From Pseudomonadota bacterium (GTDB lineage: Bacteria > Pseudomonadota > Gammaproteobacteria > Burkholderiales > Rhodocyclaceae), in contig JAGTRY010000022.1 of assembly GCA_018262235.1 (NCBI GenBank), forward strand, positions 1 to 42,214: a stretch of DNA of 42,214 nucleotides, given 5' to 3'. Below the pieces are notes generated by a model. The model had not been told where the DNA came from. It worked only from the letters and a program-made list of their open reading frames with translations, and made no database searches. The position numbers and the translations under genes were made by a program. Shown here one piece after another: positions 1 to 42,214 of this stretch (within the stretch, counting starts at the first letter, position 1; each line of letters opens with the position of its first letter).

Positions 1-186
1 GTATAAACCTGGTTCTGCTTACGGAATTCACCGTTACTATCCCTCTCATCCCCATAAAAATAATGTATCCCCAAAGTAAATACCAGGTTATCAATGATCT
101 CGTAGCTGACTTTGGGAGAAATCCTCCCCTGGTTATCGTCGGTAAAGCTCCAGACGATCTCCGGTAAGAGGCGATCATTATAAAAA
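1..186 (-). other. Outer-membrane beta-barrel-like segment fused at the window edge
   Basis: On the minus strand these bases encode about 60 residues with alternating aromatic and polar positions (for example PEIVWSFTDD, YEIIDNLVYTLGIHYFYGDE). This resembles the last strands of a DUF1302-type or porin-like outer-membrane protein, not an amidohydrolase. GC is about 44%, against over 60% immediately to the right. There is no stop codon before the edge. It is either a piece of a different replicon joined during assembly or a real recombination junction near base 186. Confidence 0.5.
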
Positions 187-866
187 TGGGTGCCGATCTT
201 CAAACCGTTGCGACGTGCCAGCAGGGCAATCCGGGTCAGGAAGTCCGGCGAGCAGGTGTCGGGTGCATGCGCCGTCAGATGCACATTGACCCGCCCCTCT
301 GAACTGCCGTGCCAGTGGTCGATGAAGGCCTCGGCGCCCGCAAGCATGCGGGTAGCCAGTTCGGGATCGAAGCGTCGTTCGCCGGCCAGCACCGAAGCGA
401 AATCCACATCGTTCAGGCGCGGGCTCACGAAGAGCCGCCCGCCCAGGCTGGCCATGCCGGCCACGATGGCATCCGCCTGCACGAAACTGTCGACCAGGGT
501 TGTGCAGCCGGCCTTGAGCGCTTCGAGCGCCCCCAGTTTCGACAAGGCCGCAGTCTCGTCGGGCGTGAGTTGCGAGGCTTGCGGCAAGCCGGGCGTGTAG
601 GAAGGCGCAAAGCCAAGATCCGGCGCCACGCCGCGCACGAAATTGAGCCCGGCGTGGTAGTGCATGTTGATGAAGCCGGGGCAGACGATGCGTCGCGAAA
701 GCTCCATCACACGGTCTGCCGTGGCGCCTTCCGGCACATGCTCGCCGACCCAGGCGATGCGCTCGCCGCAGATGCCGATCACGCCACGGGCGAGATTCTC
801 CCGGGCGGGGCCGACACCGACCAGCGCCGCGCCGGTGAGCAGAAGGTCGAAATGTTCAGGCTGCAT
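1..866 (-). CDS. Amidohydrolase, 5' part, running in frame into a foreign segment
   Basis: Starts at ATG 866, 10 bases after the ABC ATPase stop, so it is the last gene of the importer operon. The first ~226 residues are a metal-dependent amidohydrolase of the cytosine deaminase/chlorohydrolase type: an N-terminal beta-sandwich, then PGFINMHYHAG, which supplies the metal-binding His pair, a conserved HLTAHAPDTCS segment and a GTH motif near residue 226. Family members run to 450-480 residues, with further metal ligands after GTH. Here similarity stops right after GTHF and the frame continues into an unrelated beta-barrel-like sequence that leaves the window. The likely role is hydrolytic deamination or ring opening of a nitrogen heterocycle taken up by the adjacent importer; the substrate cannot be read. 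The N-terminal assignment is firm; whether this ORF exists as such is doubtful. Confidence 0.75.
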   Translation of the reverse strand, partial: MQPEHFDLLLTGAALVGVGPARENLARGVIGICGERIAWVGEHVPEGATADRVMELSRRIVCPGFINMHYHAGLNFVRGVAPDLGFAPSYTPGLPQASQLTPDETAALSKLGALEALKAGCTTLVDSFVQADAIVAGMASLGGRLFVSPRLNDVDFASVLAGERRFDPELATRMLAGAEAFIDHWHGSSEGRVNVHLTAHAPDTCSPDFLTRIALLARRNGLKIGTHFYNDRLLPEIVWSFTDDNQGRISPKVSYEIIDNLVFTLGIHYFYGDERDSNGEFRKQNQVY

Positions 867-876
867 CGTGAAATCC

Positions 877-1662
877 TCAGGCCGTTGCCATGTCGGCTTT
901 GGCCAGGGCGGATTCCTCCCGGATCAGGGCGAGGATATGCCGTTTGTATTCATTGAACTCGGGCGAGGTTGAGTCGCGCGGGCGCGGCAGATCGAGCTTG
1001 ATGAGTTCGCGGATGCGGCCCGGGCGGTGGGTCATGACGGCCACCTGGGTGCCGAGTACCAGCGCCTCGTCGACGCTGTGGGTCACGAAGACCACTGTTC
1101 CCTGATGACGCTGCCAGATCGCGACCAGCTCCTCCTGCATCTCGATCTTGGTCTGCGCATCGAGTGCCGCGAAAGGTTCATCCATCAGGATGACGGCGGG
1201 ATTGAGCAGCAGCGCACGGGCGATACCCACGCGTTGCGCCATGCCGCCGGAGAGCTCGGCCGGATAGTGGTTCTCGAAGCCGGTGAGCTTGACCATATCG
1301 ATGAAGGGCTGGGCCGCCGCACGACGCTCGTCGGCATTCTTGCCGGAGAGCTTGAGCGAGAAGGCCACGTTGTCCCACACCGGCAGCCAGGGCATCAGTG
1401 TCGCTTGCTGGAACACCATGCCGCGATCCGCTCCCGGGCGGGTTACCGGTTTGCCCGCCACCAGCACTTCACCTTCAGTGGCCGTCTCGAAACCGGCAAT
1501 CATGTTCAGCAGGGTGGATTTGCCGCAGCCGCTCGGGCCAAGCAGGCAGAGGAATTCATTGCTCTCGACAGACAGGTCGACATGGTCGATGGTGAGTAGC
1601 TCGCGGCCGCGCTTGCGGTCGGCGTAGATCTTGACGATGTTCTTCAGTTCGATGGAAGCCAT
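877..1662 (-). CDS. ABC transporter ATPase, nitrate/sulfonate/taurine (SsuB/TauB) type
   Basis: A 261-residue cytoplasmic ATPase that powers the importer made with the two upstream genes. Walker A GPSGCGKST lies near residue 43, the signature LSGGMAQR near 140, Walker B ILMDEPFAALD near 160 and the switch His in FVTHSVDEA near 195. Length and the MPWLPVWDNV Q-loop region match the SsuB/TauB/NrtD group. The start is an ATG preceded by GGAG. It lies 11 bases after the permease stop and 10 before the amidohydrolase start, consistent with one transcript. Family membership is clear. The substrate (sulfonate, nitrate, pyrimidine or another small organic) is not shown by sequence; the amidase and amidohydrolase neighbours favour an organic nitrogen compound. 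Confidence 0.92.
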   Translation of the reverse strand: MASIELKNIVKIYADRKRGRELLTIDHVDLSVESNEFLCLLGPSGCGKSTLLNMIAGFETATEGEVLVAGKPVTRPGADRGMVFQQATLMPWLPVWDNVAFSLKLSGKNADERRAAAQPFIDMVKLTGFENHYPAELSGGMAQRVGIARALLLNPAVILMDEPFAALDAQTKIEMQEELVAIWQRHQGTVVFVTHSVDEALVLGTQVAVMTHRPGRIRELIKLDLPRPRDSTSPEFNEYKRHILALIREESALAKADMATA

Positions 1663-1673
1663 GAAGCTCTCCT

Positions 1674-2489
1674 TCAGTGATTGCGGCCCTGCACGGTCTG
1701 CCCGTGCTGCCAGTGCAGGATGCGGCCCATGACGATCTTGATCGCCCCATCGGTCAGGAAGCCCAGCAGACCGATGCTGATCATCGCGGCGATGACCAGA
1801 TCAAAGCGCATGAAGTAATAGGAATCCCAGAGCACGTAACCCAGCCCGCTCTTCACCGCGACCATCTCGGCGGTGACGGTGAGCATCCAGGCCGAACCGA
1901 TGGCGATCCGCAGTCCGGAGAAGATGCTCGGCAGTGCGGCAGGCAGGACTACGTAGCGCAGGATCTGCCCTTCACCCGCACCCATCATCGAAGCGGCGCG
2001 GATCAGGTTGCGGTCCACCGTCTTCACGCCATGGATCGCGTTCATCAGCACCGGAAAGAAAGCCCCGAGAAAGACCAGGAAGATGGCCGGCTTGTTGGCA
2101 ATGCCGAACCAGATGATCGCCAGCGGAATCCACGACACCGGTGGCACCGGGCGCAGCATCTGGATGGTGGGCTCGATGGTGCGTTCCACCCAGCGCCACC
2201 AGCCGATGGCCACGCCCAGGGCGATCCCGGTGACGGCGGCGATCGAGTAGCCGGCAAACACCCGCAGGCTGCTCGACAAGGCATCGAAGATCCAGCGACC
2301 TGAATTGGCTTGCGACGATTCGTCGATGCCGAAGACCCAGTCGGCCCAGGTTACGCACACCGTGGAAGGCGCGGGCAGCAGCGAGGCCGGAAGCAGCCCG
2401 GAACGCGACAGGCATTCCCAGGCAAGGATCAGTACCACCGGAACGATGAAACGGTCCCGATGATCCCGGATTGAAGCAAGCCAGTTCAT
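1674..2489 (-). CDS. ABC transporter permease, SsuC/TauC family
   Basis: An inner-membrane permease of 271 residues with about six hydrophobic helices and the BPD_transp_1 EAA-loop region (RAASMMGAGEGQILRYVVLPAALP, residues near 170-195) that docks the ATPase. I place the start at ATG 2489 (MNWLAS). The AGGAG at 2499-2503 lies 9 bases upstream, whereas an alternative ATG at 2495 would sit only 3 bases from it. It lies between the binding protein and ATPase genes of the same importer. Confident on family, none on substrate. Confidence 0.9.
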   Translation of the reverse strand: MNWLASIRDHRDRFIVPVVLILAWECLSRSGLLPASLLPAPSTVCVTWADWVFGIDESSQANSGRWIFDALSSSLRVFAGYSIAAVTGIALGVAIGWWRWVERTIEPTIQMLRPVPPVSWIPLAIIWFGIANKPAIFLVFLGAFFPVLMNAIHGVKTVDRNLIRAASMMGAGEGQILRYVVLPAALPSIFSGLRIAIGSAWMLTVTAEMVAVKSGLGYVLWDSYYFMRFDLVIAAMISIGLLGFLTDGAIKIVMGRILHWQHGQTVQGRNH

Positions 2490-2508
2490 GGTCATGATCT
2501 CCTGTTAC

Positions 2509-3510
2509 TCAGTAGCCCAGTTCGGTCTTGGGCTTGCCAGTCACTGCTGACAGGAAGCTGTAGTCCATATGCTTGTCGACATCGGCCGAGACATCCTTGG
2601 ACACATACTTCAGGTCTTTCATCATCACGGCGATGGCCTGGGCCTGCTTGCGATGCATGGCGTAATCCGGGAAGGCGTTCTTGAGCGCTTCGTTGGCAAT
2701 CGTGGCGTCCATCGCGGTGTACTTGTTGATCACGTCCACCCAGGCTTTGCGGTCGGTCTTGAGCTTGTCGACAAGCTTCACCACGGCGCCAACGGTGGCC
2801 TGCACACCCTTCGGATCATTCTTGATCACATCGGAGCGGGTCACGATCAGGTTGGTGAGATTGCCGGCGGCCTGGTTGTAAGGCAGCGCGAAACTCTTGC
2901 CGACGCCAGACAGACGGATCTGCGAAGCAAAGGGCTCGACCGAACAGATCATCTCCACCTCACCGCGTTGCAAGGCCGCCGCGTGGTCGGATGGATTCGG
3001 GATGTTGACGAACTGGATGTCCTTGTTCGGGTTGATGCCGTGGAGCATCAGTTCGCCGCGCATGTGGATGTCCTGCGCATTGCCGCGTGAGGCGGCGACA
3101 CGGAAGGGCTTGTCCTTGGCCTTGTAGTCGGCGATGAGTTTCTTGAGCCCGTCCCAGTCGTTTTCCTTGAGGTCGATGCCCTTGGCGGTCAGGATTTCGG
3201 AGCCCCCATTGACCTGGCCAGAGATGGCAACCACATCGAAGCCCTTGTCGAGTGCGGTCACATAGTGAAGATAGGTGACCTGGGCCACGTCGATGCTCTT
3301 CGAGACCAGCGCGGTCAGCACGTCATTCCCCGAATTGAAGGCATTGGCCTCGATATCGGCGTCAGTGGTCAGCCCCGGTGTGAGGGACATCGGCAGACAG
3401 TGGGCGCATTTGGCGAAACCGAGTTTGATCGTCGGTTTGGCCTGCGCAAAAGCAGCACCCGGCACAGCGAGTGCAGCAGCAAGAACGAGAGGGAGGATTT
3501 TCTTGAACAT
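2509..3510 (-). CDS. ABC transporter periplasmic substrate-binding protein (SsuA/THI5-like)
   Basis: A 333-residue periplasmic binding protein and first gene of the leftward operon. ATG 3510 is chosen because it opens a clean Sec signal peptide (MFKKILPLVLAAALAVPGAA, cleavage after AFA near residue 22) and has GGAG 6 bases upstream; a longer in-frame extension has neither. The mature protein begins with a short beta strand followed by CAHC, two cysteines close to where ligand-binding loops lie in NMT1/SsuA proteins. Further on are the alternating hinge segments typical of this fold (VAISGQVNGGSEILTAKGID; FVNIPNPSDHAAALQRGEVE). The CAHC pair could form a disulfide or bind metal; that is inference. 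Divergent from the GntR gene, which probably controls it. Confidence 0.88.
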   Translation of the reverse strand: MFKKILPLVLAAALAVPGAAFAQAKPTIKLGFAKCAHCLPMSLTPGLTTDADIEANAFNSGNDVLTALVSKSIDVAQVTYLHYVTALDKGFDVVAISGQVNGGSEILTAKGIDLKENDWDGLKKLIADYKAKDKPFRVAASRGNAQDIHMRGELMLHGINPNKDIQFVNIPNPSDHAAALQRGEVEMICSVEPFASQIRLSGVGKSFALPYNQAAGNLTNLIVTRSDVIKNDPKGVQATVGAVVKLVDKLKTDRKAWVDVINKYTAMDATIANEALKNAFPDYAMHRKQAQAIAVMMKDLKYVSKDVSADVDKHMDYSFLSAVTGKPKTELGY

Positions 3511-3597
3511 GGCGACTCCGGCAAAAACAGCGAAATTCAGGGAGGGAACAATTCGTCTTCTCGCTCGCCACACATTTGCCACAAACGAATCAGAGAA

Positions 3598-3762
3598 TTG
3601 TGACAACACACTAGCAACACGCATGCCACAACCGTCTGGTAAAGGATTGCGCCATTTTCAGGTCTGAACGGAGCCTCGTTCTGCACGCCATCGGTGCGTG
3701 ATGCACCAACCTGAAACACGATAGCCACAGTGTTGTGACAATATTCTTTTAGAGCGTGACAA
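3598..3762. promoter_or_regulatory. Candidate operators TTGTGACAA between importer and GntR genes
   Basis: The 315-base divergent gap (3511-3825) holds two identical perfect inverted repeats TTGTGACAA (TTGT-G-ACAA) at 3598-3606 and 3733-3741, plus a half-match GTGACAA at 3756-3762 and a weaker TTGCCACAA at 3576-3584. FCD-type GntR regulators bind short palindromes with a TNGT-N-ACNA core, so these are good candidate sites for the regulator at 3826. One box lies on the importer side, the other on the regulator side. The gap also has GGTGC/GCACC arms at 3693-3707. No promoter hexamers are convincing enough to name. Confidence 0.55.
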
Positions 3763-3825
3763 TCATTCCCTCTCCCGCTTAGAATCCATTCCAGTTCCCG
3801 TCATATCCCGCTGGAAGACCTTGTC

Positions 3826-4554
3826 ATGACAGAAAAAACACTTGTCCGCCCGCTCCGCCGATCTCCGCTGCCTTCAACCGAAGCCGATGTCGGTGCGAGC
3901 GCCGAGACGGTATACGAGCGCATCGTCCAGGCGATCATGGAACATCGCTTGCCGCCGGGAACAAAGCTTGTCGAGGAGAAACTGGCCAGCGTGTTCCGCA
4001 TCACCCGTACCCGGGTGCGCGAAGTGCTGCTGCGCATGGCGCATGAAGGTCTGGTCAATGCCATCCCGAACCGGGGTTCGTTCATTGCCAGCCCGTCGGT
4101 CGAGGAGGCCCGCCAGATCTTCGATGCGCGCCGCATTCTCGAACCGGCACTGGTGCGCTGTCTGGTGGCACGTGCTACCCCCGAGGACATTGCACGTCTG
4201 CGCGAGCACGTGGCACTCGAACGTCAGGCCCGTGCCGAAGATGATCGCCGGGCGATCATCCGTTTGTCCGGCGAGTTCCATCTGCTGATGGCCGAGATGG
4301 TCGGCAATCCGCAGCTTACCAAGGTGCTGCGCGAACTGGCCTCGCTGACCTGCCTGATCATCCTGCTCTACGATTCACCGAACATGCCGGCTTGCCCGAA
4401 TCATGAACACAGCGAACTGATCGACGTCATCGAAGCGCGCGACGAAACGGCCGCCGTGAAAGCCGTGGTTGAACACCTGCAGCATATCCAGGAAACGCTG
4501 GATCTTTCGGGCGACGATGGTCCCGAGATCGATCTTGAAGACATCTTTGCCTGA
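3826..4554 (+). CDS. GntR-family transcriptional regulator, FCD type
   Basis: A 242-residue DNA-binding regulator. Residues ~27-95 form the GntR winged helix-turn-helix (VYERIVQAIMEHRLPPGTKL, then the recognition region ITRTRVREVLLRMAHEGLV and the NRGSFIASP wing). Residues ~100-225 are an all-helical FCD effector domain with conserved Arg/His ligand positions (EFHLLMAEMVGNP; H at NHEHSELIDVI). FCD regulators sense small carboxylic acids, often through a bound metal. Its gene diverges from the importer operon, and its stop is 7 bases before the amidase, so it is the first gene of the rightward operon. It probably represses or activates both arms through the TTGTGACAA boxes. Confidence 0.92.
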   Translation: MTEKTLVRPLRRSPLPSTEADVGASAETVYERIVQAIMEHRLPPGTKLVEEKLASVFRITRTRVREVLLRMAHEGLVNAIPNRGSFIASPSVEEARQIFDARRILEPALVRCLVARATPEDIARLREHVALERQARAEDDRRAIIRLSGEFHLLMAEMVGNPQLTKVLRELASLTCLIILLYDSPNMPACPNHEHSELIDVIEARDETAAVKAVVEHLQHIQETLDLSGDDGPEIDLEDIFA

Positions 4555-4561
4555 GCCGGTC

Positions 4562-5956
4562 ATGCTTCACCAACTGTCTGCCGGCCGTATTGCCAGCGAA
4601 GTCCAGCGGGGTTCGCTGCGTGTGCGCGATGTGGCAGAGGCCGTCTGTCAGCGTGTCGGGGCATTCAATCCGTCGCTCAATGCCTTCGTCGATTTCGACC
4701 GCACGCGGGTGCTGCAGCAGGCCGATGACATCCAGCAGCGTCTGGTGGCCGGTGAACAGCTGGCCCTGGCAGGGGTGCCGGTCAGCGTGAAAGACAATCT
4801 GTGGGTGGCAGGGCGGCCGGCCACGTGTGGCTCGCGGGTCTTCGCGGAGTTCATCGCGCCGCGCGACAGCTGGAGCGTGGCCCGCCTGCGTGAAGCCGGC
4901 GCACTGATCCTGGGGCAGACCAACTGCTCTGAATTCGCCTGCAAGGGAGTGACCAGCAATCCCTTGCATGGCGCCACACGCAATCCCTGGAATCCTGCGC
5001 TCACGCCCGGTGGCTCATCCGGCGGTGCCGTCGCCGCCGTTGCTGCCGGCCTTGGCCCGCTCGCCCTGGCAACCGATTCCGGGGGCTCCACCCGGCGCCC
5101 TGCCGCGCATACCGGGCTCGTCGGCTTCAAACCGACAGCAGGGCGGGTGCCGCATCCCTGGGGCTTTCCCGATCCGACCCAGATCCTCAATGCGATCGGC
5201 CCGATCGGCCGCTCGGTGAGCGATGTCGAATTGATGTTCCGCACCCTGGCCGGCCATCACGGCGCGGACCCGCTGGCTTCACCCTGTCTGCCCGAAGCGG
5301 GCGCCCCCGCAGCACGCATCGCCTGGTCGCCGGACCTCGGACTCGGCTATCCACTCGACGAAGCGGTTCAGCAGTGTCTCGAAAACAGCATCGACCGCCT
5401 GCGCAAGGCGGGCTGGCAGATCGAAGAGGCTTCTCCGCAATGGCCTGCGTCGCTTGCCGACACCAATCTGATGGCCCTGCAGCACGCAGGTCTGGCCGAA
5501 CTTTTCGGCGTACGCCATCAGCATGATCCGGACATCTTCGATCCACAGATTGCGGCCCAGATCGAAGCCGGGCGCAGCATCAGCGGCGCTGCCGTGGCGA
5601 AGCTGTTGCTGACGCGCGAGCAGATCGTGGCGCAGCTTGCCGGCTTCTTCGAACAATACGACTTGCTGTTGTGCCCCACCGTGCCTTGCGAAGCCTGGCC
5701 ACTCGATCAGCTCGGCCCGGCGAAAATCGGTGGCCGCCCTGCCGGCCAGCGCGGGCATGCCGTGTTCACTCCGCTCTTCAATCATGCCGGCGTGCCTGCA
5801 CTCTCGCTGCCCTGTGGCTTCGGCGCGCAAGGCCTGCCAGTGGGCCTGCAGATCGTGGGGCCGCGCTTTGCCGACCTCGGCGTACTTGCAGCAGCTGCCC
5901 GTATCGAAAGCCTGCTCGGGCTGGACTTTGCCTGCCCGATGCTGAACCTGCCCTGA
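4562..5956 (+). CDS. Amidase signature family hydrolase
   Basis: A 464-residue cytoplasmic amidase. The catalytic set is visible: Lys77 in VSVKDN, the cis-Ser region in TPGGSSGGAVA (residues 148-158) and the nucleophile Ser176 in TDSGGSTRRPA. The Gly/Ser-rich core and total length fit the amidase signature (GatA/AtzE-like) family. I start at ATG 4562 (MLHQLSAG), 7 bases after the GntR stop; upstream in-frame sequence overlaps the GntR gene and is not conserved in character. It presumably cleaves an amide produced from, or identical to, the imported compound. AtzE-like carboxybiuret hydrolases and allophanate hydrolases are related, but nothing in the sequence fixes the substrate. Confidence 0.9.
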   Translation: MLHQLSAGRIASEVQRGSLRVRDVAEAVCQRVGAFNPSLNAFVDFDRTRVLQQADDIQQRLVAGEQLALAGVPVSVKDNLWVAGRPATCGSRVFAEFIAPRDSWSVARLREAGALILGQTNCSEFACKGVTSNPLHGATRNPWNPALTPGGSSGGAVAAVAAGLGPLALATDSGGSTRRPAAHTGLVGFKPTAGRVPHPWGFPDPTQILNAIGPIGRSVSDVELMFRTLAGHHGADPLASPCLPEAGAPAARIAWSPDLGLGYPLDEAVQQCLENSIDRLRKAGWQIEEASPQWPASLADTNLMALQHAGLAELFGVRHQHDPDIFDPQIAAQIEAGRSISGAAVAKLLLTREQIVAQLAGFFEQYDLLLCPTVPCEAWPLDQLGPAKIGGRPAGQRGHAVFTPLFNHAGVPALSLPCGFGAQGLPVGLQIVGPRFADLGVLAAAARIESLLGLDFACPMLNLP

Positions 5957-5969
5957 ACCGGAGCCTGCC

Positions 5970-6716
5970 ATGCGCCTGCTGATCGTCAATCCCAACATTT
6001 CGCAAAGCGTCACCGATCTGATCGAGGCCGAGGCCAGGCGCACCGCCTCCGCGCAGACGCAGATCACCATGGCCACCGCCAGTGCGGGCGTGGCCTACAT
6101 CGAGACCCGCTTCGAAGCCTTGCTGGGCGGGCATGCCGTGGCTTGCATCGCTGGCGAGCAGGCTGGCACTTACGATGCCTTGATCGTGGCTGCGTTTGGC
6201 GATCCCGGGTTGGCAGCGCTGAAGGAAGTGCTGGACGTACCGGTGGTCGGCATGACAGAAGCCGCATTGATGAGCGCCTGCCTGCTCGGCCAGCGTTTTT
6301 CCATCGTCGCGATCTCGGCGCGGATCACCGCCTGGTATCGCGAAACCGTTGCTGCCAACGGACTGCTCGGACGGCTCGCCAGCATCCGCCATCTGGATCG
6401 GCCGCTGCGCGACGCGGGCAGCGTGCAGGAAGATCACGGCGCACGCCTCGTCGAATTGTGTGAAGCCGCCGTACGGGAAGATGGCGCCGATGTCATCATC
6501 CTCGCTGGAGCGCCCCTGGCCGGGCTTGCCCGCACGGTGGCCGGCCAGCTGCCGGTGCCGGTGGTCGACGGCGTATCGAGTGCGGTACGCCATGCCGAAA
6601 CGCTGGTCGCGCTCGGTCCCCGCAAAGCCAGCCAGGGCAGCTTTGCTGCGCCGCCGATCAAACCCTACGCCAATCTTCCGGCAGGGATCGAAGCGCTGCT
6701 GCGCCGGGGCGCCTGA
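5970..6716 (+). CDS. Asp/Glu/hydantoin racemase family protein lacking the usual cysteines
   Basis: 248 residues with the N-terminal VNPNIS motif and the two-lobed fold signature (DALIVAAFGDPGL near 69-81; ADVIILAGAPLAGL near 173-186) of hydantoin/allantoin racemases (HyuE/HpxA). Those enzymes use a cysteine in each lobe, in ACFDDPG-like and LGCAGM-like motifs. By my alignment the matching positions here are Ala75 and Gly180, so two-base racemisation looks impossible. It could be a decarboxylase- or isomerase-like relative, or a binding protein. It follows the amidase by 13 bases in the rightward operon and is its last gene; the next gene is convergent. Confidence 0.8.
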   Translation: MRLLIVNPNISQSVTDLIEAEARRTASAQTQITMATASAGVAYIETRFEALLGGHAVACIAGEQAGTYDALIVAAFGDPGLAALKEVLDVPVVGMTEAALMSACLLGQRFSIVAISARITAWYRETVAANGLLGRLASIRHLDRPLRDAGSVQEDHGARLVELCEAAVREDGADVIILAGAPLAGLARTVAGQLPVPVVDGVSSAVRHAETLVALGPRKASQGSFAAPPIKPYANLPAGIEALLRRGA

Positions 6717-6738
6717 AGGGCTTGCCGCTTGTGCTGGT

Positions 6739-7995
6739 TTAGTCTGAAGAATCGGCCATGATCAGCGCCTGGATGCGGGCACCGTTTTCCTGTCGCCAGG
6801 GCAGCACGATGTCGCCAGGCATCGGTTTTGCCAGCAGAAAACCCTGGACTTGCTGGCATCCCAGACTTTGCAGCAAGCGCAATTCAAGTTCAGTTTCCAC
6901 CCCTTCGGCCAGCGTGTTCAGACCCAGATCGCATCCCATGCGGATGACTGAACCGAGGATGGTGCGCAGGCTGTTCCTGTCCGGTGCGCCGCTGACGAAG
7001 GAACGGTCGATCTTGAGTTCGGTCAGCGGCAGCCGGGCGAGCTGTTGGGTTGTGGAGAAGCCGGTGCCGTAGTCGTCCATCGACAAGCCGAAGCCCTTCA
7101 AACGCAGGCGGCCAAGTGCTCCAAGGCCGGCCCCCATGTCGGAAATGAGTGCCGACTCGGTGATCTCGATGATGATTTGTGATGGAGCAACCCCTGCATT
7201 GAGGGTGCGTTTGATGACTTCGTTCACAAAGTTGTTTTCAGTCAGCGAAAGGGCCGAGAGGTTCACGGCAATGCTCGGCGTGAAGCCCTCGCGCTGCCAA
7301 ACCTGACTCTGCAGCAAGACAGCATCCAGCATCACCATGGTGAGCTGGGTGATCATGCCATTGTCTTCAGCGACGGGAATGAAGGCTGCAGGAGAGACCA
7401 TGCCACGAGTGGGGCTGGACCAGCGCGCCAGGGCTTCGAGCCCGAGGATCTGTCCACTCTTGAGGCAGAACTTGGGTTGATAGTGGGGCTGGATCTGGCC
7501 CTTGATCAGCGCTTCGCTGACCTCTTCAGGACTGACTTCGGTTTCGGCGCGCCGATGGGATTGGCGAACTTCCAGGATGTGGTCGAAGTATCTGAGTGCT
7601 GTTTTCAGGATCTCGGCTGTGAAAGGCTTTTCGAAAGCGCCCAGGATGGGCAGGCCCAACTCACGGCACATGGTTTCGACCGAGCTGACCAGGGATGCAT
7701 GCGTGGCGCTGGCGATCAGAACGGGAGGGCGGTAGTTTTCATTGGCCAGGGCCTGGAGCATCTCGATGCCGTCCATTTTCGGCATTTCAAGATCCACGAC
7801 CAGCAATGCAGGGGGCGGAAACAGGTTGCGGATGGCTTCCAGCCCCGCCAGACCATCTCCTGCTTCGTAGACCCGCTGGATGCCTGCCTGTCGCAATATC
7901 TCGACCGCATTCAGGCGTTGTACCGGGCTGTCGTCAATGACCAATGCGCCATGCAACAGGAGAAGGGGGTGCAGTTTGATGCCAGGCATGTTCAT
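6739..7995 (-). CDS. Response regulator with EAL phosphodiesterase output
   Basis: 418 residues: a receiver domain (acidic pair in ALVIDDSP, phosphoacceptor Asp in [11 protein letters not shown] near residue 75, Lys in AFEKPF) followed by an EAL domain (about 160-405). The EAL catalytic set seems complete: EALARW, Asn in AVNLSAL, Glu in [12 protein letters not shown], Lys in LKIDRSF, and EGVET. So it should hydrolyse c-di-GMP to pGpG when active. Its ATG overlaps the cheB stop (ATGA), and it is the last gene of the chemotaxis operon. CheA is the obvious phosphate donor, which would couple chemotaxis to c-di-GMP level; that link is inference. Confidence 0.93.
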
Positions 7996-9086
7996 TGTCT
8001 TGATCCGTTGCGTCCCAACAAACGTGCCGGGATTTCATCCAGCCCCATGATTTCGTGTACTCCTCCGTGCTTGATGGCTTCCTTGGGCATGCCAAAGACC
8101 ACGCAGCTGGCTTCATCCTGTGCCACGGTGCGGGCGCCCGCATCAAACATTTCCTTCATGCCACGCGCTCCGTCATCGCCCATGCCGGTCAGGATGATGC
8201 CCAGGGCATTGGCCCCGGCAGACTTTGCAACCGAACGGAACAGGACGTCGACTGAGGGCCGGTGACGGGATACCAGCGGGCCGTCTACGATTTCAACATC
8301 GTACTGCGCGCCATTGCGCCGAACCAGCATGTGCTTGCCACCTGGCGCGATCAGGGCATGTCCGGGCAGGATGCGGTCTCCCGTTTCGGCTTCCTTGATG
8401 CTGAGCTTGGAGAGCTGGTTGAGGCGGTTGGCAAAGCTTTTGGTGTACATCGGCGGCATATGCTGGACGACGACAATGCCGGGGGCCGTGGCCGGCAGGT
8501 TGGTAAACAGGTATTCGAGCGCCTGGGTGCCGCCGGTGGAGGTGCCGATGGCGACGAACTGATCGGTCGTCCGCACCATGGCGGTCCGCCCCGTGGCGGG
8601 AGGCAGGATGGCGTCGGCGCTGAGTTTCTCGGCAACCTTGGGGCTGGCAGGGAGGGGGGCTTTGCGTGCGGCGGGGCGGATGTTGCCCAGCTTTGCAAGC
8701 GAGGCTTCACGCACTGCACTGATGAATTCATCCTCGTAATCGCGCAGGAATTCGGTCAGACCCGTGCTGGGTTTGGTGATGATGCTGACCGCGCCGGCTT
8801 CGAGCGCCTGCAGCGTGGTCTCCGCCCCGGCCTCGGTCAGCGAAGAGCAGATGACGGTGGGCGTCGGATGTTCGGCCATGATCTTGCGCAGGAAGGTAAT
8901 GCCATCCATGCGGGGCATTTCGACGTCCAGCACGATCACGTCAGGCCAGGATCGTTCCATTTTCTGCAAGGCAAAGATGGGGTCGGGCGCTGTGCCCATG
9001 ACTTCAATGCCATGGTGTTTCTGCAGGATTTCCTGCAAGACCGAACGAACGACTGCCGAATCATCAATCACCATTACCCTGATCAT
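7992..9086 (-). CDS. cheB: Chemotaxis protein-glutamate methylesterase CheB
   Basis: 364 residues. The N-terminal receiver domain has phosphorylation Asp54 ([12 protein letters not shown]). A linker near 135-170 leads to a methylesterase domain with catalytic Ser183 (AIGTSTGG), His209 (VVQHMPP) and Asp in GMGDDGARG near 304. It removes methyl groups (and deamidates Gln) on chemoreceptors, opposing CheR. Start ATG 9086 ([10 protein letters not shown]) has AAGGA 7 bases upstream; a longer in-frame extension overlaps cheR and is rejected. It lies 13 bases after cheR and shares ATGA with the REC-EAL gene. Confidence 0.96.
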
Positions 9087-9099
9087 TGTTGAATCCTTG

Positions 9100-9933
9100 T
9101 CATGCGCCTGCCTGTTTGCGCAGGTAGGCTGAATTGCCGATGAGTTCCATGTCAGCAAGCGATTCGCTCAGAGACTCTGTATTGCCGATGTAAAGATAGC
9201 CTCCGGGCCTGAGCCTGGCGGTCACGTTGCGCAGGATCTGAAGTCGTCGTGGCGGATCGAAATAGATCAGGACATTGCGCAGGAAGATGACGTCGAAAGT
9301 GCCAAGATTGGCCGTGGCATCGAGCAGGTTGTGCCGGAAGAAGCGGGTGCGGTTGCGCAGATCGGCATTCACGAGAAGGTGCCCGGCATACTCGCCCAGA
9401 CCGCGCCGGCAATACTTCTTCATGTATTCTGAAGGCATGTTGTCGAGCCGGTACTGCGGATACAGTCCGCGGGCGGCATGCTCGATGACGCGTTCCGAAA
9501 TGTCCGAACCGAGCAGTTCCCAACCGGCAAGACCGAAGGTCTCTGCCAGGGTCATGGCCAGGCTGTAGGCTTCTTCTCCGGTCGATGCGGCCGCACTCCA
9601 GATCCGTACCGGGCGCTGTGGCAGCGTTGGCAGGGCTTGCGAAGCCAGATGCTGGAACTGGCGCGGATCGCGGAAGAAGAAGGTTTCGTGAGTGGTCAGG
9701 GCATCGACGAAGCACTGCCGCTCTGCGGCTTCTGCCGGTGATTTCAGCAGCGCGCAGTAATCCTCGAAGGACTTCGCTCTGCGCTGGATCAGTCGATGTT
9801 GCAGGCGGCTGACGACCAGGGGCTTCTTGTCCGAAGGCAGACGGATGCCGCTCTCATGCTCGAAGAGATCCCGCAGGACCTGAAAGCACTGCTCGCTTAA
9901 ATCTTGCGCGGCGATCTCGAGAGACATGTTCAC
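9100..9933 (-). CDS. cheR: Chemotaxis protein methyltransferase CheR
   Basis: 277 residues. It has a helical N-domain ([11 protein letters not shown]), then a SAM-dependent methyltransferase domain with [16 protein letters not shown] as the SAM-binding loop (near 130-145) and [14 protein letters not shown] near 213-226. It methylates receptor glutamates. The first codon is GTG at 9933 with GGAG 6 bases upstream; ATG 9927 two codons later has worse spacing. The segment between the SAM motifs includes the beta-subdomain used by CheR proteins to hold a receptor C-terminal pentapeptide, and the operon's receptor ends in a fitting sequence. Confidence 0.95.
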
Positions 9934-9944
9934 GTGCGGCTCCG

Positions 9945-10469
9945 TCAGGCTTCCGTCATCGCCAGCAGATCCTGCCCGGCCAGTGCTTCGCGGGCTTCGA
10001 TCAGGCGTTTGAGTTCCTGTGCGTCCAGGACCTTGTCGATATCCAGCACGATGATGAATTTTCCATTCCGGTTGATCATGCCATCGACAAATTCGGTGCG
10101 CATGACGGTGCCGAACTCGGGACGTGGTTCAACCTGTGAGGCCGGTACGTCCATGACTTCGTGCACGGTGTCGACCAAGATGCCCAGCATCTGGTGCAGG
10201 GCATCTTCCTGCGAGGTCTCGAAGATGATCACGCAGGTCCGCCAGGTGATCTCCGACGCGCCACGCCCGAAGCGGGCGGCGATGTCGATCAGGGGAACAA
10301 CCGATCCGCGCAGGTTGATCACCCCGCGCAGGAAGTCCGGCGCCAGGGGAATTTCCGTCACGCCCGGATACTCGATGATTTCGCGTATCGGGGTCACCGG
10401 TACCGCAAACACCTCCTTGTGCAGGCTGAAGGTGAGATAGCGGCGCGAAGCAAGTTCGTCTGCTGCCAT
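9945..10469 (-). CDS. cheW: Chemotaxis coupling protein CheW
   Basis: 174 residues with one CheW/SH3-like domain: FSLHKEVFAVPVTPIREII at the start, then PDFLRGVINLRGSVVPLIDIAARFG, the signature stretch where the conserved Arg contacts receptor tips. It joins receptors to CheA in the polar array. Start ATG 10469 with GAGGTG just upstream. It sits between the receptor gene (8 bases) and cheR (11 bases). The C-terminus is about 15 residues longer than in E. coli CheW. Confidence 0.95.
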   Translation of the reverse strand: MAADELASRRYLTFSLHKEVFAVPVTPIREIIEYPGVTEIPLAPDFLRGVINLRGSVVPLIDIAARFGRGASEITWRTCVIIFETSQEDALHQMLGILVDTVHEVMDVPASQVEPRPEFGTVMRTEFVDGMINRNGKFIIVLDIDKVLDAQELKRLIEAREALAGQDLLAMTEA

Positions 10470-10477
10470 GGCACACC

Positions 10478-12112
10478 TCAGAAGTTGGTAAAGGAGGATT
10501 CGTCGATACCACTGGACGAAACACTCTTGGGTGCGACACTTGTTTCAGCGGCGTGGCTGGGCGCGGATTTGCCGGTTTCGAAGACGGGCATGCCGGTATC
10601 GGCCACATTGCGCAGACGGAAGAATTTCACTGCTTGCTGCAGTTGCAGCGCCTGGGTGCTCATTTCCTCTGCGGTGGCACTCAGTTCTTCCGAGGCGGCA
10701 GCATTCGACTGGGTGGTTTGTGCCAGCTGGCTCATGGCCTGATTGACCTGCGTGACACCGTTCTGCTGTTCGCCCGATGCGGCAGAGATTTCGCGGACCA
10801 GATCCGAGGTGCGGCTGATTGAAGGCACCATCTGATCGAGCAAGTTCCCGGCCCGTTCGGCCAGATTCACGCTCTTGCCGGCCAGGGCGCTGATCTCTTC
10901 TGCAGCAGCCTGGCTGCGGTCGGCCAGCTTGCCGACTTCCGAAGCCACCACAGCAAAGCCCTTGCCATGCTCTCCGGCACGGCCGGCTTCGATGGCTGCG
11001 TTCAACGCCAGCAGATTGGTCTTGTAGGCGATGCTGTTGACGACCCCGATCTTCTCGGCGATCTGGCGCATGGCGACGACCGTGTCGGCCACGGCAGAGC
11101 CACCCTGGCGGGCTTCTTCGGCGGACTTGGTGGCGATGCCATCGGTGACCTTGGCGTTTTCTGCGTTCTGCATCACGGTGGCCGAGATTTCCTCCATCGA
11201 GGCACTGGTCTCTTCCACGCTGGCCGCCTGATGGCCGGAGTTCTGTGCGAGCGAGGTCGATGAGGAGGCCAGTTGCTCGGAGGCAGAGGCCAGCGCATCG
11301 GCCGAAGAGCGCACCTGCATCATCACGGCGGACAGGCGTTCAACCATGGCTTTCATGGCCGCCAGGGCGCTGCCCTTGTGCTTGGCCTGAACATCCAGAG
11401 CCAGATTGCCCTGCGCCACCTGACGCGCGATCTCGGCGACATAACCGGGTTCGCCGCCGAGCTGGCGCAAGACGCTGACGATCACGTAGGTGCCGACGCC
11501 CAATACCGCCAACAGGCAGATCCCGGCTACGAGCAGGGAAACGCTGCCTGCGCGGGCCCGTGTGGCTTGTGCTTCGGTGGCCATGTTGGTGCCCAGTTCG
11601 GCGTTGTAGTTCTGCAAGTCATCAAAGGCCTTGGAAAGCTTGGCGGTATAGACCGAATGCTCCCTCATCATTACGACCAGTTTTTCGGTCTTGTCGAGAC
11701 GGTCAGCCTTGGTCTGGTTCACCTGTTCGGTAACTTTGTTCCTGAAGGCAAAGTAATCGGTGAATGCCAGCTTGAGCGCGTTGTAGTTCTCTGCATCCTT
11801 CTTGTCGGTGATCTGCTTTTCATAGGCGGCCAGCGCGGTGTTGACCTTCTTCTCGTTGGCGAGAATGTCTTTCCCTAGTGTTTCACGATCCTTGGGATCG
11901 GTGGAAATGGCGAGGCGCCACAACAGGACGCGGTTTTTGGCATACGGATCGACGGCGTCATTGATGGCCTGTAGTGCGGGGACAGAATATGCGTTGGCAT
12001 AGTTGGCCGAATCGTAGATTTTGGCCATCTCATTGGAGGCAAACCAGGTCAGGAAGGCGATCCCTGCAACGGCTGAAAGGATCAGGAGCAACATCTTGTG
12101 TAGCAATTTCAT
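10478..12112 (-). CDS. Methyl-accepting chemotaxis protein, transmembrane
   Basis: 544 residues. TM1 is residues ~6-27, followed by a periplasmic four-helix-bundle sensor of ~150 residues (4HB_MCP type), then TM2 near 188-210, a HAMP domain (starting [17 protein letters not shown]) and a long methyl-accepting coiled coil. The hairpin tip [20 protein letters not shown] is conserved. ATG 12112 is chosen: GGAG stands 6 bases upstream, within a TTG codon of a longer reading. The protein ends in SFTNF, which fits the x-aromatic-x-x-aromatic pentapeptide that tethers CheR/CheB. The ligand is unknown. It starts 12 bases after the cheA stop. Confidence 0.94.
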
Positions 12113-12124
12113 GGTTTTCTCCAA

Positions 12125-14140
12125 CTACTGAATTGAGGCAGAAGCGTTTTCACCGTTGCGTTCGGCCTGACGTACCTTGTCGGCCTCCTGCTGTGAAGTC
12201 AGGTCCAGCAGGGCAGGCACATCCAGGATCAGGGCCACCTTTCCATCCCCGAGAATGGTGGCGCCGCCCAGGCCTCGTACCCCTTGCAGCAGATAGCCCA
12301 GCGGTTTGATTACGGCTTGCAGTTCCCCCACCAGACGGTCGACAAGAATGCCGGCACGGCGTCGTCCGCTCTGCACGACAACCATGCAGCGGATCGTGGA
12401 AGGCAGTGGCGGGATGCTGAAGATTTCGGACAGGGTGATGTAGGGCAACGGTTCGCCACGCAGGTTGACGATGCTGTAGTCATCCAGCTCGTCTTCCAGA
12501 TCGATGCATTCGACGACCAGCTCCAGCGGAATGGCAAAATTGGAGCTTCCGACGGTGACCTGGAAGCAATCGATGATTGCCAGGGTCAACGGCAGGCGAA
12601 TGCGAAAGATGCTGCCCTGACCCAGGGTGGATTCGATTTCGATCTCGCCGCGGAGCTGCTCGATATTGCGACGCACGACATCCATGCCGACGCCACGTCC
12701 GGACAGATCGCTGACTTTTTCCGCTGTCGAGAAACCGGGGTGAAAGATCAGGGCGAAGACCGCTTGCTCATCGAGTGTTGCATCCGCGGCAATGAGCCCT
12801 TGCTCCACGGCCTTAGCGCGGATCCGCTCCTGGTTCAGCCCGCGTCCGTCATCGCTGACTTCGATCACGATGTTGCCGGAATCCTGCAGCGCATGCAGGC
12901 GTACTTTGCCCTCGGCCGGTTTGCCTGCTGCCAGGCGTTGTTCGATGGGTTCGATGCCGTGGTCGATGGCATTGCGCACAATGTGCAGCAAGGGGTCGGC
13001 CAGTTTCTCGATCATGGATTTGTCGAGTTCGGCATCGGCACCGCTGATCTGCAAATCGATCTTCTTGCCCAGATCCTTGGCCACATCGCGCACGATGCGT
13101 GGGAAACGCTGGAAGATGTCGCCAATCGGGGTCATGCGCAGATTCAGTGATTTGTTGCGGATCTGTTCGACCAGCTTTTCGATCTCGCTCATCACGTCAT
13201 GTACGGAGTCGAACTGCTTCTTGCTCACGAACATGCGCCCGCTGGCTGCGGCAATGACCAGCTCGCCAACGGTATCGATCAGTTCATCAAGCTTGCGGGC
13301 CTCGACCTTTACCAGCGTCTGGCGGGCGCCGAGGCGACGCTCTGCCACAGGTGCGCGATCGATGTCTGCCAGATGCACCTCTCCCGCAGCGGGAATGGCC
13401 ACTTCCACGCTGGGCGGCAGGGAAGGCAGGGGCTCGATACGGATGTCGCTGCCCTCCATCACGAATTCAAAGGTAGCCGCTATTTCGTCGCGGCAAGCGG
13501 CGGATTCCAGTTCGATCTCGAACCGCAGGTAACAACTTTCCGGGTCGATATCGGCCAGCGTCGGCAATTGGCTGCTGTCTGTCCGCATAGCAAGGAACTT
13601 GCCCAGGCGGCCCAGATACTGGATGAATGACAGCGGATCCATGCCATCGCGCAAGGCATTGGCATAGAACGTCAGCGTCAACAGCCAGCGGTTCATGCCA
13701 TCAGCCGCCGGGGTGTCTTCTGTCTTGATGGTCGTTGCCACGGGTGCTTCGCCCAGATAGGCATGCAGACCGGCGAGGAGGGCGGTGCGCTGCACCGGGT
13801 CGGGGTCGACCAGTTCGTCGCTGTCGGCCAGGGCATCGATCAGGCTACGGATGTAGGTGCCGCAGTCGAACAACAAGGACAGCAGATCCGGATCCAGCGG
13901 GACTTCACCGTTGCGCACGCGAACCAGCAGACTTTCCATCACGTGGGTGAAGCCGACGATCAGATCCAGTCCGAACAATCCTGCAGAGCCCTTGATGGTG
14001 TGGGCAGCCCGGAACACCGCATTGATGTGCTCCGTGTTGCGCCCCTCCTGCTCCAGTTCCAGCAGGGCCGCATCCATGGCATCCAGCAATTCGCGGGATT
14101 CCTCGATCAGCGCTACGCGTGCCGTTTTCAAGTCAATCAT
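12125..14140 (-). CDS. cheA: Chemotaxis histidine kinase CheA
   Basis: 671 residues. The HPt domain carries phosphorylated His47 (AAHTIKGSAG). Residues ~130-265 are a poorly conserved response-regulator-docking region. Then come the dimerisation helices (KLDELIDTVGELVIA) and an ATPase with N box HIVRNAIDHGIE, DDGRGLN, GRGVGMDVVRRN and GQGSIFRIRLPL. A CheW-like domain near 520-650 contacts receptors. It autophosphorylates and passes phosphate to CheY, CheB and probably the REC-EAL protein. Start ATG 14140 (MIDLKT); six codons upstream a TTG gives an alternative start with no better ribosome site. Confidence 0.96.
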   Translation of the reverse strand: MIDLKTARVALIEESRELLDAMDAALLELEQEGRNTEHINAVFRAAHTIKGSAGLFGLDLIVGFTHVMESLLVRVRNGEVPLDPDLLSLLFDCGTYIRSLIDALADSDELVDPDPVQRTALLAGLHAYLGEAPVATTIKTEDTPAADGMNRWLLTLTFYANALRDGMDPLSFIQYLGRLGKFLAMRTDSSQLPTLADIDPESCYLRFEIELESAACRDEIAATFEFVMEGSDIRIEPLPSLPPSVEVAIPAAGEVHLADIDRAPVAERRLGARQTLVKVEARKLDELIDTVGELVIAAASGRMFVSKKQFDSVHDVMSEIEKLVEQIRNKSLNLRMTPIGDIFQRFPRIVRDVAKDLGKKIDLQISGADAELDKSMIEKLADPLLHIVRNAIDHGIEPIEQRLAAGKPAEGKVRLHALQDSGNIVIEVSDDGRGLNQERIRAKAVEQGLIAADATLDEQAVFALIFHPGFSTAEKVSDLSGRGVGMDVVRRNIEQLRGEIEIESTLGQGSIFRIRLPLTLAIIDCFQVTVGSSNFAIPLELVVECIDLEDELDDYSIVNLRGEPLPYITLSEIFSIPPLPSTIRCMVVVQSGRRRAGILVDRLVGELQAVIKPLGYLLQGVRGLGGATILGDGKVALILDVPALLDLTSQQEADKVRQAERNGENASASIQ

Positions 14141-14164
14141 GAATTGTCGTCCGGCCAAAAAGCA

Positions 14165-14458
14165 TCACTGCACAAAACGGCTTTGCAAAGCATCAAGCCG
14201 CAACAAGCTGACCACTCTCTGCAGTGCGGTGGAGGGGTTCTTCAGGCTTACCGGATGGTTCTCGAGAAGCAGCGCGAGCAGGATCTGCACACCCGCAATA
14301 TCGATGTTCTCCAGTGCGCCCAGATCCAGTTCGAGCGTCTCGGACGTGGTCAGCGCCAGCGCCAGGGCATTGCGTGCTTCAGCGGCTTCCGCAATGGTCA
14401 GGTCGCCGCTTACTTCAAGCCGCATCCGGGGGCCGTTGGTCAAGGTGGTGATGGTCAT
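14165..14458 (-). CDS. STAS-domain protein in the chemotaxis operon
   Basis: 97 residues comprising a single STAS (SpoIIAA-like anti-sigma-antagonist) domain: RLEVSGDLTIAEAAEARNAL, then LELDLGALENIDIAGVQILLALL. In phosphorylatable STAS proteins the loop before the last helix reads D-(S/T)-x-G; here it reads DIAG, with Ile in place of the Ser/Thr. It is therefore unlikely to be switched by a serine kinase and may act as a constitutive adaptor. Small STAS proteins recur in che operons next to cheY/cheA. Start ATG 14458; 11 bases after the cheY stop. Confidence 0.85.
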   Translation of the reverse strand: MTITTLTNGPRMRLEVSGDLTIAEAAEARNALALALTTSETLELDLGALENIDIAGVQILLALLLENHPVSLKNPSTALQRVVSLLRLDALQSRFVQ

Positions 14459-14469
14459 ATGCAGACGTT

Positions 14470-14838
14470 CTAGGCCGTCACCAGCTTGGATACGGCATCC
14501 AGCAAGGCGGGCGGTTGGAAGGGTTTGATGACCCAGGCCCGTACTCCCGCCGCCTTGCCTTCGGCCATCTTGGTTGCATCACCTTCGGTGGTCAGCATCA
14601 GGACTGGCGTGAAGCGGTAGCCGGACATGGCCTTGGCTGCTTTCACGAAACTGATCCCGTCCATGTTCGGCATGTTCACGTCGGAAATGATCAGGTTGTA
14701 TTTGCGGCCATCGAGTTTGCTTACGCCGTCCCGGCCATCCACGGCCTCCACGACGTCATAGCCGGCACTCTTGAGGGCAATTCCCAAGGTTGTACGCAGG
14801 CTCATTGAATCATCAACAATCAGGATAGTCTTTGCCAT
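14470..14838 (-). CDS. cheY: Chemotaxis response regulator CheY
   Basis: 122 residues, a lone receiver domain: acidic pair in LIVDDS (residues 9-10), phosphoacceptor Asp53 (ISDVNMPNMDG), Thr83/84 (MLTTEG) and Lys105 (VIKPF). After phosphorylation by CheA it should bind the flagellar switch or a twitching motor. With no cheZ in the operon, dephosphorylation must be intrinsic or by something encoded elsewhere. ATG 14838 follows GGAG at about 11 bases. Confidence 0.94.
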   Translation of the reverse strand: MAKTILIVDDSMSLRTTLGIALKSAGYDVVEAVDGRDGVSKLDGRKYNLIISDVNMPNMDGISFVKAAKAMSGYRFTPVLMLTTEGDATKMAEGKAAGVRAWVIKPFQPPALLDAVSKLVTA

Positions 14839-14859
14839 GACAGATCATTCTCCGAAAGA

Positions 14860-16002
14860 TTAAAAAAAGGTGATGGTCGGGGCGGCGCTGGCAGCCTTGG
14901 CAGGCGTCGCGCCGCGATGTACTTGGTGTTGGTCGAGCATGGTGTAGGTGGCAGAGAGCTGGGCCTGCCAGTCTTCGGCGGTTGTCATCTCGACTTCGGT
15001 GAAGCCCCGATCTGCCACGCTTTGCGACAACTCGTCGAAGCGCGACATGTCGGCGCTGACGTGCTCGATAACCTGGTGGACGCGGTCCTGGAACTGCAGG
15101 CTGACGAGAACCTGTTCGACATTGCTCTGGACGGATTGCCGCTCCTGCTGCAGGGTCGTCATCTCCTGTTGCATGGTGCTCGTGACGGCCTGGAATTCGC
15201 CGACGATCTGTTGCGCGGTGGTTTCTGACTCGCGCACCATTTCCTGCTGTTCTTCCGCTGCGATACGGGATTGCTCCAGTGCCTGTTCCATCGAGCTTTC
15301 TATCGTTTTGACGGTCTGGCTGATGCTGTGGCCGGTATCAGCAGATTGCGACGAGAGCTTGCGTACCTCGTCAGCCACCACGGCAAAACCGCGCCCGGCT
15401 TCGCCTGCCCGCGCAGCTTCGATGGCTGCATTCAGGGCGAGCAGGTTGGTCTGCTTGGCAATGGCGCCGACCTGATCCGCCATCTGGCGCAGGCTACCCA
15501 TGTGGCTGGCCACCAGGCTGATCTCGCGCACCAGGGTTTCGGTGACTTCACGGGTTTTGCCCAGAGTGGCCGAAATCTGCTGAACGCCTTGTTCCGCGCG
15601 GGTCACGGCGGCCAGGGCCGCGTTGGCGCCACCGCTGTCGTTTGCAACATTGCCGAGTTGTACCGAAAGATCAGCGAAGCGGCTGGTCAGTTCTTCAAGC
15701 GCGCTGCGGGTCTGCTCCTGTACCGATACGATGTGGCGCCGCCACAGGGGCACCACGCTGTGCACGATGGAAAAATAGCGATGCGCGGCATCAAGATGCG
15801 ACATGTCGGGCTCTACCTGCACAAGTGTTGCAGGCGGCTGTGCGCGGGATGAGGATTGACGCCAGAACAGCAGGGCGCCGATCACCAGTCCCGCAATCAG
15901 GCCTTGCCACCAGATCCGTGCCAGTCCGATCGTCAGCAGCAAGTTGAGCAGTGCCAGTCCGATGTTGCGCCCGGTTGTGCCGGGAATGTCATGCATCGCC
16001 AT
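14860..16002 (-). CDS. Membrane-anchored methyl-accepting protein without a periplasmic sensor
   Basis: 380 residues. Two hydrophobic helices close together (residues ~13-45, [16 protein letters not shown] then [14 protein letters not shown]) leave no room for a periplasmic domain. The rest is cytoplasmic signalling coiled coil, with the tip [20 protein letters not shown] and [16 protein letters not shown]. No HAMP domain is obvious. The C-terminal third ([22 protein letters not shown]) is a module seen in cytoplasmic receptors of similar build. It is the first gene of the operon, starting at ATG 16002 with GGAG 6 bases upstream. It may sense an internal or membrane-state signal. Confidence 0.88.
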
Positions 16003-16313
16003 TTGATGCTCCAAAGGCGCGATGACTCTGCGCGCCTGCCTGTAGGTGGTTTACGCCCGCTTGCGCAAGCGGGAGTGCTCACTTCGTCGGGTGAGTGTCA
16101 GGCTTAACGGCAGGCTTGAGACGCGACTTGATTCCAAAATTGCAGCCTACCCATTCGGGTAGGTATGGCTGGCGAGTCGGCTCGCCCTGGCGATGTTGCA
16201 CCATGCCTGCCGGATGTGCCGGGTAAACCATTTTGGGGCGTTGGAAAAGCAAGGCCTGCTGACGTGATCAGCGGGTAGATTATGCTTTTTGGGTTTTTGA
16301 TGGATGTGCTTTT
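16003..16313 (-). promoter_or_regulatory. Hairpin-rich leader of the chemotaxis operon
   Basis: No gene in these 311 bases. Read toward the operon they contain, in order: GGCGAG/CTCGCC arms (16171-16186, 4-base loop), CCTACCC/GGGTAGG (16146-16163, 4-base loop), CTCAC/GTGAG arms (near 16077-16094) and a perfect 18-base palindrome CCCGCTTGCGCAAGCGGG (16056-16073), about 55 bases before the first ATG. They could be a structured 5' leader, a small RNA or a dyad operator. I found no match to a known riboswitch and no clear promoter. Confidence 0.4.
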
Positions 16314-17003
16314 TCAGGTCGTGACGCCGAACAGGGTCCCGATCCCCGCGGTGATGGCCATGGCCAGTGCACTCCACAGCGTGATCCGTGCGGCAGCCTT
16401 GCCGGCCGGTGCTCCTCCCGTGCGTGCAGCAAGAGCCCCCAGCCCGGCGAGGAACACCAGAGCGCTGCTGGCCACGCCCCACATCCGGCCGGTGGCCGGG
16501 AGCAGCAGTGTTGCCAGCAAGGGCAGGATCGCACCGACGGAAAACGAGACCGCCGAGGCCAGAGCGGCTTGCAGCGGGTTGGCGCGCATGGTTTCGATGA
16601 TGCCCAGTTCGTCGCGGGCATGGGCGCCGAGGGCGTCATGGGCCATCAGCTGAGTGGCCACCTGGGCGGCCAGTGCCCGGTCCAGTCCGCGCGACATGTA
16701 GATGGCCGTCATCTCCGCGTGTTCATGATGCGGATCATCTGCCAGCTCCTGGCGTTCACGCTCCAGGTCGGCATGTTCGGTATCCGCCTGCGAGCTGACC
16801 GACACATATTCGCCTGCGGCCATCGACATCGCCCCGGCGACCAGTCCGGCAACGCCGGCGATCAGGATGCTCCGGGTGCTTGCGCCAGACGCGGTGACGC
16901 CGAGAACAAGGCTGGCCGTTGACACGATGCCGTCATTGGCTCCGAGGACGGAGGCGCGCAGCCAGCCGATCCGGTCATTCCTGTGGCGTTCGATGTGGCG
17001 CAT
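16314..17003 (-). CDS. VIT1/CCC1-family iron/manganese transporter
   Basis: 229 residues. Five predicted membrane helices are split by a hydrophilic segment rich in Glu/His/Asp (ADTEHADLERERQELADD and PHHEHAEMTAIYMSRG, near 72-110). This is the metal-binding insert of bacterial VIT-family proteins. The N-terminus (GWLRASVLGANDGIVSTASLVLG) and GEYVSVSSQ are family signatures. It likely moves Fe2+ or Mn2+ out of the cytoplasm. It lies 21 bases downstream of the MFS gene and probably shares its transcript. Confidence 0.93.
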   Translation of the reverse strand: MRHIERHRNDRIGWLRASVLGANDGIVSTASLVLGVTASGASTRSILIAGVAGLVAGAMSMAAGEYVSVSSQADTEHADLERERQELADDPHHEHAEMTAIYMSRGLDRALAAQVATQLMAHDALGAHARDELGIIETMRANPLQAALASAVSFSVGAILPLLATLLLPATGRMWGVASSALVFLAGLGALAARTGGAPAGKAAARITLWSALAMAITAGIGTLFGVTT

Positions 17004-17024
17004 GGCGTGAAGATCCGGTTGGGT

Positions 17025-18257
17025 TCAAGGCTGCAGGCGATCCCGCTTGGCCAGTTGCGGGAAAAGTTTCATCCATAGTCCGACAACAGCCAGCGTGCCC
17101 AGCCCACCGATGACGACGGAGGCGACCGCACCAAAGGCGGCCGCAGTGGCGCCGGATTCGAATTCACCCAGCTGATTGGAGGCGCCGATGAAGATCGAGC
17201 TGACCGCGCTGACCCGGCCACGCATTTCATCAGGCGTCTCCAGCTGGACCAATGACTGGCGCACCACCACGCTGACCATGTCACCCGCGCCGGAGAGCGT
17301 CAGCATCGCCAGTGACAGCAGAAAATTGGTGGAAAGCCCGAAGATCAGTGTCGTCACGCCGTAGAGGGCGACCGCTGCGAACATCATCTTGCCGGCATGG
17401 TGCTCGATGGGGCGCTGGGTCAGCATGATCGACATGCAGAAAGCGCCGACTGCCGGTGCCGCACGGAGAAAGCCCAGGCCCCAGGGACCGGTATGCAGAA
17501 TGTCGCGGGCATAGATCGGGAGGAGCGCGGTAGCGCCTCCCAGCAGCACCGCGAACAGATCCAGCGAGATCGCGCCCAGCACCGGTTTGCGTTGCCAGAT
17601 GAAACGGACGCCCGCAAACAGGCTTTCCCAGCTCACCGGTTGGCGCGCAATGGTTGGAGCATGGTCGCAGCGTATCCGGGCCAGAAAGAACAAGGCCGCC
17701 AGGAAGAGCAGGCCGCACAGTCCATACACGGCGTGTGCCCCGGCTACATACACGAAGCCGCCAGCGGCCGGCCCGGCGATGATGGCGAATTGTGCGCCTG
17801 CGGAGTTGAAGGCCAGCGCGCGTGGCAGCAGATCCATCGGAACCAGCAGGGGCGCCAGGGCTTGCTGGGCCGGCATCTGGAAGGCTTTGGTGGCACCCAG
17901 CGCGAGAGAGGCGAGAAGAATGTGCTCACGGCTGATCGCGCCGCTGAGTGTTCCCCACACCAGACTGGCCACCACGATGAACTGACCGAACAAACACAGA
18001 CTCAGAACCCGACGCCGGTCATAGCGATCCGCCACATGACCGACCACCAGTGTCAGTGCCAGTGCCGGCAGGAACTGGAAGAGACCGACCAGGCCCAGAT
18101 CCCAGGCGCTGTGTGTCAGGTCATACATTTGCCAACCAACGGCGACCATCATCATCTGATTGGCCATCGTGGTGAATATCCGCGCCGTCCAGAAAGCCAG
18201 GAAGCTGCGTTTTTGAAAGAGGGGGTTGCCAGCGAACATGGCGCAATTATGAGGCAT
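17025..18257 (-). CDS. MFS transporter, EntS-like
   Basis: 410 residues, about twelve membrane helices. The MFS motif A is visible as GHVADRYDRRRVLSL near residue 75. The start (FQKRSFLAFWTARIFTTMANQM) and overall arrangement resemble the EntS/MFS_3 group that exports siderophores or other small molecules. Start ATG 18257 is taken as given; ATG 18239 is an alternative, and neither has a strong ribosome site. It sits between the nickel importer ATPase (53 bases upstream) and the VIT gene, so a role in metal export or metallophore traffic is plausible, though unproven. Confidence 0.88.
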   Translation of the reverse strand: MPHNCAMFAGNPLFQKRSFLAFWTARIFTTMANQMMMVAVGWQMYDLTHSAWDLGLVGLFQFLPALALTLVVGHVADRYDRRRVLSLCLFGQFIVVASLVWGTLSGAISREHILLASLALGATKAFQMPAQQALAPLLVPMDLLPRALAFNSAGAQFAIIAGPAAGGFVYVAGAHAVYGLCGLLFLAALFFLARIRCDHAPTIARQPVSWESLFAGVRFIWQRKPVLGAISLDLFAVLLGGATALLPIYARDILHTGPWGLGFLRAAPAVGAFCMSIMLTQRPIEHHAGKMMFAAVALYGVTTLIFGLSTNFLLSLAMLTLSGAGDMVSVVVRQSLVQLETPDEMRGRVSAVSSIFIGASNQLGEFESGATAAAFGAVASVVIGGLGTLAVVGLWMKLFPQLAKRDRLQP

Positions 18258-18310
18258 CCACAGGCCTGGCAGACGGATTCCGATGAAGCGGTCCGTCGAA
18301 ATTCTCGCTT

Positions 18311-19177
18311 TTACCCGCGGCGAACCGGCTGGCGCGTCAATCGACGATAAGGCGTGTCGGTGGCGGCGTCATGGGGGTGATCGTGGCGATGCGCATGCAG
18401 ATGCATGTGTGCTTTGCCATCGGCATGCAGATGCCAGTGGGCGTGGGCCAGGTGGGTCTGGCGCAGCAAGGCTTCGTTGCCGAGGATCTCGGCCGGGGTG
18501 CCACAGGCAGCGATGCGGCCCTGATCCAGTACGAACACAAGATCGGCAATCTCCTCGACGATATCCAGATCGTGGGTAGCGGTCACGATGGTCTGGCCGG
18601 TGTTGCGACACTCGATCAGGAAGCGGATGACTTCGCTCTGGCTTTCCGGATCCAGCGCTGCCGTGGGTTCGTCAAGCAAGAGGACTTGCGGTGCCAGGAT
18701 CAGGATGGAGGCGAGTGCCACGCGTTTTTTCTCGCCTCCGGAGAGGCGGTGCGGTGCGCGGTCTTTCAGATGGCTGATTGCAAAGCGGGCCAGCATGTCA
18801 GCCACGGCCGGCAGGATTTTTTCCTTCGGCCAGCCAAGCTGGAGCGGGCCGAAGGCGATCTCGTCGAACACGGTCGGGTTGAAGAGTTGCACATCCGGAT
18901 TCTGGAACACGAAGCCGACCTGGCGCCGGAACGCAAAATTGACTTCGTCATCCGCGAAAGCGGCCTCGCTCAGTTCCTTGCCAAAGGCCTTGAGCTCGCC
19001 TTTGCCAGGAAAGTACAGAGCATCGAGCAGCCGCAAGAGTGTCGATTTGCCCGAGCCATTCGCGCCGAGCAGGGCGACGCGGCTGCCCGCCCGGATCTGC
19101 ATGGAAATGCCATCGAGCGCCAGCTGGTTCTGGTACGCGTAGGAAACCTCGTTCAGTTCAAACACGCAATCGCTCAT
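18311..19177 (-). CDS. ECF nickel/cobalt transporter ATPase with His-rich tail
   Basis: 288 residues, CbiO/NikO type: Walker A GANGSGKST near residue 38, signature LSGGEKKRVALA near 140, Walker B VLLLDEPTAALD near 160. The final ~45 residues form an unusual tail with eleven histidines in 26 positions (HAHWHLHADG, then HMHLHAHRHDHPHD), likely to hold Ni2+ or Co2+. The start ATG 19177 overlaps the CbiQ-like stop (ATGA), giving MSDCVFELNE; upstream in-frame codons lie inside that gene. It powers the importer made with the next two genes. Confidence 0.93.
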   Translation of the reverse strand: MSDCVFELNEVSYAYQNQLALDGISMQIRAGSRVALLGANGSGKSTLLRLLDALYFPGKGELKAFGKELSEAAFADDEVNFAFRRQVGFVFQNPDVQLFNPTVFDEIAFGPLQLGWPKEKILPAVADMLARFAISHLKDRAPHRLSGGEKKRVALASILILAPQVLLLDEPTAALDPESQSEVIRFLIECRNTGQTIVTATHDLDIVEEIADLVFVLDQGRIAACGTPAEILGNEALLRQTHLAHAHWHLHADGKAHMHLHAHRHDHPHDAATDTPYRRLTRQPVRRG

Positions 19178-19989
19178 CGTTGATACCAGAGAATCAGGGC
19201 CGGAACGGCCAGGGCGCACAGCAATATGCCCCAGTCGCGCGGCCGGGTGTGGAATTCATCGAGCAGATGGATTTCGCCGCGATAGCCGCGCGAGATCATT
19301 GCCAGATGTACGTCCGTGCTCAGTTGTAGCGACTTGCTCAGCAGCACCCCGGCGGCAGCGGCAGCCAGGCGTCGTTGCTGGGCTCCCTTCATGGCGGCCA
19401 CGAGGCGGCTGCGGCGGGCTTCGAAAAGCTGTGTCGTCGCATGCAGGAGCACGAAGAGATAGCGATGCGTCATCCCCAGGATGGCTACCAGTACCACCGG
19501 TACGCCCAGGCTGCGCATGGCTTTGAGCACATGCGGCCAAGGCGTGCTCAGGATCAGCAGTACGGCGAAAGTCGCCGAGGTTTCGGCACGCCCGAGCAGA
19601 AATGCAGCGCTGCGCAGCCCTTGCCGGGTGATCTGCCCATGCAGCAGCGGAAGTTGCCAGAGGGCTTCTCCGGGAACGAGGACAAGGGCGGGCAGGGCGA
19701 TGGCGCCGGTAAACAGCAGTACGCCGAGCCAGACCTGTGTGCACAGGCGAGCCATCGGGATCTGGGAGGCCAGTGCGAGAAGCAGTGCCAGAACGAACAA
19801 TCCGCTCAGCATGAGCAGGGAATGCGTCAGCACGCAGCTGACGATCAGTGCCAGGCAGGCGATGAGTTTGATGCGCGGGTCCAGCCCCTGCAAGAAGCCC
19901 GGACGTTCGCTCAGGGCTTCTGCCGCGAAGGCGCGTGACATGGCTTGCAGCAGGCCACGCGAAAGTTTTTCTGCGAAGTGCTGTGACAT
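19174..19989 (-). CDS. ECF transporter T component, CbiQ/NikQ family
   Basis: 271 residues with about five to six membrane helices (LIACLALIVSCVLTH; LLMLSGLFVLALLLALA; VLLFTGAIALPALVLVP). A cytoplasmic coupling region near 175-225 contains LGVPVVLVAILGMTHRYLFV and the Arg-containing segment FEARRSRLV that contacts the ATPase. The start ATG 19989 (MSQHFAEKL) shares one base with the upstream stop (TGATG), and its end overlaps the ATPase start, so the three genes are translationally coupled. It transduces ATP hydrolysis to the CbiM-like substrate component. Confidence 0.92.
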   Translation of the reverse strand: MSQHFAEKLSRGLLQAMSRAFAAEALSERPGFLQGLDPRIKLIACLALIVSCVLTHSLLMLSGLFVLALLLALASQIPMARLCTQVWLGVLLFTGAIALPALVLVPGEALWQLPLLHGQITRQGLRSAAFLLGRAETSATFAVLLILSTPWPHVLKAMRSLGVPVVLVAILGMTHRYLFVLLHATTQLFEARRSRLVAAMKGAQQRRLAAAAAGVLLSKSLQLSTDVHLAMISRGYRGEIHLLDEFHTRPRDWGILLCALAVPALILWYQR

Positions 19990-21056
19990 CAGCGCTCGTG
20001 CCGGTCGGCCGAGGTTTTCGCTCGCTGGAGTTTCGAAATCAGCAGGAAGGCCAGCAGGATCAACCCGCAGCCGAACACGGCCGACAGGATGTAACCAAAG
20101 CTGGCGCTGTGCATGAAGCTGGGCGCGTAATCCGGAATCGGGGCTTGCCACACGCTGGACAGGCGCTCCAGTCCTTGCGGTGCAGCGCTGGGCGGCGCCA
20201 CATTGGCCGAGGCTTGCAGGATCTCCTGACGCGCTGCGGGATTGGCAAAGTCTTCCGCGCCCCATTCTCCCCAGGCTGTGCCGGCAGCTAGCAAGCCCAA
20301 TGGCGAGAGGATCATCAAACCGGCCAGCCCCAACCACAGGGAGCGGGCCGAGCGTGGAGCCTGTTCGGCCAGCGCTTCGGGAAGCGTGCGGCCAAGCAAT
20401 TCCGGATGGCTGCGCTGCAGGTAGGCGACCAGTCCACCAGAGATCACCAGTTCGGCTAATCCGGCAAAGGTGATGTGGCCGAGCATCATCGCCGGCACGG
20501 CGACGGACAAGGGATAAGGCGCATACAGGGGGCTGCCGTTGGCATCGCTGAACAGCATGGGCTGGATGCCGAATTCAAAGGCCGTCAGCAAGGCGGCGAG
20601 ATTGATCGCGAGATAGCCGGCCAGTGCCGCGGCGAACACCCGCCGCGCTGCGCTGACGCTCGATTTGCCGGCGATCAGTGTGTAGGTCCAGTATCCGACC
20701 AGTGAACCGACGACAGCCATGTTCAGACAGTTGGCGCCGAAAGTGGTGATGCCGCCATCGCCAAAAAACACCGCCTGGATCAGCAGTGCAATCGATACGG
20801 CCACCATCGCAGCCCAGGGGCCGAGCACGATTGCCGCAATCGTTACCCCAACGGCATGACCGGTGGTGCCGCCCGGCAAAGGTAGGTTGAACATCATGAT
20901 CACGAAGCTGAAGGCCGAGAACACCGCCAGCAAAGGCACCGTGCGCGTGTGCAGCAAGCGTTTGACCCGCGCGAAGGCCAGGTACCAGCATGGCAGGGCC
21001 AGAGCATAGGTGACGGCGCACGTGGCCGGACTCAGATAACCATCAGGGATGTGCAT
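19989..21056 (-). CDS. ECF nickel/cobalt substrate-binding subunit, CbiM/NikM fused to PDGLE-like domain
   Basis: 355 residues. The invariant start MHIPDGYLSP supplies the N-terminal amine and His2 metal ligands; the His in GGTTGHAVG completes the site. About seven helices make the CbiM core (to ~225). After a linker, residues ~240-350 add two helices flanking an extracytoplasmic loop, like the CbiN/PDGLE partner that other systems carry as a separate gene. First gene of the importer operon. The divergent nikR and paired GTATGA sites argue for nickel rather than cobalt; no cobalamin genes are near. Confidence 0.93.
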   Translation of the reverse strand: MHIPDGYLSPATCAVTYALALPCWYLAFARVKRLLHTRTVPLLAVFSAFSFVIMMFNLPLPGGTTGHAVGVTIAAIVLGPWAAMVAVSIALLIQAVFFGDGGITTFGANCLNMAVVGSLVGYWTYTLIAGKSSVSAARRVFAAALAGYLAINLAALLTAFEFGIQPMLFSDANGSPLYAPYPLSVAVPAMMLGHITFAGLAELVISGGLVAYLQRSHPELLGRTLPEALAEQAPRSARSLWLGLAGLMILSPLGLLAAGTAWGEWGAEDFANPAARQEILQASANVAPPSAAPQGLERLSSVWQAPIPDYAPSFMHSASFGYILSAVFGCGLILLAFLLISKLQRAKTSADRHER

Positions 21057-21106
21057 GATTCAATGTGCTTCCACGTAGTGCCGACATCTGCCGGTACGGA
21101 TTGGTT

Positions 21107-21132
21107 GTATGAATAATTTGAACTTTGTATGA
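21107..21132. promoter_or_regulatory. Candidate NikR site: two GTATGA half-sites as direct repeats
   Basis: In the 177-base gap between the importer and nikR, TTGTATGAAT occurs twice, with GTATGA at 21107-21112 and 21127-21132, exactly 20 bases apart start to start. E. coli NikR binds the half-site GTATGA paired with TCATAC as an inverted repeat with a 16-base spacer. Here the half-sites are the same but point the same way, and no TCATAC lies near. It probably controls both divergent units. Confidence 0.55.
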
Positions 21133-21233
21133 ATCTGGTGGCCGAGTCAATCCGCAATCTGACGTAGTTGCGCGGCAGACACGCCAGTCCCCTGGCTCGG
21201 GTATGCTCCGGATCTGCCTTTCGGGAGCCCATC

Positions 21234-21671
21234 ATGCAAAGACTGACCATTTCGCTGGACGATGATCTGGCCGAAGCCTTCGAGGAATTGATGCGTCGGC
21301 GCGGCTACGCCAACCGCTCCGAGGCCGTGCGCGACCTGCTGCGCCGGGAGCTGGGCGAGAGTGATCTGAGCAGTGGCGCCTCACGGCAATGCGTGGCGGT
21401 GCTGAGTTACGTGTTCGACCACCACGAGCGGCAGCTCTCTTCACGCCTGACCACCATGCAGCACGACCACCACGATCTGGCAATCGCTACCCTGCATGCC
21501 CATATCAGCCATGCCGATTGCATCGAAACCGTGATCCTGCGCGGTGCCACGCAGAAAGTGACCGAGTTCGCCCATGCCGTCATCGCCGAAACCGGCGTGC
21601 GCCACGGCCAGGTGCAGCTGATTCCGGTGGACAAAAAGCCCAGCCCGGCCGATTGGCGGCGCAAGGCCTGA
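21234..21671 (+). CDS. nikR: Nickel-responsive regulator NikR
   Basis: 145 residues. The N-terminal ribbon-helix-helix (MQRLTISLDDDLAEAFEEL, then RGYANRSEAVRDLLRREL) binds DNA. The C-terminal ACT-like domain binds nickel; the E. coli ligands His76, His87, His89, Cys95 map to His77, His88, His90 and Cys96 here (TLHAHISHADC). Start ATG 21234 is chosen because the RHH strand must begin there; the longer reading has no family character. It diverges from the nickel importer, which it most likely represses when nickel is plentiful. Confidence 0.94.
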   Translation: MQRLTISLDDDLAEAFEELMRRRGYANRSEAVRDLLRRELGESDLSSGASRQCVAVLSYVFDHHERQLSSRLTTMQHDHHDLAIATLHAHISHADCIETVILRGATQKVTEFAHAVIAETGVRHGQVQLIPVDKKPSPADWRRKA

Positions 21672-21678
21672 GTCAGGC

Positions 21679-22185
21679 TCAGTCGCCAGGACGGCGGAAT
21701 TCGTCCTCGATCCAGGCACTGGCATTGGCCAGGTTGAAGCGGAATTCCGGCCCGACCCGTACCTGGGCGAGCTGTTCGCCGGCCTCATCCTCGGCGCCGA
21801 GCAGTGCATAAGGATCATCTTCGTCGGGCACGATATCGAAGCTCACCGTGATCCGCCCGGACGCGGTATCCACTACCAGTTTCTTGTGCAGCATGGCGTG
21901 CTGATGCTGCTCATGACGGCGGCGTACTTCCGAGGCCGTCTTGACCAGGGTGCTGAACGCAAACGCATCCAGTGGTTTGGGATTCTTCTTGTCGCGGCCC
22001 ATGGTCCACGGCCCGACCAGGGCTGGCTCGGGCTCGCCATCCAGGATCATCTCCACGGCCCAGCCGTCGTCGTCCTGATTCTTGATGACCCGGGCCGTCC
22101 AGCCCTTGTCGGCCCACAGGCGGGGTTCATTGATGGGGGTGCTTTGCTCGGGCTCGAAAGCCGCAGTGTCTGGGGTGGATGTCAT
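21679..22185 (-). CDS. Conserved-looking hypothetical protein
   Basis: 168 residues, acidic, no membrane segment or signal peptide. I do not recognise a family. The middle (DGWAVEMILDGEPEPALVGP, WTMGRDKKNPKP) looks like a small beta-rich domain, followed by a helix with HEQHQHAMLHKK and a strand-rich C-terminus. ATG 22185 is preferred, but an in-frame GTG nine codons earlier is possible; neither has a strong ribosome site. It is convergent with nikR, with only 7 bases between stops. Codon use matches its neighbours. Confidence 0.7.
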   Translation of the reverse strand: MTSTPDTAAFEPEQSTPINEPRLWADKGWTARVIKNQDDDGWAVEMILDGEPEPALVGPWTMGRDKKNPKPLDAFAFSTLVKTASEVRRRHEQHQHAMLHKKLVVDTASGRITVSFDIVPDEDDPYALLGAEDEAGEQLAQVRVGPEFRFNLANASAWIEDEFRRPGD

Positions 22186-22281
22186 GACCCATTGTACCGT
22201 CTCGCGCCGCACGACCCGGGCTTTGGGGGCTGGTCGGGGCCTGTTCGCCTGAATTCGATGGAGGGACTGACGTGGCCGCTT

Positions 22282-22304
22282 GCTTATCAGTAATCCGGAT
22301 AAGC
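22282..22304. promoter_or_regulatory. Inverted repeat GCTTATC-N9-GATAAGC before the sulfur genes
   Basis: Perfect 7-base arms with a 9-base centre, 115 bases before the rhodanese start, in the 233-base divergent gap (22186-22418). The arm size and spacing suit a LysR- or TetR-type dimer. It is followed by an A/T-rich tract (22306-22322). The assignment to sulfur control is inference from position. Confidence 0.4.
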
Positions 22305-22418
22305 GAACAATTTTTTATTCGTTTTGTCCGGGATTTCACCCTCATATGCTGACACCTATTCGATCCCCCTGTGTGCTGACCCGAGTGGAGCCCGAGGGGA
22401 ACATGAAAGGAGAACGCA

Positions 22419-22946
22419 ATGAGTGCAGCAACAATCCAGGCATCTTCTGTCGGGCCGGAATATTCAAACGTATTGTCGATCAACCGCCGCGGTGGCGCTG
22501 CGGATCCGGCTGAAATCCTGGTGCGGGCCCGTGAGCGTGCCGCCGAGCAGAAATTGCCTTTCGCTGGCGGGGTGACGCCGCTTGAAGCTTGGGAACTGTT
22601 CAATCAAGGCACGGCCCTGCTGGTGGATATCCGCAGTGCAGAAGAGCGCAAATTCGTCGGGCAGGTGCCGGAAGCCCTGCATGTGGCCTGGGCAACCGGC
22701 ACGGCGCTGACGCGCAACCCGCGTTTTGTCCGCGAGCTGGAGGCCAAGACCGGCAAGGACAAACTGATCCTGCTGTTGTGCCGTAGCGGCAAGCGCTCGG
22801 CGCTCGCTGCCGAAGCCGCGACGAAAGCCGGTTTCCAGAATGTCTTCAACGTTCTCGAAGGTTTTGAAGGTGATCTGAATGAGCGCCAGCAGCGTGGTGA
22901 GCACAACGGCTGGCGGCATTGGGGGCTGCCCTGGATCCAGGACTGA
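22419..22946 (+). CDS. Rhodanese-like sulfurtransferase
   Basis: 175 residues with one rhodanese domain: LLVDIRSAEERKFVG near 67-81, then the active-site loop LLLCRSGKRS with Cys121 as sulfur carrier. An N-terminal ~50-residue extension precedes the domain, and the tail ends in GWRHWGLPWIQD. The start ATG 22419 has AAGGAG at 6 bases. It is followed 62 bases later by cysteine synthase. Rhodaneses of this build sit with cysteine desulfurase, serine acetyltransferase and family 2A encapsulin genes in other bacteria (from memory), which fits the desulfurase remnant at 27927. It probably shuttles persulfide sulfur. Confidence 0.92.
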   Translation: MSAATIQASSVGPEYSNVLSINRRGGAADPAEILVRARERAAEQKLPFAGGVTPLEAWELFNQGTALLVDIRSAEERKFVGQVPEALHVAWATGTALTRNPRFVRELEAKTGKDKLILLLCRSGKRSALAAEAATKAGFQNVFNVLEGFEGDLNERQQRGEHNGWRHWGLPWIQD

Positions 22947-23008
22947 TGCTGGATTTCGCACGAAGAGCGGATTCTGAAAAATTTTCAATCAGCAGTCGGA
23001 GGTAAAGC

Positions 23009-23983
23009 ATGTCAAAGATATTTGCAGACAACTCGCAATCCATCGGTCATACACCATTGATCAAGCTCAACCGCATCGCGGACGGAGCGGGCGCAACGAT
23101 CCTGGCCAAGATTGAAGGGCGCAATCCGGCCTATTCGGTCAAGTGCCGTATCGGTGCGGCGCTGATCTGGGACGCAGAAAAGCGTGGCCTGCTCGGACCG
23201 GGCAAGGAGCTGGTGGAACCCACCAGTGGCAACACCGGGATCGCCCTGGCGTTTGTGGCTGCTGCGCGTGGCATTCCGCTGACCCTGACGATGCCCGAAA
23301 CCATGAATGTCGAACGGCGCAAATTGTTGCTGGCCTATGGGGCCAAGCTGGTGCTGACCGAAGGCGCCAAGGGCATGGCCGGAGCGGTGGCCAAGGCCGA
23401 GGAAATCGCAGCTTCGGATCCCAAGTACGTGCTGCTGCAGCAGTTCAAGAATCCGGCCAATCCGGCGATTCATGAAGCGACCACCGGCCCGGAAATCTGG
23501 GAAGACACGGATGGTGCAATCGACATCCTGGTCTCCGGCGTGGGCACGGGCGGCACCATCACCGGTATCTCGCGCTTCATCAAGAACACCAAGGGCCGCG
23601 CCATCACCTCCATCGCGGTGGAACCGACGACCAGCCCGATCCTGACCCAGACCCGCAATGGCGAGCCGGTCAAGCCAGGACCGCACAAGATCCAGGGCAT
23701 CGGCCCGGGGTTCGTGCCGCAAGTGCTCGATCTCTCGCTGGTCGACGCCATCGAGCAGGTCAGCAGCGAAGATGCCCTGGCTTTTGCCCGGCGTTTGGCG
23801 CGCGAAGAAGGCATCATCTCCGGCATCTCCAGTGGTGCCGCCGTGGCCGCCGCCGTGCGGGTGGGGCAGCGGCCCGAGAATGCCGGCAAGACCATCGTGG
23901 TGATCCTGCCGGATTCGGGCGAACGCTACCTCAGCTCCGTGTTGTTCGAAGGTCTCTTCGACGCAACCGGCCTGCCTGTATGA
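23009..23983 (+). CDS. cysK: Cysteine synthase A (O-acetylserine sulfhydrylase)
   Basis: 324 residues, PLP-dependent: makes cysteine from O-acetylserine and sulfide. Lys45 in AYSVKCRIG holds PLP, TSGNTG binds the substrate carboxylate, and [11 protein letters not shown] binds the PLP phosphate; [10 protein letters not shown] is near the C-terminus. Full length, ending normally. Start ATG 23009 has GGAGG just upstream. It is cotranscribed with the rhodanese, and it is the last intact gene before the large convergent gene, whose stop lies 33 bases away. Confidence 0.95.
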
Positions 23984-24016
23984 ACCTGTACCAAAGAGAA
24001 TGAGATTTAAGAGGAT

Positions 24017-27000
24017 TCAGAAACCTTCCTTTCTAAGGTTGGCATTTACATCCTCTCGTGCTCCGTCACGTTCATACCAGATAGCAAGACTTTCCAGCAC
24101 CGCAGCCACATTTGGGTGAGTACTCTGCATTCGTTCAGCTTGGTCACGGTAGGAGGTGGCGAGTGTGCGTTCCAGCTCGCCGCCGTCACAAGGTGAACGG
24201 CAGGTAACCCCTCGCTTGTTGCATGTTCCAATGTAAAATCCACTACGCATTTCGTCCATGTCAGACCCGTCAAGGATTTCTCGCGCAGGAAGGAATGGCC
24301 AAGTCCCATCTTCGTCCGCAGGGCCATGCGCGAAAATCTGGCCGAGGGCCCTGTCGCATGAACCAATTCGATCCACAGTCATGCATAGGTTGCGTGCGGA
24401 TTCTATAAATCGAGCGAATTCAGCAGGATCTATTTTTCCGTTGTCCTGCGTGCCGGGTTGTCGTTTGCAGGCATGCAATATTTTCCATCCCACATGTGCT
24501 TTGGCTTGAGTCGCTTCCGTTAGCTCTTCGCGTTCACCATGATCAGGTTTGAACGTCAAGCAGATGAGTTCCTTGAACAGTTCTGGTTCGGACATGACCC
24601 CTTCGTACAGCGCCCGGGCGCTGCCTTCATAGCCATAGCTCAGAGCAGGGAATAGACTGAATTCAAGCTGAATCAAGGTCGCTCTATCGATCTCGCTTGA
24701 TGCTTCCAAGCGCTGTAGCATCTTATCGAGATGCCAGGAATCGATCATGTTTACATCCGCCTCTTCACCTGCCAATAAGTGTTGAAGCGCGTCCATGAGT
24801 AATCCCGATGACATTTTATCGAGGTCGAATTCGCAGCAATGCAGTGCAGTACGCGGGCGCTTGGCTTGGAGCAGACTTTCGACAATATGGCCAAGTTCTG
24901 TGTCGTAACGCCAGTATCCTGGACGTACCTGTTGCCAGTAATGCATTTCCACTTCCGGGCCGCATTCCTGCGCTAGTGTCCACGTCTGTGTATGAATTGG
25001 AGCCAGAGCCAGTAGGCGTGCGAGTTTTTCAGAAGACCAGCTGTTGGTTTTGCCCAGCTCAATGACGGATGAAAGCACTTTGTTATCTGCAAAGCCAGGC
25101 GAACCTAATAGGCTGGAAATGCACCAAGAATGTTTTTCCATCGGCAGGAACTCTCCACCGAAATCTGCAATCCATTGCGACCATGGAAAGGTGTTTCCCA
25201 CAGCCTGAACTAATGGATTTCCAATAGAGCCTGGTTCAGTGCTTGTTTCAATCAAGTGTTCGATTCCGGGCATGCCTTGAGCGCGAAAAATTTCACTGAG
25301 TGCGGCAATCCTGGCGCGCGTGACAAGTTCTATTTTTGCGTTCGAGTCGTTCAGTCGGTCATCGCAAGGCAGTTCCGGCCAATGGTTTCCGAATAGCCAG
25401 CGATGGCGAACAATCAGATCATGCGGGGCGAGTCGTTCGTACATTTCTTCGACTGGTTTCAGCCATCGATCCAACTCTTCTGTCGGCGCATCGTCATAGT
25501 TGCGGCGCCAATGGATGACTCTCCTGAGCGCTTTGCGCAGCAAGTCACGATCCTCATCAATCGCTTGCTTGGTGGAGAATGGTTCCATCAAAGACAGAAC
25601 TTCTGGCATATCGTCCTGGTGCGTCAGTACGTTGTGTTCAAGCAAGGATGCAATTCTTGAAGCATTGTGATGACTCAGTCGGATGATTCTTTCTCGCGCA
25701 GCGATCTGCATGGCCTGAACCTCTGCAACTGTCACGCCATGGCCTGCCCCCGCGTCATCTTCGCGCCATTTCGGTTGTGCAGCAGGGCCTGCCATTTGCG
25801 GTCCGCCTGAGCCGAGAGCGATGAGGACATCAAATGCCACATCAGGGTAATGGGCAATCAATTTGTCCAGTGTTGCGATTCGCGCCGGTAGGCCTGCTGC
25901 TGTACGCGGCAGCCACGAACGAAAAAGGCCGAAAAGGCTGGAGGCTGGGGTGTTGCTCCAGTTCCCTTTGACAGGTTCGTGACTGAGTTGCGCCAGAATC
26001 AAGGCGACGCGGGTCAGACGGTTTGGCGCCCAAGCAAGCGTTTCCAAAGCCCAAAGAAGTCCTGCGTGCCAACACCGGCCACCAAATCCGGTTGTGCTGC
26101 CTGTCTCGGAAATCAGGTGAAGAACAGGCGGGTTGGCTTGGCGAAGACTCTTTTCAATCGCCTTCAGAAATGCGTCCGGCGCAGCTTCGGCCAAAGCAGG
26201 AAGATGGCTTGCCAAAGACAACCAGCGAATTTCATCTGCGGTATCGAAAAGATCGTGAATCAATCGATCTACACGGCCGTCTATGTGGAGGTTTTGCAAG
26301 GCAGGGAGTTCCACGCCACGAACGGCCAACTTGATTAGAGAATCGCAGATGGCCTCGAACAATAAGCCTGAGTGGAGGTGAATTTTTCCGTAGACCTGTG
26401 CCTTCCAGCGTTCTTCATCTGGAAGCTCAAGCTGTGGGTCTGGGGTCTCCAGAATCGTTTTCGCTATTGAGAAAAAACGATCCAGTTGCCCGGTTGTGAT
26501 GCGGTTGCCGATTTGCCCCAATAATTCCAGAGGTGATTTCGCTTTCCATACGTCCCCGATCTTCAACAATGGGGCGTCATCCATTGCTGCGAGTGCGTGC
26601 AGGTCTTGTTCAATGTCTTCATATGAACGGTTTGCCAAATCCGTCACGACTGCCTTGTCAGCGTCTTTGCGTGAATTCCATGCTCCGAGCAAACACAGCA
26701 AGGTCAGACAGTTCGCTTGAGGCGTATCCAGCCATGCCGGGTGACGAATAGCCGGGTTGATGGCATTGGTCCGCCGAAAGACAGTCCAGGATCGTCCCGT
26801 ATTCAAGGCCAGGCGTCTGGCGTCAGATTCTTCAACGCCGATTGATACCAAAGCCTTCTCGTACTCATAGATCCCGGGTCTCTCCAGCGTCAGCTCGTCG
26901 CTATATGTTTTACCCGTCCAGTTACCTGTTGCCTGAGGGATGACCACAAGAAGCTTGGGTCGAGAGACGGGGCGAGTCGCCACTTCTGCGTTTGCCGCAA

Positions 27001-27790
27001 TGACCAGTCTGAGTTGCGGATTTGCATCCACGTAACGCCAACCAGTTTCGTCCGTCACAACGACTGCTTCGTCTTGAATACTGCTGAGATGTATGGCAGT
27101 CGCAGTGCAAAAGGCGACGGCCTCTTCCACACTTTCTGCCCGAATCGTCAGTGACGAAGAGGAAGGCGAAACCTCTGATAATTTTGCGGAAAGTTCATCC
27201 CGTATTTTGATGCGGTCAACAAATAACGCATCGGCAGTAATGGCAGGAGCACATTGCTGCGACCATATCTGCCAATAGCGTGACAGGCTTTCAATGCCTG
27301 GCCCGCTCAACCCTAGCTCTTCACCAAATTGCAAAGCAACCGCAGGTGTTTGCTCAAGCCATTGCTCTAGATCATCAGCATCGTAGGCGCGTACCTCGGC
27401 CCATTCATTTCGCGCTTCTTGGGCGGCAATCCACTTGCGTTTTCCTTTCCATCTTCTGGGAGAAACAAACACGAATGTGCAGGAGTGGCGCTCTTCATCC
27501 GATGTACTCTTCGTGCGCTTTCGATACTCTCTGTTGGCTTTTGCAGTGACTGTCTGATCGCATCCTATTTCCCAGCGGGATGCGCCTTTCGGAATCCATG
27601 CATTACCTTGGTCGCTGAACAGGACGCCATCCCAACCAGGCATAAAGGTTGAGTCTCCAGAAGGGAAAGACAGCTGGCGGGTTGCGTTCGGATCGAAGCA
27701 AAGTCGCCTTATCCATCGCGGCAGGTTTGCCTGTGCTTCCTTTGAGTGGTTATCGACCCAATTTATGATGTGTGAGGCGGTGATTCTCAA
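24017..27790 (-). CDS. Large protein with nuclease-like N-terminus; candidate single-gene defence
   Basis: I do not recognise a named family. I place the start at TTG 27790 (1257 residues): GGAG lies about 5 bases upstream, and the sequence from there (RITASHIINW, LPRWIRRL) looks like a proper N-terminus; GTG 27850 and ATGs at 27844 and 27841 are alternatives. Residues ~30-170 resemble a PD-(D/E)xK-type fold: GWDG, WEIG, then KANREYRKRT, TFVFVSPRRW and YDADDLEQWLEQ. Residues ~185-330 look like a P-loop NTPase relative without a true Walker A (GNWTGKT is one residue short). A winged-helix-like stretch lies near 385-425, and the rest is helical, HEAT/TPR-like. No signal or membrane helix. GC is about 52%, so it was probably acquired by transfer. 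It separates cysK from a cysteine desulfurase remnant. Confidence 0.6.
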   Translation of the reverse strand: MRITASHIINWVDNHSKEAQANLPRWIRRLCFDPNATRQLSFPSGDSTFMPGWDGVLFSDQGNAWIPKGASRWEIGCDQTVTAKANREYRKRTKSTSDEERHSCTFVFVSPRRWKGKRKWIAAQEARNEWAEVRAYDADDLEQWLEQTPAVALQFGEELGLSGPGIESLSRYWQIWSQQCAPAITADALFVDRIKIRDELSAKLSEVSPSSSSLTIRAESVEEAVAFCTATAIHLSSIQDEAVVVTDETGWRYVDANPQLRLVIAANAEVATRPVSRPKLLVVIPQATGNWTGKTYSDELTLERPGIYEYEKALVSIGVEESDARRLALNTGRSWTVFRRTNAINPAIRHPAWLDTPQANCLTLLCLLGAWNSRKDADKAVVTDLANRSYEDIEQDLHALAAMDDAPLLKIGDVWKAKSPLELLGQIGNRITTGQLDRFFSIAKTILETPDPQLELPDEERWKAQVYGKIHLHSGLLFEAICDSLIKLAVRGVELPALQNLHIDGRVDRLIHDLFDTADEIRWLSLASHLPALAEAAPDAFLKAIEKSLRQANPPVLHLISETGSTTGFGGRCWHAGLLWALETLAWAPNRLTRVALILAQLSHEPVKGNWSNTPASSLFGLFRSWLPRTAAGLPARIATLDKLIAHYPDVAFDVLIALGSGGPQMAGPAAQPKWREDDAGAGHGVTVAEVQAMQIAARERIIRLSHHNASRIASLLEHNVLTHQDDMPEVLSLMEPFSTKQAIDEDRDLLRKALRRVIHWRRNYDDAPTEELDRWLKPVEEMYERLAPHDLIVRHRWLFGNHWPELPCDDRLNDSNAKIELVTRARIAALSEIFRAQGMPGIEHLIETSTEPGSIGNPLVQAVGNTFPWSQWIADFGGEFLPMEKHSWCISSLLGSPGFADNKVLSSVIELGKTNSWSSEKLARLLALAPIHTQTWTLAQECGPEVEMHYWQQVRPGYWRYDTELGHIVESLLQAKRPRTALHCCEFDLDKMSSGLLMDALQHLLAGEEADVNMIDSWHLDKMLQRLEASSEIDRATLIQLEFSLFPALSYGYEGSARALYEGVMSEPELFKELICLTFKPDHGEREELTEATQAKAHVGWKILHACKRQPGTQDNGKIDPAEFARFIESARNLCMTVDRIGSCDRALGQIFAHGPADEDGTWPFLPAREILDGSDMDEMRSGFYIGTCNKRGVTCRSPCDGGELERTLATSYRDQAERMQSTHPNVAAVLESLAIWYERDGAREDVNANLRKEGF

Positions 27791-27926
27791 AGCGCTCTCC
27801 AGTAATGTTCGATGGGTTCTATGTGGCCTGATATCGCACATCATATGCACAAATATATGGCGAAGAGATTTTGTATAAAGTCTGGATGCCCCCGCGAGTG
27901 CTGTTTCGGCAGTTTACGGTTCGTGA
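27791..27926 (-). promoter_or_regulatory. Upstream region of the large gene and right insertion boundary
   Basis: Read toward the large gene, a TTTATA at about -35 distance and TATATT at about -10, 16 bases apart (around 27856-27882), form a plausible sigma-70 promoter. The region is A/T rich, unlike the flanking sulfur genes. Similarity to cysteine desulfurase begins just right of an in-frame TGA at 27924-27926, so the foreign DNA ends near here. I see no terminal repeats or target duplication matching the left side (23984-24016). Confidence 0.35.
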
Positions 27927-28109
<183 letters not shown>

Positions 28110-28166
28110 GTGTTGATCCGGGCGCTTCGCTGAACCTGCTGCGTCCGGTCGTGATTCGTTGTGATG

Positions 28167-28204
28167 AACAAGCCAATGGCCGCTCATGCGGCCATTGGCT
28201 TGTT
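28167..28204 (+). terminator. Perfect 16-bp hairpin after the desulfurase remnant
   Basis: Arms 28167-28182 and 28189-28204 are exactly complementary (core GCCAATGGCCG) with a 6-base loop CTCATG. There is no long T run, only TTGTTGTG. It most likely ended the ancestral sulfur operon transcript. Confidence 0.6.
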
Positions 28205-28230
28205 GTGTGATGGACTTTGTGGAGAACGGA

Positions 28231-28656
28231 ATGGAATGTACGGTCAGATGGGCCGGCGAGGCCCGCTTTGTGGCTTCGACCGGGAGTGGTCATGAGGTGC
28301 CCATGGAAGGTGGTGCAGGCGCGCTGGGGGGGTACAACCAGTTTCCGAGACCGATGGAGTTGATCCTTGCGGGCGCCGGGGGTTGTACTGCGTATGACGT
28401 GGTGCTTTTTCTGAAACGGGATAATTATGTGGTTGAAGGTGTCGAGGTGGTACTGGATGCCCAGCGCGCCGAGACGGAACCGAAAGTATTCACCCGCATT
28501 GACTATCACTACGTGGTGCGTGGCCGTGATCTTGATCCGGATGTGGTGGAGAACGTGATCAAGCTGTCTGCCGAGAAATACAGTTCGGCTACCGCGATGC
28601 TCGGCCACACTGCGCAGATCAACATCGGTTTCGAAATCGTGGATACGGCGGGCTGA
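28231..28656 (+). CDS. OsmC/YhfA-family thiol protein with second Cys replaced
   Basis: 141 residues, OsmC-like fold: CTVRWAGEARFVA, SPM-like FPRPMELILAGAGGCTAYDV with the peroxidatic-type Cys52, and RIDYHYVVRGRDL. In E. coli YhfA the second cysteine sits in SAEKYCS; here the same place reads SAEKYSS, so Ser118 replaces it and a classic two-Cys peroxidase cycle is not possible. Start ATG 28231 has GGAG 7 bases upstream; the longer reading begins inside the terminator hairpin. Likely function: organic hydroperoxide or reactive-sulfur handling, needing an external thiol. Confidence 0.88.
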   Translation: MECTVRWAGEARFVASTGSGHEVPMEGGAGALGGYNQFPRPMELILAGAGGCTAYDVVLFLKRDNYVVEGVEVVLDAQRAETEPKVFTRIDYHYVVRGRDLDPDVVENVIKLSAEKYSSATAMLGHTAQINIGFEIVDTAG

Positions 28657-28790
28657 GTACCGGAGGACTACCAGGCCTTGTGGCGCATTCTCCATGTGTC
28701 TGGTTCCTGAAGTGGCGGTACCATGCTGGCCGCAATCGGGCCGCCAGGTTTACCGGGCACTGAACAATACGAAGAATCGGGAGAATTGAA

Positions 28791-29480
28791 TTGATCGTTA
28801 TTTTGGGCGCCATGGACAGTGAAATTGCTGAATTCCTGTCTGTGATGGAACAACGTGAAACCTTGACCTGGCAAGGCATCGAGGAACACAGCGGAGTGAT
28901 CGACGGGCATCCTGTCCTGGTCAGCAAGACGGGCGTAGGCAAGGCCATGGCGGCCATGCGCACCCAGCATTTCATCGACAAGGCCCAGCCGCGCGCGCTG
29001 CTGTTCACCGGTCTGGCAGGAAGTCTCAAATTGCATATCCGCATTGGCGATACGGTGATCGGGCGCGATCTGGTCCAGCATGATCTGGAGAGCAAGGTGC
29101 TGGGGTTGCCGCGTGGACAGATTCCCTTTACCGATATCCGCTTCCTGGTGCCCGACCCGGCTTTGCTCGAAAGCGCCAGCCGTTACCAACCTGCTGAAGG
29201 CCGCGTTCACCTTGGCCGGATCTGTACGGGCGATCAATTCATCACCCATCGCGAGATGGTCAGTCATACCTATCTGCACGACGAGCTGGCCGGTGATGCA
29301 GTGGAAATGGAAGGCGCGGCGGTGGCCTTGGTGTGTTCGCTCAATCAGGTGCCCTATCTGGTCGCGCGGACGATTTCGGATATGGCCGATGACGATGCGG
29401 TGGCAGATTTCAACGAGATCCTGCCGCGTGCCAGCCACAACAGTCTCAACCTGGTCAGGCACCTGCTGCGGGAGCTGTAA
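28791..29480 (+). CDS. mtnN: 5'-methylthioadenosine/S-adenosylhomocysteine nucleosidase family
   Basis: 229 residues, PNP/UDP phosphorylase fold: ILGAMDSEIAEFL at the start, SKTGVGKAMAAM, FTGLAGSL, the EMEGAAVALVC nucleoside-binding helix and ARTISDMADDDA, where Asp is the catalytic acid. It cleaves MTA and S-adenosylhomocysteine to adenine and a thioribose product, recycling SAM by-products. The start is TTG 28791 with GGGAG 8 bases upstream; using ATG 28812 would delete the first beta strand. It stands alone, 134 bases after osmC. Confidence 0.93.
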   Translation: MIVILGAMDSEIAEFLSVMEQRETLTWQGIEEHSGVIDGHPVLVSKTGVGKAMAAMRTQHFIDKAQPRALLFTGLAGSLKLHIRIGDTVIGRDLVQHDLESKVLGLPRGQIPFTDIRFLVPDPALLESASRYQPAEGRVHLGRICTGDQFITHREMVSHTYLHDELAGDAVEMEGAAVALVCSLNQVPYLVARTISDMADDDAVADFNEILPRASHNSLNLVRHLLREL

Positions 29481-29526
29481 GCTGCATGGTGCGGTGTGTC
29501 TCTGGATGCCTGGCGTGCCTGCCGGA

Positions 29527-29558
29527 TTAAGTTTCCCCTAAGGATAGGCGCTTACATT
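29527..29558 (+). promoter_or_regulatory. QseB/PmrA-type direct-repeat box with -10 element
   Basis: TTAAG (29527-29531) and CTAAG (29538-29542) repeat with an 11-base period, the layout of PmrA/QseB/PhoP boxes. TACATT at 29553-29558 can serve as -10, placed so that the box stands where -35 would be. It lies 65-80 bases before the BamE-like gene, which is followed by a regulator/kinase pair of exactly this subfamily. Confidence 0.5.
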
Positions 29559-29606
29559 GCAAAGCGTAGACAGGCAGTCCGCTTGTCTCCTTGACAGGAG
29601 TCCATC

Positions 29607-29924
29607 ATGAAATCCCCTATCCGTTTCGTTTCCATTGCCGCAGCGCTCGGCCTTGCAATCTCTCTGGCGTCCGGTGCCGCTTCGGCACTGACGCCATCTG
29701 ATCATCATGTGACGCAAGCCCAGCTGAATGCATTGAGTGCCGGCGAATCAAGCCACGACATCATTGCCAGCCTGGGCCAACCCGAGAACACGCCGAAGTG
29801 GCTGGATGGCAGTCAGTCGCTGGTGTATGAAACCAATGATGCAGCGGTCGGTCCGGAACATGTCTACGTTGATGTGGACAGTGCCGGCAAGATGATCAAC
29901 GTGTACGTCAGCTCCGACGACTGA
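29607..29924 (+). CDS. Small secreted BamE/SmpA-like protein
   Basis: 105 residues. The Sec signal peptide (hydrophobic core AAALGLAISLASGAA) is cleaved near residue 27 (ASA). There is no lipobox cysteine, so the protein is periplasmic rather than a lipoprotein. The mature part resembles the short BamE/OmlA fold: LNALSAGESSHDIIASLGQP, then WLDGSQSLVYET and a strand ending VYVSSDD. ATG 29607 has AGGAG about 6 bases upstream. It precedes the two-component system and carries the QseB/PmrA-type box, recalling ygiW-qseBC in enteric bacteria; it may be a target of that system. Confidence 0.8.
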   Translation: MKSPIRFVSIAAALGLAISLASGAASALTPSDHHVTQAQLNALSAGESSHDIIASLGQPENTPKWLDGSQSLVYETNDAAVGPEHVYVDVDSAGKMINVYVSSDD

Positions 29925-30021
29925 ACCCTTGCGTTGGCCGATGCGGATCGGTATGGCGGCAGGCGCACATCGTGCTGCGGCCGACGCGGTCATACCGGTT
30001 TCATCGGAAGTCCTGATACGC

Positions 30022-30076
30022 CGCCGATTCAGCAGAATCGGCGCTTGGGTGAATGCCCTGACCTGTTTGTCAGGGC
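30022..30076 (+). terminator. Two hairpins between the secreted-protein gene and the regulator
   Basis: CGCCGATTC/GAATCGGCG (30022-30043, 4-base loop) and GCCCTGAC/GTCAGGGC (30055-30076, 6-base loop) are both perfect. There is no T run after either. They may end or attenuate the upstream transcript. The 281-base gap 29925-30205 holds no gene. Confidence 0.45.
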
Positions 30077-30205
30077 TTCCGGGCGAGACCAAGCTTGATG
30101 ATTGTCGCGGTCTTCCTCAAAGAGGAACTCCTTGCGGTTTTGCGGCATCATGTCGTGATGGGTTTTGCGTCAATGTACGCAGCTGCCACAAGGAGCATGG
30201 TCAAA

Positions 30206-30865
30206 ATGCGATTGTTGCTCGTCGAAGATGATCGGATGATCGGCGAGGCGGTGCTGGATCTGTTGCGTGCCGATGGCTATGCCGTTGACTGGGTACGCGA
30301 TGGCGGCATGGCCGATGTGGCCCTGAGCGGCAACGAATATGACCTGGTCCTGCTTGATCTAGGTTTGCCCGGCAAGGACGGTATCGATGTACTGCGTAGC
30401 TTGCGTGCGCGCAAACAGCGCACCCCGGTACTGATCGCCACGGCACGTGATTCGGTTCCGCAGCGTGTGGCCGGGCTGGATGCCGGCGCTGACGACTACA
30501 TCGTCAAACCCTATGATCTCGATGAATTGCTGGCACGGATTCGTGCCTTGCTGCGGCGGAGTGCAGGGCGTGCCGAGCCGGTCTATGAATACCAGAACGT
30601 CAGCATCAATCCGGAAACGAAGGAAGTTCTCGTCGATGCACAGCCCATCCTTCTGTCGGCACGCGAATGGGCCGTGCTGGAGTCCTTGCTGGCGCGTCCA
30701 GGAATGATCCTGTCGCGTGCCCAGCTCGAAGAAAAACTCTTCTGCTGGAAAGACGAGATCAACAGCAACGCAGTCGAAGTCTATATCCATGGCCTGCGCA
30801 AGAAGCTCGGTGCGGGCCTGATCCAGAATGTGCGTGGCGTTGGCTATCTGGTGCCGAAAGCCTAA
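30206..30865 (+). CDS. OmpR-family response regulator, QseB/PmrA-like
   Basis: 219 residues. The receiver domain has the acidic pair in LLVEDDR, Asp51 (VLLDLGLPGKDG), Thr/Ala in LIATARD and Lys in YIVKPYD. A winged-helix DNA-binding domain covers ~125-219 (SAREWAVLESLLARPG; SNAVEVYIHGLRKKLG; NVRGVGYLVPKA). I start at ATG 30206 (MRLLLVEDD); AAGGAG lies 10 bases upstream and one base from an earlier ATG 30197, which is too close. The stop is 2 bases from the kinase start. It probably binds TTAAG-type direct repeats such as that at 29527. Confidence 0.93.
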   Translation: MRLLLVEDDRMIGEAVLDLLRADGYAVDWVRDGGMADVALSGNEYDLVLLDLGLPGKDGIDVLRSLRARKQRTPVLIATARDSVPQRVAGLDAGADDYIVKPYDLDELLARIRALLRRSAGRAEPVYEYQNVSINPETKEVLVDAQPILLSAREWAVLESLLARPGMILSRAQLEEKLFCWKDEINSNAVEVYIHGLRKKLGAGLIQNVRGVGYLVPKA

Positions 30866-30867
30866 CG

Positions 30868-32217
30868 ATGAAATACGCCGTCTATTCGATCCGTCGTCGC
30901 CTGCTCATTGTGCTGGGGCTGGCCATCTCGATAGCGTTCTTCGCACAGGCCGGGATTTCCTACCGTGTGGCCTTGCGTGAAGTCGATGATATTTCCGACT
31001 ACCACATGCTCCAGATCGCCTTTGCGGTAAAGCGTGGGGTGCCGGATCCGGCCTTGTCTCCCCGCGATCATTTCCCGGCAGGTGGAGAAGACCGGAGCTT
31101 CAGCCTGAAGTTTTTACCGCTGACCGAACAGCAGCAGGCCTGGGCCTTGGCACACGAGAATACGCCCGGCCGCTTTGCGACTTCAGCACCATTCGAACAT
31201 GGGTTTTCAACCCGCCTGCTCGGTGACAAGACATTCCGCGTGTTTGCGATTCCGGCGCAGAACCGGCTGATCGAAGTCATGCAGGACATGTCTGTGCGCA
31301 GCAGCACCGCCCGCAAGCTTGCATTGCGGACAGTCCTGCCGACATTGATTCTGGGCCCGCTCCTGTTGCTCATCGTCTGGTGGGGCATTTCGCGTGCGCT
31401 GCGCCCGCTGATGTTTTATCGCGACGCGATTGCGCGGCGGGATGCCAATGATCTGCAGGCCTTGTCCACGGAGGGTGTGCCGGAAGAAATCTTGCCATTC
31501 ATTTCGGGCATCAATGCATTGTTCGGGCGCATTGGCAACGCGTTTGCCGCGCAACAGAATTTTGTCGCCGATGCGGCGCACGAACTGCGTTCCCCTCTGG
31601 CGGCCTTGCGCCTGCAGGTTCAGGGCCTGCAGCGTGCCAGCTCTGACGAAATGCGGGCACTGGCGATCGAGCGGGTGATGGGCGGGATCGATCGTGCCAC
31701 CCGCTTGATCGAGCAGTTGCTGGTGCTGGCCCGTGAAGAAGCCACCGTGCCTGAGCGTGCGGAGGTCTGCCTGCCCCAGGTGATGCGGCTGGCGCTTTCG
31801 GACGTATTGCCGCTCGCCCAGCAGCGCCAGATCGACATTGGCGCCAACCTTGCGGATGCGGGGCCGGATGCGCAGTTCTACGTGGCCGGCAATGCCGACG
31901 CCTTGCGCATCCTGCTGCGCAACCTGCTTGAAAATGCCGTGAAATACACCCCACCGCAGGGCGTGGTGAATCTTTCCCTGTTGCGCGAGGAAGGTCTCGT
32001 GCTGGTCGTTGAGGATAGCGGCCCGGGCATTCCGGCCGAGGCACGCGAGCAGGTGTTCAAACGCTTCCAGCGCGGCAGCGCCCGGGCGTCGGACGGAAGC
32101 GGCCTGGGCTTGTCCATCGTGCAGGCGATTGCAGATCGGCATCACCTTCGCGTCGTGCTGGATCAATCGCAAACGCTGGGCGGACTGCTCGTCAAACTGG
32201 TCTTCCCGCAGGCTTGA
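30868..32217 (+). CDS. Sensor histidine kinase, QseC/PmrB-like
   Basis: 449 residues. TM1 is near 11-32, a ~130-residue periplasmic sensor follows, TM2 is near 157-176 (LPTLILGPLLLLIVWWGI), then HAMP. HisKA has phosphorylated His238 (DAAHELRSPLAAL), and the ATPase has N box LRNLLENAVKYTP, DSGPGIP and GSGLGLSIVQAI. It phosphorylates the partner regulator encoded 2 bases upstream. The sensor domain has no recognisable ligand site; QseC-type kinases respond to small molecules or metals, but no signal can be assigned here. Confidence 0.93.
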   Translation: MKYAVYSIRRRLLIVLGLAISIAFFAQAGISYRVALREVDDISDYHMLQIAFAVKRGVPDPALSPRDHFPAGGEDRSFSLKFLPLTEQQQAWALAHENTPGRFATSAPFEHGFSTRLLGDKTFRVFAIPAQNRLIEVMQDMSVRSSTARKLALRTVLPTLILGPLLLLIVWWGISRALRPLMFYRDAIARRDANDLQALSTEGVPEEILPFISGINALFGRIGNAFAAQQNFVADAAHELRSPLAALRLQVQGLQRASSDEMRALAIERVMGGIDRATRLIEQLLVLAREEATVPERAEVCLPQVMRLALSDVLPLAQQRQIDIGANLADAGPDAQFYVAGNADALRILLRNLLENAVKYTPPQGVVNLSLLREEGLVLVVEDSGPGIPAEAREQVFKRFQRGSARASDGSGLGLSIVQAIADRHHLRVVLDQSQTLGGLLVKLVFPQA

Positions 32218-32222
32218 GGCGT

Positions 32223-32265
32223 CCCAGACAAGACAATGGCCGCGTGGGCGGCCATTTTGTCTGGG
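32223..32265 (+). terminator. Terminator after the sensor kinase
   Basis: Long hairpin: AATGGCCGC pairs with GCGGCCATT around a 4-base loop, and the outer CCAGACA pairs with TGTCTGG, with a 3-base bulge on the left arm. It sits 5 bases after the kinase stop. There is no U tract beyond TTTTG inside the arm. Confidence 0.6.
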
Positions 32266-32298
32266 GCACGTGCTGTTGCCAGCAAGGCGGACTTCCGC

Positions 32299-32529
32299 TC
32301 AGGCCGTGGTGTTGATGATGCTGCCAATTTTCTGACCGTTGCTGTTGACGACTACCTCGGGTTTCACGGGCGGCTGGTTGGCGGCGATCCGGTCGTCACG
32401 ATCCCCATCCTTCTGGAGATTGCGGCCGCTGTTCGTGGACGTCGCCTCGCTTGCAGCCTGCACAGGCGGCTCGGGCTTCGCCATGATGGCGGCAGTGATG
32501 CTGGAAGAGACGATAGAGGATATGGACAT
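32299..32529 (-). CDS. Small hypothetical protein ending INTTA
   Basis: 76 residues. Start ATG 32529 has GGAG 7 bases upstream (the longer reading lacks any). The N-terminus is Ser/Ile-rich (MSISSIVSSSITAAIM), the middle is charged and disordered-looking, and the tail VVVNSNGQKIGSIINTTA resembles a C-terminal signature I recall from small orphan proteins of beta- and gammaproteobacteria. No signal peptide or membrane segment. Function unknown. It faces the kinase convergently and is transcribed alone. Confidence 0.65.
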   Translation of the reverse strand: MSISSIVSSSITAAIMAKPEPPVQAASEATSTNSGRNLQKDGDRDDRIAANQPPVKPEVVVNSNGQKIGSIINTTA

Positions 32530-32637
32530 GATTTTCTCCAGGGCATGTCTGGATTGCCGGGAACGGATTACTGCCTTGCCTATTGCTAACGGTTCTTCTG
32601 ACGTCAACTGAAGACCTTGAATCCGGCCATGACGGCT

Positions 32638-32695
32638 CCCGGAAAATGCCTGCATGCGTGACAGCCTTGTGGCATGCGGCTTTCCGGGGTTTTTT
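32638..32695 (+). terminator. Rho-independent terminator on the plus strand with no gene before it
   Basis: CCCGGAAA (32638-32645) pairs with TTTCCGGG (32681-32688); inner GCATGC-type complementarity extends the stem. A run of six T follows (32690-32695). Both flanking genes lie on the minus strand, so it would end a plus-strand transcript. The 224-base gap 32530-32753 contains no ORF I would accept. Confidence 0.55.
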
Positions 32696-32753
32696 CGTTC
32701 TTGCTGGAGATTGTTACATTTTGTGACCTGAAAACATCAGGTCCAGGCTCCGC

Positions 32754-33512
32754 TCACGACTGCTTGCTGCGCACCACGTTGAGCGGCCCGCTGGCCTGGG
32801 TGGTGGGCATCAGTTCCATGAAGTTGATGTTCATGTGTGAGGGCAGGGTTGTGCTCCAGTACACGGACTCGGCGATGTCCTCGGCGGACAGTGACAAGGT
32901 GTCGGCATACACACCGGCGGCTTTGTCTGAATCACCATGGAAACGCACGGTGGAAAATTCGGTGCCGCCACACAGGCCTGGCGCGATGTCGGTGACTCGC
33001 ACCTTGCTGCCGATCAGATCGGCACGCAGGTTGAGGCTGAACTGACGCACGAAGGCCTTGGTTGCACCATATACATTGCCTCCTGGATAGGGGTAGTGGC
33101 CGGCCACCGAGCCGAGATTGACGATGTGGCCGCGCCCGCGTTCCACCATGCCGGGCAAGATCGCGTGGGTCACGTACATCAGGCCCTTGATGTTGGTGTC
33201 GACCATGCGCTCCCAGTCGTCGAGCACGGCACGCTGGGCGGGTTCCAGACCGAGCGCGAGGCCGGCGTTGTTGACCAGTACGTCGATGGCCGCGAATCCT
33301 GCGGGCAGGGCAGCCAGTACGGCGTCGATGGCGGCTTTGTCGCATACATCCAGGACTGCGGTGTACAGCGGCAAGCCGGCGAATTCATCTTGCAAGGCTT
33401 GCAGGCGTTCAGCGCGACGGCCGACGGCGATGACCTTGTGGCCTTCGCGCAGGTAACGGCGCGTGATGGCAGCGCCAAAGCCGGCCGTGGCGCCGGTAAC
33501 GAAAACGATCAT
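32754..33512 (-). CDS. ydfG: NADP-dependent short-chain dehydrogenase, YdfG-like
   Basis: 252 residues, very close in pattern to E. coli YdfG (3-hydroxy acid/allo-threonine dehydrogenase, also malonic semialdehyde reductase). TGATAGFG is the nucleotide loop, NNAGLALGLEPA follows strand four, the catalytic Ser is in NLGSVAGHYPY, and YGATKAF supplies Tyr and Lys. Start ATG 33512 has AGGAG 7-8 bases upstream. Monocistronic; the 268-base gap to the divergent DUF2325 gene (33513-33780) shows no gene or clear operator. Confidence 0.93.
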   Translation of the reverse strand: MIVFVTGATAGFGAAITRRYLREGHKVIAVGRRAERLQALQDEFAGLPLYTAVLDVCDKAAIDAVLAALPAGFAAIDVLVNNAGLALGLEPAQRAVLDDWERMVDTNIKGLMYVTHAILPGMVERGRGHIVNLGSVAGHYPYPGGNVYGATKAFVRQFSLNLRADLIGSKVRVTDIAPGLCGGTEFSTVRFHGDSDKAAGVYADTLSLSAEDIAESVYWSTTLPSHMNINFMELMPTTQASGPLNVVRSKQS

Positions 33513-33780
33513 GGGAAGTCTCCTGGGCAAGATCTGCAAAACAGCCCACAGCGTAGCGCAATCCACGCCGGGCTTGAAGCAAAGCTGTCGCCTGCGCGGA
33601 TCGCGTCGCGGCCTGAACGGAAACCCGGACCTTCCCCAACGGTTTGCACAAGAGAACTGATTTGCATAAAAGGTCTGGCTGAATAAGCAGAGAAGAACAA
33701 CTTTGTTCTGTGTCTGGGTCCGAGGATCTAAGCTTGTCCCCACAGTGTGACTATCCCATTGTCACGAAAGGGGAGATGCC

Positions 33781-34077
33781 ATGAAAGCGTTGATTGTCGG
33801 GGCTGACCGGATTGAACCGATCCGCCAGGAACTGGAGCAGCACGCCCATTTCACCAAGACCGAACATTGGTCCGGGCGCAAGGTGGGTGACGAGAAACGC
33901 ACCATCCCGACGGGGACGCGCCTGATCGTGGTGATCTGTGACCGGATCAATCACAAACTCCTGCGCAATGTGCGCGAGCAGGCGCGGCGCCAGGATCTGC
34001 CGATGGTGTATGCCCATCACTCATTGCTGGAAGTGCGTGAAAAGCTCGCGAATCTGCAGTTGGGCGTGGCGCACTAG
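33781..34077 (+). CDS. DUF2325 domain protein
   Basis: 98 residues, a short alpha/beta protein (MKALIVGADRIEPIRQEL; TRLIVVICDRINHKLLRNV; LPMVYAHHSLLEVREKL) matching the DUF2325 family of uncharacterised, probably cytoplasmic proteins found in many beta- and gammaproteobacteria. The conserved HW-SGRK and D-x-NH residues may form a nucleotide or metal site; this is unproven. ATG 33781 follows GGGGAG at about 4 bases. Its stop overlaps the convergent MATE gene's stop by four bases. Confidence 0.85.
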   Translation: MKALIVGADRIEPIRQELEQHAHFTKTEHWSGRKVGDEKRTIPTGTRLIVVICDRINHKLLRNVREQARRQDLPMVYAHHSLLEVREKLANLQLGVAH

Positions 34078-35444
34078 CAGGCTGCAGCGAGCTTTTTCAG
34101 GATCCGCCGCCGTGCCGCACGTGCGGTGGTCGTCCAGCCCAGGCGGTACCAGCGCCAGCCCATGATCAAGCCGCGTGCCCACTCGTCGGCAACATAGGCG
34201 ATCCAGATGCCCGGCAGCCCCATACCGTAATGGACGCCCAGGACCCATGCCAGCCCAGCACCGAAAACGAAGTTGGACACCACGCTGAACTTCACCGGGA
34301 AGCGGACATCCCCGGCTGCCCGCAGACCGCCCATCAACACGACGTTGAGGCAACGTCCGGGTTCCAGGATCAGTTCGAGCAGCACGATGGTCGTGATCAG
34401 GCTGACCAGTTGCGGGTCATTGGCGAGCCAGCCGATGGCGGCTGGCGTGAGAAAACAGCTCACAACGGCTCCGGCCACGGTGATGCCCATTGCAATCCAG
34501 AGCGCACGCCACAACGTGGCATTGGCCTGTTTGAGCTTGCCGGCACCGATCAGGTGGCCGATGATGATTTCCGAGCCGAAGCCCAGCGAAACCATGTACA
34601 TTGTCACCCAGCTTGCAGCCTGCATGCCGTAGGCATGTGACGCCAGCGCGCTGGTGCCCATTCCGGCGGCCATCGAAACGGTCATCAGGAACGCGATCCG
34701 GAACGCGATCTTTTCACCGGCACTGGGCAGACCAATGTGCAGGATGCCCGAGAGCGGGCCGCGCGCCAGGCGGAACAGATCAACCGGGCTCAGACGGATA
34801 TGCAATCGGCGTAACCACATCAGACCCAGCAGGGCGATGACCAGCAGCCGCGAAATCACTTGTCCCCAGCCAAGCCCCATCAGTCCCTGCGCCGGGATGC
34901 CGGCAAAACCGAAGACCAGCGGGAAGCTCACGACCACCTGCAGGATGTTCATGGCCATCGTCAAACGCATCGAATCCTTTGTGAAGGTGTAAGCGCGCAA
35001 GACGGAAACCATGGTGATGAAGATCGAATCCAGCAGCAGGCCGAAACCGATCAATACGAAAAACGGAATGGCCTGCTCGAACAGCTCCGGTGGCAGGCGC
35101 AGCACCTTGAGCGCCTGGGCCGGCGCGAGCCCGATCAGGGCCATGGCGATCAGCCCGGTCCACACCGAGGCGGCCAGGCCGGCACGTGCCACTTCGCGCG
35201 CGCCCGTGTCGTCGCCACCGCCCTTGTGCTGGGTGACGACCACGCTGGTCCCGATGCCGACCACGCGGAACAGGCGATCAAAGATGCCGCGCAACTGATT
35301 CGCCAGACCATAGATGGCAACCGACGAGGTCGACACATGGCCAGCCATCCACAGCCCCAGCGTGCCGATGGCCATCATCAGCAACTGTTCGACAAAGATC
35401 GGCCAGGAAATGGCAAAGAGGTCGAGCTTGTTTTTGTTTGTCAT
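34074..35444 (-). CDS. MATE-family efflux transporter
   Basis: 456 residues with twelve predicted helices and the two-fold MATE repeat (FAISWPIFVEQLLMMAIGTL near the start; second half from GLPSAGEKIAFRIAFL). It exports drugs or metabolites by Na+ or H+ antiport. Its ATG overlaps the stop of the GlxA-type regulator (ATGA), so it is the last gene of a three-gene operon with that regulator and an isochorismatase-like hydrolase, and is probably under that regulator's control. Substrate unknown. Confidence 0.9.
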   Translation of the reverse strand: MTNKNKLDLFAISWPIFVEQLLMMAIGTLGLWMAGHVSTSSVAIYGLANQLRGIFDRLFRVVGIGTSVVVTQHKGGGDDTGAREVARAGLAASVWTGLIAMALIGLAPAQALKVLRLPPELFEQAIPFFVLIGFGLLLDSIFITMVSVLRAYTFTKDSMRLTMAMNILQVVVSFPLVFGFAGIPAQGLMGLGWGQVISRLLVIALLGLMWLRRLHIRLSPVDLFRLARGPLSGILHIGLPSAGEKIAFRIAFLMTVSMAAGMGTSALASHAYGMQAASWVTMYMVSLGFGSEIIIGHLIGAGKLKQANATLWRALWIAMGITVAGAVVSCFLTPAAIGWLANDPQLVSLITTIVLLELILEPGRCLNVVLMGGLRAAGDVRFPVKFSVVSNFVFGAGLAWVLGVHYGMGLPGIWIAYVADEWARGLIMGWRWYRLGWTTTARAARRRILKKLAAAC

Positions 35445-36400
35445 GAATTTTTGGGTGATGGGCTGCGGTGGCGTGCGCGGCGGAGTTGCTGGTCGGAAGA
35501 GAAACCGGCGATTTCAGCGGCCCGGGCGCGGCTGGCGCCTTGCTTGATGGCCTGTTCAGCGACGGTCAGGCGGATATTCTGCAGGTAATCGTGGGGCGAA
35601 ACGCCCGCATGCTGCGAAAAAATCCGGGTCAGGTGGCGAGGCGATACACATCCTGCAGCGGCCATGGTGGCGGTATTCCACGCCTGTTGTGGTGCCGCGC
35701 AGAGAGCATCCTGCACGCGGTGTACCGCGGCGTGCAGGTGGTTGCGGTGTGCCAGAAAAGGAGATAGCTCTGGATCAAGCGGCCCGCGGCGCAGGTACAC
35801 CACCATGCTCTGTGCGACCTTGGCGGCGCAGGCCGGGTCTACATGCCGGGCGATCAGATGCAGGGCCAGATCGATGCCTGCGGTGACCCCCGCACTGCTG
35901 GCGACCTTGCCGTCTTCCACGAAAACATGGTTTTCCTGCACCTCCGCGCGGGGCGCCAGCGCCCGCAAACGTGCGATCTGCCCATGGTGGGTCGTGCACC
36001 GGCGCCCATCCAGCAAGCCGGCTGCCGCGGCGTACAGCGCACCGGCACAGACCGTGATGAGCTGCTGCCGATCCGGCTGGATGACGCGGCGCAGCCAGCT
36101 GACGATGGTCTTGTTTTCGAGTCCGGCGGACATGCCCAAGTCGCGTGCCCAACCGCCAGGCAAGGTGACCCAGGCGTTCTCCGGCAGCACTTCCGGCAAG
36201 GCTTCCAGCGCCGCAAACTGGAGGCCGATTGAAGACTTGCCGTGCGCCTGGGGGGCCACGAAATGCATGTCGAAGCAGGGGGCTTCACCGCGGCTGATGA
36301 GAACCTGGTTGGCAAAGCGAAAGGCATCGGCCGGACCGGCCACATCAAGCAGCAGGCAGTCCGGCATCATCACGAAATAGACCGGGATGGTCTCAGGCAA
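35441..36400 (-). CDS. GlxA-family AraC-type regulator with DJ-1/PfpI domain
   Basis: 319 residues from TTG 36400 (IPVYFVMMPD follows). The TTG lies 7 bases after AGGAG and 8 bases inside the upstream gene, so translation is coupled; a longer reading has no ribosome site. Residues ~5-185 are a class I glutamine amidotransferase/DJ-1-like sensor (VAGPADAFRFAN; nucleophile-elbow Cys in ITVCAGALYAAAAGLL; TTHHG). Residues ~215-315 carry two AraC helix-turn-helices (ATMAAAGCVSPRHLTRIF; ASRARAAEIAGFSSDQQLRRA). The second ends only about a dozen residues before the stop, shorter than usual. Confidence 0.87.
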   Translation of the reverse strand: MPETIPVYFVMMPDCLLLDVAGPADAFRFANQVLISRGEAPCFDMHFVAPQAHGKSSIGLQFAALEALPEVLPENAWVTLPGGWARDLGMSAGLENKTIVSWLRRVIQPDRQQLITVCAGALYAAAAGLLDGRRCTTHHGQIARLRALAPRAEVQENHVFVEDGKVASSAGVTAGIDLALHLIARHVDPACAAKVAQSMVVYLRRGPLDPELSPFLAHRNHLHAAVHRVQDALCAAPQQAWNTATMAAAGCVSPRHLTRIFSQHAGVSPHDYLQNIRLTVAEQAIKQGASRARAAEIAGFSSDQQLRRARHRSPSPKNS

Positions 36401-36968
36401 ACAGGCTCTCCTGGGCACGCTGCAGGGCTTGCGTGACGGTTGAAAGGGTTGCGAAGCGGCCACTCAGCACGGTTTCCGTGTGCTGATAGATCGTTGCCGG
36501 GCTGAGTGTCTGGCCGCTGAGCGGATGCTGCATGGCGAAAGTCAGCGTCGCCTCGGTCACGAAATCCACGCTGAATCCTTCATCACTGGCGTGGCGTGCC
36601 GTGGTTTCGCAGCATTGCTCGGTGCGGATACCCGCAATGATAAGCCGGTTGATCTCCTGCTGGAGCAGCCAGGGCATCAGATCGGTTCCCACGAGCGCGC
36701 TGTGGTGGGCTTTGCGGAAGGTCACGGCAGGTTCCCAGGAGGTGAATTCACTCATGCAGCGTACATAGGGTGAGCCTGGCGCAAACGGACTGTCCGCCGG
36801 GGCATTGAACGGTGCGTGAAAGATGCGGACCAGCGGAATGCCCAAGGCGGAACAACCATCCAGCAGCGCCGAGGCCCGGTCAACGAAACGGGGTAACTCC
36901 GCATCGCTCCAGAATGGTCGTTGGCGGAATGATTCCTGGACATCAATGAAAATGAGGGCGGACTTCAT
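36393..36968 (-). CDS. Isochorismatase-family cysteine hydrolase
   Basis: 191 residues. The catalytic triad is Asp9 (LIFIDVQESF), Lys86 (FRKAHHSA) and Cys119 (RTEQCCETTARHA). This group includes nicotinamidases and other amide hydrolases as well as many uncharacterised enzymes. ATG 36968 has GGAG 7 bases upstream. First gene of the operon with the GlxA-type regulator and MATE pump; the regulator may sense this enzyme's substrate. Which amide or ester it cleaves cannot be told. Confidence 0.9.
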   Translation of the reverse strand: MKSALIFIDVQESFRQRPFWSDAELPRFVDRASALLDGCSALGIPLVRIFHAPFNAPADSPFAPGSPYVRCMSEFTSWEPAVTFRKAHHSALVGTDLMPWLLQQEINRLIIAGIRTEQCCETTARHASDEGFSVDFVTEATLTFAMQHPLSGQTLSPATIYQHTETVLSGRFATLSTVTQALQRAQESLFA

Positions 36969-37132
36969 GGGGAGTCTCCAGTGACAAGAGCATCCATTTT
37001 TGCCTGTGTGTCCGATGACTGCCATTCGGCAAGAGACCGTTATCGGTCAAAAACGGCCACCGGAGAGGCTGGCATGGAAACCGTGATGGGGCTAGGCTTC
37101 GGATTGTTTCATTCGAACAATCAGAGGAAAGC

Positions 37133-37702
37133 ATGAACAAACCCGCGCTGGTCGTCGGCATCGGTCTGTGTCTGTTGAACAGCGCCATCTGTGCCCAGAA
37201 TCTGGATATGCCCAAGCGCAAGCCCGGACTGTGGGAAGTCAAGATGGAGTCCGCACTGATGCACGACATGGTCATGACCATGGAACAGTGCATCAACGAG
37301 AAAACCGATGCCGAGATGCAGAAGAAAAGCATGCAGGGCGATGGCCAGAGCCACTGCAAGCTGAGCTCCAGCAAGAAGACCACCAATGGCTGGGAATTCA
37401 ATACGGTGTGCAAGCAAGAGCAGACCACCATCACGGGCCATTCCGTGATCAGCGGGGATTTCCAGAGTGCTTACCGGATGGATACGACAACGCGCTTCGA
37501 TCCGCCCATGCAAGGCATGACGGAGATGAAAAGCTCGATGAACGTGCGCTATCTCGGCGCCTGTAGACCGGACATGAAACCCGGAGACGTCACGGTGAAT
37601 GGAATGAAGATCAGCCAGGGCGATGCCAGCGGGCAGGCTTCGAAAATGAGCCCGGAACAGATGAAGCAGATGATGGATGCCCTGAAGAAAAAGCCCAGGT
37701 AA
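37133..37702 (+). CDS. Secreted DUF3617-family protein
   Basis: 189 residues. The Sec signal peptide is residues ~1-21 (hydrophobic ALVVGIGLCLLNSAIC, cleavage near CAQ). The DUF3617 core follows: RKPGLWEVKMES, MEQCIN, then pairs of cysteines and YRMDTTTRFDPPMQGM. It ends with a Met/Lys-rich helix. Periplasmic; the function of this family is unknown. ATG 37133 has AGAGGAAAG upstream. It stands alone and ends at a strong terminator. Confidence 0.87.
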   Translation: MNKPALVVGIGLCLLNSAICAQNLDMPKRKPGLWEVKMESALMHDMVMTMEQCINEKTDAEMQKKSMQGDGQSHCKLSSSKKTTNGWEFNTVCKQEQTTITGHSVISGDFQSAYRMDTTTRFDPPMQGMTEMKSSMNVRYLGACRPDMKPGDVTVNGMKISQGDASGQASKMSPEQMKQMMDALKKKPR

Positions 37703-37717
37703 GCCGTCTGCCGCACG

Positions 37718-37756
37718 AAAACAAACGGCCCGTTTGCAGCGGGCCGTTTGTTTTTT
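37718..37756 (+). terminator. Rho-independent terminator of the DUF3617 gene
   Basis: ACAAACGGCCCG (37721-37732) pairs with CGGGCCGTTTGT (37740-37751) around a 7-base loop, extended by A/T pairs and followed by TTTTTT. The A run on the left side lets it also work leftward for the convergent LOG-family gene. Confidence 0.85.
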
Positions 37757-38334
37757 CAGGGCTTGATCTTCGCCAGCCAGTCGCCTTCAACCGGCCGATG
37801 CAATTTCATCGAAGCGAGCAGGGCCTCCGGCGTGTCCGCCACATGCAGCTGGTCCAGATGGATCTGCTTGATGAAACCTTCATGCACCATGTGGCGCACC
37901 ATGTTCAGGAGCGGATCGAAGAAGCCTTTCACATTGAGCAACCCGACCGGCTTGTGGTGAATGTGCAGTTGCGCCCAGGTGATGATCTCGAAGAGTTCAT
38001 CAAGCGTGCCGAAGCCGCCGGGCAAGGCTACAAAGCCCTGCGCACGCTCGGCCATCGCCGCTTTGCGGGTGTGCATCGAATCGACGACCACCATCTCGGT
38101 GGCAAACGGATGCGCCAGCTCGCGCTCGGCCATGAAGCCGGGGATGACCCCGTAGCTGCGGCCGTGATGCGCATGTACCGCATCGGCAACCACCCCCATC
38201 AGCCCGACATGGCCGCCGCCCCAGACCAGTTCGATGTGATGTTCAGCAAGGGATTGACCAAAGGCCTGGGCGGCCTCGCGGTAAGCAGGATCATGGCCGG
38301 CGGTTGCGCCGCAGAATACACAGAGGGATTGCAT
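37756..38334 (-). CDS. LOG-family protein (cytokinin riboside monophosphate phosphoribohydrolase type)
   Basis: 192 residues, Rossmann-like lysine-decarboxylase-family fold. The family motif PGGFGTLDELFE is complete (near 98-109), with the earlier GGGHVGLMG and MHTRKAAM Arg/Lys. LOG proteins release free base from nucleoside 5'-monophosphates (AMP or cytokinin forms). Start ATG 38334 (MQSLCVFCG) is where the first beta strand begins; ribosome site weak. The 3' end abuts the terminator shared with the DUF3617 gene. Confidence 0.9.
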   Translation of the reverse strand: MQSLCVFCGATAGHDPAYREAAQAFGQSLAEHHIELVWGGGHVGLMGVVADAVHAHHGRSYGVIPGFMAERELAHPFATEMVVVDSMHTRKAAMAERAQGFVALPGGFGTLDELFEIITWAQLHIHHKPVGLLNVKGFFDPLLNMVRHMVHEGFIKQIHLDQLHVADTPEALLASMKLHRPVEGDWLAKIKP

Positions 38335-38516
38335 GGCTATCGTTACGTGAGGGTGATAAGGCTCACCGAGGGTAACCAGAGTCGGTGACGGCTGCAAGCG
38401 CTTCAGTGTGCCGGCGGGGCACCGGCAGATTAAGCCCCGGATGCGGGCCCGGCTTCATCGGCACGGCGATCAAACTTCCTGTGTCTCACCGGGAAAGCCC
38501 AGCCGCCCAGCCACTC

Positions 38517-38537
38517 GTAGGGTGCGCACCGCGCACC
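38517..38537 (+). repeat. REP element A (downstream of the RAYT gene)
   Basis: GTAG followed by a perfect 7-bp stem GGTGCGC/GCGCACC with loop ACC. GTAG-headed hairpins are what RAYT transposases recognise. It lies 10 bases beyond the RAYT stop. The rest of 38335-38516 holds no gene. Confidence 0.8.
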
Positions 38538-38547
38538 ATCCCACTCG

Positions 38548-39096
38548 TCATTCATCAAACCCGTAATCCGGCAGCATTGAATCGCTGCCCGCCCAATCCG
38601 GTGGGTACATCCCAGCGTGCACAAGGCGGTGGAAGGTGGAATGCGGCCAGTCGGCCACGGTGTGCACCAAACCGTGTTTAACCGGGTTGATGTGCACGTA
38701 ATCCATATGACTGGCGTAATCGGAATCGTCGCGGATTTGATGTTCCCAGAAGCGGCGTTGCCAGATTGTAGATTCTCGCCGAGTGATGCGCGAGGGGGTA
38801 CGCCAGTCCGCCTGTTCGTAATCTGCCGCCACGGCACGTGTTACCAAGCGTTTGATGCAGCCCCAGCGCCGTCCGAAATCCGCGTCATTCGATGGCAGCG
38901 TCCAGATGCAATGCAGGTGATCCGGTAGCAGCACCCAAGCATCGATGGCAAAAGGCATGTCTTCACGCACTTCCCGTACCGCGTCGCGTAAAGCTCGGCG
39001 AAAGGGTTCGTCAGTGAGGATGGGTTGGCGGCGGTGCATCGCCACCGTGAAGAAGAAGGTAGCACCGGTGACATTCGAGCGGCGGTAGTGGGACAT
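38548..39096 (-). CDS. REP-associated tyrosine transposase (RAYT)
   Basis: 182 residues, Y1/HUH nuclease of the IS200-like superfamily: HUH pair His60 and His62 in LLPDHLHCIW, and the catalytic Tyr133 in HMDYVHINPVKHGLV. RAYTs are single-copy, domesticated relatives of IS200 transposases that cut REP hairpins. Start ATG 39096 (MSHYRRSNVTG), the usual beginning of the family; the longer upstream reading is not conserved in type. REP hairpins A, B and C surround the gene and carry the expected GTAG. Confidence 0.92.
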   Translation of the reverse strand: MSHYRRSNVTGATFFFTVAMHRRQPILTDEPFRRALRDAVREVREDMPFAIDAWVLLPDHLHCIWTLPSNDADFGRRWGCIKRLVTRAVAADYEQADWRTPSRITRRESTIWQRRFWEHQIRDDSDYASHMDYVHINPVKHGLVHTVADWPHSTFHRLVHAGMYPPDWAGSDSMLPDYGFDE

Positions 39097-39164
39097 GGGA
39101 CAACCAGCACGGAAAGCGCGATCATCACTATCCGCCAGTTCCTCTGCAAGCCGTCCCAAAGTGC

Positions 39165-39271
39165 GTAGGATGCGCCGCGCGCCATTCCGGCGGTTCATCA
39201 ATCGCCGTGGTCGGTTGAAGGGCATTGCGAGGGATTGAGCGTGAGTTCCGCGTGCGTGGTGTGCCTGCTAC
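39165..39271. repeat. Degenerate REP-like copies upstream of the RAYT
   Basis: Two decayed versions of the REP sequence: 39165-39183 (GTAGGATGCGCCGCGC...) in plus orientation and 39248-39271 in minus orientation (ending in GTAG on the minus strand, with several mismatches in the stem). They suggest older rounds of REP insertion at this place. Confidence 0.4.
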
Positions 39272-39380
39272 GCTACTGAAACGGCTCAGGGACCGAGTTT
39301 GTTCAACAAAAAGATCAGACCAGATCAGGGCTGTGCACGATTTATCCTTATCTGTTTGGCCGAGTTGATGAAGTTCATCC

Positions 39381-39401
39381 GTAGGGTGCGCATTGCGCAC
39401 C
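39381..39401 (+). repeat. REP element B
   Basis: GTAG plus the same 7-bp stem GGTGCGC/GCGCACC as element A, with loop ATT instead of ACC. The loop change with an intact stem shows that the hairpin is what is conserved. Confidence 0.8.
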
Positions 39402-39470
39402 GTTCCCATGTTTCGTACTCCACGCGGTCTACTTGAAAGGAGGCGCGTGCGGGTATGAGTAAGGGTTCCG

Positions 39471-39491
39471 CGTGCGCGGTGCGCACCCTAC
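39471..39491 (-). repeat. REP element C, inverted relative to B
   Basis: Read on the minus strand: GTAG, then GGTGCGC, loop ACC, and GCGCACG, so only the outermost pair of the stem is lost. B and C face each other 69 bases apart, like the paired REPs of a BIME. No gene in 39097-39644 apart from these repeats. Confidence 0.75.
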
Positions 39492-39644
39492 CAGGCTGAA
39501 CGATGCTGTTGTTGTGTTGAGCGATGATAAATGCGTTTTGTGTGGGGCGGGCAAAACTCAAGGATTTCTGTTTTCGACCCTGAGCAGCCTTTCGGGGATT
39601 TGAAAAGCGGGCACTCAACGTTGAAGACCTCCCCTGGCGATGGC

Positions 39645-39974
39645 TTAGAAGTCCGTGTAGTCATTCTTGATGTCCCACTCCTCGCGGAGTTCGTTCATGA
39701 CTTGATCTCGCGAGAAGGGAATTTTGTTTGCCTTGATGACGATTCGGAGAAACCGTTCCAGTAGATACTTAACTGGCAGGTGCGAATGATTCTTTCGAAG
39801 TGCTTCGCGAAGGCTTAGTGCGCATAACTTCAATCCCGCGGCATCGGTGCAATTCGACAGACGAATAGTCAAAGGGTTATCGAACTCCACTTGGACGACA
39901 GATCCTGCTAGATACAGCTTCTTATCAAGCGTATCCAGCCACGCCTCGTAGTCGTGCAATCCGCCTTGACCCAT
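39645..39974 (-). CDS. Small hypothetical protein in an A/T-rich island
   Basis: 109 residues, no recognised family. It has mixed alpha/beta character: LYLAGSVVQVEF and LTIRLSN look like strands, LKLCALSLREALRK and VKYLLERFLRIVIKANK like helices. The sequence is acidic at the end (EEWDIKNDYTDF). No signal peptide or membrane helix. ATG 39974 has a poor ribosome site. GC near 50% and codon use unlike the neighbours suggest transfer. Protein-like composition is the main reason to believe it. Confidence 0.5.
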   Translation of the reverse strand: MGQGGLHDYEAWLDTLDKKLYLAGSVVQVEFDNPLTIRLSNCTDAAGLKLCALSLREALRKNHSHLPVKYLLERFLRIVIKANKIPFSRDQVMNELREEWDIKNDYTDF

Positions 39975-40221
39975 GATTTTGAACTCTAACGAAGGTATAG
40001 AAAAATGTTGTTCATGGCCGGAAAGCCTCGAACGACTGCTTTAAAGCCTGACCGTCGAAGGTCAACTCTTGGCCGAGTTCTGCCTGATTGTACGCATATA
40101 TCATTCTTGCCGCTATCGATGAGGAATCCGCTGGTGATTTTTATTTGGTGAATTCAAACCCTTTCCAGCGTGCGGCGCCGTGCCTGTCGAATCTGCATAA
40201 AGGTAAGCATGCGGAAAAGAA

Positions 40222-40260
40222 AAACGCAGCGGATGTCGTGCAAAAACATCCGCTGCGTTT
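40222..40260 (-). terminator. Rho-independent terminator of glyA
   Basis: Perfect 15-bp arms (40222-40236 and 40246-40260; core CGCAGCGGATGT) with a 9-base loop. Read leftward they are followed by TTTTCTTTTCC, so it serves glyA, 38 bases after its stop. The remainder of 39975-40297 holds no gene I can support. Confidence 0.85.
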
Positions 40261-40297
40261 CGCTTTACTCAGGTGCTGCGTGCGTCTTCTCCGGGCC

Positions 40298-41572
40298 TCA
40301 GGGCATCGGGAAGCCGGCGCACAGCGCCTGGGTTTCGACGGCGATTTCGGCGATTACCTTGTCATCGAGGCCGGAATCGACGACGCGTGCGATCCAGTCG
40401 GCGATGCGGCGGAATTCGGCTTCGTGGAAACCGCGGGTGGTCATCGAGGGCGATCCGAGGCGCAAGCCCGAGGGGTTTTGCGGGGGTTGCTCATCCCAGG
40501 GCACGGCGTTGTAGTTGGTGACCAGCCCGGCGCGGTCGAGCGCAGCGGCGAGGGGTTTGCCTGCGATGCCCTTGTTGCGCAGGTCGACCAGCACGAGGTG
40601 GTTGTCGGTGCCGCCAGTGACGAGGTTGAAGCCGTGATCGAGGAGCCCGTGTGCGAGTGCCCGGGCGTTGGCCACGCATTGCCCGGCATAGGTGGCGAAT
40701 TCCGGGCGGAGGGCTTCCTGCAGGGTCACCGCGATGGCGGCGGTGATGGCGTTGTGCGGGCCGCCTTGCAGCCCCGGGAAGACGGCTTTGTCGATCTTCG
40801 CGGCATGCTCGGCTCGGCACATGACGATGGCACCACGCGGGCCACGCAAGGATTTGTGGGTGGTGGTGGTGACGACATCGGCATACGGAACCGGTGAGGG
40901 ATGGGCGCCGCCCGCGACGAGGCCGGCAAAGTGCGCCATGTCCACCATCAGGATTGCGCCGACTTCATCGGCGATCGCGCGGAAGGCGGCGAAATCGAGC
41001 TGGCGCGGGTAGGCCGAATGCCCGGCGATGATCAGCCTGGGTTTGTGCTGCAGGGCGAGTTCGCGGATGCTGGCGTAATCGAGCAACTTGGTCTGGGGGT
41101 CCAGACCGTAGGAGACGATGTTCCAGTATTTGCCGGTGATCGATGCCTTGGAGCCATGGGTGAGGTGGCCGCCATGGGCCAGCTGCATGCCCAGCACGGT
41201 GTCTCCGGGTTTGAGGAAGGCGAGGTACACCGCAAGGTTGGCGGGCGAGCCGGAGTGGGCCTGCACATTCACATGCTCGGCGCCGAACAGGGCCTTGGCG
41301 CGTGCGATGGCGAGGCGTTCGACCTGGTCGACGATTTGCTGGCCTTCATAGTAGCGGGCGCCCGGATAGCCTTCGGAATACTGGTTGGTGATGACCGAGG
41401 ACGAGGCTTCGCGGACTGCGCTGGAGGCGTAGTTTTCGGATGCAATCAGGCGGATCTTGAAACGCTGGCGGGCTTCTTCTTCAGCCAGCAGGGCGGCCAA
41501 CTGCGGATCGGTCCGGGTCAGCGGGCTGGTGGCGAGGGTGGGTATGGCGGGAACAGCAGCGGGGTGATTCAT
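40298..41572 (-). CDS. glyA: Serine hydroxymethyltransferase
   Basis: 424 residues, PLP enzyme converting serine and tetrahydrofolate to glycine and 5,10-methylene-THF, the main source of one-carbon units. Signatures: RLIASENYAS, GYPGARYYEG, DMAHFAGLVA and TTTTHKSLRGPRG, with Lys240 binding PLP. ATG 41572 is chosen because GGAGG lies 5 bases upstream; a GTG four codons earlier contains that site. It has a ~14-residue N-terminal extension before the usual beginning. The ZTP riboswitch upstream ties its expression to one-carbon status. Confidence 0.96.
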   Translation of the reverse strand: MNHPAAVPAIPTLATSPLTRTDPQLAALLAEEEARQRFKIRLIASENYASSAVREASSSVITNQYSEGYPGARYYEGQQIVDQVERLAIARAKALFGAEHVNVQAHSGSPANLAVYLAFLKPGDTVLGMQLAHGGHLTHGSKASITGKYWNIVSYGLDPQTKLLDYASIRELALQHKPRLIIAGHSAYPRQLDFAAFRAIADEVGAILMVDMAHFAGLVAGGAHPSPVPYADVVTTTTHKSLRGPRGAIVMCRAEHAAKIDKAVFPGLQGGPHNAITAAIAVTLQEALRPEFATYAGQCVANARALAHGLLDHGFNLVTGGTDNHLVLVDLRNKGIAGKPLAAALDRAGLVTNYNAVPWDEQPPQNPSGLRLGSPSMTTRGFHEAEFRRIADWIARVVDSGLDDKVIAEIAVETQALCAGFPMP

Positions 41573-41644
41573 GGCGACCTCCACAAGCAGAGTGTGGCTG
41601 GTCGCAGTGGGCGCATATCCGGCGTCTCTTGCTGTCGACCAGCA

Positions 41645-41755
41645 GGAATACGCCCAGACGCGCGGCTTCTCCGGGCTGAAAAGCCCGCGTCCGCACTCCC
41701 TTGGGGTGTCGCCTCCCCTTGGATCTGTCGATCCGGTTCGCGTCAGTCATGCGGA
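41645..41755 (-). ncRNA. ZTP (pfl) riboswitch upstream of glyA
   Basis: Read leftward: P1 arm TCCGCA (41755-41750), then T and GACTGACGCG, a P2 region with hairpins (GGATC/GATCC and GGGG/CCCC), GGGAG immediately followed by the P1 partner TGCGGA (41695-41690), a linker hairpin GGGCT/AGCCC, and CGCGTCTGGGC (41662-41652). The pfl consensus has GACUGGCG ... GGGGAGC ... CGCCUGGGC, with GGCG pairing CGCC as a pseudoknot. Here ACGCG pairs with CGCGT: a compensatory change that keeps the pairing. It senses ZMP/ZTP (AICAR phosphates, which rise when 10-formyl-THF is short) and normally switches on one-carbon genes such as glyA. Downstream arms CTGGTCG/CGACCAG and CCACA/TGTGG, just before GGAGG, could form the expression platform. 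Confidence 0.82.
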
Positions 41756-41797
41756 TGGACAGAGTGTGCGACAGGTCGGGGTGTTTCCGCAAGCAGT

Positions 41798-41821
41798 TTG
41801 CCACCCGGCGTCGGGTGGCAA
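41798..41821 (-). terminator. Hairpin after the PilT-type gene
   Basis: TTGCCACCCG/CGGGTGGCAA, perfect 10-bp stem with a 4-base loop, 22 bases beyond the stop of the partial ATPase gene and just before the riboswitch. It lacks a T run, but position suggests termination. Confidence 0.5.
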
Positions 41822-41843
41822 TTTCCGGGATCAGCCAGAGGGA

Positions 41844-42214
41844 TCAGTTGGGGCTGATCACATCCGCGAAATTCAGCGGATCGGTGCTGGCGCGGCGGGC
41901 ATCGTCGACGCTGACCTTGCGTTGCTTGATCAGGCGCTTGAGCTCGTCGTTCATGCTGTGTGTGCCGGAACTCGGGTCCAGGGTTTCCTGATCGAGCAGG
42001 GTGCGCAGGCCGGCGAAGTTGCCGGCCGTGATCAGTGCGGAGAATTCCGGCGTCATGGTCAGGCATTCGCTGGCGAGGTGGTAGGCGTCGCCTTGCCGCG
42101 AGGGCAGCAGGGCCTGGCAGATCACGCCGCGCAGGGTGCTGGCGAGGGTTTGCGCCTGTGCCTCGGTGTTGCCTGCCGTGAGGACCGAACCGGCGACCGA
42201 CATCACCACGGCGG
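41844..42214 (-). CDS. PilT-family retraction ATPase, C-terminal part
   Basis: The last ~123 codons of a gene that enters from the right edge. The pattern matches the C-terminal third of PilT/PilU-type secretion ATPases: LRGVICQALLPSRQGDAYHLASECLTMTPEFSALI, then the tail HSMNDELKRLIKQRKVSVDDARRA, where PilT has a test-your-L-x-x-L helix after an M-(D/N) pair. The Walker motifs lie outside the window. It would power type IV pilus retraction or a related system. Which of PilT, PilU or a divergent paralogue cannot be decided from this piece. Confidence 0.7.
   Translation of the reverse strand, partial: AVVMSVAGSVLTAGNTEAQAQTLASTLRGVICQALLPSRQGDAYHLASECLTMTPEFSALITAGNFAGLRTLLDQETLDPSSGTHSMNDELKRLIKQRKVSVDDARRASTDPLNFADVISPN

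Follow-up and report, generated by a model that had tools for sequence, protein, structure and literature searches.

Receptors of the STAND and NLR type occur from bacteria to plants and animals and are understood as ATP-driven switches. The general idea of Cap4/DUF4297 proteins is an endonuclease joined to a sensor. Avs3 and Avs4 (AVAST; 8dgc, 8dgf) have a nuclease, a STAND domain and a helical region, in that order. PMC12724215 describes the STAND switch of Avs as ATP-dependent, with recognition of a phage protein (terminase or portal) and oligomerisation in the presence of ATP. PD-lambda-4 is placed under P-loop NTPase in PMC10952713. Protein A of this system (PADLOC PDLC03991/PDLC03990) has the same domain order and length class as the protein described here.

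The window, which is the whole stretch of 42,214 nucleotides analysed, carries one large gene among genes of sulfur metabolism:

24017-27790, minus strand: the whole gene, TTG start, 1257 amino acids; a start position shared by most of the closest relatives
23009-23983, plus strand: cysK, intact (PALP, 1.5e-74); its final codons differ from those of congeners at the junction
27927-28109, plus strand: cysteine desulfurase remnant, the last 60 codons and the stop, from comparison with congeners
28219-28656, plus strand: OsmC-like gene beyond the replaced segment; same placement in genomes G011 and G122

The frame is unbroken from the TTG, giving the 1257 residues of the original prediction, and also from a GTG that would give 1277 amino acids (24017-27850, minus strand). 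The TTG is preferred because most of the closest relatives start with 'MR' at this residue and a GGAG lies just upstream of it. The GC content of the gene is 52.5% and that of the window without the insert 60.9%; the gene is below its surroundings as predicted, but by 8.4 points and not by 10. GC3 is 51.5% for the gene and 77.2% for cysK. The claim that the gene has its own promoter-like region was not borne out, as the count of promoter sites in 23800-28300 is not above that of shuffled sequence (2 against 2.7 +/- 1.6). One 9-of-12 promoter-type site lies on the correct strand at 27879-27852.

Four congener loci share the order cysK, serine acetyltransferase, type 2A encapsulin and cysteine desulfurase. 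In the window about 4.0 kb of this operon is substituted by about 3.95 kb containing the gene, and most of three sulfur-metabolism genes has been swapped for one large gene. As first described, cysK is whole and the desulfurase beheaded, with a C-terminus of 60 residues left. The description of the site as a sulfur operon with an insert was incomplete, the site being a type 2A encapsulin operon of which part has been replaced. No convincing target-site duplications or terminal repeats flank the insert. The wider surroundings in the window are metabolic and transport genes, with no recognised defence island.

Incompatibility with encapsulin was considered, in which the gene would be a phage-capsid sensor reacting to the HK97-fold encapsulin that it replaced. 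This was rejected, because no exclusion is seen: a SrpI-like protein is present in two of the seven genomes of the taxonomic family that match the gene (G081, and G118 with its copy in pieces), against 47 of 199 overall.

The window protein matches no Pfam or NCBIfam family, and its hmmscan match in PADLOC 2023, to PD-Lambda-4_A, is weak (0.0027). The 17 members of alignment A1 have no convincing Pfam match outside an HTH part. The family is therefore largely invisible to current annotation. Cap4/DUF4297 is absent from the Pfam matches of the window protein and from the 17 Pfam families matched by A1 members. PDLC03991 is matched at E 0.1 or better by nine of the 17 members (best 5.4e-5), and hhalign of the family against PD-Lambda-4_A relatives gives a probability of 98.3% and an E-value of 1.4e-14 over 722 columns (residues 2-801). 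By sequence comparison the window protein is a homologue of PD-Lambda-4_A and not a member by score, because the hmmscan match is weak and the hhalign match strong. Five aligned PD-Lambda-4_A relatives show D...Q(V/I)K and a Walker B-like strand and keep Walker A intact (GxxGxGKT), whereas the window family lacks the standard lysine and Walker A, and often has an HTH.

AF2 models of residues 1-1200 (mean pLDDT 90.2) and 1-440 (mean pLDDT 94.1) predict the following layout:

27311-27790, minus strand: PD-(D/E)xK-type fold, residues 1-160, from AF2 and from PD-Lambda-4_A relatives, which are homologous here in their D...QxK region
26888-27175, minus strand: alpha/beta domain of P-loop/STAND-like type lacking Walker A, residues 206-301, from AF2, hhalign, the alignment and Foldseek
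26531-26683, minus strand: winged helix, residues 370-420, from secondary structure in both AF2 models
24020-26530, minus strand: all-helical half, candidate sensor, residues 421-1257, from AF2 to residue 1200; joined to other N-termini in relatives

Avs4 is the top solved structure in Foldseek for the 1-1200 model (7.4e-7), and the 1-440 model finds Avs3 (4.3e-7), Avs4 (1.6e-5), then SAMD9 and Apaf-1, with CED-4 and plant NLRs lower; the Avs matches have low TM-scores (0.18-0.33) and rmsd of 11-27. The NLR-type matches, at E-values from 1e-4 to 3e-2, are interspersed with general AAA proteins. Apaf-1, CED-4, plant NLRs and SAMD9 resemble the N-terminal model by fold but have other effectors, and the window protein differs from them in having no P-loop. 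Other matches of the helical half are to a 90S component (1.5e-5) and to karyopherins (from 3e-5). Among the best 60 of the 63 matches of A1 to solved structures by sequence, every one stronger than E 0.02 falls within the HTH part.

The window protein thus has, on the models, two features of Avs: an N-terminal PD-(D/E)xK-type effector, present as a predicted fold with conserved D, E and K, and a long helical C-terminal half, all-helical in the model from 421 to 1200. A third, a STAND NTPase with Walker A and B, is absent, and where Avs3 and Avs4 use an ATP-dependent STAND switch the window protein has a domain without a P-loop. The original prediction had named GWDG, WEIG, a KAN..Y..R helix, a missing Walker A, a winged helix and a helical C-terminus, all of which are upheld by AF2 and the alignment. 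Its layout of nuclease, degenerate NTPase, winged helix and helical sensor agrees with AF2, Foldseek and the PD-Lambda-4_A profile match, and the likeness to Avs which it proposed is that of the first Foldseek matches.

Conservation was counted over 89 aligned family rows, 87 of them distinct. No row has GxxxxGK[ST] at the place expected for Walker A; chance matches to this pattern occur elsewhere in the chain in three rows (L035, L047 and L004). A conserved motif lies at about the Walker A place:

27119-27139, minus strand: A-D-S-x-E-E-A motif, residues 218-224 (AESVEEA here); the GxxGxGKT of PD-Lambda-4_A relatives aligns about there

Glu223 is Glu in 87 rows and Asp in the other two. One of the weak non-HTH matches of A1, among the best 60 of 63, is to a designed P-loop ATPase (0.022, profile 276-389).

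We consider, with reasonable confidence, that the gene is a horizontally acquired, single-gene, Avs/NLR-like receptor against phages or other mobile elements, with a nuclease effector and an ATP-independent switch. Because the P-loop is absent in every row examined, switching in this family cannot use ATP in the usual way. The N-terminal PD-(D/E)xK-type domain would be the effector, and the helical C-terminal half (residues ~421-1257) would sense a component of the invader, with the winged helix and the STAND-like domain coupling the two. A ligand on the helical half may cause direct rearrangement or dimerisation and so release the nuclease, which would then degrade either invader DNA or that of the infected cell itself.

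An HTH-length N-terminal extension is present in 58 of the 89 rows, and operator-like dyads of the form GTGTA-N4/N11-TACAC lie upstream of HTH members. In these relatives the HTH probably binds its own promoter and holds expression low. The same modules are what a type IV-like restriction enzyme, dependent on DNA modification or on sequence, could use. In such an enzyme the helical half, together with the winged helix or HTH, would read DNA directly and the nuclease would cut foreign DNA, without any protein ligand and without suicide. The restriction endonuclease-type fold, the DNA-binding-type modules and the restriction genes near relatives are consistent with such an enzyme. The helical half, however, is longer than 800 residues and resembles protein-sensing receptors, as does the Avs-like match of the whole chain, and the HTH is missing from the clade of the window gene (23 rows) and therefore cannot be a general target reader. 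A restriction enzyme of this kind is unlikely, although it is the best placed of the alternatives.

The proposed effector has three invariant residues:

27629-27631, minus strand: codon of Asp54 (GWDG); Asp in all 89 rows, a possible metal ligand
27569-27571, minus strand: codon of Glu74 (WEIG); Glu in 89 of 89 rows, opposite the Gln of QxK in PD-Lambda-4_A relatives by hhalign
27539-27541, minus strand: codon of Lys84; Lys in all 89 rows, located in the helix that follows the third strand and a candidate for the catalytic lysine at a new position

The predicted order of elements in residues 1-160 is alpha-beta-beta-beta-alpha-beta-alpha-beta. This topology fits a nuclease core, so a structure with no such core, raised as evidence against the original prediction, is not what the models give. 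PD-(D/E)xK nucleases have an alpha-beta-beta-beta-alpha-beta core in which strand 2 bears the D and strand 3 the E/Q-x-K. The core order, D54 and E74 fit this; the x-K part reads x-G/S, residue 76 at the standard lysine site being G in 84 rows and S in five, and the invariant lysine is eight residues further on, in the next helix.

Since the standard lysine is G or S, catalysis is not assured. The domain could be catalytically dead, a scaffold or DNA-binding part of a protein acting by another route, for example through regulation or by bringing in a nuclease of the host; the adjacent domain without a P-loop is in keeping with this. The invariance of D54, E74 and K84 argues against it, as does the conservation of residues 1-160, which is among the highest in the protein. 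The relatives that share the helical half (L156, L159-L163 and L166, and E. coli WP_000182525.1) bear on the same point. They are homologous to residues ~344-1252 at 26-30% identity but have another N-terminal nuclease-like domain, in which the QxK form is kept (GQVKH/GQIKH). Overall a dead nuclease seems slightly less likely still than the restriction enzyme. Judged from their sequences, these relatives apparently have no STAND-like domain, with ~280 residues before the shared part. By sequence their nuclease-like domain finds nothing below 0.04 among solved structures. This type sits in viral contigs and in an E. coli prophage region; a search of phage records gave one distant match, and none for the L162 type.

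The neighbours of relatives were compared with distant ORFs: 232 PADLOC models are matched among the 127 nearest ORFs and 90 among 127 distant ones, a comparison which counts models rather than genes, on ORFs that were not gene-called. The near models include restriction, GajB-like, RT, CapP-like and Mads, none matched by more than two of the 127 ORFs; the distant set also has defence models (Mads, methylases, NucC, AbiEi and RT). A clear defence-type gene lies within 10 kb in five of 11 annotated plasmid loci, a figure without a control: a restriction endonuclease (L013), AbiE (L014), a Shedu-like gene (L015), type I RM (L016), and SIR2, AbiEii and an abortive-infection protein (L019). Loci L011, L020, L022 and L023 have no clear defence neighbour. 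No family member with a tested phenotype was found in open-licence PMC papers.

The name PD-Lambda-4_A implies that a B component is needed. Beside the window family a fixed partner gene was sought and none was found, no neighbour family occurring in more than five of the 89 loci among 451 neighbouring ORFs of at least 100 amino acids. This bears on a further alternative, an addiction or maintenance module of plasmids and islands that is not anti-phage, with the HTH as antitoxin-like autorepressor and the nuclease as toxin. One relative is called HigA family antitoxin by RefSeq, and the dyads upstream of HTH members and the 23 plasmid records carrying matches are also compatible with such a module. 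The lack of a recurrent partner of this size and of an HTH in the window clade speak against it, and addiction would not need the large sensor half. We regard it as improbable.

The protein family is patchily distributed and laterally transferred. It is present on plasmids (17 of the 23 records cover at least 80% of the query), chromosomes and viral contigs, in many phyla. A scan of the contigs of the genome collection with the single window sequence found no relative, whereas one with A1, using a single peptide pattern, gave 542 among 84,980 species genomes (tblastn, E at most 1e-3). In the tree the window gene adjoins Sphaerotilaceae, Desulfobulbaceae and Myxococcota rows. It is present in one of eight genomes of its genus, HTH-only matches left aside, in seven of 199 of its taxonomic family (its own genome counted) and in 12 of 398 of its phylum. 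The gene is thus not a housekeeping gene fixed at one locus, which had been named as a finding that would tell against the original prediction. An ordinary housekeeping role in a sulfur operon, to which the adjoining cysK, sulfur-related genes 7-10 kb away in two plasmid loci (SulP and YeeE/YedE in L013, SulP in L022), one PALP gene among the 127 near ORFs and a serine acetyltransferase ~0.6 kb from the E. coli protein that shares the sensor half might point, is rejected by this distribution and is very improbable, as the other seven genomes of the genus lack the gene, with encapsulin-operon genes in its place at the four loci read, the GC is low and no sulfur gene family recurs alongside.

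Within the reading as an acquired receptor, we tentatively suggest, as a possibility short of an even chance, that this NLR-like family has permanently abandoned its nucleotide switch. Instead of decaying, the P-loop site would have given way to the conserved A-D-S-x-E-E, the domain now being a ligand pocket or a mechanical hinge. The fused HTH in many members would make one chain repressor, sensor and killer, and the helical sensor would have been swapped between effectors, apparently with no NTPase domain in the relatives from viral contigs. A family without a P-loop suggests that nucleases can be linked to a helical sensor in the absence of a nucleotide switch. The layout of a receptor with no P-loop in any of the 89 rows would give a natural test of the role of the nucleotide.

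The gene under study lies on the minus strand, within a piece of DNA that replaces part of a gene order kept at four congener loci.

23971-27925: foreign piece, in place of a type 2A encapsulin operon segment with a serine acetyltransferase-like gene, an SrpI-like shell protein gene and most of a cysteine desulfurase gene
24017-27850, minus strand: uninterrupted open frame, 1277 residues from a GTG codon
Start at 27790, minus strand: preferred frame, 1257 residues from a TTG codon, the start in most of its closest relatives

Most of the closest relatives begin with 'MR' at the residue of the TTG, and a length of 1257 residues was therefore adopted. The original prediction described the protein as one of no nameable family; it matches no Pfam family, gives only noise below the cut-off with NCBIfam, and has a single weak, collinear PADLOC match (PD-Lambda-4_A, E 0.0027).

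Four congeners (G011, G122, G199 and G074) have further open frames after cysK at the same site. In G011 they encode, in this order, a hexapeptide transferase (serine acetyltransferase-like), an SrpI-like encapsulin of type 2A (1.1e-101) and a cysteine desulfurase matched by Aminotran_5 (4.4e-148). The frames of the other three begin alike, with a desulfurase frame of 618-661 residues; SrpI-like matches are also present in G122 and G074, and an OsmC-like gene comes next in G011 and G122. PMC8049743 describes family 2A encapsulins as nanocompartments of sulfur metabolism. Homology of the window to G011 and G122 ends at 23970, the end of cysK, and restarts at 27926, so that about 4.0 kb of native DNA (3,995 bp in G011) corresponds to 3,955 bp in the window. 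The desulfurase is beheaded, as predicted, with its last 60 codons left, and the GC content of the foreign piece is indeed the lower (52.2% versus 60.9% outside). No terminal repeats were found around the piece, and no SrpI-like match was found in the organism's own genome, a 97% complete draft. From the sequence a misassembly at this place is possible, but the window gene is intact. The gap separating the desulfurase stop codon from the OsmC-like gene holds an inverted repeat of terminator-like form (28167-28204), with perfectly paired arms of 17 nt around a 4-nt loop. Eight of ten scanned neighbouring ORFs are transport, rhodanese, kinase or regulator genes; the other two are matchless.

The gene is sparsely distributed. 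Three of eight genomes of the genus match a 17-member family alignment at E 0.001, two of them (G074 and G122) by HTH-sized pieces near 1e-3, so the gene is present in one of eight, its own. Counts that include this genome are 7 of 199 in the taxonomic family (G006 and G118 by pieces) and, at E 1e-30 or better, 12 of 398 in the phylum (G507 and G540 by pieces), which is not the pattern of a gene fixed in all relatives. A single scan of genome contigs with a conserved peptide from that alignment gave 542 relatives, of which 80 were kept. Those placed on a tree built with FastTree (89 rows, 87 distinct) represent Pseudomonadota, Bacillota, Acidobacteriota, Planctomycetota, Chloroflexota and Nitrospirota, among others. 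The nearest partner of the window gene there is an Azohydromonas row (support 91), and a Desulfobulbaceae row and a Myxococcota row complete a starred set of four, which argues for lateral transfer. Plasmid records with a relative number 23; 17 of them cover at least 80% of the query, and 12 of the 23 are typed conjugative. Loci of Parazoarcus communis and of a Rhodocyclaceae MAG are identical in sequence to the relatives in G180 and G028, both of the same taxonomic family as the window. Two close members (L046 and L054, branches 0.017 and 0.15) come from a Gammaproteobacteria MAG and a Planctomycetota MAG, reflecting either recent transfer or binning error. In G118 (C1:789888-796056; L006, L008 and L009) the gene copy is broken into pieces spread over 6 kb and separated by additional DNA, as though it had been interrupted.

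Of the predicted nuclease motifs, D54, E74 and K84 are invariant in the 89 full-length rows, but the standard lysine site, position 76, is occupied by G in 84 rows and by S in the other five. The proposed NTPase-like middle without a proper Walker A was borne out: GxxxxGK[ST] occurs in the STAND-like domain (residues 206-301) of none of the 89 rows, with a chance match elsewhere in three. Approximately at the P-loop place the 89 rows carry a family motif, A-(D/E)-S-x-x-E (Ala218 in 82, Asp219 in 74 with Glu in 11, Ser220 in 81, Glu223 in 87). Within the class, 8 of 274 genomes have PD-Lambda-4_A matches at 1e-6, at nine loci in all. Five of these, two strong and three more distant, were aligned and have DGG(V/I)D ... 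Q(V/I)K and GxxGxGKTR in common. Single-sequence BLAST barely matches the two groups (best E 0.014); hhalign aligns them with 98.3% probability (E 1.4e-14, 722 columns, residues 2-801), and the N-terminal part by itself with 90.9% (1.1e-6). In the longer alignment WEIG falls on FQVK, and the P-loop of the relatives near the AESVEEA stretch. The relatives keep Q(V/I)K and GxxGxGKTR, whereas the window family has G/S at the lysine and no P-loop. The aligned sequences therefore indicate that the family is a diverged PD-Lambda-4_A homologue with its P-loop lost and its nuclease site altered. PD-lambda-4 is classed under P-loop NTPases in PMC10952713; the name was not found in the main text of PMC9519451 with the words used.

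AlphaFold2 models were made of residues 1-1200 (71 sequences, mean pLDDT 90.2, pTM 0.73) and 1-440 (70 sequences, mean pLDDT 94.1, pTM 0.90).

Residues 16-31: helix; 37-41, 55-59 and 69-75: strands; 81-95: helix
Residues 104-109: strand; 117-126: helix; 132-136: strand
Residues 213-301: alpha/beta domain, with helices after it
Residues 376-417: winged helix, then helices through the end of the model

In the models the order of the N-terminal elements is of PD-(D/E)xK type, with D54 directly ahead of the second strand and E74 on the third, which fits a nuclease core; the nuclease assignment stands on this predicted topology and on the homology to PD-Lambda-4_A. The anticipated winged helix and long helical C-terminus are both present in the models. 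In Foldseek the long model has Avs4 as its top hit (7.4e-7, TM 0.18, rmsd 24), above a 90S component, karyopherins and other helical repeats. The N-terminal model has Avs3 (4.3e-7) and Avs4 (1.6e-5) first, with SAMD9, Apaf-1, many AAA proteins, CED-4 and plant NLRs lower. The TM-scores are as low as flexible multidomain chains usually give, and the weight therefore lies on the order of hits and not on superposition; this order favours the suggested Avs-like layout. Within the helical half, conservation is lowest at residues 841-920 (25031-25270, mean majority 0.27-0.34), a candidate ligand-reading surface.

The all-helical half (residues ~421-1257), the candidate sensor, is also found with other putative effectors. 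Among 11 relatives on viral contigs, three (L157, L158 and L165) have the whole layout. In seven (L156, L159-L163 and L166; L159, L160, L161 and L166 look alike) homology is limited to residues ~344-1252, preceded by ~280 residues with 'GFDTDDL ... GQ(I/V)KH'. These proteins of ~1180 residues fuse the sensor half to a GQVKH/GQIKH nuclease-like domain and, judged by length, apparently lack the STAND-like domain; neither Pfam nor PADLOC matched the two that were scanned. Of 5426 E. coli genomes, eight carry the L159 type (seven with at least 80% of the query), which in the one record examined adjoins tail-fibre and other lambda-like prophage genes. At two loci, one on a Buttiauxella plasmid (L023), the neighbour of the sensor half is a small, separately encoded protein that carries the Het-E N-terminal domain (PF20701), which occurs in fungal NLR-like proteins.

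L023:9570-12661: sensor half beside Het-E N-terminal protein
L164:5552-8706: sensor half beside Het-E N-terminal protein

By length, the N-terminal extension is HTH-type in 58 of 89 rows and short in 31, two of these cut by contig ends. The label needs 4 changes on the tree (shuffled mean 24.6), so gain or loss of the HTH happened more than once. In the 17 alignment members the Pfam matches are HTH_3 (10), HTH_31 (10), HTH_17 (3) and MerR_1 (1). Upstream of the 58 HTH-type rows GTGTA-N4-TACAC occurs in 13 and GTGTA-N11-TACAC in 11; in one mononucleotide shuffle no dyad occurs in more than 2, and in the HTH-less set no dyad occurs in more than 2 of 29. Since the rows are related, this enrichment is no more than suggestive. 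A distant PD-Lambda-4_A relative (L144:520-813) begins, by eye, with an apparent Cro/C1-type HTH, so the fusion may extend beyond the P-loop-less family.

The 127 ORFs nearest to relatives at loci L024-L103 matched 232 PADLOC models at 1e-10, versus 90 for 127 of the 222 ORFs more than 6 kb away, a rough enrichment, since a single ORF can match several models, the ORFs did not come from gene calling, and defence models also occur in the far set (25 models listed for each set). Among neighbouring ORFs of at least 100 residues within 4.5 kb, each family is present at 5 or fewer of the 89 loci; the most frequent two are transposase-like and integrase-like by sequence. Of 11 annotated plasmid loci (L010, L012 and L017 are unannotated and outside this count), five have clear defence-type genes within 10 kb (L013, L014, L015, L016 and L019), two have arguable ones (L018 and L021) and four have no clear one (L011, L020, L022 and L023). 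Some relatives have genes with links to sulfur (SulP, YeeE/YedE, serine acetyltransferase) no more than 10 kb away (L013:1-2999, L022:1-95, L167:16109-16654), probably by coincidence.

The reading as a putative nuclease joined to a candidate helical sensor is supported, and sharpened by the homology to PD-Lambda-4_A and by the absence of a P-loop in every row examined (89). Sequence and predicted structure support a mobile receptor encoded by one gene, Avs/NLR-like in layout and a homologue of PD-Lambda-4_A, whose ligand, DNA cutting and protection are putative.
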